Of a stretch of 60,321 nt of DNA, positions 1 through 60,321 are shown one piece after another; within the stretch, counting starts at the first letter, position 1, and every line of letters begins with the position of its first letter. The DNA is from an uncultured bacterium. GTDB lineage: Bacteria > Desulfobacterota > BSN033 > UBA1163. Both the position numbers and the translations under genes were made by a program. The notes beneath the pieces were generated by a model that saw nothing but the letters and a program-made list of their open reading frames with translations, was not told the DNA's origin and ran no database searches. The stretch is taken from positions 1 to 60,321 of the forward strand of contig CALLAL010000046.1 in the NCBI GenBank assembly GCA_938002255.1, read 5' to 3'.

Positions 1-179
1 ATGGTGACCTGGTGGAAGAAGATTTTTTTCTTTGTTTCTGTTTGGCCTAATACTTTTTTGATCCAGTTCATGATGGATTCGTTGGTGATACGATTCTTAT
101 CTTTTCTACGTTCCGGTAAGATTCCAATGAGGTGGGCGTTACCTTTGCCATCGAGTGTATAGAACTCGTAAGCGACCAT
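1..179 (-). CDS. Partial hypothetical protein, C-terminus beyond window
   Basis: Reading the minus strand from an ATG at 179 gives 59 uninterrupted codons that run off the window edge, so only the N-terminal part is present. The peptide begins MVAYEFYTLDGKGN and contains the charged stretch ILPERRKDKNRIT followed by ESIMNWIKKVLG. There is no signal peptide or membrane segment. An in-frame stop lies 15 codons upstream and no other good start is available, so ATG 179 is the likely start, although no clear Shine-Dalgarno precedes it. I do not recognise the family. The composition (aromatic, Lys/Arg-rich, no low complexity) looks like a real cytoplasmic protein rather than a chance frame. Confidence 0.55.
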   Translation of the reverse strand, partial: MVAYEFYTLDGKGNAHLIGILPERRKDKNRITNESIMNWIKKVLGQTETKKKIFFHQVT

Positions 180-674
180 AAAGCTAAAAGGGGTTATCGA
201 AGAATTTATTAATAAACTGATTTAAGCAAGCAATTATAGTACCATAGGGGAATAAAATAAAAATATAAAAATATCAATAAGTTATATCGTTTCTTAATGT
301 GGAATCGCAGGGACATTGTAAAAAAACCAGACAGTTCAGGATACGGTATGATAACCGACCGATAGTATTTAACTTGTTGGATAGATGAGTTGTAAAATTT
401 TTAAACCATGTTTCTAAAATTATGGGCGCCGAAATCCAGATTTAAAAAACGGTTCATCAGGTTATTGGGGATACACACAAGGCCCGTGTCTGCGCATGCC
501 GAAGTACCTTAAGGCGCTCAAACGTGGCAATCTCATCATTAAAGAAATATTGCTTCAGTATCCTTGCAATGCGAGTTTTAGTCGGAATTGGTGGCTAAAT
601 TAAATTTGACGTCTTTAGGAGGATTGTGATAGGTTTTTAACATACGGATTCCAAATGGGAAAGGAGCAGGTTCA
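180..674. other. Gene-free AT-rich stretch
   Basis: About 500 bases without a convincing gene. The left part (about 220-300) is very AT-rich. A 50-codon open stretch on the plus strand ending at the TAA near 603, with an internal ATG near 496, has protein-like composition (reads ...GYWGYTQGPCLRMPKYLKALKRG...), but it has no good start or SD and may be a gene remnant. An AGGAGG near 617 is followed only by TTG-TGA, so it drives nothing visible. The SD of the next gene is AAGGAG at about 660. Confidence 0.5.
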
Positions 675-2960
675 ATGAATCCTTCTTTTAAAAAGAAGAT
701 CCTGATAGGTTTTTTAATCACCTCTTTTTTTATGTCTTTGAGTTTTTTAGGTTGTAGTAAAGAGGCGAAAAAGGAGCGTCATTGGAAAAGGGGAGAAAAG
801 TATTTTTCTGAAAACAAATTCAGAGAGGCTATTATCGAGTATAAGAATGTACTTCAAATTGATCCAAAACATTTAAAGGCGCAATATCAGTTAGGGCTTG
901 CACACCTCAAGGTTGGTCAACTCCAGGAAGCCTTTTTAGCATTCTCGAAAACTGTGGAGTTAGACCCTGAGTCCATAGAGGCAAGAATCCAACTTGGAAA
1001 CTTCTACCTTCTCGCAAGGGATAAGCCCAAGGCCTTAGAACAAGTTCAAAAGATTTTAGAGAAAGATCCAAATAACTCACAGGGCCGTCTCATGATGAGT
1101 TCCATCCATTTAATGGATCGGGACCTTGAGAAAGCCATTTCTGAGGCCAAAAAAGCAATTGATCAGGATTCGAAGAGAATCGAAGCCTATCTCCATCTGG
1201 CTAATCTCTATATCATGAAGAAAGACTTTATAAAGGCTGAGGAGACGCTGAAAGATGCGATCAAGGTGGATGAGAAAAATTTACGGGCTCGATATGGGTT
1301 GGCAGAGTTTTATCAGAGAACAGGGAAGTTGGATCTGGCAGAAGTCCAATTCAAAGAGATCGCCCAGATTGATCCAAAGGATCCAAACCCTGTTATTTCA
1401 CTTGGCAACTTTTATGTCTCTTTGAAAAGAATGGAAGAGGCCGAGAGGGAGTTTCTCAAATCGGTGGAGATTGATCCGAAAAGGGTTCCCTCCTATCTAC
1501 ACTTAGGAGATTTTTATCTCCTCTGGGGGAAAAAGGATAAAGGGATTGAGACCTACCAGAGGGCCATTGAAGTGGATTCTAAAAATATTCCAGCTCGAGC
1601 CAAACTGGCTGAAGTCTATTTAAATGAGCAGAAGTTTGATAAAGCCACAGAAATGGTGGCAAAAATTGTCGAAATCAATCCTAAAAGCAGTGAGGGGATC
1701 TTTCTAAAGGGTCGAATTCATCTGGCAAAAAGGGAATTTAATGAAGCCACCCAGCTCTTTCAATCCTATCTCAAGGATCATCCTAAATCGTTTCTTGCCC
1801 ATCATTATTTAGGGCTTGCGCACCTCGGAAACAGAGATATCCAGCAGGGAAAAACCGCACTCGCGGAGGCGCTAAAGTTGAATCCTGACTGGATTGAAGC
1901 AAGGGGAATCCTTGCTGATATTCATCTTCGAACAGGTGCACCTGACCTGGCTATCGATGAATGCCAGGAGATACTTAAGAGGAATCCCAGATCTGTTCAG
2001 GCCCGTCTGATTCTTGGGAGTGCCTACTTATCCAAGAGGGACTTCCAGAAGGCAGGACAATCTTTTGATGAAGTCATTCGATTGGACCCCAATCTTCCCC
2101 TCGGATATTTTCATAAAGGCCGACTTCTTCTCGCTCAGAAGAAAGAGAAGGAGGGAGAGACCCAACTGGAGAAGGCTCTCTCCCTTCAACCGGATTTCTT
2201 AGATGCCCTGAATCTTCTTGCGGCTTCTTTGATCAATCAGAAAGAAAATCGGAAAGCCATAGAACGGGTGGAGGCACAGATTCAGCGCTCTCCGGAGAAT
2301 CCATTTTTTTATCACCTCCTTGGACGGATTCAAGAGCATAGCAAAGAGATGACGAAGGCGGAACTGAATTATAAGAAAGCCATCGAACTGAATCCCAACA
2401 TCTCTGGATTTTATACCACCCTTGGTCATTTTTATATTCGTCAAAATCTAACTGATAAAGCGATACGGGAGTATAACACGGCTCTCGAAAAAAGTACTGA
2501 TTCGATTCCCGCCCTTATGGGTTTGGGGATTCTTTATGATTCGCAGAAGAATTACGAGAAAGCCAAAGAGTATTACCAGAAAGCGTTGAAGGTCAACCCG
2601 AAATTTGCCCCAGCGGCCAATAATCTCGCATATCTCTATGTCGATCGGGGCGAGAATATTGATGAAGCATTGAGTCTTGCCCAGATTGCCAAGGAACAAT
2701 TTCCAGATGATCCACATGTTTCGGATACTCTGGGCTGGATTTATTACAAGAAGAATATTTATGGCCGCGCCATTGTCTTCCTTAAAGAGGCAGTGGAGAA
2801 GCTTCCTGAGAGCGCTGTGATTCGTTATCATTTAGGGATGGCTTATTATAAAAATGGAGATAAGGAGAATGCCAAGAGAGAATTGAAGAAAGCTCTTGAG
2901 CTGGATCGCAAGTTCCCCGGGGCAGAGGAAGTCAGAGAGACCTTAGATAAGCTCAAATAA
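675..2960 (+). CDS. TPR-repeat lipoprotein, 761 aa
   Basis: The N-terminus is a lipoprotein signal: Lys-rich start, hydrophobic core, then FLGC with the acylated Cys at about residue 27. The remainder is nearly all tetratricopeptide repeats of 34 residues, roughly 20 of them, showing the usual A-x(3)-Y/L ... A ... P pattern (for example EAIIEYKNVLQIDPK, KAKEYYQKALKVNPK). The protein would therefore be an all-helical solenoid anchored to a membrane leaflet and acting as a protein-protein scaffold. Similar long TPR lipoproteins accompany exopolysaccharide/PEP-CTERM export loci (the PrsT type), but no such locus is visible here, so that link is only inference. The start ATG has AAGGAG about 8 bases upstream. 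The gene stands alone, with convergent genes downstream. Confidence 0.85.
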   Translation: MNPSFKKKILIGFLITSFFMSLSFLGCSKEAKKERHWKRGEKYFSENKFREAIIEYKNVLQIDPKHLKAQYQLGLAHLKVGQLQEAFLAFSKTVELDPESIEARIQLGNFYLLARDKPKALEQVQKILEKDPNNSQGRLMMSSIHLMDRDLEKAISEAKKAIDQDSKRIEAYLHLANLYIMKKDFIKAEETLKDAIKVDEKNLRARYGLAEFYQRTGKLDLAEVQFKEIAQIDPKDPNPVISLGNFYVSLKRMEEAEREFLKSVEIDPKRVPSYLHLGDFYLLWGKKDKGIETYQRAIEVDSKNIPARAKLAEVYLNEQKFDKATEMVAKIVEINPKSSEGIFLKGRIHLAKREFNEATQLFQSYLKDHPKSFLAHHYLGLAHLGNRDIQQGKTALAEALKLNPDWIEARGILADIHLRTGAPDLAIDECQEILKRNPRSVQARLILGSAYLSKRDFQKAGQSFDEVIRLDPNLPLGYFHKGRLLLAQKKEKEGETQLEKALSLQPDFLDALNLLAASLINQKENRKAIERVEAQIQRSPENPFFYHLLGRIQEHSKEMTKAELNYKKAIELNPNISGFYTTLGHFYIRQNLTDKAIREYNTALEKSTDSIPALMGLGILYDSQKNYEKAKEYYQKALKVNPKFAPAANNLAYLYVDRGENIDEALSLAQIAKEQFPDDPHVSDTLGWIYYKKNIYGRAIVFLKEAVEKLPESAVIRYHLGMAYYKNGDKENAKRELKKALELDRKFPGAEEVRETLDKLK

Positions 2961-2996
2961 GGTTGCTGTCCATGAGATGTCCATTCAGAATCAAGA

Positions 2997-4178
2997 TCAA
3001 TATATCGATGCAAGGGTTAAGGTTACCGGCATATCCGTTGGATCGCCTCCCCAGCCTACACCGTAAGGAGTACCACCGCCTGAAGGAAGGATATACCAGG
3101 CCCCTGTAGAAGAGCGATAGACTGCGATATCAGCTTTTCCATCTCCGTCATAATCACCCGGGACGGGTTTATCTGAAGAATTACCTCCCCAACCTACACC
3201 GTAAGGCGCACCACCGCCTGAAGGGAAGATATACCAGGCTCCTGTAGAGGAGCGATAAACTGCCAAATCTGCTTTTCCATCGCCGTCATAGTCGGCTGGA
3301 ACAGGCTTATCTGAGGAATCACTTCCCCATCCTATTCCGTAAGGGATAGTGCTCTCCGATGGATAGACATACCATGCTCCCGTAGAAGAACGGTATATTG
3401 CAATATCAGTCCTGCCATCACCGTCATAGTCGGCTGGAACAGGCTTATCTGAGGGATCCCCCCCCCAACCCAAACCATAGGGAGCGCTACCGCTTGAAGG
3501 AAAAATATACCAAGCTCCTGTTGAAGTCCGATAGATAGCTATGTCTGCTTTGCCATCACCGTCATAGTCGCAAGGAACAGGCCGGTCTGATGCTTCCCCA
3601 TTCCAACCCACACCGTAGGGAGTTCCTCCACCTGATGGGTAGATAAATAGAGTCGTAACGGATCCCCGATAGATGACAAGATCTGTCTTCCCATCTCCAT
3701 CAAAATCACCTGCCACAGGTTTATCAGAGGCATCCCCTCCCCATCCCAAACCAAATGGAGATGCTCCTGATGAAGGTCGAATATACCAGGCACCATTATT
3801 TGCGCGATAAACGGCGAGTTCGTTCTTGCCATCGCCCTCAAAATCAATTAAATTGAGGTAGGGCCATCGAACCTCATTAGAAAAGCCGCTTTCATAATTT
3901 TCTGTGTCATATGCAGTGATGGCGATATAGTATCTATTCTTTGGATCAAGATTCAGAGTATAGGTTGTTACATTTCCAACGTTGATTGAGTTTGTATAGA
4001 CACGCGAAGCATTTCCATAATAGATTTTATAGCCGGCAAGATCGGGTTCAGTATTGGCGTCCCATGATAACCTGATGTTGACTGCAAAAGCCGTTTCGAA
4101 AATAAGCATTAAAAAGATTGGAAGATATAGTGTGAATCTCATTAAAAACATTATGTTTGTGCCGGATCTGATTGGCAT
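2997..4178 (-). CDS. Secreted fn3 protein with six 46-residue DxDGDG (FG-GAP/VCBS-like) repeats
   Basis: The protein has 393 residues. A signal peptide occupies residues 1-32 (LYLPIFLMLIFETAFA). One fibronectin type III domain covers about 33-105 (SWDANTEPDLAGYKIYYG ... SNEVRWP). Six tandem 46-residue repeats follow at 112-387, each starting D-[YF]-[DE]-GDG-K and carrying AVYR..TGAWYI.PS.G..PYG.GWGG..SDKPVP. The DxDGDG loop is a calcium-binding motif of FG-GAP/VCBS-type blades, so a partly or fully closed beta-propeller is likely. Role: probably a surface or extracellular adhesion/structural protein; no catalytic motif is seen. The start ATG 4178 is preceded by AGAGAGG. It shares the fn3 opening phrase with the neighbouring 119-residue protein, suggesting that the two arose from one family. 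It is convergent with the TPR lipoprotein. Confidence 0.85.
   Translation of the reverse strand: MPIRSGTNIMFLMRFTLYLPIFLMLIFETAFAVNIRLSWDANTEPDLAGYKIYYGNASRVYTNSINVGNVTTYTLNLDPKNRYYIAITAYDTENYESGFSNEVRWPYLNLIDFEGDGKNELAVYRANNGAWYIRPSSGASPFGLGWGGDASDKPVAGDFDGDGKTDLVIYRGSVTTLFIYPSGGGTPYGVGWNGEASDRPVPCDYDGDGKADIAIYRTSTGAWYIFPSSGSAPYGLGWGGDPSDKPVPADYDGDGRTDIAIYRSSTGAWYVYPSESTIPYGIGWGSDSSDKPVPADYDGDGKADLAVYRSSTGAWYIFPSGGGAPYGVGWGGNSSDKPVPGDYDGDGKADIAVYRSSTGAWYILPSGGGTPYGVGWGGDPTDMPVTLTLASIY
3018..3845 (-). repeat. Six tandem 138-bp coding repeats
   Basis: These bases encode the six 46-residue units of the fn3/FG-GAP protein. Units three, five and six are most alike. Unit two is the most diverged, having lost the TGAWYI core for VTTLFIYP. 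There are no spacers and each period equals exactly 46 codons, so this is an intragenic duplication array and not a CRISPR. Confidence 0.9.
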
Positions 4179-4305
4179 GGAAAACCTCTCTTTTAAAACT
4201 TACAACTTTGAGATATGAAAAAAATTACCATTTATTTCCAATTTTTTTCCACTTTTTGTCGAGAAATGTCAAGTAAAAAAAATTTCATTGTAAATCCTTT
4301 AAATT

Positions 4306-4665
4306 TTATTGTTTCTGGACGCTTAAATTTCTCGGTGCCGCTGGCGGTATAGTATCGAGATTATAACTGTAAGAAGCAGGAGAGCTATCGGCGCTTTCGT
4401 TATTATTTGTATCCACAGCCGTTAAGACAAAGGTGAGTGTTCCAGCCGATTGATCTGGAACGGTTATAGAAAAATTGTATGAGGTGTTGGGATGAGGAAT
4501 GGTTCCGATCAATGACCTTGTTCCATCTGTGCGATAAAGTCGATACTCTTTCATGTCAGGCTCTGTGTTGGCTGTCCAGGTTGCTCGAAGGTTAAGAGTT
4601 GCAGCAAAGGAATAGTTGATGATGAATAAAGAGATGAGAATGATTGAAATGATCCATTTCACCAT
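4306..4665 (-). CDS. Small secreted fibronectin type III protein, 119 aa
   Basis: A cleavable signal peptide (MVKWIISIILISLFIINYSFA) is followed by a single fn3 domain: WTANTEPDMKEYRLYR, a central strand ending SYNFSITV, and FVLTAVDTNNNESADS. The C-terminus DTIPPAAPRNLSVQKQ is the usual opening of a further fn3 domain, so the protein may be a truncated relic of a longer multi-fn3 protein or may simply end there. The SD AAAGGAG lies about 8 bases before ATG 4665. It has the same orientation and domain type as the repeat protein 127 bp downstream. Function unknown; an extracellular or periplasmic binding role is inferred. Confidence 0.7.
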   Translation of the reverse strand: MVKWIISIILISLFIINYSFAATLNLRATWTANTEPDMKEYRLYRTDGTRSLIGTIPHPNTSYNFSITVPDQSAGTLTFVLTAVDTNNNESADSSPASYSYNLDTIPPAAPRNLSVQKQ

Positions 4666-5250
4666 ATTCCTTTTCTCCTTTCCTACTCTTCTTTTGCAAT
4701 CTTGGAGACCTGATATTGCAAATGGAATGCCTTAAAAAAATTTTTAATAAATAGGAATTGGCAAGTGGAATTAAAGGATGTCAAAACGAGTCAATGGATT
4801 TAAGTTTTTTATGAGATAAAAAATATTTTTTTGTCGGAAAAGTGAAAATGATTTTAAATTTTTTTTCGGCCAACACTCCGCAGATGAAATTCGAATTTTT
4901 AGTAAAGCAAAAAGTGTCATTCCAAGAAAGTTTTAAATCGGTAATTGAATTGTAAGGTTATCTCGAAATAACTTCAGAAGTGACGAAAATTGGAAAATCA
5001 TCATTCCTTTCTATCTTTGAGGGAGAGGTTAAAAAAAGTAATGAATTCTTAAGTTTTTGACATTTTATTCAATATACATAACTAATTGTAATTTAAATAT
5101 AAAAATGTGCTTTAAAATAAAAAATTTGACAAATAGTCAGATATCAAATTTAAGAGTTACCAATACCCGAACCTATCTTCATACTCATTCCAGGATCATG
5201 GTCGGTCAATTATTGGATTGTTTAGAAATCACCAAATTCAGGAGGTAGAG
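4666..5250. other. Gene-free AT-rich intergenic region
   Basis: About 585 bases, very AT-rich, with stops in all frames at gene-like intervals. A 63-codon frame at 5057-5248 starts with TTG, lacks an SD and has biased Asn/Thr/Ile composition, so I do not accept it as a gene. I see no tRNA, terminator or clear repeat. The 3' end holds the strong SD (AGGAGG at 5240) of the small membrane protein. Confidence 0.5.
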
Positions 5251-5367
5251 ATGAATATTTTATGGGTCGTCAATACGAACACATTTCTACTTGTGGTATT
5301 GATTATTATGGTCTCTTATCTTATCACCCAGGTGAGTGCACTGATTCGATGGTTGAGGAGGGAGTAG
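5251..5367 (+). CDS. 38-residue single-pass membrane peptide
   Basis: ATG 5251 follows a near-ideal SD (TTCAGGAGGTAGAG). The 38 codons encode a short polar N-terminus (MNILWVVNTNT), one hydrophobic helix of about 17 residues (FLLVVLIIMVSYLITQV), and a basic tail (ALIRWLRRE). The positive charge at the C-terminus predicts an N-out/C-in orientation. Nothing in the sequence names a function. It sits 60 bp upstream of the ROK kinase and may be cotranscribed with it. The strong SD and clean membrane-segment layout argue for a real gene despite its length. Confidence 0.6.
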   Translation: MNILWVVNTNTFLLVVLIIMVSYLITQVSALIRWLRRE

Positions 5368-5427
5368 GGAACCACAGGATATCAAAGAATCAGGATATCG
5401 GGCTGCCATGATATAGGGGAGAACTTT

Positions 5428-6390
5428 GTGAGACTGCTTTTAATTGGCATAGATATGGGAGGAACAAATACAAGGATGGGAGTCATCACTCCTTATGGCA
5501 AAATCCTCAATAGGATTCAGTATCGCACTGATGTCTCAAAAGGAGTCTTAAAGATGCTGGAAGAGCTGGCTTCCAGGCTTCAAGACCTGATCCAGCAGAT
5601 TCCTGAAAAGGACCATTCAGAGATAAGAGTGGGAATCGGTGTGCCAGGGCCTGTGGATCTAAATCGAGGGATTCTGATAGAACCACCCAATCTCTCAGAG
5701 CTTCATCAATTTCCTCTGAGGGATTTTCTGGAAAGAAGGATTCCATTTCCTCTTGTCCTTGAGAATGATGCCAACGCCTTTACGCTGGGAGAGGGATGGG
5801 TTGGAGCAGCACGGGGCGCACGACATTATTGTGGTGTTACCTTGGGCACAGGTGTTGGAGGAGGGGTCGTCGTCAATGGAGAGATGCTTCGGGGAGTGGA
5901 TGGGTTCGGGGGAGAGGTGGGCCATATGGTCCTGAATCCCGAAGGGCCTATCTGTGGTTGTGGAGGAAGGGGATGTCTTGAAGTCTTTGCTTCTGGAACA
6001 GGAGTGAGAAGAATGGTTCTGGAAGCCATTGAAAGGGAGGGGCATAAGGGCCTTCTTAAAGAAGAGACGAAGGATTCTGAGAAACTGACCTCGGAAGAAG
6101 TTTTCAGGGCGGCTGAGAGAGGAGATGAGCTGGCACAGAGGGTTTTTCAAGAGATGGGGCGGTATTTAGGGTTGGGCTTGGTCAATCTCACCAATCTTTT
6201 CAACCCCGAGAAGATTGTTATTGGGGGAAAGGTTTCAGGGGCATGGAACTACTTTATTTCGCAGGCAAGAGAGGTCCTTTATCAGCGTGCCATGCGAGGC
6301 CAGAGGGAGAGGGTAGAGGTCGTCAGGGCTGAATGTGGTGATGATGCAGGGATTCTTGGAGCGGCTTACGCTGCTATGAAGCAGAATTGA
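5428..6390 (+). CDS. ROK-family sugar kinase (glucokinase-like)
   Basis: This 320-residue protein begins at GTG 5428 behind AGGGGAGA. It has the ATP-binding phosphate-1 loop GIDMGGTNTRMGV near residues 7-19, the catalytic region ENDANAFTLGEGWVGAARG (Asp at about 112), the GTGVGGGVV phosphate-2 loop, and the ROK zinc-binding CGCGGRGCLEVFASG. The length and motifs fit ATP-dependent glucokinase/ROK hexokinases of the cytoplasm, which phosphorylate glucose or a related hexose or N-acetyl sugar. The absence of an N-terminal helix-turn-helix separates it from ROK repressors. The exact sugar cannot be told from sequence alone. It is convergent with cysS, which ends 29 bp away. Confidence 0.85.
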   Translation: MRLLLIGIDMGGTNTRMGVITPYGKILNRIQYRTDVSKGVLKMLEELASRLQDLIQQIPEKDHSEIRVGIGVPGPVDLNRGILIEPPNLSELHQFPLRDFLERRIPFPLVLENDANAFTLGEGWVGAARGARHYCGVTLGTGVGGGVVVNGEMLRGVDGFGGEVGHMVLNPEGPICGCGGRGCLEVFASGTGVRRMVLEAIEREGHKGLLKEETKDSEKLTSEEVFRAAERGDELAQRVFQEMGRYLGLGLVNLTNLFNPEKIVIGGKVSGAWNYFISQAREVLYQRAMRGQRERVEVVRAECGDDAGILGAAYAAMKQN

Positions 6391-6419
6391 AAAATAAAGA
6401 AGCCAGCCATTCAGAAAAA

Positions 6420-7898
6420 CTATTTGATTTTCCAGAGGGTGCCTGAGGGTGTATCTTCAAGAATGATTCCTTTTGAAAGGAGACTGTTTCGGATTTCATC
6501 GGCTTTGTTCCAGTCCTTGTTCTTTCGGGCGACGTTTCTTTCATCAATATGCTTCAGGATCTCTTCTTCTGAAAGTCCCAGTCTTTTCAGCCCTTCTCTC
6601 TTTTGTCTTTCCAGGTAAGTTTTAGGGACCTCCCCAAAGAGTCCGAGGACTTTTCCCATCTCTTTTAATTTTTCATATCCCTGAAGAAGAAGGGATCGAA
6701 GAGAATCGGAGGCTTGTCCCTTTGAACGATCCAGCAGATGGTTCAGGACTGTCTGTAGTTCATAACAATGTCCAAGGGCCTGGGCTGTATTAAAGTCGTC
6801 ATCCATGGCCTCTTCAAACCGCGATGGAAAGGTTTCAATTGTTATTTGTTCTTGATGAAGATCAGATGGATCCGCCTTTTTCTGTGAGGAAGGAGATGGT
6901 TTTTTGAGCTCTTCCTGAATAGCATCAAGCGTGGCATAGAAACGATCCAGCCCTGTTTTTGCTTTTAATAGACCTTCCTCAGAATAGTCCACCGGGCTCC
7001 GATAATGATGGGAGAGGAAGAAGAGCCTGAGGACTTCCGGGTGCCAGTGCTTGAGGGCTTCTTTAATCGTCAGGAAGTTGCCAAGAGATTTAGACATCTT
7101 CTCCTTGTTCACATTGACAAACCCATTATGGATCCAGTACCGAGCAAAGGGTTTTCCTGTAGCAGCCTCAGATTGAGCAATCTCATTTTCGTGATGAGGG
7201 AAAATTAAGTCCTTTCCTCCCCCATGAATATCAAATGTCTCTCCAAGATATTTCTGGCTCATCACCGAGCATTCGATATGCCAGCCCGGCCTTCCTTTAC
7301 CCCAGGGGCTTTCCCAGAATGGTTCTCCTGGTTTACTCGTTTTCCAGAGGGCAAAGTCAAGGGGATTGTCTTTCTTTTCATCAATCTCCACCCGTGCTCC
7401 GGCCTGCATCTCTTCAAGATTTCGCTTTGAGAGTTTCCCATAGTCTTTGAACTTTTCGACAGAATAGAACACATCCCCGTTCCTCTGGTAAGCAAATCCT
7501 TTCTTGATGAGGGTGGCAATGAGATCGATCATCTCTGAGATGTGATCGGTTGCCCTGGGTTCGAAGGAAGGTTGTTCAAGGCCAAGCCCTCCCATGTCCG
7601 TATAGAATTCTTCAATATACTTCTCTGCAATGATTTTGTAGCTGACCCCTTCTTCATTGGCACGCTTGATGATCTTGTCGTCGATATCGGTAAAGTTCCT
7701 GACAAAGATAACCTCATATCCACGGTGTCTTAGGTAACGATAGATCACGTCAAAGACGATGGCTGAACGGGCATGACCGATATGACAGAGGTCGTAAACG
7801 GTTACGCCACAGGCATACATCCCCACTCGATTTCCGATGAGGGGGATGAAGTCCTCTTTTTTTCCAGTTAAGGTGTTATAAATGCGAAGGGTCATCAT
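6420..7898 (-). CDS. cysS: Cysteinyl-tRNA synthetase
   Basis: Class I aminoacyl-tRNA synthetase of 492 residues that charges tRNA-Cys in the cytoplasm. Visible motifs are the zinc-ligand Cys30 in MYACGVTVYD, the HIGH box at 39-42, a WHIECSVMS segment with further zinc ligands, KMSKS near residue 270, and a C-terminal helical tRNA-binding part ending DTPSGTLWKIK. Its length is typical. The start (ATG-ATG at 7898) overlaps the gltX stop as ATGA, so the two are translationally coupled. It is the last gene of the minus-strand operon carD/yacL/ispD/ispF/gltX/cysS. Confidence 0.97.
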   Translation of the reverse strand: MMTLRIYNTLTGKKEDFIPLIGNRVGMYACGVTVYDLCHIGHARSAIVFDVIYRYLRHRGYEVIFVRNFTDIDDKIIKRANEEGVSYKIIAEKYIEEFYTDMGGLGLEQPSFEPRATDHISEMIDLIATLIKKGFAYQRNGDVFYSVEKFKDYGKLSKRNLEEMQAGARVEIDEKKDNPLDFALWKTSKPGEPFWESPWGKGRPGWHIECSVMSQKYLGETFDIHGGGKDLIFPHHENEIAQSEAATGKPFARYWIHNGFVNVNKEKMSKSLGNFLTIKEALKHWHPEVLRLFFLSHHYRSPVDYSEEGLLKAKTGLDRFYATLDAIQEELKKPSPSSQKKADPSDLHQEQITIETFPSRFEEAMDDDFNTAQALGHCYELQTVLNHLLDRSKGQASDSLRSLLLQGYEKLKEMGKVLGLFGEVPKTYLERQKREGLKRLGLSEEEILKHIDERNVARKNKDWNKADEIRNSLLSKGIILEDTPSGTLWKIK

Positions 7899-9343
7899 GA
7901 GGTCAACTCCAGTGCTTTTTTAAGACGTTTGACCATCCTCTCTTTTCCAAGGAGGGGTAAGATCTTTGCCAGTTCAGGGCCCTTCATCTTGCCTGTAATT
8001 CCTGCTCTTAATGTGGCGTAGAGAGGTTTCCCTTTTTGACCCGTCTTTTCTTCCAATTGGTGAAACAGAGAGGTATGGACCCCGGCTGCTTTTTCAGGCA
8101 GATCTTCTATGATCTTAAGAACCTTTTGGAGCGTCTCACGAGAAGCGGGCTCAGAAAATCGTTTTTGGGCCTCTTCTTCGAAATAGAATTTTTCGTCAAA
8201 GAATATGCCTAAATAGTCCCTGACCTGAGAGAGGGTCGTAAGATTATCCCTGAGCAGGTGGCAGACCTCCTTGAGATAGGTAGGATCGTATTGCTGGGCA
8301 GGGATCCCTTCTTTTTCGAGATAAGGGAGAAGCAGATGGAAAAGGCGATCCTTATCGATATGCCGGAGGTAATGACTGTTCAACCATTCCAATTTCTTTA
8401 GGGAATGGGTGGGCGCATTTCTTGAGAGGCCTGTAAAGGAAAAGGATTGAATCATTTTTTCAAGGGAGAGAATCTCATCCCCTTCAGGAGGAGACCATCC
8501 AAGGAGAACAAGGTAATTGAGAAGGGATTCCGGTAAAAAGCCTTCTTCCCTGTATTGAGAGACGGCTGTGGCGCCATGACGTTTGCTCAGGGGGGTTCGG
8601 TCTGGACCGAGGATAAGGGGATGGTGAGCAAAGGTTGGAGGGGACCACCCCATTGCACGATAGATCAGAATCTGCCTGGGAGTGTTGGAGAGATGGTCAT
8701 CGCCTCGAATGACGTGGGAAATATCCATGGCATGATCGTCGATGACACAGGCGAAATTATATGCCGCCATCCCATCGGAACGGATGATGATAAAATCACT
8801 CATCCCTGTCGAGTCAAAACTCATACGGCCGTGTATAAGGTCCTGAAAGGCGATCCCCCCTCGATCGACCTTGAACCGAAATACCGGACGAAGCCCCTCT
8901 GCCTCCCTATCAGAAATCTCTTCCTTTTCTAAGAAGCGGCATTTCCCATCATACTTTGGCATCATTCCCTTAGAGAGTTGTTCCTTGCGGAGGGACTCAA
9001 GCCTTTCAGGTGAGCAGAAGCATTTATAGACCTTTCCTTTTTCGATTAACTCCTCCACCGCCCTTCGATAGAGAGAAAGTCGTTGAGTCTGGCGATAAGG
9101 CCCATAAGGGCCTCCCACATCCGGTCCTTCATCCCATGCGATTCCCAGCCACTTTAGATCGTGAAGAATGGCCTCGATGGAGGCCTCAGTGGAACGTTCC
9201 ACATCGGTGTCTTCAATTCGAAGAACAAAAGTCCCTTTCTCTTTTTTTGCAAAGAGGTAATTGAAGAGAGCGGTTCGGGCATTGCCAATATGGAGAAGCC
9301 CAGTAGGTGCTGGAGCAAAACGGACACGGACCTTTAAAGTCAT
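7895..9343 (-). CDS. gltX: Glutamyl-tRNA synthetase
   Basis: A 482-residue class I synthetase. The N-terminal ATP site reads APAPTGLLHIGNARTALFNYL, the second signature is PLSKRHGA (KMSKS equivalent), and an anticodon-binding helical domain follows. It charges tRNA-Glu; whether it also charges tRNA-Gln cannot be said, since no gatCAB or glnS lies in the window. ATG 9343 overlaps the ispF stop by four bases, and its own stop overlaps cysS. It also supplies glutamyl-tRNA to the C5 tetrapyrrole route, represented here by hemL. Confidence 0.96.
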   Translation of the reverse strand: MTLKVRVRFAPAPTGLLHIGNARTALFNYLFAKKEKGTFVLRIEDTDVERSTEASIEAILHDLKWLGIAWDEGPDVGGPYGPYRQTQRLSLYRRAVEELIEKGKVYKCFCSPERLESLRKEQLSKGMMPKYDGKCRFLEKEEISDREAEGLRPVFRFKVDRGGIAFQDLIHGRMSFDSTGMSDFIIIRSDGMAAYNFACVIDDHAMDISHVIRGDDHLSNTPRQILIYRAMGWSPPTFAHHPLILGPDRTPLSKRHGATAVSQYREEGFLPESLLNYLVLLGWSPPEGDEILSLEKMIQSFSFTGLSRNAPTHSLKKLEWLNSHYLRHIDKDRLFHLLLPYLEKEGIPAQQYDPTYLKEVCHLLRDNLTTLSQVRDYLGIFFDEKFYFEEEAQKRFSEPASRETLQKVLKIIEDLPEKAAGVHTSLFHQLEEKTGQKGKPLYATLRAGITGKMKGPELAKILPLLGKERMVKRLKKALELTS

Positions 9344-9822
9344 CTGGACACCATCTCTTCTATCAGAACGATAGCGTAAGCAGCGATTCCTTCGCCTCTT
9401 CCTGTGAACCCGAGTCCTTCGGTCGTCGTCGCTTTCACACTGACTCGCGACGGTTCAATCTCAAGAACCTGACTAATTTCGTTAATCATCCGGGGGATAA
9501 AGTCCAGGAGTTTGGGCCTCTGTGCGACAAGGGTGGTATCGAGGTTGAGGAGGAAAAACCCCTTCTCTTTTACCTTCTCTGCCACTTTTTTGAGAAGAAG
9601 GGTGCTCTTAATGTCTTTGTATTGCGGGTCGGTGTCCGGAAACTGTCTTCCAATATCTCCCTCTGCGATGGCTCCGAGAAGGGCGTCGCAGATTGCATGG
9701 AGAAGGACATCGGCATCGGAATGGCCCTGAAGCCCGAAGAGATATGGGATGTGGATCCCACCCAGGATCAAAGGCCGGTTAGGGACGAGGCGATGAACGT
9801 CATAGCCGAACCCCACCCTCAT
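9340..9822 (-). CDS. ispF: 2-C-methyl-D-erythritol 2,4-cyclodiphosphate synthase
   Basis: At 160 residues it has the typical IspF length. The metal and substrate motif GYDVHRL opens the protein and is followed by GGIHIPYLFGLQGHSDADVLLHAICDALLGA, then FPDTDPQYK, and a C-terminal ATTTEGLGFTGRGEGIAAYA. It cyclises CDP-ME-2-phosphate to MEcPP with release of CMP in the MEP isoprenoid pathway. ATG 9822 follows AAAGGAGAAAAGG, and the ispD stop overlaps it as ATGA, so translation is coupled. Separate ispD and ispF genes, not an IspDF fusion, are present. Confidence 0.96.
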   Translation of the reverse strand: MRVGFGYDVHRLVPNRPLILGGIHIPYLFGLQGHSDADVLLHAICDALLGAIAEGDIGRQFPDTDPQYKDIKSTLLLKKVAEKVKEKGFFLLNLDTTLVAQRPKLLDFIPRMINEISQVLEIEPSRVSVKATTTEGLGFTGRGEGIAAYAIVLIEEMVSR

Positions 9823-10532
9823 TCCTTTTCTCCTTTCGTGTGGGCTCTCATCTTCAGGATGAGATTTGCCAGCATCAGATCTTCTAAAGTCGTTATTTTA
9901 ATATTGGTGTATGACCCTAACAGGATGTGGACTTTCTTGCCCAGATGTTCAACCAGGGAAGCGTCGTCTGTCCCGACGAAATGATCTTCTCCAGCCTTGC
10001 GATAAGCCTCCCGGATGAGAGGGGTCTGAAAGGTCTGCGGGGTTTGAGCCTGGTAAAGCCTCTCCCTTTCAAGGGTTTGAAGGATCGTTCCATCGGGGTG
10101 AGCCATTTTGATGGTGTCTTTAACAGGCATAGCCGTGATGACAGCACCGAAGCGAATGGCGGATCGGATAGAATCTTCAATCATCTCTCTCGTCACAAAA
10201 GGCCGGACGCCGTCATGGATGACGACCACTTCTGAATCCATCGAGAGAGCATCCAGCCCGTTTTTAACAGAGTCCTGCCTTCTCTTCCCTCCCGGGACGA
10301 TTTGAGAAATCTTCTGGTATTGAAACTTTTCAATAATTTCTTTTAAACAGTACTCCTGATCTTCCTGGCCAACGACGAGGAGGATAGAACGGATGAGGGG
10401 GCTGGCGTCAAAGGGATCGAGGGTGTGAGCCAGAATAGGCTTACCCCCAAGAGAGAAGAACTGTTTTTTTCTTCCCTCCATAAACCGCTGGCCGATACCA
10501 GCGGAGACGATGACGGCATCCGCTTTGACCAT
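9819..10532 (-). CDS. ispD: 2-C-methyl-D-erythritol 4-phosphate cytidylyltransferase
   Basis: 237 residues with the cytidylyltransferase opening AVIVSAGIGQRF, then KKQFFSLGGKPILAHTL, the HDGVRPFV motif, and the conserved AMPVKDTIK and QTPQTFQTPLIREAY segments. It adds CMP to MEP, giving CDP-ME in the MEP pathway, directly upstream of IspF in the operon. The ATG at 10532 has no strong SD, and a 91-bp gap separates it from the PIN/TRAM gene, so it might have its own initiation signal. Family membership is secure. Confidence 0.95.
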   Translation of the reverse strand: MVKADAVIVSAGIGQRFMEGRKKQFFSLGGKPILAHTLDPFDASPLIRSILLVVGQEDQEYCLKEIIEKFQYQKISQIVPGGKRRQDSVKNGLDALSMDSEVVVIHDGVRPFVTREMIEDSIRSAIRFGAVITAMPVKDTIKMAHPDGTILQTLERERLYQAQTPQTFQTPLIREAYRKAGEDHFVGTDDASLVEHLGKKVHILLGSYTNIKITTLEDLMLANLILKMRAHTKGEKE

Positions 10533-10623
10533 CAGGAATTTGAACCATTGAAATCAAGGGAAGGTGGAGGGTCGATATCACCAATTCACCCTGACGTTCC
10601 ACATCCTTCTCTGGTTTCCCTCT

Positions 10624-11682
10624 TCAGAATTCGCTGTCCAAAGGATAATAATACTCTTTCCCTCTCGTTTCTTTGACAGAATCCTCCTTCAGCCGAGCGA
10701 AGATCATTCTGCCCGCAGGAGTCTGGAGCACACTGGTGACGACGACATCGATATTCTTTCCGATCTGACGTCTTCCATTATCCACAACAATCATCGTTCC
10801 GTCATCAAGATAAGCTACTCCCTGGCCCATCTCCTTTCCTTCTTTGACAATTTTGATATTGATTTCTTCTCCAGGAAGAACAACCGGTCTTAACGCATTA
10901 GCCAGGGCATTAATATTGAGCACTTCTATGCCCTGAAGGCCGGCAACCTTATTGAGATTTGAATCATTGGTAATGATTTTGCCATTGACCTCTTTAGCCA
11001 GTTCGATCAGTTTCGCATCGACCTCTTTGACCGAAGGGTAGTCTGTATCCACAATCCGCACATCCACGTTGACCTGTTTCTGGATATGGTGGAGAATCTC
11101 AAGCCCTCTTTTGCCACGGGTTCGTTTAATAGGATCGTGCGAATCTGCGATATGCTGGAGTTCGCCAAGGACGAATTGGGGGATGAGGAGAGGGCCCTCA
11201 ATAAATCCGGTTTCGGTGATATCTGCAATGCGTCCATCAATGATGACACTCGTATCCAAAATCTTCGTAATTCCGGCCTGAACAGAACCTTTTCCCATTG
11301 CATTCAAATCCCGGGAACGGAAGGGGAGATGGATGTCTGACCCTTTGATCAGACCCACTCTCAAACCAATATATCCACAGATGGCATAGAGTAATCCGTA
11401 AAGGGGGAGAAGGGTTTGCTGTTCGTTAAGAAAAAAGGGGAAAAAGACGCTGGCTAAAAGATTGGAAAAGAGGATTCCGACGATTAGCCCGATGAAACTT
11501 GCCAAAAGATTTTTCAAAGGGACCTTTCTCAGCCGTTCCTCGAGGAAAAGCGTGAGGGCGGAAAGGAGAAGACCGCCCAAAAGTCCCCACCCGCTAAATC
11601 CCGGGGCAATCCCTTTGACGAAAAAGTAGCCACTTGCCCCACAAATTAGGAAAAAAATGAGACGAAGAATCCATCGCTCCAA
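10624..11682 (-). CDS. Membrane PIN-TRAM domain protein (YacL-like)
   Basis: Four hydrophobic segments fill residues 1-115. A PIN nuclease domain follows (KILDTSVIIDGRIADI ... GELQHIADSHD ... IITNDSNLNKVA) with acidic metal-binding residues, then a C-terminal TRAM RNA-binding domain (GEEINIKIVKEGKEMGQGVAYLDDGTMIVVDNG). Family members (B. subtilis YacL type) are presumed membrane-bound RNases of uncertain substrate. Start choice: a GTG at 11691 overlaps the AGGAGGTGA ribosome-binding site itself, whereas TTG 11682 lies about 5-7 bases after it. I therefore take TTG 11682, giving 352 residues. It sits between carD and ispD, as yacL precedes ispD in Firmicutes. Confidence 0.88.
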   Translation of the reverse strand: MERWILRLIFFLICGASGYFFVKGIAPGFSGWGLLGGLLLSALTLFLEERLRKVPLKNLLASFIGLIVGILFSNLLASVFFPFFLNEQQTLLPLYGLLYAICGYIGLRVGLIKGSDIHLPFRSRDLNAMGKGSVQAGITKILDTSVIIDGRIADITETGFIEGPLLIPQFVLGELQHIADSHDPIKRTRGKRGLEILHHIQKQVNVDVRIVDTDYPSVKEVDAKLIELAKEVNGKIITNDSNLNKVAGLQGIEVLNINALANALRPVVLPGEEINIKIVKEGKEMGQGVAYLDDGTMIVVDNGRRQIGKNIDVVVTSVLQTPAGRMIFARLKEDSVKETRGKEYYYPLDSEF

Positions 11683-11740
11683 GGTGTTCACCTCCTTTCA
11701 TCAAGATATTGGTGCTTGAATAGACAGGAAAGAGGGAAGT

Positions 11741-12223
11741 TTATGAGCCAAAGATGTTTCGGATCTCTTTGAGGATCTCCGATTCCTTCACATCTCGGGC
11801 AATTGCCAGTTCTTTGACCAGGAGTGTTTTGGCCATATCCATAATTTTTTTCTCACCAAAGGAGAGTTCCTTTTCCGCCTTTAAAAGATGAAGGTCTCTT
11901 AAAACCTCTGCAATTTCATAAATCGATCCCGTATTGATCTTTTCCATGTATTCTCGATATCTTCGGTTCCAGGTTTGATTATCGAGGGTGACTTCCCGAT
12001 CTTTTAAAATTTCCATGACTTTTCGGGCATCAATTTTTCGGATGACCGTCCTCAATCCCGCTGATTTCACATTATCTTCTGGAACCATGATGGTCATCCC
12101 GTTATCTACAAAGCGGAGAATATAGAAGCTCTGTTCCTTGCCTGAAATGCGCTTGGTTTCAATTGCCTCAATGACTCCTACGCCGTGACCAGGATAGACT
12201 GCTTTATCACCGATTTGAAACAT
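11741..12223 (-). CDS. carD: CarD-family transcription regulator
   Basis: The N-terminal half is the CarD/TRCF RNA-polymerase interaction domain (MFQIGDKAVYPGHGVGVIEAIE ... FYILRFVDNGMTIMVPEDN), and the C-terminal half is a helical DNA-binding domain containing the WNRRYREYMEK segment. CarD proteins bind the RNAP beta subunit and stabilise open complexes, often at rRNA promoters. A frame extends upstream to 12250, but AAGGGGG lies about 7 bases before ATG 12223 and homologues start MF.VGDKAVYP, so I use 12223 (160 residues). It is the first gene of the minus-strand operon, 58 bp from the PIN-TRAM gene. Confidence 0.93.
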   Translation of the reverse strand: MFQIGDKAVYPGHGVGVIEAIETKRISGKEQSFYILRFVDNGMTIMVPEDNVKSAGLRTVIRKIDARKVMEILKDREVTLDNQTWNRRYREYMEKINTGSIYEIAEVLRDLHLLKAEKELSFGEKKIMDMAKTLLVKELAIARDVKESEILKEIRNIFGS

Positions 12224-12311
12224 AACGTGACCCCCTTTCTTAACAATCAACTTATCAAGAGGAAATAGCCCTCTCTCTTCACTCAGGCCGAAATAACTGA
12301 TTAACGGGATG

Positions 12312-13463
12312 TCAAGACCCTCGGCGTTCTAAAAATTTTAATATATCTAAGGCGTCAGGTTTATTCCCGTCAATGGGTTTACCAATCGAGGCGTCCGTCC
12401 CGAAGGTGGTTAAGATTTGAATCTTTCCCTTTGCGTCTCCCTTTTCTCCAAGCCTTTGAGGATCAAACACCGCCAGCACATCTCCAACCTTGACGCCACT
12501 TAACTTTCCCGCATTGAGATAGATGGTTTCTCCTTCAATCTTGGCAATCCGGCAGAACCAATCCAGGCGGTTTAATTCCCTTAAAAGGGAACGGCTTAAT
12601 TCCGATAGGGTAAGATCGAAAGCCTTCCCTTTGGCTTTCTCATCGGAGAAGAGTCCCCGTTCCTTGGTGGGAACAATTGGGTTCTGAGCGGAGAGGCTTT
12701 TGGTTATCGTCCCGGAGAGGGTATCGATCATTCGGGTTTCTATTTTCATGATAGCCGTAGAGGCTGTTTCCTGATCCTTGGTTCCCTTGGTGGTAAAAAC
12801 ATAAGGCCCTGAGAGTTCTCCAGTGATAATGATATGGATTCCAAAAACCTCATTCAGCATTTTTGAAATTTTTAAAAATTCGTCACCCGAAAGAGGTTCC
12901 CTCCCTTTTTGAAGAAATTCCTTAATCATTTGATAGTCAACAAAAAGAACGTTTGAAGATCTCTGGGCCATTTCTTTCATCAATTTCTCGGCAAGCCAGT
13001 CACCTAATGTCTCATCCTGGGATAGGGTACGATCGTCAAAGTGGGCGATCAGCACCTTTTTCTTTAAGGGAATGATAGGAGAGATTGGAACAGAGGTTGA
13101 GATGGTTTCCCTTACAGAGGTTATCGGTGAGAGAGTTGGACTCCCTTCTTCGATTTGGTCTTTTTCGGGTTCAAGGCGAGGCATTTTTGCAGAATAGAGG
13201 TCTCGCTCGGCAAGATATTCCTCAACAGGAATATAGAGATACTTTGGTTGATGCCCTCCCCCAGCCCCTTGAGGGTTGAGAACTTTTACATATTCTTGCC
13301 TATCGATGATGATGACCTCTTTGTCGATCAGTTCCTTCATTTTTGCCTTGTGTGGAGGCCCCTTTTTGATTGGAAACCAGGAGGGTGTAGAACAGGCTGA
13401 AATGAGGAAAAGGAAGAATAAGAGGAAGACAAGATGTTGAGGTTTTGTTCCGCTTGATTTCAT
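12312..13463 (-). CDS. Lipoprotein with CsgG/TolB-N-like and FlgT-C-like parts
   Basis: 383 residues starting at ATG 13463 behind AGGGAAAAG. The signal peptide ends LISAC with the lipid Cys at about 24. A Pro/Ser-rich linker leads to an alpha/beta domain at about 135-270 (KKVLIAHFDDRT ... GDWLAEKLMKEMAQRSSNVLFVDYQMIKEFL ... FGIHIIITGELSGPY), which resembles the CsgG/TolB N-terminal fold. The last 100 residues (FCRIAKIEGETIYLNAGKLSGVKVGDVLAVFDPQ) resemble the FlgT C-terminal domain, which binds the cell wall/LPS region. It is therefore probably an outer-membrane-associated assembly protein. No curli or flagellar gene is nearby, so the partner is unknown. Confidence 0.7.
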   Translation of the reverse strand: MKSSGTKPQHLVFLLFFLFLISACSTPSWFPIKKGPPHKAKMKELIDKEVIIIDRQEYVKVLNPQGAGGGHQPKYLYIPVEEYLAERDLYSAKMPRLEPEKDQIEEGSPTLSPITSVRETISTSVPISPIIPLKKKVLIAHFDDRTLSQDETLGDWLAEKLMKEMAQRSSNVLFVDYQMIKEFLQKGREPLSGDEFLKISKMLNEVFGIHIIITGELSGPYVFTTKGTKDQETASTAIMKIETRMIDTLSGTITKSLSAQNPIVPTKERGLFSDEKAKGKAFDLTLSELSRSLLRELNRLDWFCRIAKIEGETIYLNAGKLSGVKVGDVLAVFDPQRLGEKGDAKGKIQILTTFGTDASIGKPIDGNKPDALDILKFLERRGS

Positions 13464-13599
13464 CTTTTCCCTGATAACTATTAATATTTTACCCTAAAAT
13501 TGTGAAAAAATCAACGAAGATTGTTTTTAAAATGAACTCAAAAGACAGGTCTGTTTTACCTAAAAAGGGGTGGATTGGGAAATAATCTATTTGACCATT

Positions 13600-14373
13600 T
13601 CATGCCTTACGGGTGAGATGGGAGATGACCTTTTCGACATCTTCTGGAATGTCCACCCCAACGGGTTCGTAATCAACAGGGATCACTTTGATCTTATAGC
13701 CCTTCTCCAGAACACGGAGCTGTTCCAGCTTTTCCATTTTTTCTAAAGGGGTGGGTTTCATTTTTGCAAGTTTTAAGAGGAAGGAACGGCGGTAGGCATA
13801 AAGGCCAATGGTTTTATAAAGCTTTTTAGACAACAGTTTCTCTCTCGTATCGGGGTTGGAGAGGATCTGTTCTACCGAAAAGTCTCTTGGAAAAGGGATG
13901 GGAGATCTTGAAAAATAAAGGGCAAATCCACTTCCATCTACGACCACCTTGCCCTGATGGGGGTTGAGCCAATCCTTGATCTCTTTGATCCTTGTCATCA
14001 AGGAAGTCATCTGCAAGGTTTTGTCCTTCATAAGGGGCCTGATAGCCTTATCGATGATGGTTCCTTTGATCAGGGGCTCGTCTCCCTGGACATTGACAAC
14101 GATTTCGGATCTTAGCCTCTGGGCCACCTCAGCCACCCGGTCGGTTCCAGTGGGATGACTTTGAGAGGTCATCACAGCCCTTCCACCAAACCCCTGTACT
14201 GTATCGAAGATTCTCTGATCATCTGTGGCGACTATGACTTCACCAATCCATTTCGACTGGCAAACCCCCTCATAGACCCATTGGATCATCGGTTTGCCAA
14301 GGATGTCGATCAGGGGCTTTCCTTCGAAGCGCGTTGATCCATATCGAGCAGGAATTATGGCTGTAATCTTCAT
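13600..14373 (-). CDS. kdsB: 3-deoxy-manno-octulosonate cytidylyltransferase
   Basis: The cytoplasmic enzyme activates Kdo as CMP-Kdo for lipid A-core LPS. Motifs are IIPARYGSTRFEGKPL at the N-terminus, VATDDQRI, SGTDR-type SHPTGTDRVAE, VNVQGDEPLI and PVDYEPVGVDIPEDVE at the C-terminus. A longer frame begins at 14466, but its first 31 residues have no family character and it would cross the promoter, so ATG 14373 (257 residues) is chosen. No SD precedes this ATG. The promoter predicted at 14380-14409 would start transcription about at the A of the ATG, so the mRNA may be leaderless. It is divergent from the heptose adenylyltransferase, the next LPS-precursor gene. Confidence 0.95.
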   Translation of the reverse strand: MKITAIIPARYGSTRFEGKPLIDILGKPMIQWVYEGVCQSKWIGEVIVATDDQRIFDTVQGFGGRAVMTSQSHPTGTDRVAEVAQRLRSEIVVNVQGDEPLIKGTIIDKAIRPLMKDKTLQMTSLMTRIKEIKDWLNPHQGKVVVDGSGFALYFSRSPIPFPRDFSVEQILSNPDTREKLLSKKLYKTIGLYAYRRSFLLKLAKMKPTPLEKMEKLEQLRVLEKGYKIKVIPVDYEPVGVDIPEDVEKVISHLTRKA

Positions 14374-14379
14374 CAATCT

Positions 14380-14409
14380 TATATAATCAGATTCTTCATA
14401 GACTGTCAA
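14380..14409 (-). promoter_or_regulatory. Predicted sigma70 promoter of kdsB
   Basis: On the minus strand TTGACA (14409-14404) is followed after 17-18 bases by TTATAT/TATATA (about 14386-14380). The -10 box ends only about 6 bases before the kdsB ATG, so the expected transcription start coincides with the start codon. Confidence 0.6.
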
Positions 14410-14494
14410 TTGTTGCTGATGATGGCTCAAATTCCAAAGAGGGGGAGGTTGACGACCTCCTGTCAAATCTGGTAGGTATTATGTAGGAGGGAAC

Positions 14495-14983
14495 GTGAGG
14501 GAGAAGATTAAAGAGAAAAAAGACCTGTGTCAGATCGTCCAGGCATTGAAGGGAAAAGGGAAACGAATTGTCTTTACCAATGGATGCTTTGATCTTCTTC
14601 ATGTTGGCCATATCCGTTATCTTGAAAAAGCCAAATCACTTGGTGATATTTTAGTCGTGGGAGTGAACAGTGATCGATCCGTTCGAGAGATCAAAGGTCC
14701 GCTTCGCCCCATTCTGTCCGAAGAAGAGAGGGCAGAAGTGATCTCAGGGCTCGGATGTGTAGATTATGTGACGTTATTTGATGAACCGACTCCCCTTCAA
14801 CTGATTACCTCCCTTCAGCCTCATGTGCTTGTTAAGGGTGGCGATTGGGCCAAGGAGACTGTTGTGGGAAAAGAGGTGATAGAGGCTTCAGGAGGGGAAG
14901 TGGTCATTGTTCCCTATATCGAAGGTCCTTCGAGCTCAAATATCATTGAAACGATTATAAGACGCCATGAAAAAAGATCGTGA
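14495..14983 (+). CDS. rfaE2: D-glycero-beta-D-manno-heptose 1-phosphate adenylyltransferase
   Basis: 162 residues corresponding to the C-terminal (RfaE2/HldE-C) domain only; the heptokinase domain is absent and must be encoded elsewhere. The cytidylyltransferase-fold signature TNGCFDLLHVGHIRYLEKAK is at about 27-46, and KGGDWAKETVVG and PSSSNIIETI mark the C-terminal nucleotide-binding part. It makes ADP-glycero-manno-heptose for the LPS inner core. GTG 14495 follows GTAGGAGGGAAC. Its last 17 bases overlap the start of lon. Pairing with divergent kdsB gives an LPS-core precursor locus. Confidence 0.93.
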   Translation: MREKIKEKKDLCQIVQALKGKGKRIVFTNGCFDLLHVGHIRYLEKAKSLGDILVVGVNSDRSVREIKGPLRPILSEEERAEVISGLGCVDYVTLFDEPTPLQLITSLQPHVLVKGGDWAKETVVGKEVIEASGGEVVIVPYIEGPSSSNIIETIIRRHEKRS

Positions 14984-17342
14984 AACGGATTTTTTATCTC
15001 CCCCAGAGAAACTTCCCCTACTTCCGGTAAGAGACATTGTTGTCTTCCCTTACATGATTCTTCCCCTTTTTATCTCTCAAGAGAAATCGATCAAATCCCT
15101 TGAGGAAGCGCTAGCCCGAGATCGTCTCATCTTTCTTGTTTCCCAAAAAAATGTTTCTTCCGATGAAGAGCCGACCCTCAAAGACCTCTATCGAGTGGGA
15201 ACCGTGGGACTCGTGATGAAAATGTTGAGGCTTCCGGATGGAAAGATCAAGATTCTGGCTCAAGGGTTGTCCAAAGCGGTGATCAAGGAGGTCGTTCAGG
15301 CGACCCCGTATATTCAGGTTAGAATCGAACATATCAAGGATCCCTTCATCACGGAGATTACCCTCGAAATAGAGGCTTTGATGAGGAGTGTCAGAGAGCA
15401 ATTAGAGCGCATTGCTTCCTATGGAAAATTTATCTCTCCCGATTTGATGTTTGTCCTCGAGAGCATTGACGAACCTGGAAGACTGGCAGACCTGGTTGCA
15501 TCCAATCTTGAACTGCCGGTTGAAAAAGCCCAGGAGATATTAGAGACCTTCGATCCCATTGAAAGGCTGAGGATGGTAAGTGATCTTCTGGGCAAAGAGG
15601 TCCAGGTTCTTGCCATGCAGGCCAAAATTCAATCTCAAGCCAGGGAGGAGATGACCAAGACCCAGAGGGAGTATTATCTGCGGGAGCAGATGAGAGCGAT
15701 TCGAAGCGAATTGGGCGAGGTGGATGAACGAACCAAGGAATTTAAGGAACTCCGACAGAAAATCAAGAAAGCGAAGATGCCCCAGGAGGTAGAAAAGGAA
15801 GCCCTCAAAGAACTGGAGCGCCTTGATCAGATGCATCCTGATTCTGCCGAAGCTTCCATCGTTCGAACTTATCTTGACTGGTTGATCGAGATGCCCTGGT
15901 CCAAGTCCACTCCCAATAACCTGGATATTAAAAAAGCCAAGAAAGTTCTCGATGAGGATCATTACAACCTCGAAAAGGTGAAAGAGCGAATTCTTGAATA
16001 TCTGAGCGTCCATAAGTTGAAGAAGAAGATCAAAGGGCCCATTCTATGTTTTGTCGGGCCTCCGGGTGTTGGGAAGACCTCTTTGGGAAAGTCGATTGCA
16101 AGAGCCCTGGGAAGAAAATTTGTCCGTATCTCTTTAGGTGGGATTCGCGATGAAGCCGAGATTCGAGGCCATCGCCGAACGTATGTGGGAGCCATGCCCG
16201 GGCGGATCATCCAGTCGATTAAACAGGCAGGAAGCAACAACCCTGTCTTCATGATGGATGAAGTAGATAAGATCGGGGTTGACTTTCGGGGTGACCCGGC
16301 TTCTGCCCTTCTGGAGGTTCTTGACCCTGAACAGAACAATGCCTTTAGCGACCATTATCTTAATGTTCCCTTTGACCTCTCCCAGGTGATGTTTATCACC
16401 ACGGGAAATGTCACGGACCCGATTCCCTCTGCTTTGAAAGATCGGATGGAGATCATCGAAATTCCAGGATATACCGATCTGGAAAAGTTAAAGATCGCCA
16501 GGACCTATCTTCTTCCAAGACAGATGGAGGAGAATGGTATCGGTCCAGAATATCTCGACATTTCTGATCAAGCCATTTTACAGATCATCTCCCAATACAC
16601 GCAGGAGGCAGGGCTTCGGAATCTCGAAAGAGAATTGGCAGCCATCTGCCGTAAAGTGGCGAAAAAAGTGGCAGAGGGTCTGTCTTCCAGTAGAAGAGGC
16701 AAGAAGGAAAAGACCAGAATCACGGCAAGAAATCTTCATCAATTTTTAGGGCCTCCTCCATATCTTCCTGATGAGGGACAGGAACGAAATGAGATCGGGG
16801 TGGCCACCGGCCTTGCCTGGACAGAGGTTGGGGGAGAGATTCTTCATGTGGAGACTTCCACCACTCCTGGAAAGGGATCTCTGATCCTGACTGGCCATCT
16901 GGGAGAGGTGATGAAGGAATCAGCCCAGGCTGCTTTCACCTATGCACGTTCAAAGGGGAAATCCTATCGGATCCGAAGTAAGGACCTGAATGAGAAGGAC
17001 GTCCACATCCATGTCCCTGCAGGGGCCATCCCGAAAGATGGTCCTTCTGCAGGGATCACCATAGCGGTTTCACTCTTCTCCGCTCTCTCAGGGATTCCTG
17101 TCAGAAAAGATGTTGCCATGACTGGCGAAATCACTCTTCGGGGTAGGGTGCTTCCGGTGGGGGGGCTCAAGGAGAAGGCTCTTGCTGCCCTTCGTGCTAA
17201 TATCAAAAAGGTTATCATTCCTTACCGCAACAGGAAGGATCTGCTTGAACTGCCATCCTATGTCCGCAAAAAAATGGAATTTTTACCGGTTCAACATATG
17301 GATGAAGTCCTTCGAATCACTCTGGCAAAACCCAAAAGATAG
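14967..17342 (+). CDS. lon: ATP-dependent Lon protease
   Basis: 791 residues. The N-terminal LAN substrate domain opens [20 protein letters not shown]. The AAA+ module has Walker [10 protein letters not shown] at about 364-371 and Walker [12 protein letters not shown]. The proteolytic domain has the serine in PKDGPSAGI (Ser694) and the paired lysine 43 residues later in [10 protein letters not shown] (about Lys737), the spacing seen in bacterial Lon. It degrades misfolded and regulatory proteins in the cytoplasm. The start ATG lies within the 3' end of the heptose adenylyltransferase, so the two are probably cotranscribed. ThiL follows after 24 bp. Confidence 0.97.
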
Positions 17343-17366
17343 AAGATCTGAGTTCGGAGTCTTAAA

Positions 17367-18383
17367 TTGACCATTTCCAAGAAAAGCCTTCAAGAGATTG
17401 GAGAGTTTGGACTCATCGACAGGATTAAAAACTGGATGGGCCTCCCCTCCCCAGAAGTCCTTCGAGGCATTGGCGATGATGTTGCTGTAATCCATCAGGG
17501 GAAGAAGGCTCTTCTGGTGACCACTGATATCCTTATTGAAGATATCCATTTTGAGAGATCCTGGGTGGACCCTTACCGTTTGGGGAGAAAAGCCTTGGCA
17601 GTCAACCTCAGCGATATTGCAGCCATGGGGGGAGTTCCCAAATACTTTCTCATAGCGATGGGCCTTCCCAAAAACCTCTCCTTACCCTTTGTTTCCCTTC
17701 TCTATCAGGGTTTGAAAGCTGAAGCGAAGCGGTTTCAAGTCGATTTGATTGGCGGAGATACCTCTCTTTCACAGAGAATTATGATCAATGTCTGCCTCAT
17801 CGGCGAAGGCATATCAAAAACTCTTCTTTACAGGAATGGTGCAAAGATTGGAGATGATCTTTATGTCTCAGGCACCTTAGGCGATTCGGCATTAGGTCTC
17901 AAACTTCTTCAGGATAAGAGGATCAAAAGAAAACCAAAAAGATTGATCGAAAAACATCTTTTACCAAGACCAAGGATTGAGTTGGGACAGGCCCTGGCTA
18001 AAAACCGTTTTGCTTCTGCCATGATTGATGTGAGTGATGGCCTGATTGGCGATACCTTCCATCTTTTGAGGGAGAGCAGGGTTGGAGCGAGGATATGGAA
18101 AGAATGTATTCCTCTTTCGAGGTCTTATCGAAAATGGGTCCAAACCTACTCAGAGGACCCCTATGAGTTAGCCCAGGCTGGAGGGGAAGATTACGAACTC
18201 CTTTTCACCGCCTCTCCTCGAAAAAGGAAGGAAATTTTCTCTCTTAGCCGTTCTCTCCAAATCTCAATCTCCCGAATCGGTGAGATTGTAAAGGCTACGG
18301 AGGGGTTTCATTTTCTTAGTAAGGACGGTGAAAGCATCTCTATCGATCGGATGGGTTATGACCATTTTAAATCCCTACCTTAA
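17367..18383 (+). CDS. thiL: Thiamine-monophosphate kinase
   Basis: 338 residues with the PurM-like fold signatures of ThiL: GEFGLIDRIK near the N-terminus, GIGDDVAVI, TTDILIEDIHF, KALAVNLSDIAAMGG, LIGGDTSLS and MIDVSDGLIGD. It phosphorylates thiamine monophosphate to the active diphosphate. No ATG lies near the conserved N-terminus. The best start is TTG 17367 with a weak CGGAG upstream, and the exact first residue is uncertain. It probably belongs to the lon transcript (24-bp gap). Confidence 0.93.
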   Translation: MTISKKSLQEIGEFGLIDRIKNWMGLPSPEVLRGIGDDVAVIHQGKKALLVTTDILIEDIHFERSWVDPYRLGRKALAVNLSDIAAMGGVPKYFLIAMGLPKNLSLPFVSLLYQGLKAEAKRFQVDLIGGDTSLSQRIMINVCLIGEGISKTLLYRNGAKIGDDLYVSGTLGDSALGLKLLQDKRIKRKPKRLIEKHLLPRPRIELGQALAKNRFASAMIDVSDGLIGDTFHLLRESRVGARIWKECIPLSRSYRKWVQTYSEDPYELAQAGGEDYELLFTASPRKRKEIFSLSRSLQISISRIGEIVKATEGFHFLSKDGESISIDRMGYDHFKSLP

Positions 18384-18478
18384 CCGAGCCTTACCGATAG
18401 TCCCTTGCCTTAGGCTTTCTAACTCTAACAACTTAATATTAAATGCTTTTCTCTATTTTTGAAAAACTATTCTTTGTC

Positions 18479-18507
18479 TTGACAAACACTCCCCCCATTA
18501 TTATCTT
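18479..18507 (+). promoter_or_regulatory. Predicted sigma70 promoter of hrcA-grpE-dnaK
   Basis: TTGACA (18479-18484), a 17-base spacer and TATCTT (18502-18507) lie about 60 bases before the hrcA start. No CIRCE inverted repeat (TTAGCACTC-N9-GAGTGCTAA) is visible around it, although the operon encodes HrcA. Confidence 0.5.
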
Positions 18508-18564
18508 TAGGTCAACGAAATGGGCTGGGGTTGTTTTTTATATGTTAAAGAGGTGTGAAGTAGA

Positions 18565-19605
18565 ATGGATCTCACCCTCACGGATCGGATGAAAGAGGTA
18601 CTGAGGCTGGTGATTGAGAATTATAACCAGACGGCTGAACCGGTTGGGTCGCTGGCGATTGCAAAGAAATCAAATCTTCACCTCAGTTCGGCGACCATTC
18701 GGAATATTATGTCTGAACTGGAAGCCATGGGACTTTTGGTTCAACCTCACCCATCGGCAGGTAGAATTCCAACAGAGAAAGGCTATCGGTTCTATGTGAA
18801 TTATCTCCTTGACCTTCATGAATTAAGTGGTGAGGAAAAACAGGAACTCAGGTCGAGATACCCGATCTATCAAGCGGAGGGGAAGGATCTTTTCCGGGAA
18901 ACCTCCAGGATTCTCTCTGCTTCCTCGCATCATCTTGGAGTGGTCTGGGCTCCGAGGATGAATCTGCTTGTTCTCCAACATATTGAGTTTGTGAGACTGA
19001 GGAGGCATCTGGCCCTTGCCATCCTGGTCAGTACGACTGGCATTGTTCAGAATCGCATTATTGAAATGGAAGAGGATCTTTCGCAATCGGCTCTCGATCA
19101 CCTCTCTGAATATCTCAATAGTTTTCTCACTGGGCTGACACTCTTTCAGGTAAGAGAGAAACTGCTTGAGGAGATGAGGATCGAAAAACGGACTTATGAT
19201 CATCTCTTCGAGCAGGCCCTTAAACTGGGGGAGCAAGCCTTCTCTTCTTTTGATGAGACCGATGTGTTCATAGAGGGGAGAACCAATATTTTTTCAGAGC
19301 CAGAGTTCGGGAATGTTTCAACGATGGCTGATCTCTTCAGGGCTTTTGAAGAGAAGGCGACCATGGTGAAGCTCCTCGACAAGTGCATGGCGCCTCAAGG
19401 AGTTCAGATTGCCATCGGTTCTGAAAGCGAAGTACAAGAAATGGAAACCTGCAGCATCGTTACCTCCACTTATGGGTGTGCAGGAGAGGTGTGGGGGGCT
19501 TTAGGGGTGATTGGTCCTCGACGGATGAATTACTCACGGATCGTCCCCCTGGTGGATTATGCCGCAAGGGTGTTGAGCGAAATTCTGGATACTTATTATC
19601 ATTAA
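18565..19605 (+). CDS. hrcA: Heat-inducible transcription repressor HrcA
   Basis: 346 residues. The N-terminal winged helix reads LTDRMKEVLRLVIENYNQTAEPVGSLAIAKKSNLHLSSATIRNIMSELEAMGLLVQPHPSAGRIPTEKGYRFYV, followed by the GAF-like dimerisation domain ending in IGPRRMNYSRIVPLVDYAARVLSEIL. HrcA represses chaperone genes by binding CIRCE and needs GroEL for folding. SD GAGGTG precedes ATG 18565. It is the first gene of hrcA-grpE-dnaK. I see no CIRCE site upstream, so either control is at another locus or the operator is diverged. Confidence 0.96.
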   Translation: MDLTLTDRMKEVLRLVIENYNQTAEPVGSLAIAKKSNLHLSSATIRNIMSELEAMGLLVQPHPSAGRIPTEKGYRFYVNYLLDLHELSGEEKQELRSRYPIYQAEGKDLFRETSRILSASSHHLGVVWAPRMNLLVLQHIEFVRLRRHLALAILVSTTGIVQNRIIEMEEDLSQSALDHLSEYLNSFLTGLTLFQVREKLLEEMRIEKRTYDHLFEQALKLGEQAFSSFDETDVFIEGRTNIFSEPEFGNVSTMADLFRAFEEKATMVKLLDKCMAPQGVQIAIGSESEVQEMETCSIVTSTYGCAGEVWGALGVIGPRRMNYSRIVPLVDYAARVLSEILDTYYH

Positions 19606-19623
19606 AATAATGGAGTACATGCC

Positions 19624-20244
19624 ATGGCAGATACAGGACATAAAGAATTTTCGCCGGGATCGGAGACAGGAGGGGAGGGCTTATCCGAAGAGCATCCTGA
19701 AACCAAGTCCCATAAGAATCATAAGAAAAAAAAGGATGACAAAGATCGGGACATAGAAGAGCTAAAAAAAAGGCTGGAGGAAAAGGAAAAAGAGGCTAAA
19801 GAGAATCTTGACCGGCTTTTGCGGACTGCAGCCGATTTTGAAAATTTCAAAAAGAGAGCCGCCAAAGAGAAAGAGGATTATTTGAAGTATGCTAACGAGG
19901 ATTTGATTAAATCCATCCTCCCTTTCATCGACAACCTTGAAAGGGCGGTTAATCATGCTGAAAAGGTTGTGGATACGGGGGTTTTAATTGAAGGGGTGCG
20001 GCTCACCATTCAACAGGTCCTTCAAACGCTGAAGCGGTTTGGATTAGAAGCCTTTGACTCTGTGGGTCAACCCTTTGATCCCGAACGGCATGAGGCGATG
20101 CTGATGGTTGAAACGGATCAAGTTGAGCCGAACCAAGTGGTGGAGGAATTTCAAAAGGGATATCTGTTGAATGAACGTCTCTTACGACCTGCAACGGTAT
20201 CCGTTTCGAAGGCTCCGGCTAAGGAGAGTCAAGCGGTCGAATAA
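19624..20244 (+). CDS. grpE: Nucleotide exchange factor GrpE
   Basis: 206 residues. A long charged N-terminal tail (Lys/Glu/His-rich) leads into the coiled coil [40 protein letters not shown], then a four-helix/beta-wing domain with [31 protein letters not shown] and a C-terminal [14 protein letters not shown]. It releases ADP from DnaK and acts as a dimer in the cytoplasm. It lies 18 bp after hrcA and 32 bp before dnaK. A GGAG lies close to its ATG. Confidence 0.95.
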
Positions 20245-20276
20245 GAGATGGACATACTAAAGAAGGGAGAACGATT

Positions 20277-22196
20277 ATGGCAAAGACAATAGGAATTGAT
20301 TTAGGGACAACGAATTCGGTGGTTGCGGTCATGGAAGGAGGAGATCCGGTGGTGATCGCCAACCCAGAAGGAAGCCGGACCACACCCTCAGTGGTCGCCT
20401 TCACGGATAAGGGCGAACGCGTGGTAGGGCAAATCGCTAAACGTCAGGCTATTACCAATTCTGAGAATACCATCTTTTCCATCAAACGACTGATGGGGAG
20501 AAAATATAGTGATCCTGAAGTTCAAAGAGACATCAAGGTCCTTCCCTATAAGATTATTGAAAATAAGAATGGGGATGCCTGGGTCCGGGCAAGGGATAGA
20601 GACTATAGCCCACCCGAAATCTCGGCATTCATCCTTCAGAAGATGAAGGAGACGGCAGAGGCCTACCTCGGGGAGAAGGTGAGCGATGCCGTCATCACGG
20701 TCCCGGCTTATTTTAACGATAGCCAGCGTCAAGCCACGAAGGATGCAGGGAGAATCGCCGGGCTCAATGTCATCCGGATCATTAATGAGCCAACGGCGGC
20801 TGCTCTCGCCTATGGTCTTGATAAGAAGAAGGATGAGAAGATAGCGGTCTTTGACCTGGGGGGAGGGACCTTCGATATATCCATCCTTGAAATTGGAGAT
20901 GGAGTTTTTGAGGTCAAATCGACCAATGGCAATACCCATCTGGGGGGAGATGATTTTGATCAACGTCTGATTGACTACCTGGCGGATGAGTTTAAGAAGG
21001 ATCAGGGAATCGATCTCCGAAAAGACCGAATGGCCTTACAGAGATTAAAGGAGGCCGCGGAGAAGGCAAAGATCGAACTCTCCAATATGATGGAAACAGA
21101 CATCAACCTTCCCTTCATCACAGCAGATGCCTCGGGTCCAAAACATCTCAATATGAAACTGACCCGTGCAAAACTGGAGAAACTGACCGAAGACCTGATT
21201 GATAGCGTTGAGGGACCCTGTCGTCAGGCGTTAGCGGATGCAGGTCTTTCACCTAAGGACATCGATGAGGTCATCCTGGTAGGTGGCATGACTCGAATGC
21301 CAAAAGTTCAGGAGAAGGTCAGACAGATTTTCGGAAAGGAACCGAACAAGAGCGTCAATCCTGATGAGGCAGTGGCCATTGGGGCGGCGATTCAAGCTGG
21401 CGTTCTTAAAGGAGAGGTGAAGGATGTGCTCCTTCTGGATGTCACTCCGCTCTCCCTCGGGATTGAAACGCTGGGCGGGGTCTTTACGAAACTGATTGAA
21501 CGGAACACCACGATTCCAACGAAGAAGAGCCAGATCTTTTCAACGGCTACTGATAATCAACCCGCGGTGACCATTCATGTGCTCCAGGGTGAAAGGGAGA
21601 TGGCAGCGGACAATAAGACCCTGGGGCAGTTTGAGCTAGTCGGCATTCCTCCTGCTCCGAGAGGAGTTCCTCAGATTGAGGTGACTTTTGACATTGACGC
21701 GAACGGGATTGTTCATGTCTCAGCGAAAGACCTTGGAACTGGGAAAGAACAATCGATTAAGATTACTGCATCGAGCGGTCTCAACGAAGAAGAGATCAAG
21801 AAGATGATTAGGGATGCGGAAGCCCATGCCGCTGAAGATAAGAAGAGGAGAGAACTGGCTGAGGCGAGAAACCATCTTGACACCCTCATCTACACCACAG
21901 AGAAGTCCTTGAGGGAGTATGGCGATAAGATTGACTCTTCAGACAAGCAGAACATCGAGGAAGCGATCGCCAAAGCCAAGAAGGCGATGGAGTCGAATGA
22001 CCTCGGAACGATCAAGTCGGCCCAGGACGAACTGACCCGATCCTCCCATAAGCTGGCGGAAGCGATGTATGCCAAAGCCTCCCAGAAGGGAGCCGCAGGT
22101 GCCGGTCCTGGAGCAGGTTCACAGGAAGGTCCTCGGGCGAAGGCTCAGGAGGATGTGGTGGATGCCGACTACGAGGATGTGAAAGATAAAAAATAA
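20277..22196 (+). CDS. dnaK: Chaperone DnaK (Hsp70)
   Basis: 639 residues, full length. The actin-like ATPase domain begins [19 protein letters not shown] and includes [22 protein letters not shown] and [14 protein letters not shown]. The substrate-binding domain and lid follow, and the tail [17 protein letters not shown] resembles the acidic C-terminus of proteobacterial DnaK. SD AAGGGAG lies 8 bases before ATG 20277. dnaJ is not found downstream; a strong terminator closes the operon at 22219-22248. Confidence 0.98.
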
Positions 22197-22218
22197 TTTC
22201 TGTACATTGCCCTTAAAT

Positions 22219-22248
22219 AAAAAAGGCGAGGAGTTCCTCGCCTTTTTT
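22219..22248 (+). terminator. Intrinsic terminator after dnaK
   Basis: GGCGAGG (22225-22231) pairs with CCTCGCC (22236-22242) around a four-base loop. The flanking six A and six T residues extend the stem and supply the U-tract, so the hairpin could also work on the minus strand. Confidence 0.92.
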
Positions 22249-22311
22249 ATTTTGAGAGTTTGATTTTATCCTTTGGCAATGTTACTTTTTAGACCGCCGG
22301 GGAGAATGAAG

Positions 22312-23229
22312 ATGTTCGGCTTCTTTGATAAATTAAAAAAAGGGCTTGCGAAAACCCATCAGGGGTTTGTCGAGAAGATGGATCGTCTCTTTCTCGGAAA
22401 GAAGACGATTGATCAGGATCTTCTCGATGAACTGGAAGCGCTTCTTTATGAAGCGGATATTGGAGTTAAGACGACCACTGATCTGATTGAGGGCGTTCGA
22501 CAGGGACTGAAAAGGGGAGATCTTCAGGATCCTGAAAAAGTTAAAACCTTTATTAAAGAAGAGATCCTTCAGATCCTCCGTTCAGGTGAAAAACCTCTCT
22601 CCATTGATTTTGCCTCGACAAAGCCTTTTGTTTTTATGGTCGTCGGAGTCAATGGCGCGGGTAAGACCACAACGATCGGAAAGATTGCCCATCAATATTC
22701 GGCCCAAGGAAAGAGGGTTCTGATCGGGGCGGCAGATACCTTTCGGGCAGCAGCGGTCGAGCAGCTCGAGATCTGGGCAGACCGTGTGGGGGCGGACTTT
22801 ATCAAACAGTCCAAAGGGTCTGATCCCTCCGCCGTTGCCTTCGATTCGATCCAGGCTGCCAAAGCCAGGAATACGGATCTCGTGTTTATCGATACAGCAG
22901 GAAGGCTCCATACCAAAGTCAATCTCATGGAGGAGTTGAAGAAGATCAAAAGAATTGTCAGCAGGGAATGTTCGGGAGCCCCTCATGAGATCTTACTCGT
23001 TTTGGATGCCACCACAGGCCAGAATGCCATCTCCCAGGCAAAGCTCTTCCATGAAGCCATCGGTGTCACAGGAATTGCTCTCACCAAACTGGATGGGACA
23101 GCCAAAGGTGGAATCATTGTAGGTATTACAGAAGAGTTAAAGATCCCTATCCGTTATGTCGGAGTGGGGGAGGCGATTGATGACCTCAAAGAGTTCAATG
23201 CCACTGACTTTGTCCAGGCCCTGTTTTAA
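22312..23229 (+). CDS. ftsY: Signal recognition particle receptor FtsY
   Basis: SRP-type GTPase with an N domain ([23 protein letters not shown]) and a G domain carrying [16 protein letters not shown] (G1), [14 protein letters not shown] (G2/insertion box), [18 protein letters not shown] (G3) and [12 protein letters not shown] (G4/G5). It docks ribosome-SRP complexes at the membrane for cotranslational insertion. It lacks the long acidic A domain of E. coli FtsY, as is common outside enterics. Longer frames start at TTG 22273 or ATG 22306, but the GGGGAG motif is well spaced only to ATG 22312 (305 residues). It has its own unit after the dnaK terminator. Confidence 0.95.
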
Positions 23230-23345
23230 GAAGGATGATCTTGTTTCAAAGAGGACCCCATCCAGTGATGGCCTGGAGATAAGCATTCGATCAACCATTC
23301 AAGAACTCTAAAAACAGTTTTTCGCCAAAACGTTGGTAGGCGACA

Positions 23346-24086
23346 TTAAGGCCGGTTCTGCTTTTCAAGGGCTTTGACACGGGCCTCAAGAGCGGCAATC
23401 CTCTTCTCCAGATCAGCATAGGAGAATTTGATCATGGCGCCCAGCTCTTCTCGAACCTCAATAAAACCCTCTTTAACCTTTTCGTTCAAGACGGCGATCT
23501 CTCCCAGAGCGGTTCTGACCTGGGCTTGAAGGCTATCGATCCCTTTTCCTATGTGGTTAAGCTCACCCTTCATCTCTTCCTTCCACAGAGTAAGTTGGGT
23601 GAAGCCTCTTTCCCAGGATTGGGTGAGGTTGGCGTTTCCTTCTTCTTTCATGAATCGGAGGTCTGAAGCCATCTCCTGCTTTGTTTTAAGCAGGTTGGTA
23701 TGGATTTCTTCCCTGAACGCCTGAAGCAAGGACTCTATTTCTTTTTGACTGCACAGGAAGGATGATAACGTCTCTTCTTTCATCCTGCCCAAAGAGGACT
23801 CCATGGGCTGGATCGATTGGAGAAGCATGGATTGAACCTTTAATTCAAGGTTTCTTGTTTCCTCTTCGAATTGTCTGGCCAGGGGGGCGAGATCTACCTG
23901 ACTCTCTCTTCTCAAATTTTCCAGCTCTGTTTTTATTTGTTCCATTTCTCCGATCAGGAGATTTCTACTCTCTTCCTTTAATTTGTGGAAGCTGGCATGG
24001 AAATCCTGTCTCAACCTTTCGAGATCTTCTCTTTTAGAAAAGGCAAACATCTTCTGCTCCAATAATTCCATCAACTCTTTATCCAT
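23346..24086 (-). CDS. Coiled-coil protein of unknown function, 246 aa
   Basis: AGGGGGAT lies properly before ATG 24086; an upstream frame to 24167 lacks such a signal. The protein is almost entirely heptad-like, rich in Glu/Lys/Leu, with segments such as REDLERLRQDFHASFHKLKEESRNLL and a C-terminal DLEKRIAALEARVKALEKQN that should form a parallel coiled coil. There is no signal peptide, membrane segment or catalytic motif, so it is presumably a cytoplasmic structural protein. I cannot assign a role. It is divergent from the formate dehydrogenase operon, whose promoter lies just upstream. Confidence 0.7.
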   Translation of the reverse strand: MDKELMELLEQKMFAFSKREDLERLRQDFHASFHKLKEESRNLLIGEMEQIKTELENLRRESQVDLAPLARQFEEETRNLELKVQSMLLQSIQPMESSLGRMKEETLSSFLCSQKEIESLLQAFREEIHTNLLKTKQEMASDLRFMKEEGNANLTQSWERGFTQLTLWKEEMKGELNHIGKGIDSLQAQVRTALGEIAVLNEKVKEGFIEVREELGAMIKFSYADLEKRIAALEARVKALEKQNRP

Positions 24087-24161
24087 TTCGATCCCCCTTT
24101 TTATCCATTTATCTTTTTCATTATCACAGAGAGGGTGTAAGATCAATTTATTTTTTCCTCT

Positions 24162-24189
24162 TGACATAAAAATTAATTGTGGTATATTT
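24162..24189 (+). promoter_or_regulatory. Predicted promoter of the fdhAB operon
   Basis: TTGACA (24162-24167), a 16-base spacer and TATATT (24184-24189) preceded by TGG, giving an extended -10. Transcription would start about 24197, leaving an AT-rich 5' leader of about 115 bases. A short inverted motif CCCAAAATGGG (24228-24238) in the leader could be an operator; this is speculative. Confidence 0.65.
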
Positions 24190-24313
24190 CACAAAGTTTA
24201 TCGTTAATATCTTATTTTTATTAATTTCCCAAAATGGGTGAAAGGGGGGATGAAAAAATTCGGTAAAAAGTTTTTAATCAAAATTTAAAAGAAAGGAAGG
24301 TGAATTGAAATCT

Positions 24314-27300
24314 ATGAAAATTACCCGGAGAAATTTTCTAAAGATTTCAGGTGCTACCGCTGCAGGAGCAGTGGTAGGCGGACTGGGCTTTGATTTTTCA
24401 CCGATTGAATCCTATGCCCAGGAACTCCGAATTAAAGGAGCCAAAGAAACAACCACGATCTGTTGTTTTTGTTCTGTAGGCTGTGGGATCATTGTCCACA
24501 CCGATGCCAAAGGGAAAGTGATCAATGCGGAAGGTGATCCGGATCACCCCATCAGTGAAGGGGCTCTCTGTGCTAAAGGAGCAGCCAGTTATCAAATTGC
24601 GAACAATCCTGCCCGTCTTCAAAAGGTCCGTTATCGTGCCCCCTATAGCACTCAATGGAAAGAGGTGAGCTGGGAGTGGGCACTCGATAGGATCGCCGCA
24701 AACATCAAGAAAAGCCGAGATGCCAGTTTCATGGAAAAGAATGCACAGGGGCAAGTGGTCAATCGGACCAATGGGATTGCCTCTGTGGGAAGTGCGGCGC
24801 TTGATAATGAGGAATGCTGGCTCTATTCGAAAATGTTAAGGGCCATGGGTCTGATTTATATTGAACACCAGGCCCGTATCTGACACAGCGCTACTGTAGC
24901 GGCTCTGGCAGAGTCGTACGGACGCGGTGCCATGACGAATCATTATATCGATTTTCGGAATGCCGATGTGATTCTCAATATGGGTGGGAATGTGGCTGAG
25001 AATCATCCGGTCTCCTTCAAATGGATTCAGGTGGCCAGAGACCGGGGTGCCATTTTCATCCATGTGGATCCGAGATTTACCCGGACCTCCGCAAAAGCCG
25101 ATATCTTTGTACGTTTACGTTCAGGAACAGACATTGCCTTTCTGGGCGGGATGATCAAGTATATTCTTGACAACAACATGTATGATGAATTTTATGTCAA
25201 GAACTATACGAATGCTTCATTTATCGTCAATCCAAAATTTAGCTTTGATGATGGTCTTTTTTCTGGGTACGATCCCAGGAAGCGAGCTTATGATAAATCT
25301 ACCTGGACCTTTGAAAGGGATGAGCAAGGAATTCCCAAAAGGGATATGACGCTTGAGGATCCGAATTGTGTCTTCCAGCTCTTAAAGAAGCATTACTCCC
25401 GTTATACGCTTCAGAAAGTTTCAGAAATAACGGGGACACCCACGTCTGATTTAGAAAAGGTCTATCAAGCCTATGGCTCAACCTTTCCTGCCAATAAAGC
25501 TGGAACGGTCCTGTATGCCATGGGGTGGACACAGCATACCGTCGGTGTCCAGAACATCCGAGCCATGGCGATTATTCAAGATCTTCTCGGCAATATGGGT
25601 ATCGCAGGAGGAGGAGTCAATGCCCTGAGGGGTGAATCGAATGTTCAGGGGGCAACAGATGCGGGGCTTCTCTTCCACATCTGGCCGGGTTATTTACCCA
25701 CTCCGAGGGCTTCTTTGGCAACCCTGGAGGATTATAATAAGACAACCCCGGTTTCCAAAGATCCCAGAAGTATCAACTGGTGGAAGAACCGCCCTAAATA
25801 CGTTGTGAGTTTCCTGAAATCGATGTTTGGGGAGAAGGCAACCAAAGAGAACGATTTTGGATACTCTTGGATGCCCAAGCTTGATGTGGGCCAGGATGCC
25901 TCATGGCTCAATCTCTTTGATGAGATGTATAAAGGGACTTTCACCGGATTCTTCGTCTGGGGAATGAATCCAGCCTGTTCGAGTGCTCATGCCGGGAAAG
26001 TAAGGCAGGCTCTGGTGAAATTGGACTGGATGGTCAATGTTAATGTTTTTAATAGTGAGACAGCAGAGTTCTGGCGGGGACCGGGAGTGGATCCCAAGAA
26101 GGTCAAAACAGAGGTCTTCCAGTTACCGTGTGCTGCCTTCTTAGAGAAAGAGGGTAGCATTTCGAATAGCGGTCGCTGGATGCAGTGGCGTTATAAAGCC
26201 GCCAATCCTCCTGGAGAGGCCAGACCTGATGGTGACATTATGTATGAACTCTTCAAGAAGGTTAAGGCCCTCTACGAGAAGGAGAAGGGCGTCTTCCCGG
26301 AACCGATTTTGAATCTAAAGTGGGACTATGAGACCAATGGACATTTTGATATCCATAAAGTGGCTAAAGAGATCAATGGCTATGATCTCACCACAGGCAA
26401 ATTGATGGCCAATTTTGTTGGGCTGAAGGATGATGGGACGACCTCCTGTGGGAACTGGCTCTATTCAGCAAGCTATACAGAGGCTGGCAACATGGCGGCT
26501 CGGAGAAAGAAAACTGATCCAACAGGATTGGGGCTTTATCCGGAGTGGTCCTGGTGTTGGCCCCTCAATCGAAGGATCATATACAACCGGGCTTCGGTGG
26601 ATCTGGAAGGGAATCCTCGAGATCCCAAGCGTCCGCTTCTTAAGTGGGATGCCGCAGAAAAGAAATGGGTTGGGGATGTTCCGGACAATGCGGTTCCTCC
26701 CATGGGGACCAACGGGGCTTATCCCTTTATTATGAAACCGGACGGAGTGGCTTCTCTCTTTGGGCCAGGACTGGCAGACGGTCCATTCCCCGAGCACTAT
26801 GAACCTCTGGAATGTCCTATTGAGAAGAATCTGATGTCGAGTCAAAGGATCAATCCAGTTATCAAAGTGTTTGAAGGTGGGCCAGATACCTTTGCCACCT
26901 GCGATCCCAAATATCCCTTTGTGTGCACCACCTACCGGGTTACCGAGCACTGGCAGACGGGGGTTTTAACCCGATGGCTTCCCTGGTTGATCGAGGCGGA
27001 GCCTCAGGTATTTTGCGAGATCAGCCTTGAGCTTGGTAGATTGAGAGGAATCAAGAACGGTGATCGGGTCATCGTTGAGACCCCGCGAGGCAAACTTGAG
27101 GCAGTTGCAATTGTCACCTCTCGGCTTAAACCTTTCAATGTTGCCGGTCAGACGATTCACCAGATAGGCTTGCCATGGCATTTTGGCTGGCTTCATCCGA
27201 AAGACGGGGGAGAAAGTGCCAATCTTCTGACCCCGACGATCGGCGATCCCAATACCATGATCCCTGAATCAAAGGCTTTCATGGCGAATGTGAGAAAACT

Positions 27301-27340
27301 GGCTGTTGCACCGGCCAAAAAACCAGCTGGTAAGAGCTAA
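24314..27340 (+). CDS. fdhA: Selenocysteine formate dehydrogenase, catalytic subunit
   Basis: One gene of 1008 residues read through an in-frame UGA at 24881-24883 (Sec190). The Tat signal RRNFLK is at 5-10. A [4Fe-4S] motif C-x2-C-x3-C-x28-C is formed by Cys50, 53, 57 and 86. The UGA context is NHQARV-U-H-like: IEHQARI-Sec-HSATVAALAESYGRGAMTNHY, matching FdnG/FdoG and Desulfovibrio FdhA. The molybdopterin domains follow (GMNPACSSAH, VTEHWQTGVLTRW, MANVRKLAV). It oxidises formate to CO2 (or the reverse) in the periplasm with a bis-MGD Mo/W centre. ATG 24314 is chosen over TTG 24305 because it gives a normal Tat leader and AGGTGA is about 10 bases upstream. FdhB follows after 14 bp. No membrane gamma subunit is present, so a soluble FdhAB that donates to cytochrome c is likely. 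Confidence 0.95.
24881..24916 (+). promoter_or_regulatory. UGA selenocysteine codon and bacterial SECIS hairpin
   Basis: Sixteen bases after the UGA, CGGCTC (24900-24905) pairs with GAGTCG (24911-24916) around the loop TGGCA. The distance and the GG-containing apical loop fit SelB-recognised bacterial SECIS elements. It replaces a stop and requires SelA/B/C/D elsewhere in the genome. Confidence 0.85.
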
Positions 27341-27354
27341 AGGAGGTGACCATC

Positions 27355-28086
27355 ATGGCAGACAAATCCTTTTTCATCGATACGACGAAGTGTACAGCCT
27401 GTCGAGGATGTCAGGTTGCTTGTAAGCAGTGGAATAAAAATCCTGGGACGAAGACGGTTCAGCGTGGGAGCCATCAGAATCCGGCTGATCTTTCTTCGTC
27501 GACGTTTAAGTTGGTGAGATTTAGCGAGGTAGATGTTCCAGGAGGAGAGCCCAGGTGGTATTTCTTTCCGGATCAGTGCAGACATTGCGTGACCCCTCCC
27601 TGTAAGGAGGTGGCGGAGGGGAAGGCAAAGGGTGCTATCCTTCACGACGAAAGTACTGGAGCGGTGATTTTCAATTCGAAGGTGAAGGTGGCGCCAGAGG
27701 TGTTTAAAGAGGTGCGTGAGGCCTGTCCCTATGATGTTCCGAGGATTTCGGGTGCAGGGGTGATGGCGAAATGTACCATGTGTATGGATCGGGTCAAAGA
27801 AGGGATGCTTCCGGCCTGTGTGAAGACCTGTCCGACGGGGGCGATGGCTTTTGGGGACCGGAAGGCGATTCTTGAGTTGGCCCATAAGAGGCTTTCAGAG
27901 GTGAAGGGGAAGATGAAAGACGCTTCGTTAGCGAATCCTGATGATGTTCGGGTGATTTATCTTCTCGTGGATGATCCCAAAAAGTATCATAAATTTGCAG
28001 TGGCAGAGAATACGATCGGGATCACTCGCAAGATGGCTTTAAAGCGTATCTTCAAACCCTTCAAAGAAATTCGTGTGATTGGATGA
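27355..28086 (+). CDS. fdhB: Formate dehydrogenase iron-sulfur (beta) subunit
   Basis: 243 residues, ferredoxin-like. Cysteine clusters begin C13-x2-C16-x2-C19-x3-C23 (KCTACRGCQVACKQW), then CRHCVTPPCKEV, CPYDVP, and KCTMCMDRVKEGMLPACVKTCPTGAM, enough for about four [4Fe-4S] centres that carry electrons from FdhA. It has no signal peptide, so it should ride with the Tat-exported FdhA, and no C-terminal membrane anchor such as FdnH has. AGGAGG at 27341-27346 sits 8 bases before ATG 27355; the alternative GTG at 27346 overlaps the SD. The operon ends at the terminator 28107-28154. Confidence 0.95.
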   Translation: MADKSFFIDTTKCTACRGCQVACKQWNKNPGTKTVQRGSHQNPADLSSSTFKLVRFSEVDVPGGEPRWYFFPDQCRHCVTPPCKEVAEGKAKGAILHDESTGAVIFNSKVKVAPEVFKEVREACPYDVPRISGAGVMAKCTMCMDRVKEGMLPACVKTCPTGAMAFGDRKAILELAHKRLSEVKGKMKDASLANPDDVRVIYLLVDDPKKYHKFAVAENTIGITRKMALKRIFKPFKEIRVIG

Positions 28087-28106
28087 CGTTGACAACATGG
28101 GGGGTG

Positions 28107-28154
28107 AGCGGGCTTGTTTCAATCTCAAGGTCCCGAAACAAGCCCGCTTTTTTT
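28107..28154 (+). terminator. Intrinsic terminator after fdhB
   Basis: A perfect 14-bp stem, AGCGGGCTTGTTTC (28107-28120) with GAAACAAGCCCGCT (28135-28148), has a 14-base loop and is followed by seven T residues. It separates fdhAB from fdhE and argues that fdhE does not start upstream at 28114. Confidence 0.95.
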
Positions 28155-28233
28155 AAATACAAATAAAACAAATTGCGACGAATCACAGGAGGATAGGCTT
28201 CATTCCCTGCCATTCGTCATCTTCGAGGAAGGA

Positions 28234-29085
28234 ATGGAAAACCTTAAAAGACGTATCCATCAGATTGAGAAAAAAAGACCTGGCTACAAAGAGATGCTTC
28301 GTTTCTATGAACGAATTAAAAGAGAACAGGAGAAGGTGAAGTCTTCCCTTAATCTTTGTCCTTTCTCATTAAGAAAAGAATGGAAAGACCTTCTAAAACA
28401 GGAAGGATTTTCTTTGATTGAAAAGAAGGATTTCCCAATCGATATAGGAGCTTCCACGAACCTATTTCACACACTCTGTGATTTTGGTAAAGAAGCCAAC
28501 CCCCATATGGCCCAGCAGATTCGGAACATTGAAGAAGGGCTTTTGAAGAAGAAAATCGACTTAGTCGAAATCCTCCGGTCTCCCTTCGATGAACATTTAT
28601 TAACTCCTGCTATTCCAAAATTAAAGCTTGATAAAAAGGTGATCCTTTTTCTTGCAATGGAAAGCATTAGACCCTCCATCGAAGCCAGCGTGGATGGGCT
28701 TCGCTCCGAGGTAGAAATTGACACCTGGCTCAAAGGGTACTGCCCGATCTGTGGTTCTAAACCCCATCTCAGCCTTCTTAAGGACACGGAAGGAAAAAGA
28801 TTCCTCCTCTGTTCTTTTTGTGGGTATCAATGGCGTATCGATCGGATGACCTGCCCTTTTTGCATGAACTCGAAATCGGATTCCCTTCACTATTTCTTCG
28901 GGGAAGGGGAGGAGGCCTATCGAATTGATACCTGCGATCAGTGCAGGACCTACATCAAAACCATCGATACAAGAAAGATGGATCTTATTGATCCGGTGCT
29001 GGAGGACCTTGCGACCCTCCACCTCGATCTTCTCGCCACTCAAAAAGGCTACCAACGGTCTGTTCCTCATCCATGGATTCCTTAA
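28234..29085 (+). CDS. fdhE: Formate dehydrogenase accessory protein FdhE
   Basis: 283 residues. The C-terminal half has the paired zinc/iron-binding CxxC motifs of FdhE: YCPICGSKPHLSLL, CSFCGYQWRIDRMTCPFC and CDQCRTYIKTIDTR. FdhE is a cytoplasmic rubredoxin-like factor needed for activation and Tat-competence of respiratory formate dehydrogenases, in line with its place after fdhAB. A longer open frame begins at TTG 28114, but that lies inside the terminator hairpin. ATG 28234 has GAGGAAGGA immediately upstream and gives the usual family length. It is transcribed separately or by read-through. Confidence 0.92.
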   Translation: MENLKRRIHQIEKKRPGYKEMLRFYERIKREQEKVKSSLNLCPFSLRKEWKDLLKQEGFSLIEKKDFPIDIGASTNLFHTLCDFGKEANPHMAQQIRNIEEGLLKKKIDLVEILRSPFDEHLLTPAIPKLKLDKKVILFLAMESIRPSIEASVDGLRSEVEIDTWLKGYCPICGSKPHLSLLKDTEGKRFLLCSFCGYQWRIDRMTCPFCMNSKSDSLHYFFGEGEEAYRIDTCDQCRTYIKTIDTRKMDLIDPVLEDLATLHLDLLATQKGYQRSVPHPWIP

Positions 29086-29191
29086 CAGAATCTCGAAGGG
29101 TTAGTCTTTTTTATCTCCATTGACTTCCCTCCCCTTCATTTAGTAAAGTTAACTTGGTCCTGGTTCATTCTTGGATGATCAGGAGGGACAT

Positions 29192-29644
29192 ATGATGTCA
29201 GGAAAATATAATTTCTCGATTTGTAAAAGGGCCATTTGTTTATTCTTCTTTCTTTGGTTTTTCGCTTGTGAGCATTCCCCTGAAATTGGCCCAAAGCCCT
29301 TGGTGGGATATTATGAAAAGGTCACCACCCTGGTCACCTCCACGGTTAGAAGTCAACTGAGAGACCGCCCTCCGAAACAGAACCTCCTCCTGTCTCAACT
29401 TCCGTCTTTTGAAAAAGCGACCACCCTGAACCAGTTGATGGACGAACTGAAAGGGATTGATTCTCTAAAGGACCTCGCCTACCTGATTGAAACGGATGTC
29501 CTGTTTGAACTTCAAAAGCCGGAGCATTACAATGAAAAAATCCATTTCGATTCCCCAGAGGTCCAGCGCCAGCTCGTCGCCTCTATTCTTGCTGGCATGA
29601 GAAGGGCCCTCGATCAGCTCAAAGGAAAGGGCGAGGATGGATAA
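29192..29644 (+). CDS. Small lipoprotein of unknown function
   Basis: 150 residues starting at ATG 29192 (or the adjacent ATG 29195) behind AGGAGGG. The N-terminus is basic, then very hydrophobic (CLFFFLWFFAC), with the lipid Cys at about 26. The mature part is helical with no recognised domain (PLVGYYEKVTTLVTSTVRSQLRDRP ... AGMRRALDQLKGKG). Its last 8 bases overlap the patatin gene, so the two are translationally linked. A chaperone or membrane partner of the phospholipase is possible but unproven. Confidence 0.7.
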   Translation: MMSGKYNFSICKRAICLFFFLWFFACEHSPEIGPKPLVGYYEKVTTLVTSTVRSQLRDRPPKQNLLLSQLPSFEKATTLNQLMDELKGIDSLKDLAYLIETDVLFELQKPEHYNEKIHFDSPEVQRQLVASILAGMRRALDQLKGKGEDG

Positions 29645-30629
29645 GAAAGCCTTGGTCTTAAGCGGAGGTGGAGCCAAAGGGGCGTTCACCGCTGGAGCCG
29701 TTAAGTATCTGATGGTGGAGCTGGGAATCACCTTTGACCTCGTTATTGGAACCAGCACAGGTGCCCTCATCGCTCCACTGGTGGCGAGTGGGGATATTGC
29801 CAATCTTCTCCATTTTTATGAGAATGTTGAGCAACAAGATATCCTGAAGGATCGACCTGACCTCTTAGCCTTTCTCTTCTCCGATGCCCTCAACGACATC
29901 AAACCCCTTGAAAGGCTGATCCATACATTCTTCGGTGACCGAAAGCGTTACGAAAGGCTCCTCAAATCTTCCACCGAGTTGTTTGTCACCGTCGTCAATA
30001 TGCAGACGGGTGAGATAGAATACGGAAACCAGCATCAGGACCCGAAACCCATCCTTCTTAAGAAAATTCTTGCCTCTGCCTGTGTTCCAGTGATGATGCC
30101 ACCCATTCAGATCGGGAGACATCAATATATTGATGGTGGGGTCAAGGAAATTGCCCCCTTCCGCAAAGCGATCGATGAGGGTGCAACGCATATTCTCGCC
30201 GTTGTCCTCTCTCCTGAAATTGAGCGTCGGGCACCTGTTCTGAAGGAATTTAAGAGTTCCATGGATATCTTAAAGCGAACCTTAGAGCTTCTGACAGACG
30301 AGATCGTGGACAACGATTTGAACGTTGCTTTGATTTACAGAGAAGCCATCCGTTCCCTCCACCAGATCAGGACCAACGCAAAAGAAAGGCTTGCTCTTTC
30401 CGAGGCAAAGATACGAAAACTTTTTGAAGGGGTGGACAGTCTATTTAGTGGGAAAAGAGTAGTTGGGATCACCACCATCCGACCTGATCATGAATTAAGG
30501 GTATCCTCTCTCGAATTTAATCCCGGTCAGATGAGGGAATTGGTTGATCGGGGATATCATCAAGCAAAAAAAGCGATCAGACAGGAAAGGACGTTGGGCG
30601 ATGGTTTTTTCATGCCTTCGGATCGATAA
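29637..30629 (+). CDS. Patatin-like phospholipase
   Basis: 330 residues. The oxyanion glycine run SGGGAKGAF is at 9-17, the nucleophile elbow GTSTG at 38-42 (Ser40), and the dyad aspartate in YIDGG (Asp166). Patatins are Ser-Asp lipid acyl hydrolases. No signal peptide or membrane helix is visible, so it is probably cytoplasmic or peripheral. The C-terminal 100 residues are helical (RTLELLTDEIVDNDLNVALIYREA...) and not diagnostic. The exact lipid substrate cannot be inferred. It overlaps the preceding lipoprotein gene by 8 bases. Confidence 0.88.
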   Translation: MDKKALVLSGGGAKGAFTAGAVKYLMVELGITFDLVIGTSTGALIAPLVASGDIANLLHFYENVEQQDILKDRPDLLAFLFSDALNDIKPLERLIHTFFGDRKRYERLLKSSTELFVTVVNMQTGEIEYGNQHQDPKPILLKKILASACVPVMMPPIQIGRHQYIDGGVKEIAPFRKAIDEGATHILAVVLSPEIERRAPVLKEFKSSMDILKRTLELLTDEIVDNDLNVALIYREAIRSLHQIRTNAKERLALSEAKIRKLFEGVDSLFSGKRVVGITTIRPDHELRVSSLEFNPGQMRELVDRGYHQAKKAIRQERTLGDGFFMPSDR

Positions 30630-30704
30630 ACATCCTTATCTTCAATCGAGTTGATTAAATTTAATTTGACAAATCACTCTCCCATCAATGATGATTGAAA
30701 AACG

Positions 30705-31880
30705 ATGATCAAAATGAATAAAAAGGCGCTCGGCCTCCTCAGCACTTCCCATTTCGTTACAGACCTTAATCAGGGGGCTCTACCAGCCCTTCTCCCCTTT
30801 TTTAAAGAAGCTCTTCAGCTCTCTTACACTATGGCCGGAACCATTCTTCTTTCTGCCAATCTGACGTCGTCGATTATTCAACCTATCTTTGGTCACCTCT
30901 CAGACCGAAAACCGATCGGATGGTTTCTCCCTTTGGCTCCTTTGATTGCCTGCATGGGTATTTCCATTTCTGGATTTGCGACTCACTACGTCCTTCTCCT
31001 TAGCTGTGTCGTTGTAAGCGGCATTGGAATTGCGATCTTTCATCCCGAGGGTTTCAAAACTGCCTACTTTTTCACCGGAGAGAAGAGGGCTACCGGAATG
31101 TCTATTTTTGCGGTCGGTGGAAATTTAGGAATTGCCCTCGGTCCCATCTGGGCCCTGCTTCTCGTTACTTCCTTCGGCATTCAAGGGACCTTAGGCATGA
31201 TTACGCCAGGCATTCTGATAGGCATCGTCTTGCTTTTCAACCTTTCTCAAATCACTTCTCCTGTGAAAAGGGCTCACAAAGAGATCAAGAGGGAGGTCAA
31301 AAGGCCCCTTACCCAGGAGCAAAAGTGGACATTTTTTCTGCTGGTTAGCATTGCCACTGTGCGCGCCTGGATTCAATTCGGGATGGCCACCTATATTCCC
31401 TTTTATTATATCAACTACCTTAAAGGAAATCCGCTTTATGCTGGGAAGCTGGTCTCGACCTTTCTCATCTCCGGTGCTGTGGGAACCCTCGTAGGGGCTC
31501 CTCTGGCAGACCGTTGGGGCCACAAAAAGTTTTTACAGCTCTCCTTGTTTTTTTCTTTTCCTTTGCTCCTTCTCTTCTTTTATAGCAGCGGGTTCTTTTC
31601 TTTTATCTTTATTGGAATTGCAGGGATGGTCTTGATCTCCTCCTTTGCCCTTACGACGGTGATGGGACAGGCGGTTCTCCCGCAGCACCTTGGGATGGCT
31701 TCAGGAATGATGGTAGGCTTTACCATGAGTGCAGGCGGCGTGGGGGTAACCCTTTTAGGAACGATTGCGGATCACTGGGGCGTACCCATGGCGATGAAAG
31801 CGATCGTGATTCTGCCTCTCATTGCCTTTGTCCTTAGCCTGTTGGTGAACTATCCTTTAAAATTGAAGGAAGAAGGATGA
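30705..31880 (+). CDS. MFS exporter, fosmidomycin-resistance (Fsr) type
   Basis: 391 residues with about 12 hydrophobic helices. The N-terminus HFVTDLNQGALPALLPFFKEAL and the motif FGHLSDRKPIGW after helix 2 are typical of Fsr-like major facilitator proteins; GAPLADRWGHKKF between helices 8 and 9 repeats the MFS motif A. Fsr exports fosmidomycin, an inhibitor of the MEP pathway used here (ispD, ispF), but homologues may carry other compounds. A TTGACA at 30666 lies upstream, but its -10 is poor. The stop overlaps the epimerase start as ATGA. Confidence 0.8.
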   Translation: MIKMNKKALGLLSTSHFVTDLNQGALPALLPFFKEALQLSYTMAGTILLSANLTSSIIQPIFGHLSDRKPIGWFLPLAPLIACMGISISGFATHYVLLLSCVVVSGIGIAIFHPEGFKTAYFFTGEKRATGMSIFAVGGNLGIALGPIWALLLVTSFGIQGTLGMITPGILIGIVLLFNLSQITSPVKRAHKEIKREVKRPLTQEQKWTFFLLVSIATVRAWIQFGMATYIPFYYINYLKGNPLYAGKLVSTFLISGAVGTLVGAPLADRWGHKKFLQLSLFFSFPLLLLFFYSSGFFSFIFIGIAGMVLISSFALTTVMGQAVLPQHLGMASGMMVGFTMSAGGVGVTLLGTIADHWGVPMAMKAIVILPLIAFVLSLLVNYPLKLKEEG

Positions 31881-32836
31881 AAACAATTCTGGTCACAGGC
31901 GGAGCTGGGTTCATCGGTTCCCACCTCAGCGAACGGCTTCTTGGAGAAGGATATAAAGTCATTTGTTTCGACAATTTCGATCCTTATTATGATCCAAATT
32001 TAAAAATGAGAAATGTTGGCGAGATCAACAAAAAATTTCCTGATTCCTTCACGTTGGTTACAGGAGATATACGGAGTCGAGAGCAGCTCTCAGACCTTTT
32101 CGAGACAAACCAGATTGAGGCAGTCTTTCACCTTGCTGCACGGGCAGGGGTGAGACCCTCCATTGTTGAACCGCTTCTCTATGTGGATGTCAACTTAAAA
32201 GGGACGACCCTGCTTCTGGAGGCCTGCAAGGAATTCGGGATTAGATCGTTCTTCTTTGCCTCCTCCTCCTCTGTTTATGGGGAAAATCAGAGGGTTCCGT
32301 TTTCAGAAACGGATCTTGATATTCAACCCATCTCTCCCTATGGAGCCACCAAAAGGGCAGGGGAACTCCTCTGCTACTCCTACCATCATCTTTATGGGAT
32401 GAATATTGCCTGCCTGAGGATTTTTACAGCTTATGGACCCAGGCAAAGGCCTGAGATGGCCATTCATAAGTTCACCACCTTGATTGACCAGGGGCAAGAC
32501 GTTCCCCTCTATGGGGATGGTTCCGCCAAAAGGGACTACACTTATATTGATGACCTCATCGATGGAATGATGGGCGTTCTCCATTACCACCATGGATACG
32601 AGATTTATAATCTTGGAGAGTCACGGACCACTTCCTTGAGAGAGTTGATCGGCTTAATCGAGTTGGCCCTTGGGAAAAAGGCTAGGGTTAAGGAAATGGA
32701 AGCCCAGCCTGGTGACGTCTCCATCACCTATGCCGATATCACCAAAGCAAGGAAGATGCTGGGATATCAACCGAAAATGGATATGGAGAAAGGAATTCAA
32801 AGGTTTGTGGAGTGGTATAAAAAACAGAGAGTCTAA
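31877..32836 (+). CDS. NAD-dependent sugar-nucleotide epimerase/dehydratase
   Basis: 319-residue extended short-chain dehydrogenase. The NAD loop TGGAGFIGSH is at 7-16, the catalytic pair Tyr155 and Lys159 lies in SPYGATK, and there is a Ser cluster FASSSSVYG. FDNFDPYYDPNLKMRN and YGPRQRPEMAI resemble UDP-glucuronate 4-epimerases (CapI/WbpP type). UDP-glucuronate to UDP-galacturonate is thus a likely reaction, supplying surface polysaccharide. It overlaps the MFS gene by four bases, which is an unusual partner. It is convergent with coaX. Confidence 0.85.
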   Translation: MKTILVTGGAGFIGSHLSERLLGEGYKVICFDNFDPYYDPNLKMRNVGEINKKFPDSFTLVTGDIRSREQLSDLFETNQIEAVFHLAARAGVRPSIVEPLLYVDVNLKGTTLLLEACKEFGIRSFFFASSSSVYGENQRVPFSETDLDIQPISPYGATKRAGELLCYSYHHLYGMNIACLRIFTAYGPRQRPEMAIHKFTTLIDQGQDVPLYGDGSAKRDYTYIDDLIDGMMGVLHYHHGYEIYNLGESRTTSLRELIGLIELALGKKARVKEMEAQPGDVSITYADITKARKMLGYQPKMDMEKGIQRFVEWYKKQRV

Positions 32837-32849
32837 AGCTAAAGGGAGC

Positions 32850-33650
32850 TCACTTTGAAGCCTGAGTCCTCTTCATCCCTTTTTTCTTTAGGTTTCTCTC
32901 GTAAATAATTCTCAACCCTTCCAGAGTAATAAATTCATCCACGGCTTCGATCGTTTCTGATTCATTGGCAATCAGAGGAGCCAGCCCACCTGTTGCGATG
33001 ACCTTTGGATTTGATTTCACCTCTTTTTTCATCCGTCTCACGATCTCATCGACCAATCCTACGTATCCAAAAAAGATGCCTGATTGCATACTTTGAATCG
33101 TATTTTTTCCAACAACCCTTTCCGGTTTAGTGATCTCAATCCGGGGAAGCTTCGAAGTCCTCTGGAAGAGGGCTTCTGCTGATATTCCGATCCCTGGAGC
33201 AATGGCTCCCCCCATATATTCCCCTCGAGAGGAGACATAATCGAAGGTGGTGGCGGTTCCGAAATCTACCACAATACAACTCTTGCGGTACCGGTCGTAG
33301 GCAGCCACTGCATTGACAATCCGATCTGCCCCTACCTCACCCGGATGATCGTAGAGGATCCTCATTCCGGTGTCCACCTCGGGACCTACGATCAGAGGTT
33401 TGACGTGAAAGTATTTTTTTGCCATCTCCTGGAGCATATCCAGGACTGGCGGCACCACAGAGGAGATGATCATTCCTTCGAAATCCTTAATGTCAATCTG
33501 ATCGAAACGAAAAAGGTCGCGAAAGAGAATCCCCCATTCATCCGCTGTCCTTTCCCTCTCAGTGCGAATGCGCCAGTGGTCCACCAACACTTTTCTGTCG
33601 TAAACCCCCAGTACGGTATTCGTATTGCCAATATCAATGACCAGCAGCAT
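32850..33650 (-). CDS. coaX: Type III pantothenate kinase
   Basis: 266 residues of the ASKHA-fold CoaX family: [14 protein letters not shown] at the N-terminus (phosphate 1), [33 protein letters not shown] (phosphate 2), [11 protein letters not shown] and a C-terminal [12 protein letters not shown] (adenosine). It carries out the first step of CoA synthesis in the cytoplasm. ATG 33650 has AAAGGAGGG upstream. It lies downstream of birA, a common coaX partner, with an inverted-repeat spacer between. Confidence 0.94.
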
Positions 33651-33673
33651 AAACCCTCCTTTGAGTCTCTTTG

Positions 33674-33717
33674 CGTCGGATCGTCATATCGCCAAAAGAC
33701 AATGGGACGATCCGACG
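33674..33717. repeat. Perfect 12-bp inverted repeat between birA and coaX
   Basis: CGTCGGATCGTC (33674-33685) and GACGATCCGACG (33706-33717) are exact complements around a 20-base loop. Further GACGAT/GGCGAT copies follow up to 33742, overlapping the birA 3' end. No U-tract follows on either strand, so it is more likely an intergenic repeat or mRNA-stability hairpin than a terminator. Confidence 0.75.
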
Positions 33718-33726
33718 ATGAGGCGA

Positions 33727-34713
33727 TTAGACGATTCGACTTTTCTGCTGATATTCCACATCCCCTGCCAGAATCCGTTTCTGACGCCCATCCTCCATTT
33801 TCAAGAGCAAGGCCCCATCCGAATCAAGGCCAACCGCAATACCTGACAGTGTTTCCCCGAAGGAGGTCACTTTAACCGTTTTTCCTTCAAGTTGGGCTCG
33901 TTCTTTCCATGCCTTCAGAATCGGTTCTCCTCCTTCCTTTAAAAAAAGGGTGTATCCATCCTCCAATTGGTGCAATAAGACTGAAAGAAAATCTTTTCTC
34001 GAAATGGGCCTTCCTCTCTCTCTTTTGATAGAGGTAGCAAGGGAACGAATTTCTTTTGGAAAGGATTCTCCGTCAACATTGAGATTGACTCCGATGCCAA
34101 GGATGACGAAGTGGATTCGGTCGGTCTCAGACTGGATTTCATTCAGAAGGCCTGCCACCTTACGCCCATCAAGAAGGATATCATTGGGCCATTTGATAGA
34201 TGGCCGGAGGTCTGAGCATACCTCTATCGCCTTTGCTGTAGCCACGGCTGCCAACAGGGTGATGAGCGAGGCCTGATGGGGAGGAATGTTAGGCCGTAAA
34301 ATGATCGAGAGGTAAAGATTAACATAAGGGGGAGAAAACCAGATCCTTCCAAGCCTCCCTTTTCCCTTGGTCTGGGATTCGGCAATGACCACTTCTCCTT
34401 CTTCGGCTCCTCCGACGGCCAGTTCATAGGCTTTGGTGTTGGTTGAATCGAGGGTATGGAAATAATGGATTATTTTGCCCAGCCTTTTGGTTTTGAGAAA
34501 CGGTTTTATTTCTGTTGGAGAGAGAATATCCGGTGCCCGGATCAGTCGGTAACCCAAGCGGGTTGAGGCCTCGATTTCATACCCGAGTTCTCTGAGATGT
34601 TTCATTTTCTTCCAAATCGCTGTCCTGCTAACATGTAAACGGCGGCTGATTTCTTCGCCTGAAAGAAAGGTGTTTGGATAGGTCCTGAGAAGGTTTAGGA
34701 TTTCCTCATCCAT
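33727..34713 (-). CDS. birA: Biotin-protein ligase / biotin operon repressor
   Basis: 328 residues, the bifunctional type. The N-terminal helix-turn-helix is TFLSGEEISRRLHVSRTAIWKKMKHLRELGYEI. The ligase core has STNTKAYELA, the biotinyl-AMP loop KGKGRLGRIWFSP (GRGRxGRxW equivalent), SIKWPNDILLDGRKVAGLLNE, and an SH3-like C-terminal domain. It attaches biotin to carboxylase carrier proteins and may repress biotin genes. The start ATG 34713 lacks an obvious SD. The coaX gene follows in the same direction. Confidence 0.94.
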   Translation of the reverse strand: MDEEILNLLRTYPNTFLSGEEISRRLHVSRTAIWKKMKHLRELGYEIEASTRLGYRLIRAPDILSPTEIKPFLKTKRLGKIIHYFHTLDSTNTKAYELAVGGAEEGEVVIAESQTKGKGRLGRIWFSPPYVNLYLSIILRPNIPPHQASLITLLAAVATAKAIEVCSDLRPSIKWPNDILLDGRKVAGLLNEIQSETDRIHFVILGIGVNLNVDGESFPKEIRSLATSIKRERGRPISRKDFLSVLLHQLEDGYTLFLKEGGEPILKAWKERAQLEGKTVKVTSFGETLSGIAVGLDSDGALLLKMEDGRQKRILAGDVEYQQKSRIV

Positions 34714-34749
34714 GATAAGAATGGTTGAATGGAAATGGTCTTTGGATTA

Positions 34750-34786
34750 GGGCAACGAAGCCCATCTGATCAAACGTTGATGGGGC
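34750..34786. repeat. Two overlapping small hairpins between EF-G and birA
   Basis: GGGC-AACGAA-GCCC (34750-34763) and CCCATC...GATGGG (34761-34784) share the CCC at 34761-34763 and so cannot form together. They lie in the 156-bp gap between the EF-G gene (upstream on the minus strand) and birA. No clear U-tract on the minus side is present. This may be an intergenic repeat or a weak terminator. Confidence 0.45.
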
Positions 34787-34869
34787 AGGGGTCTTCATTT
34801 TTAGTTTCACCTTTTCCCATAAACTAAACTGGTCTCCTTATCCTTACTTTAATCCAAGGACTTTATTTT

Positions 34870-36909
34870 TTAAGTCATCACTTTATCATATCGTGAAAAC
34901 TGCATAGAAAAAGTTCCCCGCCCCTGTGTGAGAGACCTTAAGTCCGTGGAGTAACCAAACATTCGGGTCAGTGGAGAGAGGGCTTTAATGAGGATGATCT
35001 TTCCTTTTGGGGTGATCGCCTCGACGGAACTTTTCCTCGCTTTTAAGTCTCCCACCACTTCTCCCATAAATTCTTCAGGAACAATAATGTTGATTTCCAT
35101 CATAGGTTCCATGAGGACGGGTTGAGCCTTTCGGCAGGCTTCCTTCAGGGCATTGGACGCAGCAATTTTGAGGGCGAGAGGAGACGGATGATTCGGATCC
35201 ATATTGACCCTTAGAAGGCTTACCCGCACATCGGTGAGTGGATAACCCATAATCACTCCAAAGGTGGCGCTTTCTCTGATGCCCTCCTCAATCGAAGAGA
35301 GACAGTCCTGGGATAAAGTGTCTCCAGGGACCTCCGAATAGAATTCGATCCCTTTCCCTCTCCCATTTGGAGAAACACGCAAAAAGACCTCGCCGAATAG
35401 TTTGGTTTCCTCAGTTTCTTTTGCAAAGAGGAAGGAAGCTTCGGACTCTTTCTCCACCGTTTCCCGATATACGACCTGCGGTTTTCCAACATTGACTTCA
35501 AGATGGTAATCCGTTAACAGCCGATTGACCAACACATCAAGGTGTAACTCTCCCATTCCCGAAAGGATCGTCTGACCTGTGTCTTCATCCACCTTGACGT
35601 GAAAGGTGGGATCCTCTTCGCTTAATTTTTGAAGCGACTCGATCAGCTTGTCTTGATCCCGACCGGTCTTAGGCTCCACGGCGATAGACATAACAGGCTT
35701 ATAAAAATCAATAGGTTCGAGAAGAATGGGATGACTTTTGTTGCATAGGGTGTCGCCTGTAGTCGTTTCTTTCAGGCCCATAATGGCCACTATTTCTCCC
35801 GCTCGAGCTTCCTCAACCCGGGTCCGTTGATGAGCATGCATCTGAAAAATTCTTGAAACTTTCTCGGTTTTTCTCAAACGAGGATTATACACTTCATCTC
35901 CCACTCGCAGCACCCCGGAGTAAATTCGGATATAGACTAACTTTCTTCCTTCGTCCATCATCACTTTGAAAGCAAGGGCTGTGACAGGGGCATCATCTCT
36001 TGCCTCCCTCTTTTCTTTCTCACCGGTGAGAGGGTTTGTCCCTTCCACGGATGCAATATCCAGAGGTGAAGGGAGAAAATCGACAATGGCATCGATCAGA
36101 GGCTGTATGCCTCGATTCCTCAAAGCCGCTCCACAGAGGACTGGAACAGCCCTCATGGAAATCGTCGCTTTTCTTAAAGCGCCTTTTAGTTCAGCTTCTG
36201 AAATCCCTTCCCCATTAAGATATTTTTCTGTGAGAGGTTCCTCTAACTCAGCGATGGATTCAATCAGCTTTGAGCGATATTCGGAAACCTCCTGATCCAT
36301 CTCTTGAGGGATAGGAATCTCGTAGTATTCAGTCCCCAGACTTTGTTCATTCCAGATAATTCCCCTGGATCGCATGAGATCAACGACCCCCATAAATTTG
36401 TCTTCCGCTCCGAGGGGAATCTGAAGGAGGATGGGGTGGGCGCCCAACCGATCTACCATCATCTTGACGGTTCCATGGAAATCGGCCCCGATTCTGTCCA
36501 TCTTGTTGATGAAGGCCAGTTTGGGAACCCGATATTTATCTGCCTGATGCCATACGGTTTCCGATTGTGGCTCAACCCCTTCCACTGCACTGAATATTGC
36601 AATCGCTCCATCTAACACTCTAAGTGAACGTTCCACTTCGATGGTGAAATCGACGTGGCCTGGTGTATCAATGATATGAATCGTATTCCCTTTCCATTCA
36701 ACGGCTGTAACTGCAGAGGTGATGGTGATTCCTCTTTCCTGTTCCTGCTGCATCCAGTCCATGGTCGCGGTTCCGTCATCTACCTCTCCCATACGGTGGG
36801 TTTTTTTGGTGTAAAAGAGGATCCTTTCTGTAACCGTTGTTTTGCCGGCATCAATATGCGCCATAAATCCAATGTTTCTGGTTCTGGCGAGCCGTTTCTC
36901 TCCAGCCAT
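34870..36909 (-). CDS. fusA: Elongation factor G paralogue
   Basis: About 679 residues. GTPase motifs are NIGFMAHIDAGKTTVTERI (G1), QERGITITSA (G2), IDTPGHVDFTIEVERSLR (G3) and FINKMDRIGADF (G4). Domains II to V follow with GELHLDVLVNRL and the C-terminal EPMMEINIIVPEEFMGEVVGDLKARKS ... FGYSTDLRSLTQGRGTFSMQFSRYD. It promotes ribosomal translocation or recycling. It stands alone and not with rpsL-rpsG-tuf, so it is probably a second EF-G (EF-G2-like). The frame extends to 36948, but homologues start near MAGEKRLARTRNIG, so ATG 36909 is used; neither start has a good SD. Confidence 0.9.
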   Translation of the reverse strand: MAGEKRLARTRNIGFMAHIDAGKTTVTERILFYTKKTHRMGEVDDGTATMDWMQQEQERGITITSAVTAVEWKGNTIHIIDTPGHVDFTIEVERSLRVLDGAIAIFSAVEGVEPQSETVWHQADKYRVPKLAFINKMDRIGADFHGTVKMMVDRLGAHPILLQIPLGAEDKFMGVVDLMRSRGIIWNEQSLGTEYYEIPIPQEMDQEVSEYRSKLIESIAELEEPLTEKYLNGEGISEAELKGALRKATISMRAVPVLCGAALRNRGIQPLIDAIVDFLPSPLDIASVEGTNPLTGEKEKREARDDAPVTALAFKVMMDEGRKLVYIRIYSGVLRVGDEVYNPRLRKTEKVSRIFQMHAHQRTRVEEARAGEIVAIMGLKETTTGDTLCNKSHPILLEPIDFYKPVMSIAVEPKTGRDQDKLIESLQKLSEEDPTFHVKVDEDTGQTILSGMGELHLDVLVNRLLTDYHLEVNVGKPQVVYRETVEKESEASFLFAKETEETKLFGEVFLRVSPNGRGKGIEFYSEVPGDTLSQDCLSSIEEGIRESATFGVIMGYPLTDVRVSLLRVNMDPNHPSPLALKIAASNALKEACRKAQPVLMEPMMEINIIVPEEFMGEVVGDLKARKSSVEAITPKGKIILIKALSPLTRMFGYSTDLRSLTQGRGTFSMQFSRYDKVMT

Positions 36910-36984
36910 CTTTTTCAACCATCGTTTAGAATAAATATATCCATGCAATATTAAAGGGATTTTTATAAAATGTCAAATTCTCCC

Positions 36985-37013
36985 TTGACAATAGGTAACC
37001 AAATGTTTTAAAT
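36985..37013 (+). promoter_or_regulatory. Predicted promoter of the attenuator-controlled aminotransferase
   Basis: TTGACA (36985-36990), 17 bases, then TTAAAT (37008-37013). Transcription should start near 37020, so the transcript begins only a few bases before the leader-peptide SD. Confidence 0.65.
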
Positions 37014-37033
37014 TTGGCTCAAAAGGAAATCCT

Positions 37034-37093
37034 ATGGGTTGCGTACAACATTTCTTTTATTTTTATTTTTACTTTGGAAAGGGTCACCCATAA
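37034..37093 (+). CDS. Phe/Tyr-rich leader peptide, 19 aa
   Basis: AAGGAA (37023-37028) precedes ATG 37034. The 19 codons read MGCVQH, then eight consecutive aromatic codons FFYFYFYF (37052-37075; five Phe, three Tyr), then GKGHP and TAA (37091-37093). The stop overlaps the first segment of the downstream stem set. A leader peptide with a run of cognate codons ahead of a terminator is the hallmark of ribosome-mediated attenuation, as in pheL/pheM of enterics. The peptide itself would have no role beyond ribosome positioning. A chance origin from T-rich sequence is the main alternative, but the SD, the stop position and the stem logic fit together. Confidence 0.8.
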   Translation: MGCVQHFFYFYFYFGKGHP

Positions 37094-37187
37094 GGACCTT
37101 CCTGAAATGGAAGTGTGAGCCATGGGTGACCGTGAGGCCCCATGGCTCTTTTATTTTAAGCCATAGGGGCAACTCTATGGCTTTTTT
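37082..37187 (+). promoter_or_regulatory. Five-segment transcription attenuator with intrinsic terminator
   Basis: Segments chain as mutually exclusive stems. A:B is GGTCACCCAT (37082-37091) with ATGGGTGACC (37122-37131), 10 bp. B:C is GAGCCATGGG (37117-37126) with CCCATGGCTC (37139-37148), 10 bp. C:D is 37137-37147 with 37159-37170, 11 bp with one bulged A. D:E is AAGCCATAG (37158-37166) with CTATGGCTT (37175-37183), 9 bp followed by a T-run to 37187, the terminator. Inference: a ribosome stalled on the early Phe/Tyr codons leaves A free, so A:B and C:D form and transcription reads through. A ribosome that reaches the stop codon covers A, so B:C and the D:E terminator form. Confidence 0.85.
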
Positions 37188-37213
37188 ATTATTCACGAAA
37201 GGAGAGATCAGGG

Positions 37214-38407
37214 ATGGCTATTTCAGAGAAAGTGAGGAGTGCACTGGATGGTGCCTCTTGGGTGAGGCGGATGTTTGAGCAGGGAGAGGAATTGAAAAAA
37301 CTGTACGGAGAAGAAAATGTCTACGATTTTTCTCTCGGTAACCCCAATTTAGAGCCTCCGGCCTCTTTGAAAAAGGCCTTGAAAGCCCTTGCAGACCAGC
37401 CCATTGCGGGGATGCATCGCTATATGCCTAACAATGGCTATGTTGAAACCCGCAAAGCCATTGCTCAGTTCTTAGAAGAAGAGTCCGGGCTCCCTTTTGA
37501 AGAGAAGCACGTGGTGATGACGGTTGGGGCTGCGGGCGGGCTTAATGTTGTCTTTAAGGCGCTCCTCGACGATGGCGATGAAGTGATCGTTCCTTCTCCT
37601 TATTTTATGGAATTCAAATTTTATATCGAAAACAGTGGCGGTCAGATCCGTTTAGTAGAAACCCATGAGGATTTCTCTCTCGATCTGAAAGAGATTGAAA
37701 AAGCATTGGGGAAGAAGACGAAAGCCGTTCTGATCAACTCACCGAATAACCCAACGGGTGTGGTTTACAGTAAGGAGTCTCTGAAAGCGCTCGGCGCCCT
37801 ATTGACCGAGAAGAGCCGCCAACTGGGGAAGACCATTTATCTCATCACGGATGAAGCCTATCGCAGGATCGTCTTTGATCGGATTCCACTCCCGATCGCT
37901 TTTCAATACTATCCCCATACCCTGCGGGTGACCTCTCATTCCAAAGACCTTTCTCTGCCAGGGGAACGGATTGGCTATGTTGCGGTCAACCCACTCTGTG
38001 AAGGTGTGGATGAGTTGATGGCCGCTATTGTCTTTGCCAACCGGACCCTCGGGTTTGTCAATGCTCCGGCACTCATGCAGAGGCTGGTGGCGCCCCTCCA
38101 GAGAAATTCGATCAACATTAAAGAGTACGAGGAAAAAAGAGATCTTTTCTATCAAGCCCTCACTTCCTATGGGTATCAACTCGTCAAGCCTGAAGGTGCC
38201 TTCTATCTCTTTCCAAAGGCTATGATTCAAGACGATGTTGCTTTTGTCAAAGAACTCCAGTCCAAAAGGATTTTAACCGTCCCGGGAAGGGGATTTGGCA
38301 AACCCGGTTATTTTAGAATTGCCTATGCCGTAGAGCGAAGCACGATTGAAAAGGCCCTTCCAGGGTTTAAGGAGGTGGCTGAGAAATATAGGGCAGGAGG
38401 GAGATAA
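37214..38407 (+). CDS. PLP-dependent aminotransferase, probably aromatic
   Basis: 397-residue fold-type I (class I/II) aminotransferase. The PLP lysine is Lys244 in SHSKDLSLPGERIGY, with Asn179 in INSPNNPTGVVY, Asp213 and Tyr216 in TDEAYRRIV, and a C-terminal substrate-carboxylate Arg in YFRIAYAV. Sequence alone places it among the broad aspartate/alanine/aromatic group (AspC/AspB-like). The upstream Phe/Tyr attenuator is the strongest clue and suggests the last step of phenylalanine/tyrosine synthesis (phenylpyruvate or 4-hydroxyphenylpyruvate with glutamate). AAAGGAG precedes ATG 37214, only 27 bases after the terminator T-run. No other aromatic-pathway gene follows in the same operon. Confidence 0.88.
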   Translation: MAISEKVRSALDGASWVRRMFEQGEELKKLYGEENVYDFSLGNPNLEPPASLKKALKALADQPIAGMHRYMPNNGYVETRKAIAQFLEEESGLPFEEKHVVMTVGAAGGLNVVFKALLDDGDEVIVPSPYFMEFKFYIENSGGQIRLVETHEDFSLDLKEIEKALGKKTKAVLINSPNNPTGVVYSKESLKALGALLTEKSRQLGKTIYLITDEAYRRIVFDRIPLPIAFQYYPHTLRVTSHSKDLSLPGERIGYVAVNPLCEGVDELMAAIVFANRTLGFVNAPALMQRLVAPLQRNSINIKEYEEKRDLFYQALTSYGYQLVKPEGAFYLFPKAMIQDDVAFVKELQSKRILTVPGRGFGKPGYFRIAYAVERSTIEKALPGFKEVAEKYRAGGR

Positions 38408-38491
38408 AAAATCGCCATTGCCAATCTTCAATTTTCATTTTAAGATTCTCTAAAATTGGGTTTTATGTTCCCTTTTGAAGAGAGGCGCCTT

Positions 38492-38926
38492 ATGAAAAGG
38501 TTTTTGGGATTTCCCTCCATTGCTTCAATTCTCCTTGTCTTCCTTCTTTTTTTCTCTGGATGCGTCGTGGGACGATATTATGAAGGTCCACAAATTCCTC
38601 CAGAGAAGATCAGAGAAATCAAACCGGGGATCACGACGAAACAGGAGATTATTAGCTGGTTTGGTCCACCCCAGAACTATATTAGTCCAACCCTTTTCAA
38701 TGAAATCCTCCGAGAGATTGATGTGACAAGGGAACCCCTCACCCATTATCCTTTCGCAAATATCCTCTCCTATCAATACAATCGGGGAAATATCAAAGCC
38801 ATTGTTTTAGTGTTATTTAATTTCGTTGAAGCCAAAGTAAAGTCCGATCACCTCGTCATCTTCCTCGACGAGAACGACCGAGTCAAATATTATGGATTCC
38901 ATAAAGGAACGGATGAGTTACGGTAG
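38492..38926 (+). CDS. SmpA/OmlA-like small lipoprotein (copy 1)
   Basis: 144 residues from ATG 38492, which has AGAGAGG upstream; a frame to 38456 lacks this. The lipid Cys is at about 24 (LLFFSGC). The mature region has the BamE/SmpA-like pattern: IKPGITTKQEIISWFGPPQNYIS, then beta strands, and ends VKYYGFHKGTDEL. BamE-type proteins sit in the outer membrane, but whether this one joins the BAM complex is not known. It closely parallels the next gene, which it overlaps by 14 bases, so a tandem duplication is evident. Confidence 0.75.
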   Translation: MKRFLGFPSIASILLVFLLFFSGCVVGRYYEGPQIPPEKIREIKPGITTKQEIISWFGPPQNYISPTLFNEILREIDVTREPLTHYPFANILSYQYNRGNIKAIVLVLFNFVEAKVKSDHLVIFLDENDRVKYYGFHKGTDELR

Positions 38927-39302
38927 AATCTTTTTGGTTCTTTCTCTGATAGCTTTTTCATGGGGATGTAGCATTGGAAGGGTTTATGTAGGCTCTGAAA
39001 TCAAGCCAGATCCCAGAGAGAGCATTCAGGTCGGTTTGACCACAAAGAGCCAGATCCTTGAAACCTTCGGTCCTCCGGACCGAATCCAGAAACAGTATGA
39101 TGGAGATATCTTTGTCTATGCTTATCTTCGAAAGAACTCCACAAAATTAACCCTTGAAGAACCCTACCTTACCAATCTGACCCTCTTTCAATACTCCAAG
39201 GTTCAACAAAAGAAAGATGCCCTTGTTATCCTCTTCGATAAAGAGGGTGTCGTGAAGAATTATGGATATCAAAAAGGAACTCAGGAGCTCACCCCCTTTT
39301 AA
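38913..39302 (+). CDS. SmpA/OmlA-like small lipoprotein (copy 2)
   Basis: 129 residues. ATG 38913 is preceded by AAAGGAA, a better start than ATG 38892. The lipid Cys is at about 19 (IAFSWGC). It repeats the layout of copy 1: GRVYVGSEIKPDPRESIQVGLTTKSQILETFGPPDRIQ, a strand-rich centre, and the ending VKNYGYQKGTQELTPF. It is probably an outer-membrane-facing partner of copy 1, translationally coupled through the overlap. Confidence 0.75.
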   Translation: MSYGRIFLVLSLIAFSWGCSIGRVYVGSEIKPDPRESIQVGLTTKSQILETFGPPDRIQKQYDGDIFVYAYLRKNSTKLTLEEPYLTNLTLFQYSKVQQKKDALVILFDKEGVVKNYGYQKGTQELTPF

Positions 39303-39359
39303 TGTGTCCCCATCGGTTAAAAACTTGACAATCCAATGAAATTCCTTTAGTTTTTTAAA

Positions 39360-39965
39360 ATGCCAAAAGGGTTGATCCTTGCTTCTTCCTCTCCCCGAAG
39401 ATACGAATTACTTAAACAGTTGGGTCTTGATTTCGATGTCATTCCAAGTAAAATTGAAGAAGAATTCGTCTTCGATGAATCTCCACAAGAGCATGTAGTA
39501 CGACTGGCAATGGAGAAAGCGCTCGACGTGGGGAATCAATTTCCTCATTCCTGGATCATTGGTGCGGACACGATCGTCTATGTGGAGGGCACCGTTTTAG
39601 GAAAGCCAAAGAGCCATGAAGAGGCAAGAGCGATGCTACTGCGGCTTAGCGGGAAAGACCATCAGGTCTTTACAGGTATTGCCGTTTGTCATATTCAGAA
39701 AGAAAAAAGTGAACGGGAAGTCGTCGAGACAAAAGTGAGAGTGAAGCCCCTTAGCCAGGTTGAGATAGAGTGGTATGTGGATACAGGAGAACCTTTTGAT
39801 AAAGCAGGAGGATATGGCATCCAGGGGCTCGGATCATTTATGATTGAGTCGATCAATGGATCTTATACGAATGTGGTTGGGCTTCCTCTTTGCGAGTTGA
39901 TGCAGATGTTGACCAGGTTGGGTGCCCTAACCCTTTCAGATTGCAGATGGCAGATTTCAGATTGA
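39360..39965 (+). CDS. maf: Maf-like nucleotide pyrophosphatase
   Basis: 201 residues. LILASSSPRRYELLKQLGLDFDVIPS is the Maf signature, with IIGADTIVYVEGTVLGKP, the KDHQVFTG strand and DTGEPFDKAGGYGIQGLGS. Maf proteins hydrolyse dTTP/UTP or modified nucleotides and act in house-cleaning and division arrest. The start ATG 39360 has no strong SD. Its last 19 bases overlap the YggS-type gene, and the shared tail (ALTLSDCRWQISD) is not conserved in Maf and looks like read-through into repeat-like sequence. Confidence 0.92.
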   Translation: MPKGLILASSSPRRYELLKQLGLDFDVIPSKIEEEFVFDESPQEHVVRLAMEKALDVGNQFPHSWIIGADTIVYVEGTVLGKPKSHEEARAMLLRLSGKDHQVFTGIAVCHIQKEKSEREVVETKVRVKPLSQVEIEWYVDTGEPFDKAGGYGIQGLGSFMIESINGSYTNVVGLPLCELMQMLTRLGALTLSDCRWQISD

Positions 39966-40648
39966 ATAGGCTATCCATTCGGGAGAATTATCTAAAAGTG
40001 ATGGAGCGAATCGCAAGAGCGGCCCAACGAGCTAAACGGGATCCCGACGAAGTCAAGTTGGTGGCTGTTTCAAAGACTGTAGAGCCTTCGCGGATTCAAG
40101 AGGCTATTGAAGCCGGGGTTTCCATCTTGGGAGAAAATTATGTTCAGGAAGCGCAGAAAAAAATAGAGGCCATCAGCCAGAAGGTTTCCTGGCATTTTAT
40201 CGGACACCTCCAAACCAACAAAGCAAAGTATGCGGTGCGCCTTTTCGACATGATCCATTCCCTTGACAGTCTCTCTCTGGCTGAGGAGTTGAATCGAAGG
40301 GCTGAAAAAGAGGGCCGGAGGTTAAAGGTCATGATTGAGGTCAATCTCTCCGGAGAGACGACGAAATTTGGGACCGAACAGGAAAAAGCCTTGGAACTTG
40401 CCAGAAGCGTTCTTCTATTGCGAAATTTATCTCTGGTCGGACTGATGACCATGCCCCCTTATTTTGATGATCCTGAGCGGAGTCGACCCTATTTTATCCA
40501 ACTGAGAGGGCTAAAAGAGAAAATGGAACAAGAAGGGATTTGCCTCAGCGATCTTTCGATGGGAATGTCGAATGATTTTGAGGTAGCCATTGAAGAAGGT
40601 GCCACCTATGTGCGGGTGGGGACAGCAATTTTTGGACCAAGAAAATAA
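39947..40648 (+). CDS. YggS-family PLP homeostasis protein
   Basis: TIM-barrel PLP carrier (PLPBP/YggS/PROSC). Signatures are SIRENYLKVMERIARAAQRAKRDPDEVKLVAVSKTVEP (PLP Lys in AVSKT), GENYVQEAQKK, WHFIGHLQTNKAKY, MIHSLDSLSLAEELN and LSMGMSNDFEVAIEEGATYVRVGTAIFG. It regulates pyridoxal phosphate supply without known catalysis. The frame extends to 39890, but the family starts near SIREN, so ATG 39947 (233 residues) is the most likely start despite a poor SD; TTG 39962 is an alternative. Confidence 0.92.
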   Translation: MADFRLNRLSIRENYLKVMERIARAAQRAKRDPDEVKLVAVSKTVEPSRIQEAIEAGVSILGENYVQEAQKKIEAISQKVSWHFIGHLQTNKAKYAVRLFDMIHSLDSLSLAEELNRRAEKEGRRLKVMIEVNLSGETTKFGTEQEKALELARSVLLLRNLSLVGLMTMPPYFDDPERSRPYFIQLRGLKEKMEQEGICLSDLSMGMSNDFEVAIEEGATYVRVGTAIFGPRK

Positions 40649-40738
40649 GGACAGATATAATAACTCGGCGCTGGAGTGCGAATAACGATCAACAAGTAAA
40701 TTCAAAAATTTTGGGTAGGAAGCGATCAATCGAGAACG

Positions 40739-41764
40739 ATGAGATTTACTATTTTATTGAGTCTGATTCTAGTCCTGATCATGGGTTGTGGTCGAAAAGC
40801 TCCTCCCGTGCCCTGGTCAACGGTTGTTCCCAAAAGAATTGTTGATCTTGAAGCAAAATCGAGAGAGGAGCGTCTTCTCCTCGAATGGACCTTTCCTAAG
40901 GAGAACACGGATAAATCGGTATTGATTGACTTGACCGAATTTAAAGTGCTTCGTTCTGAAGGGGATTTAATCGGAGACCAGTGCCGGGGGTGCGGGGAAA
41001 AATTCAACGTCGTCTTTGAGGGGAAATTGGATCCGAAAGGGGAGGATCGAGGTAAGAGAATGTCTCTCCTTTTCGAAACTCTGGAGGCAAGAAAAGTCTA
41101 TGTGTTTCAGGTGATTACCCTGAATCGAAGGGGACATCCCAGTTCTCCTTCAAACCCTGTAACAGTATTCTGGGATTATCCACCTCCTGCCCCCCGAGCC
41201 CTTCGGGTGGAAAGCGGAGACAAACGAGTGGATCTCCAGTGGGATTCTGTTTTTAATGCAACAGGCTACAATGTTTACCGAAGAGGGGAAGACGACCCCT
41301 TTCCCCTCCAACCCCTTAACAGGGAAGTTCTGACCATCCCCCAATTTACGGATTTGAGCGTGGAGAATGAAAAAAGATACATCTATGCGGTCAGGGCGAC
41401 AAAGCGTGTTGTAAAAACGGACATTGAGGGAAGAGGATTATCCAGTCTTCCTGTTATGCCTATAGACCTCATTCCTCCGGCCGCCCCTGTCGGATTGGTG
41501 GCGTTCTCCCTCAGACAGGGAATGGAGTTGAACTGGAGAAAAAATCAGGAGCCGGATCTTTTGGGCTATTATGTTTATCGGAGAAAAGTGGGAGAAAGGG
41601 ATTTCTCGAGATTGAATCCAACCCCATTGACCAAAGAGATTTATCTTGATTTAAGCGTTCAAATTGGAGAGGAGTATGAATACGTGGTCACTGCGGTGGA
41701 CAATTCGGTTCGAAAAAACGAGAGCCCTTTTTCTGAAGAGGTGAGGGTGAAATACATTTACTGA
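40739..41764 (+). CDS. LptM-like lipoprotein with three fibronectin type III domains
   Basis: 341 residues. The signal peptide ends LIMGC with the lipid Cys at 17, and the mature start CGRKAPPVP resembles the LptM/YifL motif CGxKGPLxxP. About three fn3-like domains follow (EERLLLEWTFPKEN..., KRVDLQWDSVFNATGYNVYRRGE..., GMELNWRKNQEPDLLGYYVYRRK...). LptM lipoproteins sit upstream of lysA-dapF in many proteobacteria and help the LPS translocon mature. Here the same position is filled by this larger protein. That could mean an LptM-like head fused to fn3 modules, or convergence of a short motif. It probably shares a transcript with lysA 94 bp downstream. Confidence 0.75.
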   Translation: MRFTILLSLILVLIMGCGRKAPPVPWSTVVPKRIVDLEAKSREERLLLEWTFPKENTDKSVLIDLTEFKVLRSEGDLIGDQCRGCGEKFNVVFEGKLDPKGEDRGKRMSLLFETLEARKVYVFQVITLNRRGHPSSPSNPVTVFWDYPPPAPRALRVESGDKRVDLQWDSVFNATGYNVYRRGEDDPFPLQPLNREVLTIPQFTDLSVENEKRYIYAVRATKRVVKTDIEGRGLSSLPVMPIDLIPPAAPVGLVAFSLRQGMELNWRKNQEPDLLGYYVYRRKVGERDFSRLNPTPLTKEIYLDLSVQIGEEYEYVVTAVDNSVRKNESPFSEEVRVKYIY

Positions 41765-41857
41765 AGTTCGGAGGCATTTAGTTCGGAGTTCAAAGAATTA
41801 AAGATCTCTCCCCTCTGAGCTCCAGACTGCTAACCCCGAACGGAGCAGGAGCGTCGA

Positions 41858-43120
41858 ATGCACTACTTCGAATATAAGAAAGGTGAACTTTATTGCGAAA
41901 GGGTTCCGATCCGTCGGATCGCTCAAGAGGTGGGCACGCCTTTCTATCTTTACAGTTACCGGACCCTGGTAAGACATTTTAAAGTTTTTGATGAAGCCTT
42001 TGAAAAGGTTCCACATCTTGTGTGTTATTCAATGAAGGCCAACTCCAACCTGGCGATTCTTCGTCTGTTTGTTACCCTCGGGGCTGGCATGGACATTGTC
42101 TCCGGAGGAGAACTCTATCGCGCGCTGAAGGCTGGGGCCGATCCCCAAAAGATTGTTTTCTCGGGAGTGGGAAAGAGAACCGACGAGATGGAGGATGCTT
42201 TAAAGAGTGGCATTCTTATGTTCAATGTCGAGTCTTCAATGGAGCTCCAAACCCTTAATGAAGTGGCAGGTCGATTGGGGATAAAAGCCCCCATTTCGAT
42301 CCGTGTAAATCCGGATATCGACGCTAAAACTCATCCGTATATCACCACAGGGATGAAGCAGAATAAGTTTGGCATTGATATCCTTCGAGCGCCCAAGGCT
42401 TACCGGCTGGCTTCTGAATTGCCAAATCTTGAGGTGGTCGGAATCGATTGTCACCTCGGCTCTCAATTGGTCGATGTGGAACCTTTTGTTGAAGCCCTAA
42501 AAAAATTGAAGGCTCTTGTGGAGGATTTAAGAAAAGAGGGGATGGAGATTCACTACCTCGATCTCGGAGGAGGTCTGGGCATCACTTACAACGATGAAGA
42601 GCCACCCCATCCTTATGAATATGCGTCGAATGTCCTGGATGAGATCCAACGGTTCAATTGTACCCTCATCTTAGAACCCGGCAGAGTCATTGTAGGAAAC
42701 GCAGGGATCCTCGTCACTCAAGTGCTCTATACCAAAGAGAATGAGGAAAAACGGTTCGTCATTGTGGATGCAGCCATGAACGATCTTGTCCGGCCCAGTT
42801 ATTACGGTTCCTTTCATCAAATTTTACCGGTGCAAATGGACACTCGAGAGGAGATCGTCGCGGATGTGGTAGGCCCAATCTGTGAATCGGCTGACTTCCT
42901 GGCAAAGGGACGGAAAATACCAAAACCCAACCCTGGAGAGCTCTTTGCCGTGATGAGTGCAGGGGCTTATGGATTTTCGATGTCCACCAACTATAACTCC
43001 CGACCCCGGGTGGCAGAGGTCATGGTTCGAGATGATGAAATTCATGTGATTCGGCAGAGGGAAGACTATGAAGATCTGGTGAGGGGCGAGAGCATACCAG
43101 ATTTTTTGATTCACCCGTAA
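41858..43120 (+). CDS. lysA: Diaminopimelate decarboxylase
   Basis: 420-residue fold-type III PLP enzyme. Lys60 in CYSMKANSNLAIL binds PLP. Other motifs are GAGMDIVSGGELYRAL, HLGSQL, LDLGGGLGITY, LILEPGRVIVGNAG and GPICESADFLA, followed by MSAGAYGFSMSTNYNSRPR with the substrate Tyr. It converts meso-diaminopimelate to lysine. A terminator follows at 43144, so lysA ends its own unit before dapF although the genes are functionally linked. Confidence 0.96.
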   Translation: MHYFEYKKGELYCERVPIRRIAQEVGTPFYLYSYRTLVRHFKVFDEAFEKVPHLVCYSMKANSNLAILRLFVTLGAGMDIVSGGELYRALKAGADPQKIVFSGVGKRTDEMEDALKSGILMFNVESSMELQTLNEVAGRLGIKAPISIRVNPDIDAKTHPYITTGMKQNKFGIDILRAPKAYRLASELPNLEVVGIDCHLGSQLVDVEPFVEALKKLKALVEDLRKEGMEIHYLDLGGGLGITYNDEEPPHPYEYASNVLDEIQRFNCTLILEPGRVIVGNAGILVTQVLYTKENEEKRFVIVDAAMNDLVRPSYYGSFHQILPVQMDTREEIVADVVGPICESADFLAKGRKIPKPNPGELFAVMSAGAYGFSMSTNYNSRPRVAEVMVRDDEIHVIRQREDYEDLVRGESIPDFLIHP

Positions 43121-43143
43121 CCTGTTCATGAGCCAACATGTTT

Positions 43144-43178
43144 AATGCCAACATTCAACATCACTGTTAGGCATTTTT
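43144..43178 (+). terminator. Terminator after lysA
   Basis: AATGCCAACA (43144-43153) pairs with TGTTAGGCATT (43165-43175) with one bulged A, then TTTT. Loop 11 bases. Confidence 0.75.
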
Positions 43179-43229
43179 CATGCTTTTGACAATTGGCATT
43201 TGATGAAATTGCGTTTCGCTGGAGGCGTC

Positions 43230-44051
43230 ATGAAGATTCCTTTCATGAAGATGAGTGGGAGTGGCAATGACTTCATCCTTATTGACCATCGGAAACCGGT
43301 CATCGATGAGAAACATATGAAAGCGTTTGTCCAGAAGGTCTGTCAGAGGAGGATCTCCGTAGGCGCTGATGGTCTCATCTTCGTAGAGCCTTCGGAAAAG
43401 GCTGACTTTAAGTGGCGTTTTTTTAACGCCGATGGCAGTGACGCAGAGATGTGCGGCAATGGAGGCCGATGTGTGGCTCGATTTGCCACTCTAAAAGGGA
43501 TTGCAGGCTCGACATTAACGTTTGAAACCCTTGCCGGTGTCCTTTCTGCACAGGTCAACGGGAAGAGGGTGAAACTGGAAATGCCCCAACCGCACAGCCT
43601 AAAACTGGATGAATCCCTTTTCATCGAGGGCCAACCCATCACGTTATCGAGCATCAACACCGGAGTCCCTCATGCTGTGGAGTTTGTGGAAGACCTCGAA
43701 GGAGTAAAGGTGATCCAGAGGGGAAGAGCGATTCGGCATCATCCTCATTACGCTCCTTCTGGAACCAACGCAAATTTTGTCCACCGGGAAACAGATTCCC
43801 AACTGTCCGTCCGAACCTATGAACGGGGAGTGGAAGATGAAACATTGGCCTGTGGCACAGGCACAGTGGCCTCTGCCCTGATTGCCGCATTCAAAGGCCT
43901 GGTCAAATCTCCAGTCTCTGTTAAAACCCGAGGGGGCGAACTCTTGACCGTCCATTTCGAAATCGAAAATCAGGAGGCCAAGAAAGTCTATTTTGAAGGG
44001 GAGGTTCATATGATCTACGAGGCGGAAATGTGGGAGGAGGCTTACCAATGA
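43230..44051 (+). CDS. dapF: Diaminopimelate epimerase
   Basis: 273 residues. MKIPFMKMSGSGNDFILID opens the protein. The two catalytic cysteines lie in DAEMCGNGGRCVARFA and ETLACGTGTVASALIA, the family's thiol/thiolate pair. It interconverts LL- and meso-diaminopimelate for lysine and peptidoglycan. GGAGGCGTC directly precedes ATG 43230, so the longer frame from 43200 is rejected. A TTGACA at 43186 might start transcription, but no matching -10 is seen. The stop overlaps dapB as ATGA. Confidence 0.95.
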   Translation: MKIPFMKMSGSGNDFILIDHRKPVIDEKHMKAFVQKVCQRRISVGADGLIFVEPSEKADFKWRFFNADGSDAEMCGNGGRCVARFATLKGIAGSTLTFETLAGVLSAQVNGKRVKLEMPQPHSLKLDESLFIEGQPITLSSINTGVPHAVEFVEDLEGVKVIQRGRAIRHHPHYAPSGTNANFVHRETDSQLSVRTYERGVEDETLACGTGTVASALIAAFKGLVKSPVSVKTRGGELLTVHFEIENQEAKKVYFEGEVHMIYEAEMWEEAYQ

Positions 44052-44857
44052 AAGAAAGTATCAGAGCCATCGTTGTAGGAGCAGCAGGCAAGATGGGGAG
44101 CCGAATTATTCATATCCTCCGGGAGACTCCATCGATTGAACTCGGCCAGGCGGTTGAACGACCGGACCACCCCTCTCTCGGAATGGATATTGGAGAGATG
44201 ATTGGCTTGGGCAGGTTGGGAATTTTGCTGGAAGGGAAGATGAGAAAAGAGAGTGGAGAGGTCATCATCAATTTCAGTACTCCCACGGCTTCTCTGGAAT
44301 GTCTTGAATTTGCCAGAGAACATAACCTCGCCATTGTCATTGGGACGACGGGTTTTAACTCAGGACAGTTAGAGAGAGTCAAAGAGCTTTCCAAAAGCGT
44401 GCGTTGTGTCCTTGCTCCCAATATGAGTGTAGGAATGAACGTCATGTTTCGCACCGTTCAGGACATGGCCCGGGTGTTGGGACCAGAATATGATGTTGAG
44501 ATCCTCGAAGCCCACCATCGCTTGAAAAAGGACTCTCCCAGTGGAACTGCTGTCAAATTAGGAGAGCTCATTGCCAACGCCTTAGGACGAAACCTGGATC
44601 AGGTGGGAGTTTATGGAAGAAAAGGAATCATCGGAGAGCGGACAAGGGAAGAGATCGGGATGCAGGTCATTCGGGCTGGAGATATTATCGGAGAACATAC
44701 AGTCCTCTTTGGAGGTATTGGGGAGAGGCTGGAGATCACTCACCGGGCTCATAGTCGTGACAACTTTGCAAGGGGAGCCATTAAAGCAGCCCTCTGGGTC
44801 GTGAATCAGCCCAACGGTCTTTACGATATGCAGGATGTGCTGGGGTTGAAGAAGTAA
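44048..44857 (+). CDS. dapB: 4-hydroxy-tetrahydrodipicolinate reductase
   Basis: 269 residues. The nucleotide loop is VVGAAGKMGSRIIH. FSTPTASLECLEFA and GTTGFN form the cofactor region, and EAHHRLKKDSPSGTAVKLGE is the catalytic His-His/Lys motif. It reduces the dapA product in lysine/peptidoglycan synthesis. GGGAGGAGG precedes ATG 44048. Four bases are shared with dapF. The dapA gene, often placed here, is absent from the window. Confidence 0.96.
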   Translation: MKESIRAIVVGAAGKMGSRIIHILRETPSIELGQAVERPDHPSLGMDIGEMIGLGRLGILLEGKMRKESGEVIINFSTPTASLECLEFAREHNLAIVIGTTGFNSGQLERVKELSKSVRCVLAPNMSVGMNVMFRTVQDMARVLGPEYDVEILEAHHRLKKDSPSGTAVKLGELIANALGRNLDQVGVYGRKGIIGERTREEIGMQVIRAGDIIGEHTVLFGGIGERLEITHRAHSRDNFARGAIKAALWVVNQPNGLYDMQDVLGLKK

Positions 44858-44920
44858 CAGAAACTCGAAATAGGAAGCACGGAATCCGAAATAATTTTTA
44901 AGGTAACCTTGCAGTTGTAT

Positions 44921-45094
44921 AAGGGGCCATGGGTAAACCGCTCTCCAACGCTTCGAATGGCGGTTAACCGGATTTCTTAAAGGAATCGCTGGACTTCACC
45001 AGGGGTGAATTCCAGCATGGGTTAGCCATGTGAGTGCCCATTGGTCTGAAGGTTCGCCTCGACTCGTTTCCGAACGGTTCACCCATGTCCCTTT
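44921..45094 (+). ncRNA. Candidate structured RNA (or MITE-like element), unassigned
   Basis: A closing helix of about 18 bp pairs 44921-44940 with 45075-45094: AAGGGG/CCCTTT-side, CATGGGT with ACCCATG, and AACCG with CGGTT, broken by two 1x1 mismatches. Inside are at least three local hairpins: GATTTC/GGAATC (44971-44987), CTGGA+TTCACC with GGTGAA+TCCAG (44989-45015, 11 bp with one mismatch) and CATGG/CCATG (45016-45030). AACCGC can alternatively pair with GCGGTT at 44960-44965, giving a competing fold. There is no coding potential. No match to 6S, tmRNA, SRP, RNase P, T-box or the riboswitch consensuses I know. The strand is uncertain. A non-autonomous inverted-repeat element is the alternative; no target-site duplication is seen. 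Confidence 0.55.
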
Positions 45095-45207
45095 GTTTCA
45101 ATTTTTGCAACGTTAAGGGTAACTGTTCAAAGTTCAAATGTTCCTCACCGTTTAGAAGGTTTTATTTTGGAGGTTCAAATTGGTTTCGGATGAATCTTTA
45201 GAGGCGG

Positions 45208-45247
45208 ACCTACCCCTGGCATAACCCTATTCGGGTTTGGGATAGGT
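45208..45247 (+). promoter_or_regulatory. Hairpin abutting the FAH gene SD
   Basis: ACCTACCC (45208-45215) pairs with GGGATAGGT (45239-45247, one bulged A), enclosing AACCC-TATTC-GGGTT (45223-45237). It ends one base before the GGAGG SD and could limit ribosome access or stabilise the mRNA. Confidence 0.5.
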
Positions 45248-45258
45248 TGGAGGAAAAG

Positions 45259-46020
45259 ATGAAAATTGTTCGGTATCAAGATGAATCTGAAATCAAGTGG
45301 GGTGTGATCGAAGAAGACCTGGTTCGGGAAATGGAGGGAAGTCCCTTTCATCCAATTCGTCTGTGTCCAAAGTCAAAAAAGCTTGAAGAGGTAAAACTTC
45401 TTGCTCCCTGCCTTCCCTCAAAGATTGTTGCGTTGGGACTGAACTATCGGGATCATGCTGAAGAGGTGAAGTTGCCGATTCCCAAAACACCTCTCCTGTT
45501 TTTGAAACCTTCAACCTCGGTGATTGGGCCGGGAGATGGCATTGTCCATCCCAAGATGTCGAAGCGGGTGGATTATGAGGCTGAATTAGCGGTGGTCATT
45601 GGAAAAGAGGCAAAAGCTGTTCCTGAAGGGAAAGCAAACGAATATATCCTTGGCTACACCTGTTTGAATGATGTAACTGCAAGAGACCTCCAGCCGAAGG
45701 ATGGCCAGTGGACACTCTCAAAGAGCTTCGATACCTTTGCACCTATCGGTCCCTGGATTGTAACAGATATCGATCCATCTCAACTGGACATTTCAACGTA
45801 TCTCAACGGAGAAAGACGTCAGCACTCCAATACCAAGCACCTTATTTTTGGACCCCATCAATTAGTGAGTTTTATCTCTTATGTGATGACCCTCTTACCC
45901 GGAGATGTGATTGCCACAGGAACGCCATCTGGCATTGGTCGAATGAAGGTGGGAGATCGGGTGGACGTTGTCATTCAGGGGATCGGAACTTTGGCAAACA
46001 CGGTCATCTCAGAAGACTGA
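45259..46020 (+). CDS. Fumarylacetoacetate hydrolase family protein
   Basis: 253 residues. FAH-fold signatures: IVALGLNYRDHAEE, PLLFLKPSTSVIGPGDGIVHP, the metal-binding VDYEAELAVVIGK (two Glu), NDVTARDLQ, KSFDTFAPIGPW and PGDVIATGTPSGIG. Members hydrolyse C-C bonds of beta-diketones, decarboxylate oxaloacetate-like acids, or isomerise 2-hydroxyhepta-2,4-diene-1,7-dioate. The substrate here is unknown. ATG 45259 follows TTGGAGGAAAAG; the frame from 45247 is inside the SD region. hemL lies 15 bp downstream and is probably cotranscribed. Confidence 0.9.
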   Translation: MKIVRYQDESEIKWGVIEEDLVREMEGSPFHPIRLCPKSKKLEEVKLLAPCLPSKIVALGLNYRDHAEEVKLPIPKTPLLFLKPSTSVIGPGDGIVHPKMSKRVDYEAELAVVIGKEAKAVPEGKANEYILGYTCLNDVTARDLQPKDGQWTLSKSFDTFAPIGPWIVTDIDPSQLDISTYLNGERRQHSNTKHLIFGPHQLVSFISYVMTLLPGDVIATGTPSGIGRMKVGDRVDVVIQGIGTLANTVISED

Positions 46021-46035
46021 AAGGGATGGAAAAGG

Positions 46036-47322
46036 ATGAACCGAAAAAAATCGATTGCCTATTATCGTCGCGCCTTGGAGTTGATCCCGGGAGGAGTCAA
46101 TAGTCCTGTTCGTGCTTTCAAAGCGATTGGCATTCCTCCTGTCTTTATGGAGAAAGCCAAAGGATCGAAAATCTGGGATGTGGACCGGAACGAATACGTG
46201 GACTATGTCGGTTCGTGGGGGCCAATGATCTTAGGCCACGCTCATCCCAGGATTATTGCAACGCTGAAACGCGTTGCTTCGAAGGGAACCAGTTTTGGCG
46301 CTCCAACTCCCCTGGAGATTGAACTTGCCAGTCGAGTGAAGAAAGCCTTTCCGTCAATTGAACTGGTGAGGATGGTCAGCTCAGGGACAGAAGCCGTGAT
46401 CAGCGCCATTCGCGTTGCAAGGGGATATACCGGAAGAAATAAGATCATCAAATTTGAAGGATGTTACCATGGCCACGGAGATAGTCTTTTGGTGCGGGCG
46501 GGGTCTGGCGCAACAACCTTTGGGATTCCGGATAGCCTTGGGATTCCAGAAGATCTTGCTAAACATACCCTCACAGCCCCTTACAATGATCTGGAGAGGG
46601 TGAAAGCGCTCGTGCACCAGTATCCGGATCAGATCGCCTGTATGATTGTGGAACCGATTGCAGGCAACATGGGCGTGATTCTGCCTGAGAAAGGATTTTT
46701 AGAGGGCTTGAGGGAAATCTGCAATGAGAAAGGGATCGTCCTTATTTTTGATGAAGTGATTTCTGGTTTTCGAGCCGCTTATGGCGGCGCTCAGGAAGTT
46801 TTTGGCATTGAAGCAGATCTGACCTGCCTTGGAAAGATCATTGGAGGAGGATTGCCGGTCGGAGCTTATGGAGGAAAAGAAAAGATAATGGAAAAGGTTG
46901 CTCCCCTTGGAGGCGTCTATCAAGCGGGAACCCTTTCAGGAAATCCTCTTGCCATGGCTGTTGGCATTGAGACCCTTGAGATGCTTCGGTCCAAAAAGGT
47001 CTATCAGGAGTTGGAAAAAAAGACCGTCACGTTAAGCGAAGGAATTGCAGAGTGCGCTGAGGATAGGGGGATACCTGTGACCATCAATCGAGCTACAGGT
47101 ATGCTTACCCTTTTCTTTACAGGAGGCCCTGTGAGGGACTATGCCTCAGCAAAAACGAGTGATACCAAAAAGTTTGCGAGGTTTTTTATTGAAATGTTAG
47201 AGCAGGGGATCTATCTTCCTCCCTCTCAATTTGAGGCCTGGTTTATCTCCCTCGCTCACACCCAGAAGGACCTCGACCAGACCATCGAGGCGTGTGACCA
47301 TGCTTTTAAAAAAATAGGATGA
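46036..47322 (+). CDS. hemL: Glutamate-1-semialdehyde 2,1-aminomutase
   Basis: 428-residue fold-type I PLP enzyme. PGGVNSPVRAFKAIG is the N-terminal signature, SSGTEAVISAIRVARGYTGR and CYHGHGDS bind the cofactor, DEVISGFR and CLGKIIGGGLPVGAYGG hold the PLP Lys267, and the gating region GVYQAGTLSGNPLA is present. It makes 5-aminolevulinate in the C5 tetrapyrrole pathway, consistent with gltX in the window and absence of ALA synthase. SD AAAAGG precedes ATG 46036. Unrelated genes converge downstream. Confidence 0.96.
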   Translation: MNRKKSIAYYRRALELIPGGVNSPVRAFKAIGIPPVFMEKAKGSKIWDVDRNEYVDYVGSWGPMILGHAHPRIIATLKRVASKGTSFGAPTPLEIELASRVKKAFPSIELVRMVSSGTEAVISAIRVARGYTGRNKIIKFEGCYHGHGDSLLVRAGSGATTFGIPDSLGIPEDLAKHTLTAPYNDLERVKALVHQYPDQIACMIVEPIAGNMGVILPEKGFLEGLREICNEKGIVLIFDEVISGFRAAYGGAQEVFGIEADLTCLGKIIGGGLPVGAYGGKEKIMEKVAPLGGVYQAGTLSGNPLAMAVGIETLEMLRSKKVYQELEKKTVTLSEGIAECAEDRGIPVTINRATGMLTLFFTGGPVRDYASAKTSDTKKFARFFIEMLEQGIYLPPSQFEAWFISLAHTQKDLDQTIEACDHAFKKIG

Positions 47323-47330
47323 ATGAGTAA

Positions 47331-47353
47331 GGGCGGAGTTGACCCTTCCGCCC
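47331..47353. terminator. Hairpin between convergent genes, weak terminator candidate
   Basis: GGGCGGA (47331-47337) and TCCGCCC (47347-47353) form a 7-bp GC-rich stem with a 9-base loop between hemL and the convergent secreted-protein gene. The U-tract is poor on both strands. Confidence 0.45.
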
Positions 47354-47363
47354 GTTAAGTTTA

Positions 47364-47786
47364 TTAGTAGGATCGGTAATAGCCTTCCACCCATACTCTT
47401 TTCTCCACGTACCTTCCGGGAGTCTGTCTTTCTTCGTAGTGTCCAGCGACCCAGTTTCCCCACCGGTCATAATAACCCGGAACCCAGACGCGTTCCCATG
47501 TTCCAGGAACCCATTCCCGCACTGTCTCCCAGTGGCCAGGAACATATTCTGAACGATATCGATATTCATACGGTTCTGGAGGAGGTGGCGGAGGATAATA
47601 GGGCACAGGAGGCGGGGGATAGGCGTGGATGTGATGAGCCACGATTCCACCCAGTGCCAGAGCACCTAAAGCGATGGCAGCCCCCTGCCACCGATGACGT
47701 GTTTTTGATCCTGCTTCTGCAGAAGACAGGATGAAAAAGGAGACCCAGATCAAGATTAAAATGACTATCCCAACTCTCTTCAACAT
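47364..47786 (-). CDS. Secreted Pro/Tyr-rich protein with WxxGYY-type repeats
   Basis: 140 residues from ATG 47786, which has AAAGGAGGG upstream. The signal peptide (IVILILIWVSFFILSSAEA) is followed by a hydrophobic Gly/Ala segment (GAAIALGALALGGIVAHHI), a polyproline run (YPPPPVPYYPPPPPPEPYEY), and repeated W/Y motifs VPGHWETVREWVPGTWERVWVPGYYDRWGNWVAGHYEERQ. Such WVPGxW/Y repeats occur in small envelope proteins of unknown function in Proteobacteria. It lies 129 bp downstream of the ECF operon genes and may be a regulon member. Confidence 0.7.
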   Translation of the reverse strand: MLKRVGIVILILIWVSFFILSSAEAGSKTRHRWQGAAIALGALALGGIVAHHIHAYPPPPVPYYPPPPPPEPYEYRYRSEYVPGHWETVREWVPGTWERVWVPGYYDRWGNWVAGHYEERQTPGRYVEKRVWVEGYYRSY

Positions 47787-47915
47787 AAAGATCCCTCCTT
47801 TCAGATCCTTTCGCTTCTCTTTGTCTTTTTAGACGTGGAAAAGATGGTATTTATTCAATGTGGAATACCAGCCGAAGGGATGCTGGATCGCTTTGAAGAA
47901 CGGAGAGATTTCTTG

Positions 47916-48395
47916 TTAGAAATTGGCGGAAAGGGCTAAGATGGCAACGCCTTCGCGGTGCTTTGGGCCTCCAATGAGAACGGTTCTACCCGGCGAAAGC
48001 CTGACCTGAGTATTGAGCAAGTCTGTTCCGTCCCGTCTGATTCTCACCCTTAATTCAGCCATATTCGGCTGGAACCCCACCTGGGTGATCTCGATCAATC
48101 TTCCCTCATGAATCGGGATGGAGGCTGGTTGGTTCGGAGAAAGGCTTAATCGATCGTCCCTCAGGAGGCGGTAGGACGTATATTTGAAAAGGGATCCTAA
48201 TTGGTCGTGAAGGTCCTTTAAAGAAGGATCAATGGAACTCCCGACGTTGGAAGCTTCGATCACCCTCAATCGGGTCTGGATCTGAGCCGAAGTGGTGGTT
48301 GGAATGGCAAAGAAGAAAAGGGTAAGCAAGAGCAGAAGAAAGGGGTGACTCTTTAAGAAGGGGGAGACCCATTCTGCTCTGTCTCGAAAAGCCAT
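47916..48395 (-). CDS. Secreted protein of unknown function in the ECF operon
   Basis: 159 residues. ATG 48395 lies inside the 3' end of the anti-sigma gene (43-base overlap) and has AAAGGTGA 7 bases upstream, so it is translationally coupled. A signal sequence (PFLLLLLTLFFFAIPTTTSAQ) precedes a beta-rich domain: RLRVIEASNVGSSIDPSLKDLHDQLGSLFKYTSYRLL, then RLIEITQVGFQPNMAELRVRI and VRLSPGRTVLIGGPKHREGVAILAL. I do not recognise the family. Placement suggests a periplasmic sensor or effector of the sigma system. Confidence 0.7.
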   Translation of the reverse strand: MAFRDRAEWVSPFLKSHPFLLLLLTLFFFAIPTTTSAQIQTRLRVIEASNVGSSIDPSLKDLHDQLGSLFKYTSYRLLRDDRLSLSPNQPASIPIHEGRLIEITQVGFQPNMAELRVRIRRDGTDLLNTQVRLSPGRTVLIGGPKHREGVAILALSANF

Positions 48396-48859
48396 ATGAC
48401 TGTCACCTTTCCTGATTCATAAACCATGACATTATAAACTTGACTTTCCACGTATTCTACAACAGATCGTTCTAAAAGGGAAGGGGTTTTTTTAAAGAAG
48501 AGAGGAGAAACGATCAAAGCCAGGACAAGGGCCATCGCCAGAGCCGGAATCCATACCTTCTTTCTTGGCCAAAAGGAACGTCCAAGCCATGAACGAAGCG
48601 TTTCCCACCGGGGAACGTTTCCTTCTTGCTGGAGGCGTTTCTCAATCTTCTCCCACACCCAAGGAAAGGTCTCTTGCTGGAGGGCTTGATCCACAGGCCC
48701 TCGAATCATTTGTTTCAATCCTTCGAGTTCTCTTAACCTCTGATCGCATAAGGAACAGGCCAAGAGATGCTTTTCGACAAGGCTCCGTTCTTCCTCTGTT
48801 GCCTGTCGATCAAAATATTTTTCTAAAAGGTGTGCAATCGATGAACAGGAGTGATTCAT
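48353..48859 (-). CDS. Anti-sigma factor with zinc-finger (zf-HC2) motif
   Basis: 168 residues. The N-terminal domain has H31-x3-C35-x2-C38 (KHLLACSLCDQ), the zinc motif of ECF anti-sigma factors, then a single membrane helix at about 102-122 (VWIPALAMALVLALIVSPLFF) and a short C-terminal part outside. It should hold the adjacent sigma factor at the membrane until a signal releases it. ATG 48859 follows the sigma stop TGA directly, with GGAGGATGAG as SD inside the sigma 3' end. The motif and context agree. Confidence 0.88.
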   Translation of the reverse strand: MNHSCSSIAHLLEKYFDRQATEEERSLVEKHLLACSLCDQRLRELEGLKQMIRGPVDQALQQETFPWVWEKIEKRLQQEGNVPRWETLRSWLGRSFWPRKKVWIPALAMALVLALIVSPLFFKKTPSLLERSVVEYVESQVYNVMVYESGKVTVIWLFETEQNGSPPS

Positions 48860-49426
48860 TCACTCATCCTCCCCTTGAAGAACATCTTTCAACAGTTCCT
48901 GCAATTTTTTTCTCCCGTAGTGAAGTCGTGACATGACCGTTCCTATGGAACAGCCCATCACCTCTGCGATCTCCTGATAGGAAAGTTCTTCGATCTCCCG
49001 GTAGATCAGTGTTGCCCTTTGATCTTGAGGAAGTTGGTCAATCGCCCATCTCACCTTTTCTTCCATCTCTTTTTGTGCCGTCAAGTGGTCTGGCCTTTTC
49101 TCCTTCCTGTCGGCAGGTTGAAACCCTTCCTGATGATCGAGGCTGACCAAAGAGGACCGCTTCAATTTCCGGGAATGATCAATGGCCGTATTCATGGCTA
49201 AACGATAAAGATACGTATAGAACGCCGATTTTCCTTTAAACTCTTTAATCGAACGATAGAGTTTAATAAAAACCTCCTGAACCACATCAAGAGCATCTTC
49301 CCTTTGCCTCAGGACCCCATAAGCGATCCGGTATACCTTTGGGTGATAACGCTCAAAAATCTCTTTTAATGCGACCTGATCGCCCTGCTGGCATCGGAGG
49401 ATCAGTTCTGCTTCCTGATCTATCAA
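48860..49426 (-). CDS. ECF RNA polymerase sigma factor
   Basis: 188 residues with only sigma regions 2 and 4. Region 2: EIFERYHPKVYRIAYGVLRQREDALDVVQEVFIKLYRSIKEFKGKSAFYTYLYRLAMNTAIDHSR. Region 4: AIDQLPQDQRATLIYREIEELSYQEIAEVMGCSIGTVMSRLHYGRKKLQELL. It redirects RNA polymerase to envelope- or stress-type promoters. The start appears to be TTG 49426, with AGAGGTAG about 6 bases before it; no ATG fits. It is followed by its anti-sigma and two secreted proteins, and an ECF-like promoter just upstream suggests autoregulation. Confidence 0.93.
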   Translation of the reverse strand: MIDQEAELILRCQQGDQVALKEIFERYHPKVYRIAYGVLRQREDALDVVQEVFIKLYRSIKEFKGKSAFYTYLYRLAMNTAIDHSRKLKRSSLVSLDHQEGFQPADRKEKRPDHLTAQKEMEEKVRWAIDQLPQDQRATLIYREIEELSYQEIAEVMGCSIGTVMSRLHYGRKKLQELLKDVLQGEDE

Positions 49427-49441
49427 GGACTTCTACCTCTT

Positions 49442-49467
49442 TAGACGACCCGAAGGAGTAATTATTC
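49442..49467 (-). promoter_or_regulatory. Putative ECF-type autoregulatory promoter
   Basis: On the minus strand GAATAA (49467-49462), a 14-base spacer and CGTCTA (49447-49442) lie just before the sigma-factor start. The -10 CGTC resembles that of many ECF-dependent promoters. This is a weak match by eye. Confidence 0.4.
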
Positions 49468-49521
49468 AATCGCCTTGATTTTATTTATCCATTAATGTAA
49501 AACTTTCGTTCAGGTTGGGCA

Positions 49522-49785
49522 ATGAAAGAGTTTAAAAAATTTCTTCTTCTGGTTATCGGGTGGGGTCTTCTTGGGTTGGGTGTCCTTGGCCTTTTCCTCC
49601 CTTTTCTTCAGGGAATTCTCTTTATCATGATTGGTTTAGCCATTCTTTCCTCACGAAGTGAGACGGTCAAGGGATGGTTGAAAAGCCTTGAAGCACGCCA
49701 TCCCAGATACCATCAACATATCGAGCATTGGCGCAAGAAGATAAGACACTGGTTTAAAAAGGAGGAGGAGGATGATGAGTTCTGA
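49522..49785 (+). CDS. PGPGW-like small membrane protein
   Basis: 87 residues. A hydrophobic hairpin, FLLLVIGWGLLGLGVLGLFLPFLQGILFIMIGLAILSS, spans the membrane twice and resembles the PGPGW (YbaN-like) domain of unknown function. A basic amphipathic tail with HxH-like HQHIEHWRKKIRHWFKKEEEDDE follows. Its 3' end overlaps the HD-GYP gene by 14 bases, so the two are probably one transcript. A membrane-proximal partner of the c-di-GMP enzyme is possible but unproven. Confidence 0.75.
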   Translation: MKEFKKFLLLVIGWGLLGLGVLGLFLPFLQGILFIMIGLAILSSRSETVKGWLKSLEARHPRYHQHIEHWRKKIRHWFKKEEEDDEF

Positions 49786-50920
49786 GCCCTTCGTTCCCCC
49801 TAAGGCTTTGGAAGAAGGCGTTATGAATTCCTTCCAACTCATCGAGGAGAAGACGAAGCGGTTAACTCTTCTCACACAACTGTCCCAGATTTTGAATTCC
49901 TCTCTCGATCACAGGGAGGTTCGAAGGAGGGCCATGGAGGCAGCAACTCAATTGATGAATGCAGAGGTGGGTTCTCTTCTCCTTATCGATGAGGGGAAGG
50001 ATCAACTCTACTTTGAGGTGGCCTTGGGGGGACAGGAGGAGGCGATGAAGAAGATGACCCTGAGGGTCGGAGAGGGAATTGCGGGGTGGGTTGTTCAGCA
50101 TGGAATCCCATTAATTGTGAATCATCCTGAGACAGATCCTCGTTTTTTTAAGGGAGCAGATGAGAAAACGGAGTTTAAAACGAGAAATATCATTTGTGCC
50201 CCTGTCACCATTAAAGAGAGACGGATCGGCGTGATAGAGGCGATCAACAAGAAGGACAGGGAAGGCTTCAATGAAGAAGACCTTTCCCTATTGATGGTCC
50301 TTTCGGATCAGGTGGCGATTGCGCTGGACAACGCACGGCTTTACCAGGAGCTTGAAGAGATGTTTTTTCAAACTGCCGAGTCCTTGGCAGCAGCCATCGA
50401 AAAACGCGATCCTTACACCGGTGGACATACCCAGAGGGTGACCCGATACAGTCTGGCAACGGCCAGATACCTCCCCCTGAGCCCCCTTGAGATCAAATGG
50501 CTAAAAATTTCCGCTGTCCTTCATGATATCGGAAAGATTGGTATTGATGATCAGATTCTTCGCAAACCTGACCGACTGGGGCCTGAAGAGTTTAAACAGA
50601 TCAAAGAACATGCTGCCAAAGGAGCGGAGATTTTAAACCCTATCAAACAGTTAAAAGAGATTATCCCCGGCGTTAAATACCATCATGAGCAGATTGATGG
50701 TTCTGGATATCCGGAGGGTTTAAAAGGGAAACATATCCCCCTGATTGCGAAGATCATCGCCGTTTCAGATACATTTGACGCCATGACGACAGAGCGACCC
50801 TATCGGAAAGCGCTTTCACGGGAGATGGCCCTCACGGAGTTGAAGCGGTGTTCAGGAACCCAATTGGATCAAAGGGTGGTGGAAGCCTTTGTCAGGGCTT
50901 ATGAGACAGGAGAGATCTAA
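49772..50920 (+). CDS. GAF-domain HD-GYP phosphodiesterase
   Basis: 382 residues. An N-terminal GAF sensor covers about 40-195 (SSLDHREVRRRAMEAATQLMNAEVGSLLLIDE ... VGEGIAGWVVQHGIPLIVNHPETDPRF ... APVTIKERRIGVIEAINK). The HD-GYP domain follows at about 205-380: GGHTQRVTRYS, AVLHDIGKIGIDD, IKEHAAKGAEIL, YHHEQIDGSGYPEGLKGKHIPL and DTFDAMTTERPYRKA. These metal ligands and the GYP loop are intact, so hydrolysis of cyclic di-GMP is expected. There is no membrane segment. The SD is GGAGGAGGAG, with ATG 49772 or 49775. Confidence 0.92.
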   Translation: MMSSEPFVPPKALEEGVMNSFQLIEEKTKRLTLLTQLSQILNSSLDHREVRRRAMEAATQLMNAEVGSLLLIDEGKDQLYFEVALGGQEEAMKKMTLRVGEGIAGWVVQHGIPLIVNHPETDPRFFKGADEKTEFKTRNIICAPVTIKERRIGVIEAINKKDREGFNEEDLSLLMVLSDQVAIALDNARLYQELEEMFFQTAESLAAAIEKRDPYTGGHTQRVTRYSLATARYLPLSPLEIKWLKISAVLHDIGKIGIDDQILRKPDRLGPEEFKQIKEHAAKGAEILNPIKQLKEIIPGVKYHHEQIDGSGYPEGLKGKHIPLIAKIIAVSDTFDAMTTERPYRKALSREMALTELKRCSGTQLDQRVVEAFVRAYETGEI

Positions 50921-51078
50921 AACGGAAAACCCTAAATTCTGATCCCAACGGTTGAAACGATATCAAAGGGTTCATTTTGAAGTGTCCCACACAAAAAGTT
51001 TAAAAATCAAGATATTGGATATTTGAATTTATTTCGAGCTTCGATTTTCGGATTTCGAACTTACTGAAAGGGAATGGG

Positions 51079-53430
51079 ATGTCCATCGAAGAGATCCTTC
51101 GGTCATGGAAACAGTCCAAGAGCATCAGCCCCTGTATCACGGACCTTCGAGTTTTTGGGAAAAAGGAAGGGCAGTATAGACCCTTTCCTGATTTCCTCCA
51201 TCCCCTCCTTAAAGGAGTGCTGAGCTCTGAAGGGATTACCTCCCTTTATTCTCATCAAGCCGAAGCGCTCCTCCATCTTCAAAGGGGAGCGGATGTGGTG
51301 GTGATGACTCCAACGGCTTCCGGAAAAACCCTTTGTTACAACCTCCCGGTATTGAATCAATGGCTTTCGGATCCCTCCTCCAAGGCCTGCTACCTTTTTC
51401 CCACCAAGGCCCTTTCTCAAGATCAGATGGTTGAACTCCACCGTTTGGCGAAAAGCCTGGAGAAGCCGATACGAACCTTTACCTATGATGGAGATACCCC
51501 TCAGGATGCAAGGCAGGCGATTCGATCCCAGGGAGACATTGTGATCACCAATCCAGATATGCTCCACACGGGGATTCTTCCCCATCATACCAAATGGATG
51601 AATTTTTTCCAGGGATTGCGGTTTGTCGTGCTGGACGAACTCCACACGTATCGAGGAGTCTTTGGATCCCACATGACCAATGTCTTGAGGCGACTGAAGA
51701 GGATTTGTGAATTCTATGGATCCCACCCCCAATTTATCTGCTGTTCCGCTACGATTGCCAATCCAAAGGAATTGGCAGAAAGGCTCCTGGAAAGAGAGGT
51801 CGTTCTCATCGACCGAAGCGGCGCCCCTTCTTCAGAGAAGCTCTTCGTTTTTTATAATCCGCCTGTGGTGAATAAGGAGCTCGGCATTCGGGGAAACCCT
51901 ATCCATGCGGCCAGGCGGTTAGTCACTCCCTTTTTAAAAGAAGGAATCCAGACAATTCTCTTTGCAACCAGTCGGCTCCATGTGGAGGTATTGACCAAAT
52001 ATTTAAAGGACCGGTTTGAAAAGCGACTCGAGGATAAAGGCAAGGTGAGAGGATATCGTGGAGGGTATCTCCCAGAAGTCAGAAGGGAGATTGAACGCGG
52101 GTTGAGGGCAAAAGAGGTCAAGGCCGTGGTTTCAACGAATGCCCTTGAACTCGGAATTGACATCGGAGATCTTGATGTCTGCATCATTGCGGGTTATCCT
52201 GGAACGATTGCGAGCACCTATCAACAAGCCGGAAGGGTTGGAAGGCGGTCAGAAAAATCGCTGGTCGTTCTCATCGCTCGGAGCCAGCCCCTTGACCAAT
52301 TTATCATTGAAAATCCGGATTATTTCTTCGGTAGGTCACCTGAGCTTGGTTTGATCAACCCCGATAATCTCCTGATTCTACTCAGCCATATTCAGTGTGC
52401 GGCTTTTGAACTTCCTTTCAAGGAAGGAGAACGTTTTGGAAGAGAAGATCTTCAGGAAATTCTCCAATATCTGGAGGAGAAGGGAACCCTTCATTATGTG
52501 GACCAGCACTGGTATTGGACGAAAGATGCCTATCCCGCTGAGAAGGTAAGCCTCCGTTCAGCTTCGGAGGAGAACTTCGTCGTCGTCGATACGACTCAGA
52601 ACAGAGAAGAAGTGATTGCAGAAGTAGATTTCACTGCAGCCCATACCACACTTTATGAAGGAGCGGTCTATCTCTGCGAATCGGAAATCTATACGGTTGA
52701 AAAACTCGATTATCCCAGTCGAAGAGCCTACGTGAAGAAAACAACGGGAGACTACTACACCGATGCTATCGACTATACCGATGTTTCCATCCTAGAATGC
52801 TTCGAAAAAAAGAAAGGGGAGGGGATCGAGTTTGAGCATGGGGAGGTGAGGGTGGTTACACGGATCGTGGGGTATAAGAAGATCAAGTTCTATACCCTTG
52901 AAAACCTTGGATATGGAGCGATCCAGCTCCCGGACCTTCAGTTTCATACCACCTCCTATTGGATGACGTTCAAAAAGGAATGGCTGGATCGATTTCCCTA
53001 TCCAAGGCTTGAAATGATTGAAGGGGTGTTGGGTTTAGGCTATGCCTTTCAGTCCATGGCTGCCCTTCATCTGATGTGTGATCCCAGGGATCTAAACCGG
53101 TGTGTGGGAGATCGAGGGGCAAAAGGGTTTTTCAAGCTTTCAAGAGATTCTAAAGGAGGATATTCGTTTGTGAGTGCTCCAGATGAGATCTCCAAAGAAC
53201 AGATGAATCTCTTCGAACCCACCCTCTTCATTTACGATAATTACCCAGGGGGAATGGGGTTCAGCCATCAGCTCTTTGATGATGCTGCTTCTTTACTTGA
53301 ACAGACCCGAAGGCTTATTTCGAAATGTGAATGCCCGTATGGTTGTCCTTCCTGTGTTGGGCCGGTGAAGGAAGTCGGCGAAAAATCGAAAGAGATCGCT
53401 CTGGCGATCTTGAAGGAACTACTAAAATAA
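51079..53430 (+). CDS. mrfA: MrfA-like DEAD/DEAH-box DNA helicase with C-terminal zinc-binding domain
   Basis: 783-residue superfamily 2 helicase. Walker A TPTASGKT is at 77-84, DELH at 186-189 and SAT near 223. The second RecA domain has TNALELGIDIGDLDV and QQAGRVGRR. The C-terminal DUF1998-type domain ends with a four-Cys site (Cys750, 752, 756, 759 in KCECPYGCPSCVGP). This is the layout of B. subtilis MrfA (YprA), a 3'-5' helicase of mitomycin-C crosslink repair. The nuclease partner follows 68 bp downstream. Not Lhr: it is too short and has the MrfA-type C-terminus. Confidence 0.9.
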   Translation: MSIEEILRSWKQSKSISPCITDLRVFGKKEGQYRPFPDFLHPLLKGVLSSEGITSLYSHQAEALLHLQRGADVVVMTPTASGKTLCYNLPVLNQWLSDPSSKACYLFPTKALSQDQMVELHRLAKSLEKPIRTFTYDGDTPQDARQAIRSQGDIVITNPDMLHTGILPHHTKWMNFFQGLRFVVLDELHTYRGVFGSHMTNVLRRLKRICEFYGSHPQFICCSATIANPKELAERLLEREVVLIDRSGAPSSEKLFVFYNPPVVNKELGIRGNPIHAARRLVTPFLKEGIQTILFATSRLHVEVLTKYLKDRFEKRLEDKGKVRGYRGGYLPEVRREIERGLRAKEVKAVVSTNALELGIDIGDLDVCIIAGYPGTIASTYQQAGRVGRRSEKSLVVLIARSQPLDQFIIENPDYFFGRSPELGLINPDNLLILLSHIQCAAFELPFKEGERFGREDLQEILQYLEEKGTLHYVDQHWYWTKDAYPAEKVSLRSASEENFVVVDTTQNREEVIAEVDFTAAHTTLYEGAVYLCESEIYTVEKLDYPSRRAYVKKTTGDYYTDAIDYTDVSILECFEKKKGEGIEFEHGEVRVVTRIVGYKKIKFYTLENLGYGAIQLPDLQFHTTSYWMTFKKEWLDRFPYPRLEMIEGVLGLGYAFQSMAALHLMCDPRDLNRCVGDRGAKGFFKLSRDSKGGYSFVSAPDEISKEQMNLFEPTLFIYDNYPGGMGFSHQLFDDAASLLEQTRRLISKCECPYGCPSCVGPVKEVGEKSKEIALAILKELLK

Positions 53431-53498
53431 AAAGGGAGCAAGGGCTCAAGGGACTATGCGAAATGGATGGATTTTCGACCCCTTGTTGTTAGAAAACG

Positions 53499-54785
53499 AT
53501 GGATCTAAAAGAACGCCTTCGACAGCTCTCCTTCGGTTCTAAAACTTCCTCGCTCCCCATTGAAGAAGAAAGAGAAGGGGATGTGCGGGAACGCCTCGAG
53601 CGCCTTCTCCATCCCGAAAAGATTTACCGACGTGTAGAATGTTGTCCCATTGAAACATTGGTTCCTGGTGAGATCGTTTCGACCCACGAGGGAGTGACCT
53701 TCAGGACAGAAGAATATTTTCCTTCCCATTTTCAGTATGGAGAAATGACCCTTGGAGAGATTCATAACCTTCCAACCTATCCGGCCCATCTTCTTTTAAG
53801 AGATGAACGGCTCAAGGAACTCAACTTTCGAAAGGCCCTGTTTCTCGATACGGAAACGACCGGTTTATCCGGTGGCACAGGAACCTTTGCCTTCCTGGTG
53901 GGATTGGGTTTTTTTAAAGAGGAGGGCTTTGTCGTTCAGCAACTCTTTATGAGAGACTATTCTGAAGAAAAGGCGGCGCTCACCCTTCTCGAAGGGATCC
54001 TTGAATCTTACCAATTTTTAGTGACCTTCAACGGGAAACACTATGATATCCCCTTACTCGAGACACGGATGATCCTTTCAAGGAAACGATCGAGGCTTAA
54101 GGAAATGCCCAATTTCGATCTTCTCTATCCATCGAGGAAGATCTGGAAGGGGGCTTACGAGAACTGCCGATTGGTGACCCTTGAGTCGAGGCTCCTGGGA
54201 ATTGAAAGAGAGGATGATATCCCCTCGGCGTGGATTCCTTCCCTCTATTTTGATTATGTGCAGACCGGAGATGCCCGGAAGATCCATCGTGTCTTTTACC
54301 ATAACCGAATGGATATTCTCACCATGGTGGCTCTGGCTGGGAGAATTCATCTCATCTATCATGATCCGCGAGCAGCCCGGCCCAGGAAAGGGGTAGAGCA
54401 TTTTTCCCTTGGAAGGCTGTTCTGGGACCATGGCCAACATGAAAAAGCCATCCCTTGCTTTGAGATGGCCCTGAAACGATGTGATGATGAGCTGGCTTGG
54501 GAAGTGATGAAATGGTTCTCCATGGCCCTTAAACGACTGGGAAAGATCGAAAGGGCACGATGGTTATGGGAGGAGATGCTCAGCTGGCCAGAAAAAAAGG
54601 ACGGGTATCCCTACGTTGAGCTGGCAAAATATTATGAACATCGGGAAAAAGCCTTCGAGCGAGCGATCGCTTATGTGGATCAAGCCATTGCCTTGACCCC
54701 ACCCTATCGAAGGAAGGAATTTCAATTACTTCAGGAGAGGAAGCAGAGGCTGATCCAAAAGAAAGCAAACCATGAAGCTCGATGA
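53499..54785 (+). CDS. mrfB: MrfB-like DEDDh exonuclease with TPR tail
   Basis: 428 residues. An RNase H-fold 3'-5' exonuclease domain carries a DEDDh set: Asp117 and Glu119 (FLDTETTG), Asp183 (NGKHYDIPLLETR), His268 and Asp272 (HNRMDILTM). Residues from about 300 on are TPR-like (FSLGRLFWDHGQHEKAIPCFEMALKRCDDE ... ERAIAYVDQAIAL). This matches B. subtilis MrfB (YprB), which works with MrfA in UvrABC-independent excision of mitomycin adducts. The adjacent order MrfA-MrfB supports the call. It overlaps the MFS gene by 14 bases. Confidence 0.9.
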   Translation: MDLKERLRQLSFGSKTSSLPIEEEREGDVRERLERLLHPEKIYRRVECCPIETLVPGEIVSTHEGVTFRTEEYFPSHFQYGEMTLGEIHNLPTYPAHLLLRDERLKELNFRKALFLDTETTGLSGGTGTFAFLVGLGFFKEEGFVVQQLFMRDYSEEKAALTLLEGILESYQFLVTFNGKHYDIPLLETRMILSRKRSRLKEMPNFDLLYPSRKIWKGAYENCRLVTLESRLLGIEREDDIPSAWIPSLYFDYVQTGDARKIHRVFYHNRMDILTMVALAGRIHLIYHDPRAARPRKGVEHFSLGRLFWDHGQHEKAIPCFEMALKRCDDELAWEVMKWFSMALKRLGKIERARWLWEEMLSWPEKKDGYPYVELAKYYEHREKAFERAIAYVDQAIALTPPYRRKEFQLLQERKQRLIQKKANHEAR

Positions 54786-56031
54786 TCGATTCCGATGGCT
54801 GATCTGGCTTTCCTTGGCTGAGATCGGTACGATGCTTGTCTTCAACAATTACTCTGCCCTTCTTCCAGTCCTTCAGAAAGAATGGTCCCTCAGCAATAGC
54901 CAAGCAGGCTGGATCTTCTCTTCGTATCAGCTGGGTTATATTTTAGCAGTCGTTTTTCTCACCTCTCTCACCGATTATGTCCATACCAAATATATTTACA
55001 TCACCACCTCTCTCTGGGCAGGGGGGTCGGGAATTCTCTTTTCTATTGGGTCAGAGGGATTCTATTCTGCCATGATTTTCAGGACGCTGATGGGGATTGG
55101 GTTTGCAGGGACCTACATGCCGGGTTTAAGATTAGTTTCTGAACGGTTTGTCCCGAGGGAAAGAGGAAAGGCCGTTGGGATTTATGTAGGGGCCTTTACC
55201 CTGGGGGCTGCCCTCTCCCTTTTTCTCACAGGCTTTCTAAATTCCCTGTTGGGGTGGCGATGGGCTTTTTTCATCACTTCCTTGGGACCTATTGCCGGAG
55301 GGTTTTTAGCATTCTTTAAATTGCGGGAGGGGAAAACCACTCCTGCTGAGAAAGAGGAAAGAATCCCCCTGCAGGAGGTATTGAAAAACAGGCCGGCACT
55401 GATGATGATTGGTGCCTACGCTGCCCACATGTGGGAGATGTTCGGGATGAGGGGGTGGATGGTTGCGTTTCTTACCGCCTGCCTTCTCACGACTCATTAT
55501 GATTTGGATCAAGCCATAGGGATCAGCGCAGCCATTGCCGGAGGGATGACTCTGGTGGGAGCTATTTCCAATGCATTAGGAGGTACGCTCTCCGATCGGT
55601 TCGGAAGAGTCCAGACGATCGCTGTCGTCATGGTTGCCAGCGGACTTCTTTCTCTGATCATCGGTTGGACAAGGGGACTCCCGATGCTTCTCATCGTTTT
55701 TCTTTCCCTGCTCTATGGGTTCTTGGTGACGGGAGAATCCTCAGTGCTTTCAACAGGCGTAACCGAAATGGCTCGGCCTGGAGGCTTAGGAAGGACCTTG
55801 GCTTTGCAATCGTTGATCGGCTGGATAGCTGCCTCGCTCTCTCCCATTGCGTTTGGATATGTTCTGGATTTAACCAATCCCGTCGATGCCCTGGCCCGAT
55901 ATGGATTTGTCCCCAACTGGGGGTGGGCTTTTGTGATATTAGGATTGGGTGGATTGACGGGCCCCCTCATCCTCTGGCCGTTAAGGAGAAAGGGAAAGGC
56001 TGGTTCGAATAATTCCCATGATCCCCCTTGA
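54772..56031 (+). CDS. MFS transporter (CynX/NarK-like)
   Basis: 419 residues with about 12 hydrophobic helices. Motifs: FNNYSALLPVLQKEWSLSNSQAGWIFSSYQLGYILAVVFLTSLTDY and GGTLSDRFGRVQTIAVVMVASG (motif A repeat), with the RTLMGIGFAGTYMPGLRLVSERFVPRERGKAVGIYVGAFTLG stretch of anion/cyanate-type MFS porters. The substrate is not evident. ATG 54772 lies inside the mrfB 3' end. The stop TGA is also part of a -35 hexamer for the next gene. Confidence 0.85.
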   Translation: MKLDDRFRWLIWLSLAEIGTMLVFNNYSALLPVLQKEWSLSNSQAGWIFSSYQLGYILAVVFLTSLTDYVHTKYIYITTSLWAGGSGILFSIGSEGFYSAMIFRTLMGIGFAGTYMPGLRLVSERFVPRERGKAVGIYVGAFTLGAALSLFLTGFLNSLLGWRWAFFITSLGPIAGGFLAFFKLREGKTTPAEKEERIPLQEVLKNRPALMMIGAYAAHMWEMFGMRGWMVAFLTACLLTTHYDLDQAIGISAAIAGGMTLVGAISNALGGTLSDRFGRVQTIAVVMVASGLLSLIIGWTRGLPMLLIVFLSLLYGFLVTGESSVLSTGVTEMARPGGLGRTLALQSLIGWIAASLSPIAFGYVLDLTNPVDALARYGFVPNWGWAFVILGLGGLTGPLILWPLRRKGKAGSNNSHDPP

Positions 56032-56056
56032 CAGGAAAAAGGGGGATTTTTATATT
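56021..56056 (+). promoter_or_regulatory. Terminator hairpin overlaid with a promoter
   Basis: ATCCCCCTT (56021-56029) pairs with AAGGGGGAT (56039-56047) and is followed by a T-run, an intrinsic terminator for the MFS transcript. The same bases carry TTGACA (56028-56033), a 17-base spacer and TATATT (56051-56056), a good sigma70 promoter for the zinc-ribbon gene. Confidence 0.75.
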
Positions 56057-56117
56057 ATCGGAAAAAAGGGAATGGTAGATGCCCCTTCAATTTCAATAAG
56101 CAGGGAGGAAAGAGCCA

Positions 56118-56282
56118 ATGCCCACTTATGACTATCATTGCCCAAAATGTAATAAGAAATTTTCACTCACCATGAGTATTAAAGACCATGATGCAGGCAA
56201 GGTAAAGTGCCCAAAATGTGGGGGCAAGAAAGTGGACCAACTCATCACACTCTTTCAAGCAAAGACTTCGAGAAAGAGTTGA
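56118..56282 (+). CDS. FmdB-type zinc-ribbon mini-protein, 54 aa
   Basis: GGGAGGAAAG precedes ATG 56118. The protein opens MPTYDYHCPKCNKKFS and has a second CPKCG at 31-35, so four cysteines bind one zinc. This is the short FmdB regulatory-protein family (usually 60-110 residues). The tail is Lys/Ser-rich. FmdB-like proteins are poorly characterised; roles in formamidase/amidase regulation are known only for a few. It has its own promoter. Confidence 0.85.
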   Translation: MPTYDYHCPKCNKKFSLTMSIKDHDAGKVKCPKCGGKKVDQLITLFQAKTSRKS

Positions 56283-56373
56283 CCCTTCTGAGAAAGGGCT
56301 AAAAAATTTTGGTTTTCTTACTTATAACTGTTTAATCTTTTTTTTTCTGGGTAGATAACTCCGAAAGGGGTTA

Positions 56374-58791
56374 TTATTTTCTGGGCTTTACATTCTCTGG
56401 ATCGTAAAGAGGTTCTTTTTCGATCATCGCTTCATATCTTCTGGCTGCTACTTCAATCGTTAATCGGGTTCCTGGGCGTGAATAACCGATGGGGAGGTAC
56501 CCATAGGCAATCGTTTTCTTAAGGGTATGCCCAAATCCACCACTGGTCACAAGGCCGATCACCTGATCCCCATCAAGGATGGCCTCCTTGCCTATGGGCA
56601 TCAGGGGCTCTGAATCAATCGTAAGGCAACAGAGCTTGCGGGTCAGCCCTTTTTCTTTTTGGGCAAGGAGGGCTTTTCGTCCGATAAACTCTCCCTTATC
56701 CCACTTTACGCAGAAATCGAGTCCGGCCTCCAAAGGGGTGTATTCCGGCGAAATGTCTCCACTCCAGTAACGATATCCTTTCTCTAACCGGAGCGAGTCA
56801 ATACTCCGGTAGCCCGCATTGACAAGGCCGAGAGGCTTTCCGGACTCCCATAGTGCCTCGTAAACATAAGCGGTATATTCCACCGGGAGATGCAACTCAT
56901 ATCCGAGTTCTCCAACATAGGTGATCCGGAGTGCGAGAACCGGAGCACATCCAACCATGATTTCTTTGCAGGTCCTATAGGGGAATCCTTCGTTAGAGAG
57001 ATCGTCGGTCGTGAGAGGCTGTAGAATATTGCGAGATTGGGGGCCTGCCAGTGTAATACAAGCTTTTGAAGAAGTGACGTCTGCCACCATCACAGACCCA
57101 TCTCCAGGAAGATGTCTCCGAATCCAATTCAGGTCATGATTGATAAAAGCCGTTCCTGTGACGAGATAGAAATGATTTTCACCTAATCGGCTGACGGTAA
57201 GATCGCATTCGATCCCTCCCTTATCGTTCAGCATCTGAGTGTAGGTCAGAGCGCCAACAGGCTTATCCATTTGATTATCAGTGAGTCCCTGAAGGAATGA
57301 AAGGGATTTAGGACCCTTTATCTCAATCTTTCCAAAAGAAGTTTGATCGATGATGCCTGCCTTTGTTCTTATGGCTTCGTGTTCTTTTCCAACCTGCTCA
57401 AACCAGTTTGGAAGCCCCCATCCCAGCCTATCTTTTGGGGGCACTCCTTTAGGTGCAAACCAGTTTGGTCTTTCCCAGCCATATTTCTCTCCGAAGACTG
57501 CTCCCATCTTTTTGAGACGATTGTAGAGAGGGCTCGTTCGAAGAGGACGTGCGGAAGTCATCTCTTTGTAAGGCCAGCTCATGGAGTAATGATGGGCATA
57601 AACCTCGGTGGCTCTTTGGGTGGTGTAGGTCTTACTCCGATGATGAGGTCCAAGTCGCCGGATATCAAGACGCCATAGATCAAGGCTTGGCTCCCCTTCG
57701 ATGAGCCATTCAGCCATCATCTTACCCACCCCGCCCCCTGCCGCAATGCCATGGGCGCAGAAGCCAGCGGCAACAAAAAAGTTTTTTACCTCTGGGGATT
57801 CTCCCATAATAAAATCGCCATCCGATGTAAAGGCTTCAGGACCGTTGAGCAGGGTGATGACCTCTGCACGTCCAATGGAAGGGACCCTCTTCATGGCGAG
57901 AAGGAAAAGGGGTTCGAAATGTTCGAAATTGGGTTTGAGCAGTTTCTTTGTAAAGTCTTTTGGGATTCCATCCAGTGCCCAGGGGATGGGGTTGTGTTCA
58001 TAGCCTCCCATGATGAGACCGCCCATCTCCTCACGAAAATAGACGAGAAGATCAGGATCGCGCATGGTAGGCATCCCCCTTTTTACCCCTTGAATGGGCT
58101 TGGTGATGACGTATTGATGCTCCATGGGGATAAGAGGGATGGCAACGCCCACCATTTTCCCGATCTCCGGCGCCCAGATCCCAGCGGCATTGACAACCCT
58201 TTCCGTTTTGATATTTCCCTTCTCGGTGACCACCTCGTGGATGGCTCCGTGCTTTAATTTGATCCCAGTGACCCGGGTGTCTGTATAGATGACGGCTCCC
58301 CGGTTTCGGGCTCCTTGGGCTAAAGCATAAGTCACTCCGCTTGGATCGATCTGTCCATCCGTAGGGAGAAAGGCTGCTCCTACCATTCCTTTTTTATCCA
58401 TGACTGGAAAGAGATCACAGGCTTCTTGAGGGCTGATCAACTCCATGGGAAGCCCAAAAGTTTTTGCCATGGCTGCAGAACGGCGCAATTCTTCCATTCT
58501 CTCTTTTGAGGAGGCGATCCGGAGGCCTCCCACCGGACTCCATCCTGTATGCTGTCCCGTTTCCTCCTCAAGTTTTGAATAAAGTTCAACACTGTATTTA
58601 AGCAGTTTGGTGATATTGACGGAGGCTCTGAGCTGGCCGACCAGACCTGCGGCATGGAAGGTTGCACCACTGGTCAGTTCTCCCTTGTCAAGAAGGATCA
58701 CATCGTTCCAGCCCATCTGGGTGAGATGATAGGCAATACTGCATCCTGTGATTCCTCCTCCAATGATGACGACTCGTGCCTGGTCTTTCAT
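56374..58791 (-). CDS. Dimethylglycine/sarcosine dehydrogenase-like flavoprotein with GcvT domain
   Basis: 805 residues. An N-terminal DAO-type FAD domain (VVIIGGGITGCSIAYHLTQMGWNDVILLDKGELTSGATFHAAGLVG) spans about 1-370. A middle domain follows, then a C-terminal GcvT/aminomethyltransferase half (about 430-800: KIEIKGPKSLSFLQGLTDNQMDKPVGALTYTQMLNDKGGIECDLTVSRLGENHFYLVTGTAF ... GLDFCVKWDKGEFIGRKAL). The layout is that of dimethylglycine and sarcosine dehydrogenases, which oxidise N-methyl groups and pass the carbon to tetrahydrofolate. It is divergent from an ABC uptake system. Its leader forms a candidate riboswitch that can bury the SD. Confidence 0.88.
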   Translation of the reverse strand: MKDQARVVIIGGGITGCSIAYHLTQMGWNDVILLDKGELTSGATFHAAGLVGQLRASVNITKLLKYSVELYSKLEEETGQHTGWSPVGGLRIASSKERMEELRRSAAMAKTFGLPMELISPQEACDLFPVMDKKGMVGAAFLPTDGQIDPSGVTYALAQGARNRGAVIYTDTRVTGIKLKHGAIHEVVTEKGNIKTERVVNAAGIWAPEIGKMVGVAIPLIPMEHQYVITKPIQGVKRGMPTMRDPDLLVYFREEMGGLIMGGYEHNPIPWALDGIPKDFTKKLLKPNFEHFEPLFLLAMKRVPSIGRAEVITLLNGPEAFTSDGDFIMGESPEVKNFFVAAGFCAHGIAAGGGVGKMMAEWLIEGEPSLDLWRLDIRRLGPHHRSKTYTTQRATEVYAHHYSMSWPYKEMTSARPLRTSPLYNRLKKMGAVFGEKYGWERPNWFAPKGVPPKDRLGWGLPNWFEQVGKEHEAIRTKAGIIDQTSFGKIEIKGPKSLSFLQGLTDNQMDKPVGALTYTQMLNDKGGIECDLTVSRLGENHFYLVTGTAFINHDLNWIRRHLPGDGSVMVADVTSSKACITLAGPQSRNILQPLTTDDLSNEGFPYRTCKEIMVGCAPVLALRITYVGELGYELHLPVEYTAYVYEALWESGKPLGLVNAGYRSIDSLRLEKGYRYWSGDISPEYTPLEAGLDFCVKWDKGEFIGRKALLAQKEKGLTRKLCCLTIDSEPLMPIGKEAILDGDQVIGLVTSGGFGHTLKKTIAYGYLPIGYSRPGTRLTIEVAARRYEAMIEKEPLYDPENVKPRK

Positions 58792-58794
58792 GGT

Positions 58795-58909
58795 TCACCC
58801 CGTACGTCTTAACGGCAGGGGTAACGAGGCCCGTATTGTTCGTAGATGGTTACGTCCGTCGTCCTTCAAGGTTCTATACGTTACCTTATCCGAACACCGA
58901 AACGGGCTC
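58795..58909 (-). promoter_or_regulatory. Candidate translational riboswitch of the dehydrogenase-like gene
   Basis: On the minus strand the SD GGGGTGA (plus 58795-58801) lies three bases before ATG 58791. TTACCCC (58818-58824) can pair with it and hide it. The overlapping CGTTACC (58820-58826) can instead pair with GGTAACG (58879-58885), 7 bp perfect, freeing the SD. Around this, GCCCGT/ACGGGC (about 58902-58907 with 58829-58834) and TGTTCG/CGAACA (58891-58896 with 58837-58842) form a nested closing helix, so the SD-freeing pair is a pseudoknot. No known riboswitch class was recognised. The rest of the 58792-59153 gap holds the 14-bp palindrome and the divergent promoter listed below. Confidence 0.55.
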
Positions 58910-58944
58910 TGTCACCGAAGCCATATAACGATTTTATAAGGTTA

Positions 58945-58958
58945 TCTACCTATGTAGA
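58945..58958. promoter_or_regulatory. Palindromic operator candidate
   Basis: TCTAC-CTAT-GTAGA, a 5-bp inverted repeat with a 4-base centre, lies between the divergent genes and upstream of both. Confidence 0.35.
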
Positions 58959-59001
58959 CAGGACTAATTGAAAAACAGGATTTTGTCAATCCTAAAAAAG
59001 A

Positions 59002-59030
59002 TTGACAAAGATTTTTCTTTTCGATATAAG
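59002..59030 (+). promoter_or_regulatory. Sigma70 promoter of the ABC-transporter operon
   Basis: TTGACA (59002-59007), a 17-base spacer, TATAAG (59025-59030). It is close to consensus and leaves a leader of about 115 bases before the substrate-binding protein gene. Confidence 0.75.
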
Positions 59031-59153
59031 GGAAGTGAATTGGGTTGATTCTGACATTTCAACAAAGAATCAAAAGAAGAGAGGAGGTGAGTCTTTCAAA
59101 CGTTTGCCCGTTCTAACTATTAAATCGTTAAAGATAAGAAGGAGGTTAAAGGT

Positions 59154-60164
59154 ATGAAGAGAAGATGGGTTTTATGGATGATTGGTTGTTTGATGGTAGC
59201 CTTGCTTTCGGGAGGCGCTCTGGCTAAGGAAAAGGTGGTTGTTTATACCTCTTTGGAAACAGATGAGATTGATAAATATCGTGAAGCCTATCTGAGAGAT
59301 CTCCCCGATCTCGAGATCCATATTATCCGACTTTCAACCGGAGAACTGGGCGCTAGAATGTGGGCTGAGCGGGCCAATCCCCAAGCCGATGTCATCTGGG
59401 GATGGGCCGTGACCAATATGGAAGATTTTGTTGCTAAGGGAATGGTGGAACCCTATCGACCCAGGGGGGTTGAGAAATTGGACAAGAAATTTGTTCACCC
59501 CGGATTTGCGTATGTTGGAATCGATATGTATATTGCTGCCTTCTGCGTCAATACCAAAGTTCTCAAAGAGAAAAACCTTCCCATGCCCAAGGGATGGAAC
59601 GATCTCCTTGATCCCAGGTTTAAAGGGTTGATCACGATGCCCAATCCAGTAGCCTCGGGCACAGGGTTTCTTCAAGTTTCAAGTATCCTCCAGATGTATG
59701 GCGCTAAGGAAGGGAAGGAAGATGGTTGGGAATTCTTAAAAAAACTGGATAAAAATATCGGTCAATATATTAAGAGTGGGTCGAGGCCAGCCAAAATGAC
59801 CGCTGCAGGAGAATTTGCGGTAGGAGCTTCTTTTGACTTTGTGGTGGCAGAGCAGAAGAAACAGGGATTCCCTGTAGAGTTCGTCTTCCCCATCGAAGGA
59901 GCGGGCTATGAAGTGGAGGCTAATGCTCTTTTAAAAGGGGCTAAAAATGTTGGAGCGGCAAAGAAATTTCTCGATTGGGCCATCAGCGAAAGCGCGATGA
60001 AGGAATATGCAAAGTTTAAATATGGGGTGACCCTGCCGGGCATCCCCACAAGGCCCGATCTTCCCAAACTCTCTGAAATTAAACTTTACCCAATGGATTT
60101 TGCCTGGCAGGCTAAAAACCGGGACGAGATCCTGAAAAAATGGGAAAGTCTCTTTTTGAGATGA
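59154..60164 (+). CDS. ABC transporter substrate-binding protein (Fe(III)/2-aminoethylphosphonate-like)
   Basis: 336 residues. The signal peptide is MKRRWVLWMIGCLMVALLSGGALA. The mature fold is a type II periplasmic binding protein: VVVYTSLETDEIDKYREAYLRDLPDLEIHIIRLSTGELGARMWAE and the interdomain hinge with PNPVASGTGFLQVSSILQ, ASFDFVVAEQ and EGAGYEVEANALLKGAKN. Relatives bind ferric iron or aminoethylphosphonate; the ligand here is not established. The SD is AGAAGGAGGTTAAAGGT before ATG 59154. An ATP-binding component starts after a terminator-like hairpin. Confidence 0.88.
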   Translation: MKRRWVLWMIGCLMVALLSGGALAKEKVVVYTSLETDEIDKYREAYLRDLPDLEIHIIRLSTGELGARMWAERANPQADVIWGWAVTNMEDFVAKGMVEPYRPRGVEKLDKKFVHPGFAYVGIDMYIAAFCVNTKVLKEKNLPMPKGWNDLLDPRFKGLITMPNPVASGTGFLQVSSILQMYGAKEGKEDGWEFLKKLDKNIGQYIKSGSRPAKMTAAGEFAVGASFDFVVAEQKKQGFPVEFVFPIEGAGYEVEANALLKGAKNVGAAKKFLDWAISESAMKEYAKFKYGVTLPGIPTRPDLPKLSEIKLYPMDFAWQAKNRDEILKKWESLFLR

Positions 60165-60181
60165 GCCCCTTTTTCTTAGAA

Positions 60182-60214
60182 GGGCATCCTGCTATAACGG
60201 GGTGCCCTTTTTTT
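60182..60214 (+). terminator. Intrinsic terminator after the binding-protein gene
   Basis: GGGCATCC (60182-60189) pairs with GGGTGCCC (60200-60207, one G-U) around a 10-base loop, followed by seven T residues. It would lower expression of the ABC components relative to the binding protein. Confidence 0.85.
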
Positions 60215-60215
60215 G

Positions 60216-60244
60216 TTGACATCTTTCGAAAAATTCATTAAATC
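60216..60244 (+). promoter_or_regulatory. Possible promoter before the ABC ATPase gene
   Basis: TTGACA (60216-60221) with TTAAAT or TAAATC 16-17 bases later. The -35 is good and the -10 poor. Confidence 0.35.
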
Positions 60245-60279
60245 GCTATTTAGACAGCTAAACAGGTAGAGGGAATGTT

Positions 60280-60321
60280 ATGCCAAGAAATCTGAGGTTG
60301 GAAAATCTCACCAAACGTTAT
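60280..60321 (+). CDS. Partial ABC transporter ATP-binding protein, N-terminus only
   Basis: ATG 60280 with AGAGGGAATGTT upstream opens 14 codons, MPRNLRLENLTKRY, then the window ends. The L-x-LENLTKRY phrase is the typical first strand of ABC ATPases, and the place after a binding-protein gene fits. The Walker A is beyond the window, so the call is inferred from the start motif and context. Confidence 0.75.
   Translation, partial: MPRNLRLENLTKRY

Follow-up and report, generated by a model that had tools for sequence, protein, structure and literature searches.

Analysis of the window, a stretch of 60,321 nucleotides from an uncultured bacterium of the Desulfobacterota, revealed a probable serial two-terminator attenuator in front of a gene for a PLP-dependent aminotransferase, in which hairpin B:C (terminator 1, T1) is followed by hairpin D:E (terminator 2, T2). 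Judged from its sequence, the leader is very probably a ribosome-mediated transcription attenuator, with its two terminators acting in series under the control of Phe (and Tyr) supply. The promoter, Shine-Dalgarno (SD) sequence, 19-codon ORF with FFYFYFYF and five complementary segments described in the first-pass annotation were all confirmed in position (Table 1). A single U-tract terminator had been placed at the end of the leader; D:E has the features of a terminator, but B:C had been overlooked as a second one. Because the T-tract TTTTATTTT (37149-37157) directly adjoins the 3' end of C, B:C is an intrinsic terminator too.

Table 1. Features of the leader and of the adjoining genes in the window.
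Feature	Position	Strand	Basis or remark
EF-G-like gene upstream of the leader	34870-36948	-	divergent
Promoter TTGACA, 17-nt spacer, TTAAAT	36985-37013	+	sequence; TTGACA 36985-36990, TTAAAT 37008-37013
Shine-Dalgarno AGGA of the leader ORF	37024-37027	+	sequence
Leader ORF MGCVQHFFYFYFYFGKGHP, 19 codons	37034-37093	+	translation, ortholog comparison; ATG 37034, TAA 37091-37093
Regulatory codons FFYFYFYF, codons 7-14	37052-37075	+	F/Y-rich run in all orthologous leaders read
Segment A, GGUCACCCAU	37082-37091	+	pairs with B; overlaps the last leader codons and the stop codon
Small hairpin separating segments A and B, possibly one that pauses RNA polymerase	about 37096-37116	+	shuffles
Segment B, GAGCCAUGGGUGACC	37117-37131	+	partner A or C
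Segment C, GGCCCCAUGGCUC	37136-37148 (start given as 37136/37139)	+	partner B (terminator 1) or D
Terminator 1 (T1), B:C hairpin and UUUUAUUUU	37117-37157	+	U-tract, paired cells with double changes
Segment D, AAGCCAUAGGGGC	37158-37170	+	partner C (second antiterminator) or E
Segment E, CUCUAUGGCUU	37173-37183	+	partner D
Terminator 2 (T2), D:E hairpin and U-tract	37158-37190	+	compensatory double changes
PLP-dependent aminotransferase, 397 aa, predicted regulated gene	37214-38407	+	NCBIfam NF005305 (PRK06836), Pfam Aminotran_1_2

In the window, helices A:B and B:C each consist of 10 perfect pairs, D:E has at least 8 pairs, and C:D has 9 pairs with a one-base bulge; a bulge in this helix, which the window's own family has as well, speaks against the proposed mechanism. 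The 181-nt leader RNA folds more stably than 200 out of 200 dinucleotide shuffles (z -4.7), and a chance origin of the leader was ruled out by these shuffles together with the covariation and the arm-swap test given below. As the EF-G-like gene upstream is divergent, the two terminators cannot serve it and act on the leader transcript only; their assignment to that gene was thus rejected.

The aminotransferase scores 571 bits against NF005305 (PRK06836), for which the cut-off is 376, and is a member by this curated threshold. The nearest solved sequence is 3ele, deposited merely as 'Amino Transferase'. Two neighbouring small lipoprotein-like ORFs of similar sequence lie 3' of the gene (38456-39302). 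In four other loci (L003, L005, L008 and L011) a repeat-like stretch (CACGAATTAC..TTCGT) is situated between terminator 2 and the aminotransferase start. A tandem pair of PRK06836-like aminotransferase genes after one aromatic leader was seen in L236 (3163-5532, minus strand) and in L021/L164, where perhaps one enzyme serves Phe and the other Tyr.

All 59 related genomes gave protein matches to the aminotransferase, though a good part of the weaker matches are to other aminotransferases. The same leader precedes orthologous genes in at least four families besides that of the window: apart from the window's genus and family, it was found in L017 and L019 from a second family of the class, in L020 and L027 from further families of the phylum, and in L031 and L035, which are named Deltaproteobacteria MAGs. 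Among the ortholog loci examined it was missing upstream of some, e.g. L018, L022-L026 and L028-L030. All 38 aminotransferase leaders read are rich in aromatic residues, which make up 303 of their 787 residues. Since three of these leaders (L020, L031 and L035) contain Phe without Tyr, Phe and not Tyr is the constant residue.

Within the window's family, the residues of the aromatic run are almost exclusively Phe and Tyr, and single-base codon differences in the run number 6, 85 and 178 at codon positions 1, 2 and 3, respectively. Thus 178 of 269 differences are synonymous third-position changes, and the remainder are mostly Phe/Tyr swaps. Such third-position and Phe/Tyr-conservative substitutions rule out that the ORF is an artefact of a T-tract; the leader ORF is conserved as a protein among the orthologs and is predicted to be translated. 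A TTGAC element is located 34-65 nt 5' of the leader ATG in 38 of 38 leaders, most orthologous leaders from the window's family carry a purine-rich SD, and the C-terminal GHP of the peptide is conserved among orthologous leaders. In eight loci (L131, L135, L139, L140, L156, L157, L162 and L171) TTGACA is placed merely 35-38 nt 5' of the ATG, so that transcription would begin at or beside the start codon and the leader peptides are possibly leaderless.

Pairing of the two terminator stems is kept across the homologs. In 22 leaders the pairing of T1 and T2 together amounted to 99.4%, and six of the pairs had changes in both arms. On 92 sites, which were chosen by the covariance-model core and whose alignment was fitted to the terminator pairs and hence biased towards them, 99.1% of cells were paired and both sides had changed in 12 of 16 pairs; double-change cells, a count inflated by kinship among the sequences, amounted to 173 against 57.5 after shuffling, and none of 500 shuffles reached as high. 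On the same sites T1 alone was paired in 99.2% of cells, with double changes, and T2 showed compensatory double changes in seven of its seven modelled pairs. D:E could instead be the sole terminator, with B:C as a competitor hairpin that frees D and with an incidental U-tract, a reading we consider unlikely. It is modelled on the his attenuator of Salmonella and E. coli, where an additional hairpin between the pause hairpin and the terminator was proposed to cut basal read-through (PMC1183508); against it speak the U-tract after C, kept as at least five T within 8 nt in 88 of the 92 homologous sites, and a covariation of B:C like that of a true terminator stem.

For C:D, which lies outside the model, 94.2% of cells were paired and 36 double-change cells were counted against 14.8 after shuffling, most of them at one position where U-A alternates with C-G (column 110 with 152). 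The dominance of this one concerted position would fit two independent terminators without C:D exchange, whose stems resemble each other by duplication or shared style and of which the second merely leaks. Both stems also have a GCC-AU/GU-GG core in common, and a likeness of B and D would by itself make C complementary to D. We nevertheless hold this explanation to be improbable, more so than the preceding one, as C:D is locus-specific inside the aminotransferase set (z -5.7) and inside the other set (z -6.8), and as the GGGG of D, in the window's family, is mostly situated in the D:E loop and yet is kept opposite the CCCC of C. GCCAT-stem terminators are moreover rare in the host genome (9 pattern matches in 3.27 Mb), which argues against the same explanation and rules out a generic terminator style of this genome.

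In the arm-swap test, pairing between arms of the same locus was compared with pairing between arms of different loci (2000 permutations); the z values, in which kinship between loci remains, were -13.4 for A:B, -14.7 for B:C, -10.3 for C:D and -17.6 for D:E, each with 0 of 2000 permutations. For A:B the energy was -15.4 kcal/mol with own-locus arms and -11.6 kcal/mol with swapped ones (0 of 2000 permutations). The expectation that orthologous leaders would carry aromatic codons and compensatory pairs was thus borne out: 38 leaders are aromatic-rich, the terminator pairs covary and all four helices are locus-specific. The small hairpin between A and B was matched in stability by at most 5 of 100 shuffles in 22 of 37 aminotransferase leaders, and it reached no significance against shuffles in the non-aminotransferase leader classes; that it could pause the polymerase is a guess.

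Constrained folding of the window sequence was run at successive transcript lengths. With A exposed, A:B had a probability of 0.98 as long as C was incomplete, and B:C became favoured once C was complete. When D was out and E was not yet, A:B (0.98) and C:D (1.00) were formed together, and after the appearance of E, B:C and D:E prevailed at equilibrium even with A free. Read-through would consequently require that A:B and C:D last kinetically, as in classical attenuators, in which the antiterminator is the first to form. When a ribosome on the stop codon hid A, B:C stood at 0.97-1.00 and D:E at about 0.95 throughout. In the untranslated leader A:B is the first to form, yet pairing of the start region with A competes with it in the window's sequence. 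The window's minimum-energy fold contains this protector stem, but it is not a family feature since its AUGGG arm is missing from many leaders.

The ortholog codons, the covariation and the arm-swap test support the earlier reading of the leader as a case of Phe/Tyr ribosome-mediated attenuation; the ribosome-position logic, the amino-acid signal, termination at both hairpins and an enzyme that makes Phe/Tyr are inferred. When Phe/Tyr is scarce, the ribosome would stall early in FFYFYFYF and leave A free; stalls at codons 7-11 would have this effect, and at codon 14 a stalled ribosome would partly cover A. Free A would pair with B and so block T1, and C, released by A:B, would pair with D and block T2, resulting in read-through into the aminotransferase gene. 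Once the leader is completed, the ribosome on the stop codon would cover A and B:C would terminate transcription, polymerases that escape T1 meeting a second termination at D:E. Sensing by an arrest peptide, or by terminated RNA acting in trans, instead of by slowing of the ribosome on scarce aminoacyl-tRNA, appears highly improbable. The conserved GHP could point to it, and a trp leader peptide that acts in trans is reported for Sinorhizobium (PMC7298713); GHP is, however, accounted for by the pairing of segment A to B, the aromatic run tolerates length changes and Phe/Tyr swaps, and the leader residues vary by operon with the product (Trp, Phe/Tyr, Leu/Ile/Val).

For a wider search, a covariance model of A-E was used, of which the aromatic run is not part. 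It yielded 92 sites of high score among the loci examined and matches at E <=0.01 in 170 of 395 genomes of the phylum, a number that is an upper bound for attenuators because some weak matches fall on the opposite strand of hairpins matched already, and others may be ordinary tandem terminators. Among 60 newly fetched sites, 50 had a leader ORF with at least three aromatics in a row, where 3.4 would be expected. According to NCBIfam searches of representatives, the downstream genes encode DAHP synthases of two types, ADTH synthase, a TrpB-like enzyme, TrpD, acetolactate synthase, 2-isopropylmalate synthase and a phenylacetate-CoA-ligase-like protein, and trpE and other genes were identified by eye. 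The leader residues fit the product, with Trp runs at trp genes, Phe/Tyr/Trp mixes at DAHP/ADTH synthases and Leu/Ile/Val at ilvB and leuA, which are also preceded by the two-terminator leader. A second site in the window's own genome lies before trpD and has a leader with YWWCW (L141). In genome G006, the attenuator before ADTH synthase heads an apparent operon, assigned by eye, that runs through aroC to chorismate mutase/prephenate dehydratase. The mixed aromatic run before a single aminotransferase gene had been called unusual outside Gammaproteobacteria; it is no peculiarity of this locus, being kept throughout the host phylum, where many amino-acid genes have the same layout in front of them.

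The loci of these matches with the two-terminator layout, whose leader residues mostly fit the product, are L136, L137, L141 and L148-L207. Besides the genes named above, they have the layout before LivJ-type ABC binding proteins, an MBL-fold hydrolase (Phe run) and acyl-CoA dehydrogenases (Ile-rich).

Other phyla were sampled through 40 named genomes at E <=0.001. Nine of these had matches; eight are deltaproteobacterial by title and the ninth, a Chloroflexi genome, is borderline (4.3e-4). No model match was obtained in the Firmicutes, Actinobacteria and Myxococcota sampled among the 40. Serial two-terminator attenuation is, with somewhat better than even probability, a lineage-wide architecture in the Deltaproteobacteria/Desulfobacterota, to which the window was assigned by its named relatives, with one chained RNA scaffold and swapped leader peptides that would sense Trp, Phe/Tyr, Leu or Ile/Val. 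Each new segment would flip the previous pairing, one ribosome position thereby controlling two successive termination decisions.

The textbook cases of leader-peptide attenuation are four-segment leaders of enteric bacteria. As in the enteric trp, pheA and similar attenuators, a short cognate-rich leader ORF has its stop codon beside the antiterminator arm, and antiterminator and U-tract terminator are mutually exclusive. The leader of the window shows the sequence features of amino-acid-leader attenuators, namely a cognate codon run in a short ORF of predicted translation, an intrinsic terminator between this ORF and the gene (here two conserved, covarying U-tract hairpins) and an exclusive antiterminator with its 5' arm under the ribosome at the stop codon (A:B versus B:C). 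It departs from the classical trp/phe design, which has four segments, a single terminator and a 1:2 protector stem, in having five segments, two serial terminators, an extra C:D antiterminator and an A segment that overlaps the stop codon; instead of a conserved upstream protector stem, there is a possible pairing of the start region with A in some members only. The five-segment layout thus differs from the classical one as had been claimed, but the his leader, which has an extra hairpin of its own, shows that a number of segments above four is not unique in kind (PMC1183508). That leader is the closest conceptual relative; here the extra hairpin has its own U-tract and is itself a terminator, the five segments are chained, and Phe/Tyr takes the place of His. 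Two tandem terminators with a potential antiterminator are described for the rimP leader of Gammaproteobacteria (PMC2965389), which precedes another gene and is without a described amino-acid leader peptide. For the leader-peptide attenuator of ilvBNC in Corynebacterium glutamicum, which belongs to a different phylum, a three-hairpin model is proposed (PMC11857589), a similarity in outline. No Rfam family (Phe, Trp, His, Leu leaders etc.) exceeded its gathering threshold in the window and 18 homologous loci, and a known Rfam element was ruled out for want of a covariance-model match. A literature search, with most subscription papers outside its scope, brought up no report of a two-terminator leader design, which is weak evidence of novelty.

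The host genome, rated 98.5% complete, presents a puzzle. No chorismate synthase, no ADTH synthase ortholog and no prephenate dehydratase were found in it, the last being present in 7 of 17 genomes of the family, and no DAHP synthase was found above the cut-off in a search that left aside the AroFGH type. De novo synthesis of Phe in the host is doubtful because chorismate synthase and prephenate dehydratase were not found, and yet the genome keeps trpD with its Trp leader as well as the Phe/Tyr leader. The assembly may lack some contigs; otherwise the aminotransferase uses oxo acids of another source. The sensing of Phe/Tyr is independent of which of these holds; the biosynthetic role of the aminotransferase depends on it.

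If the proposed reading is true, a variant that couples two terminators and is spread over a whole phylum would illustrate how switches of this type become tighter, and its covariance model could be used for the annotation of amino-acid genes in poorly studied anaerobes. The leader codons would then predict the substrates of enzymes and transporters, here Phe, and possibly Tyr, for an uncharacterised family of aminotransferases.
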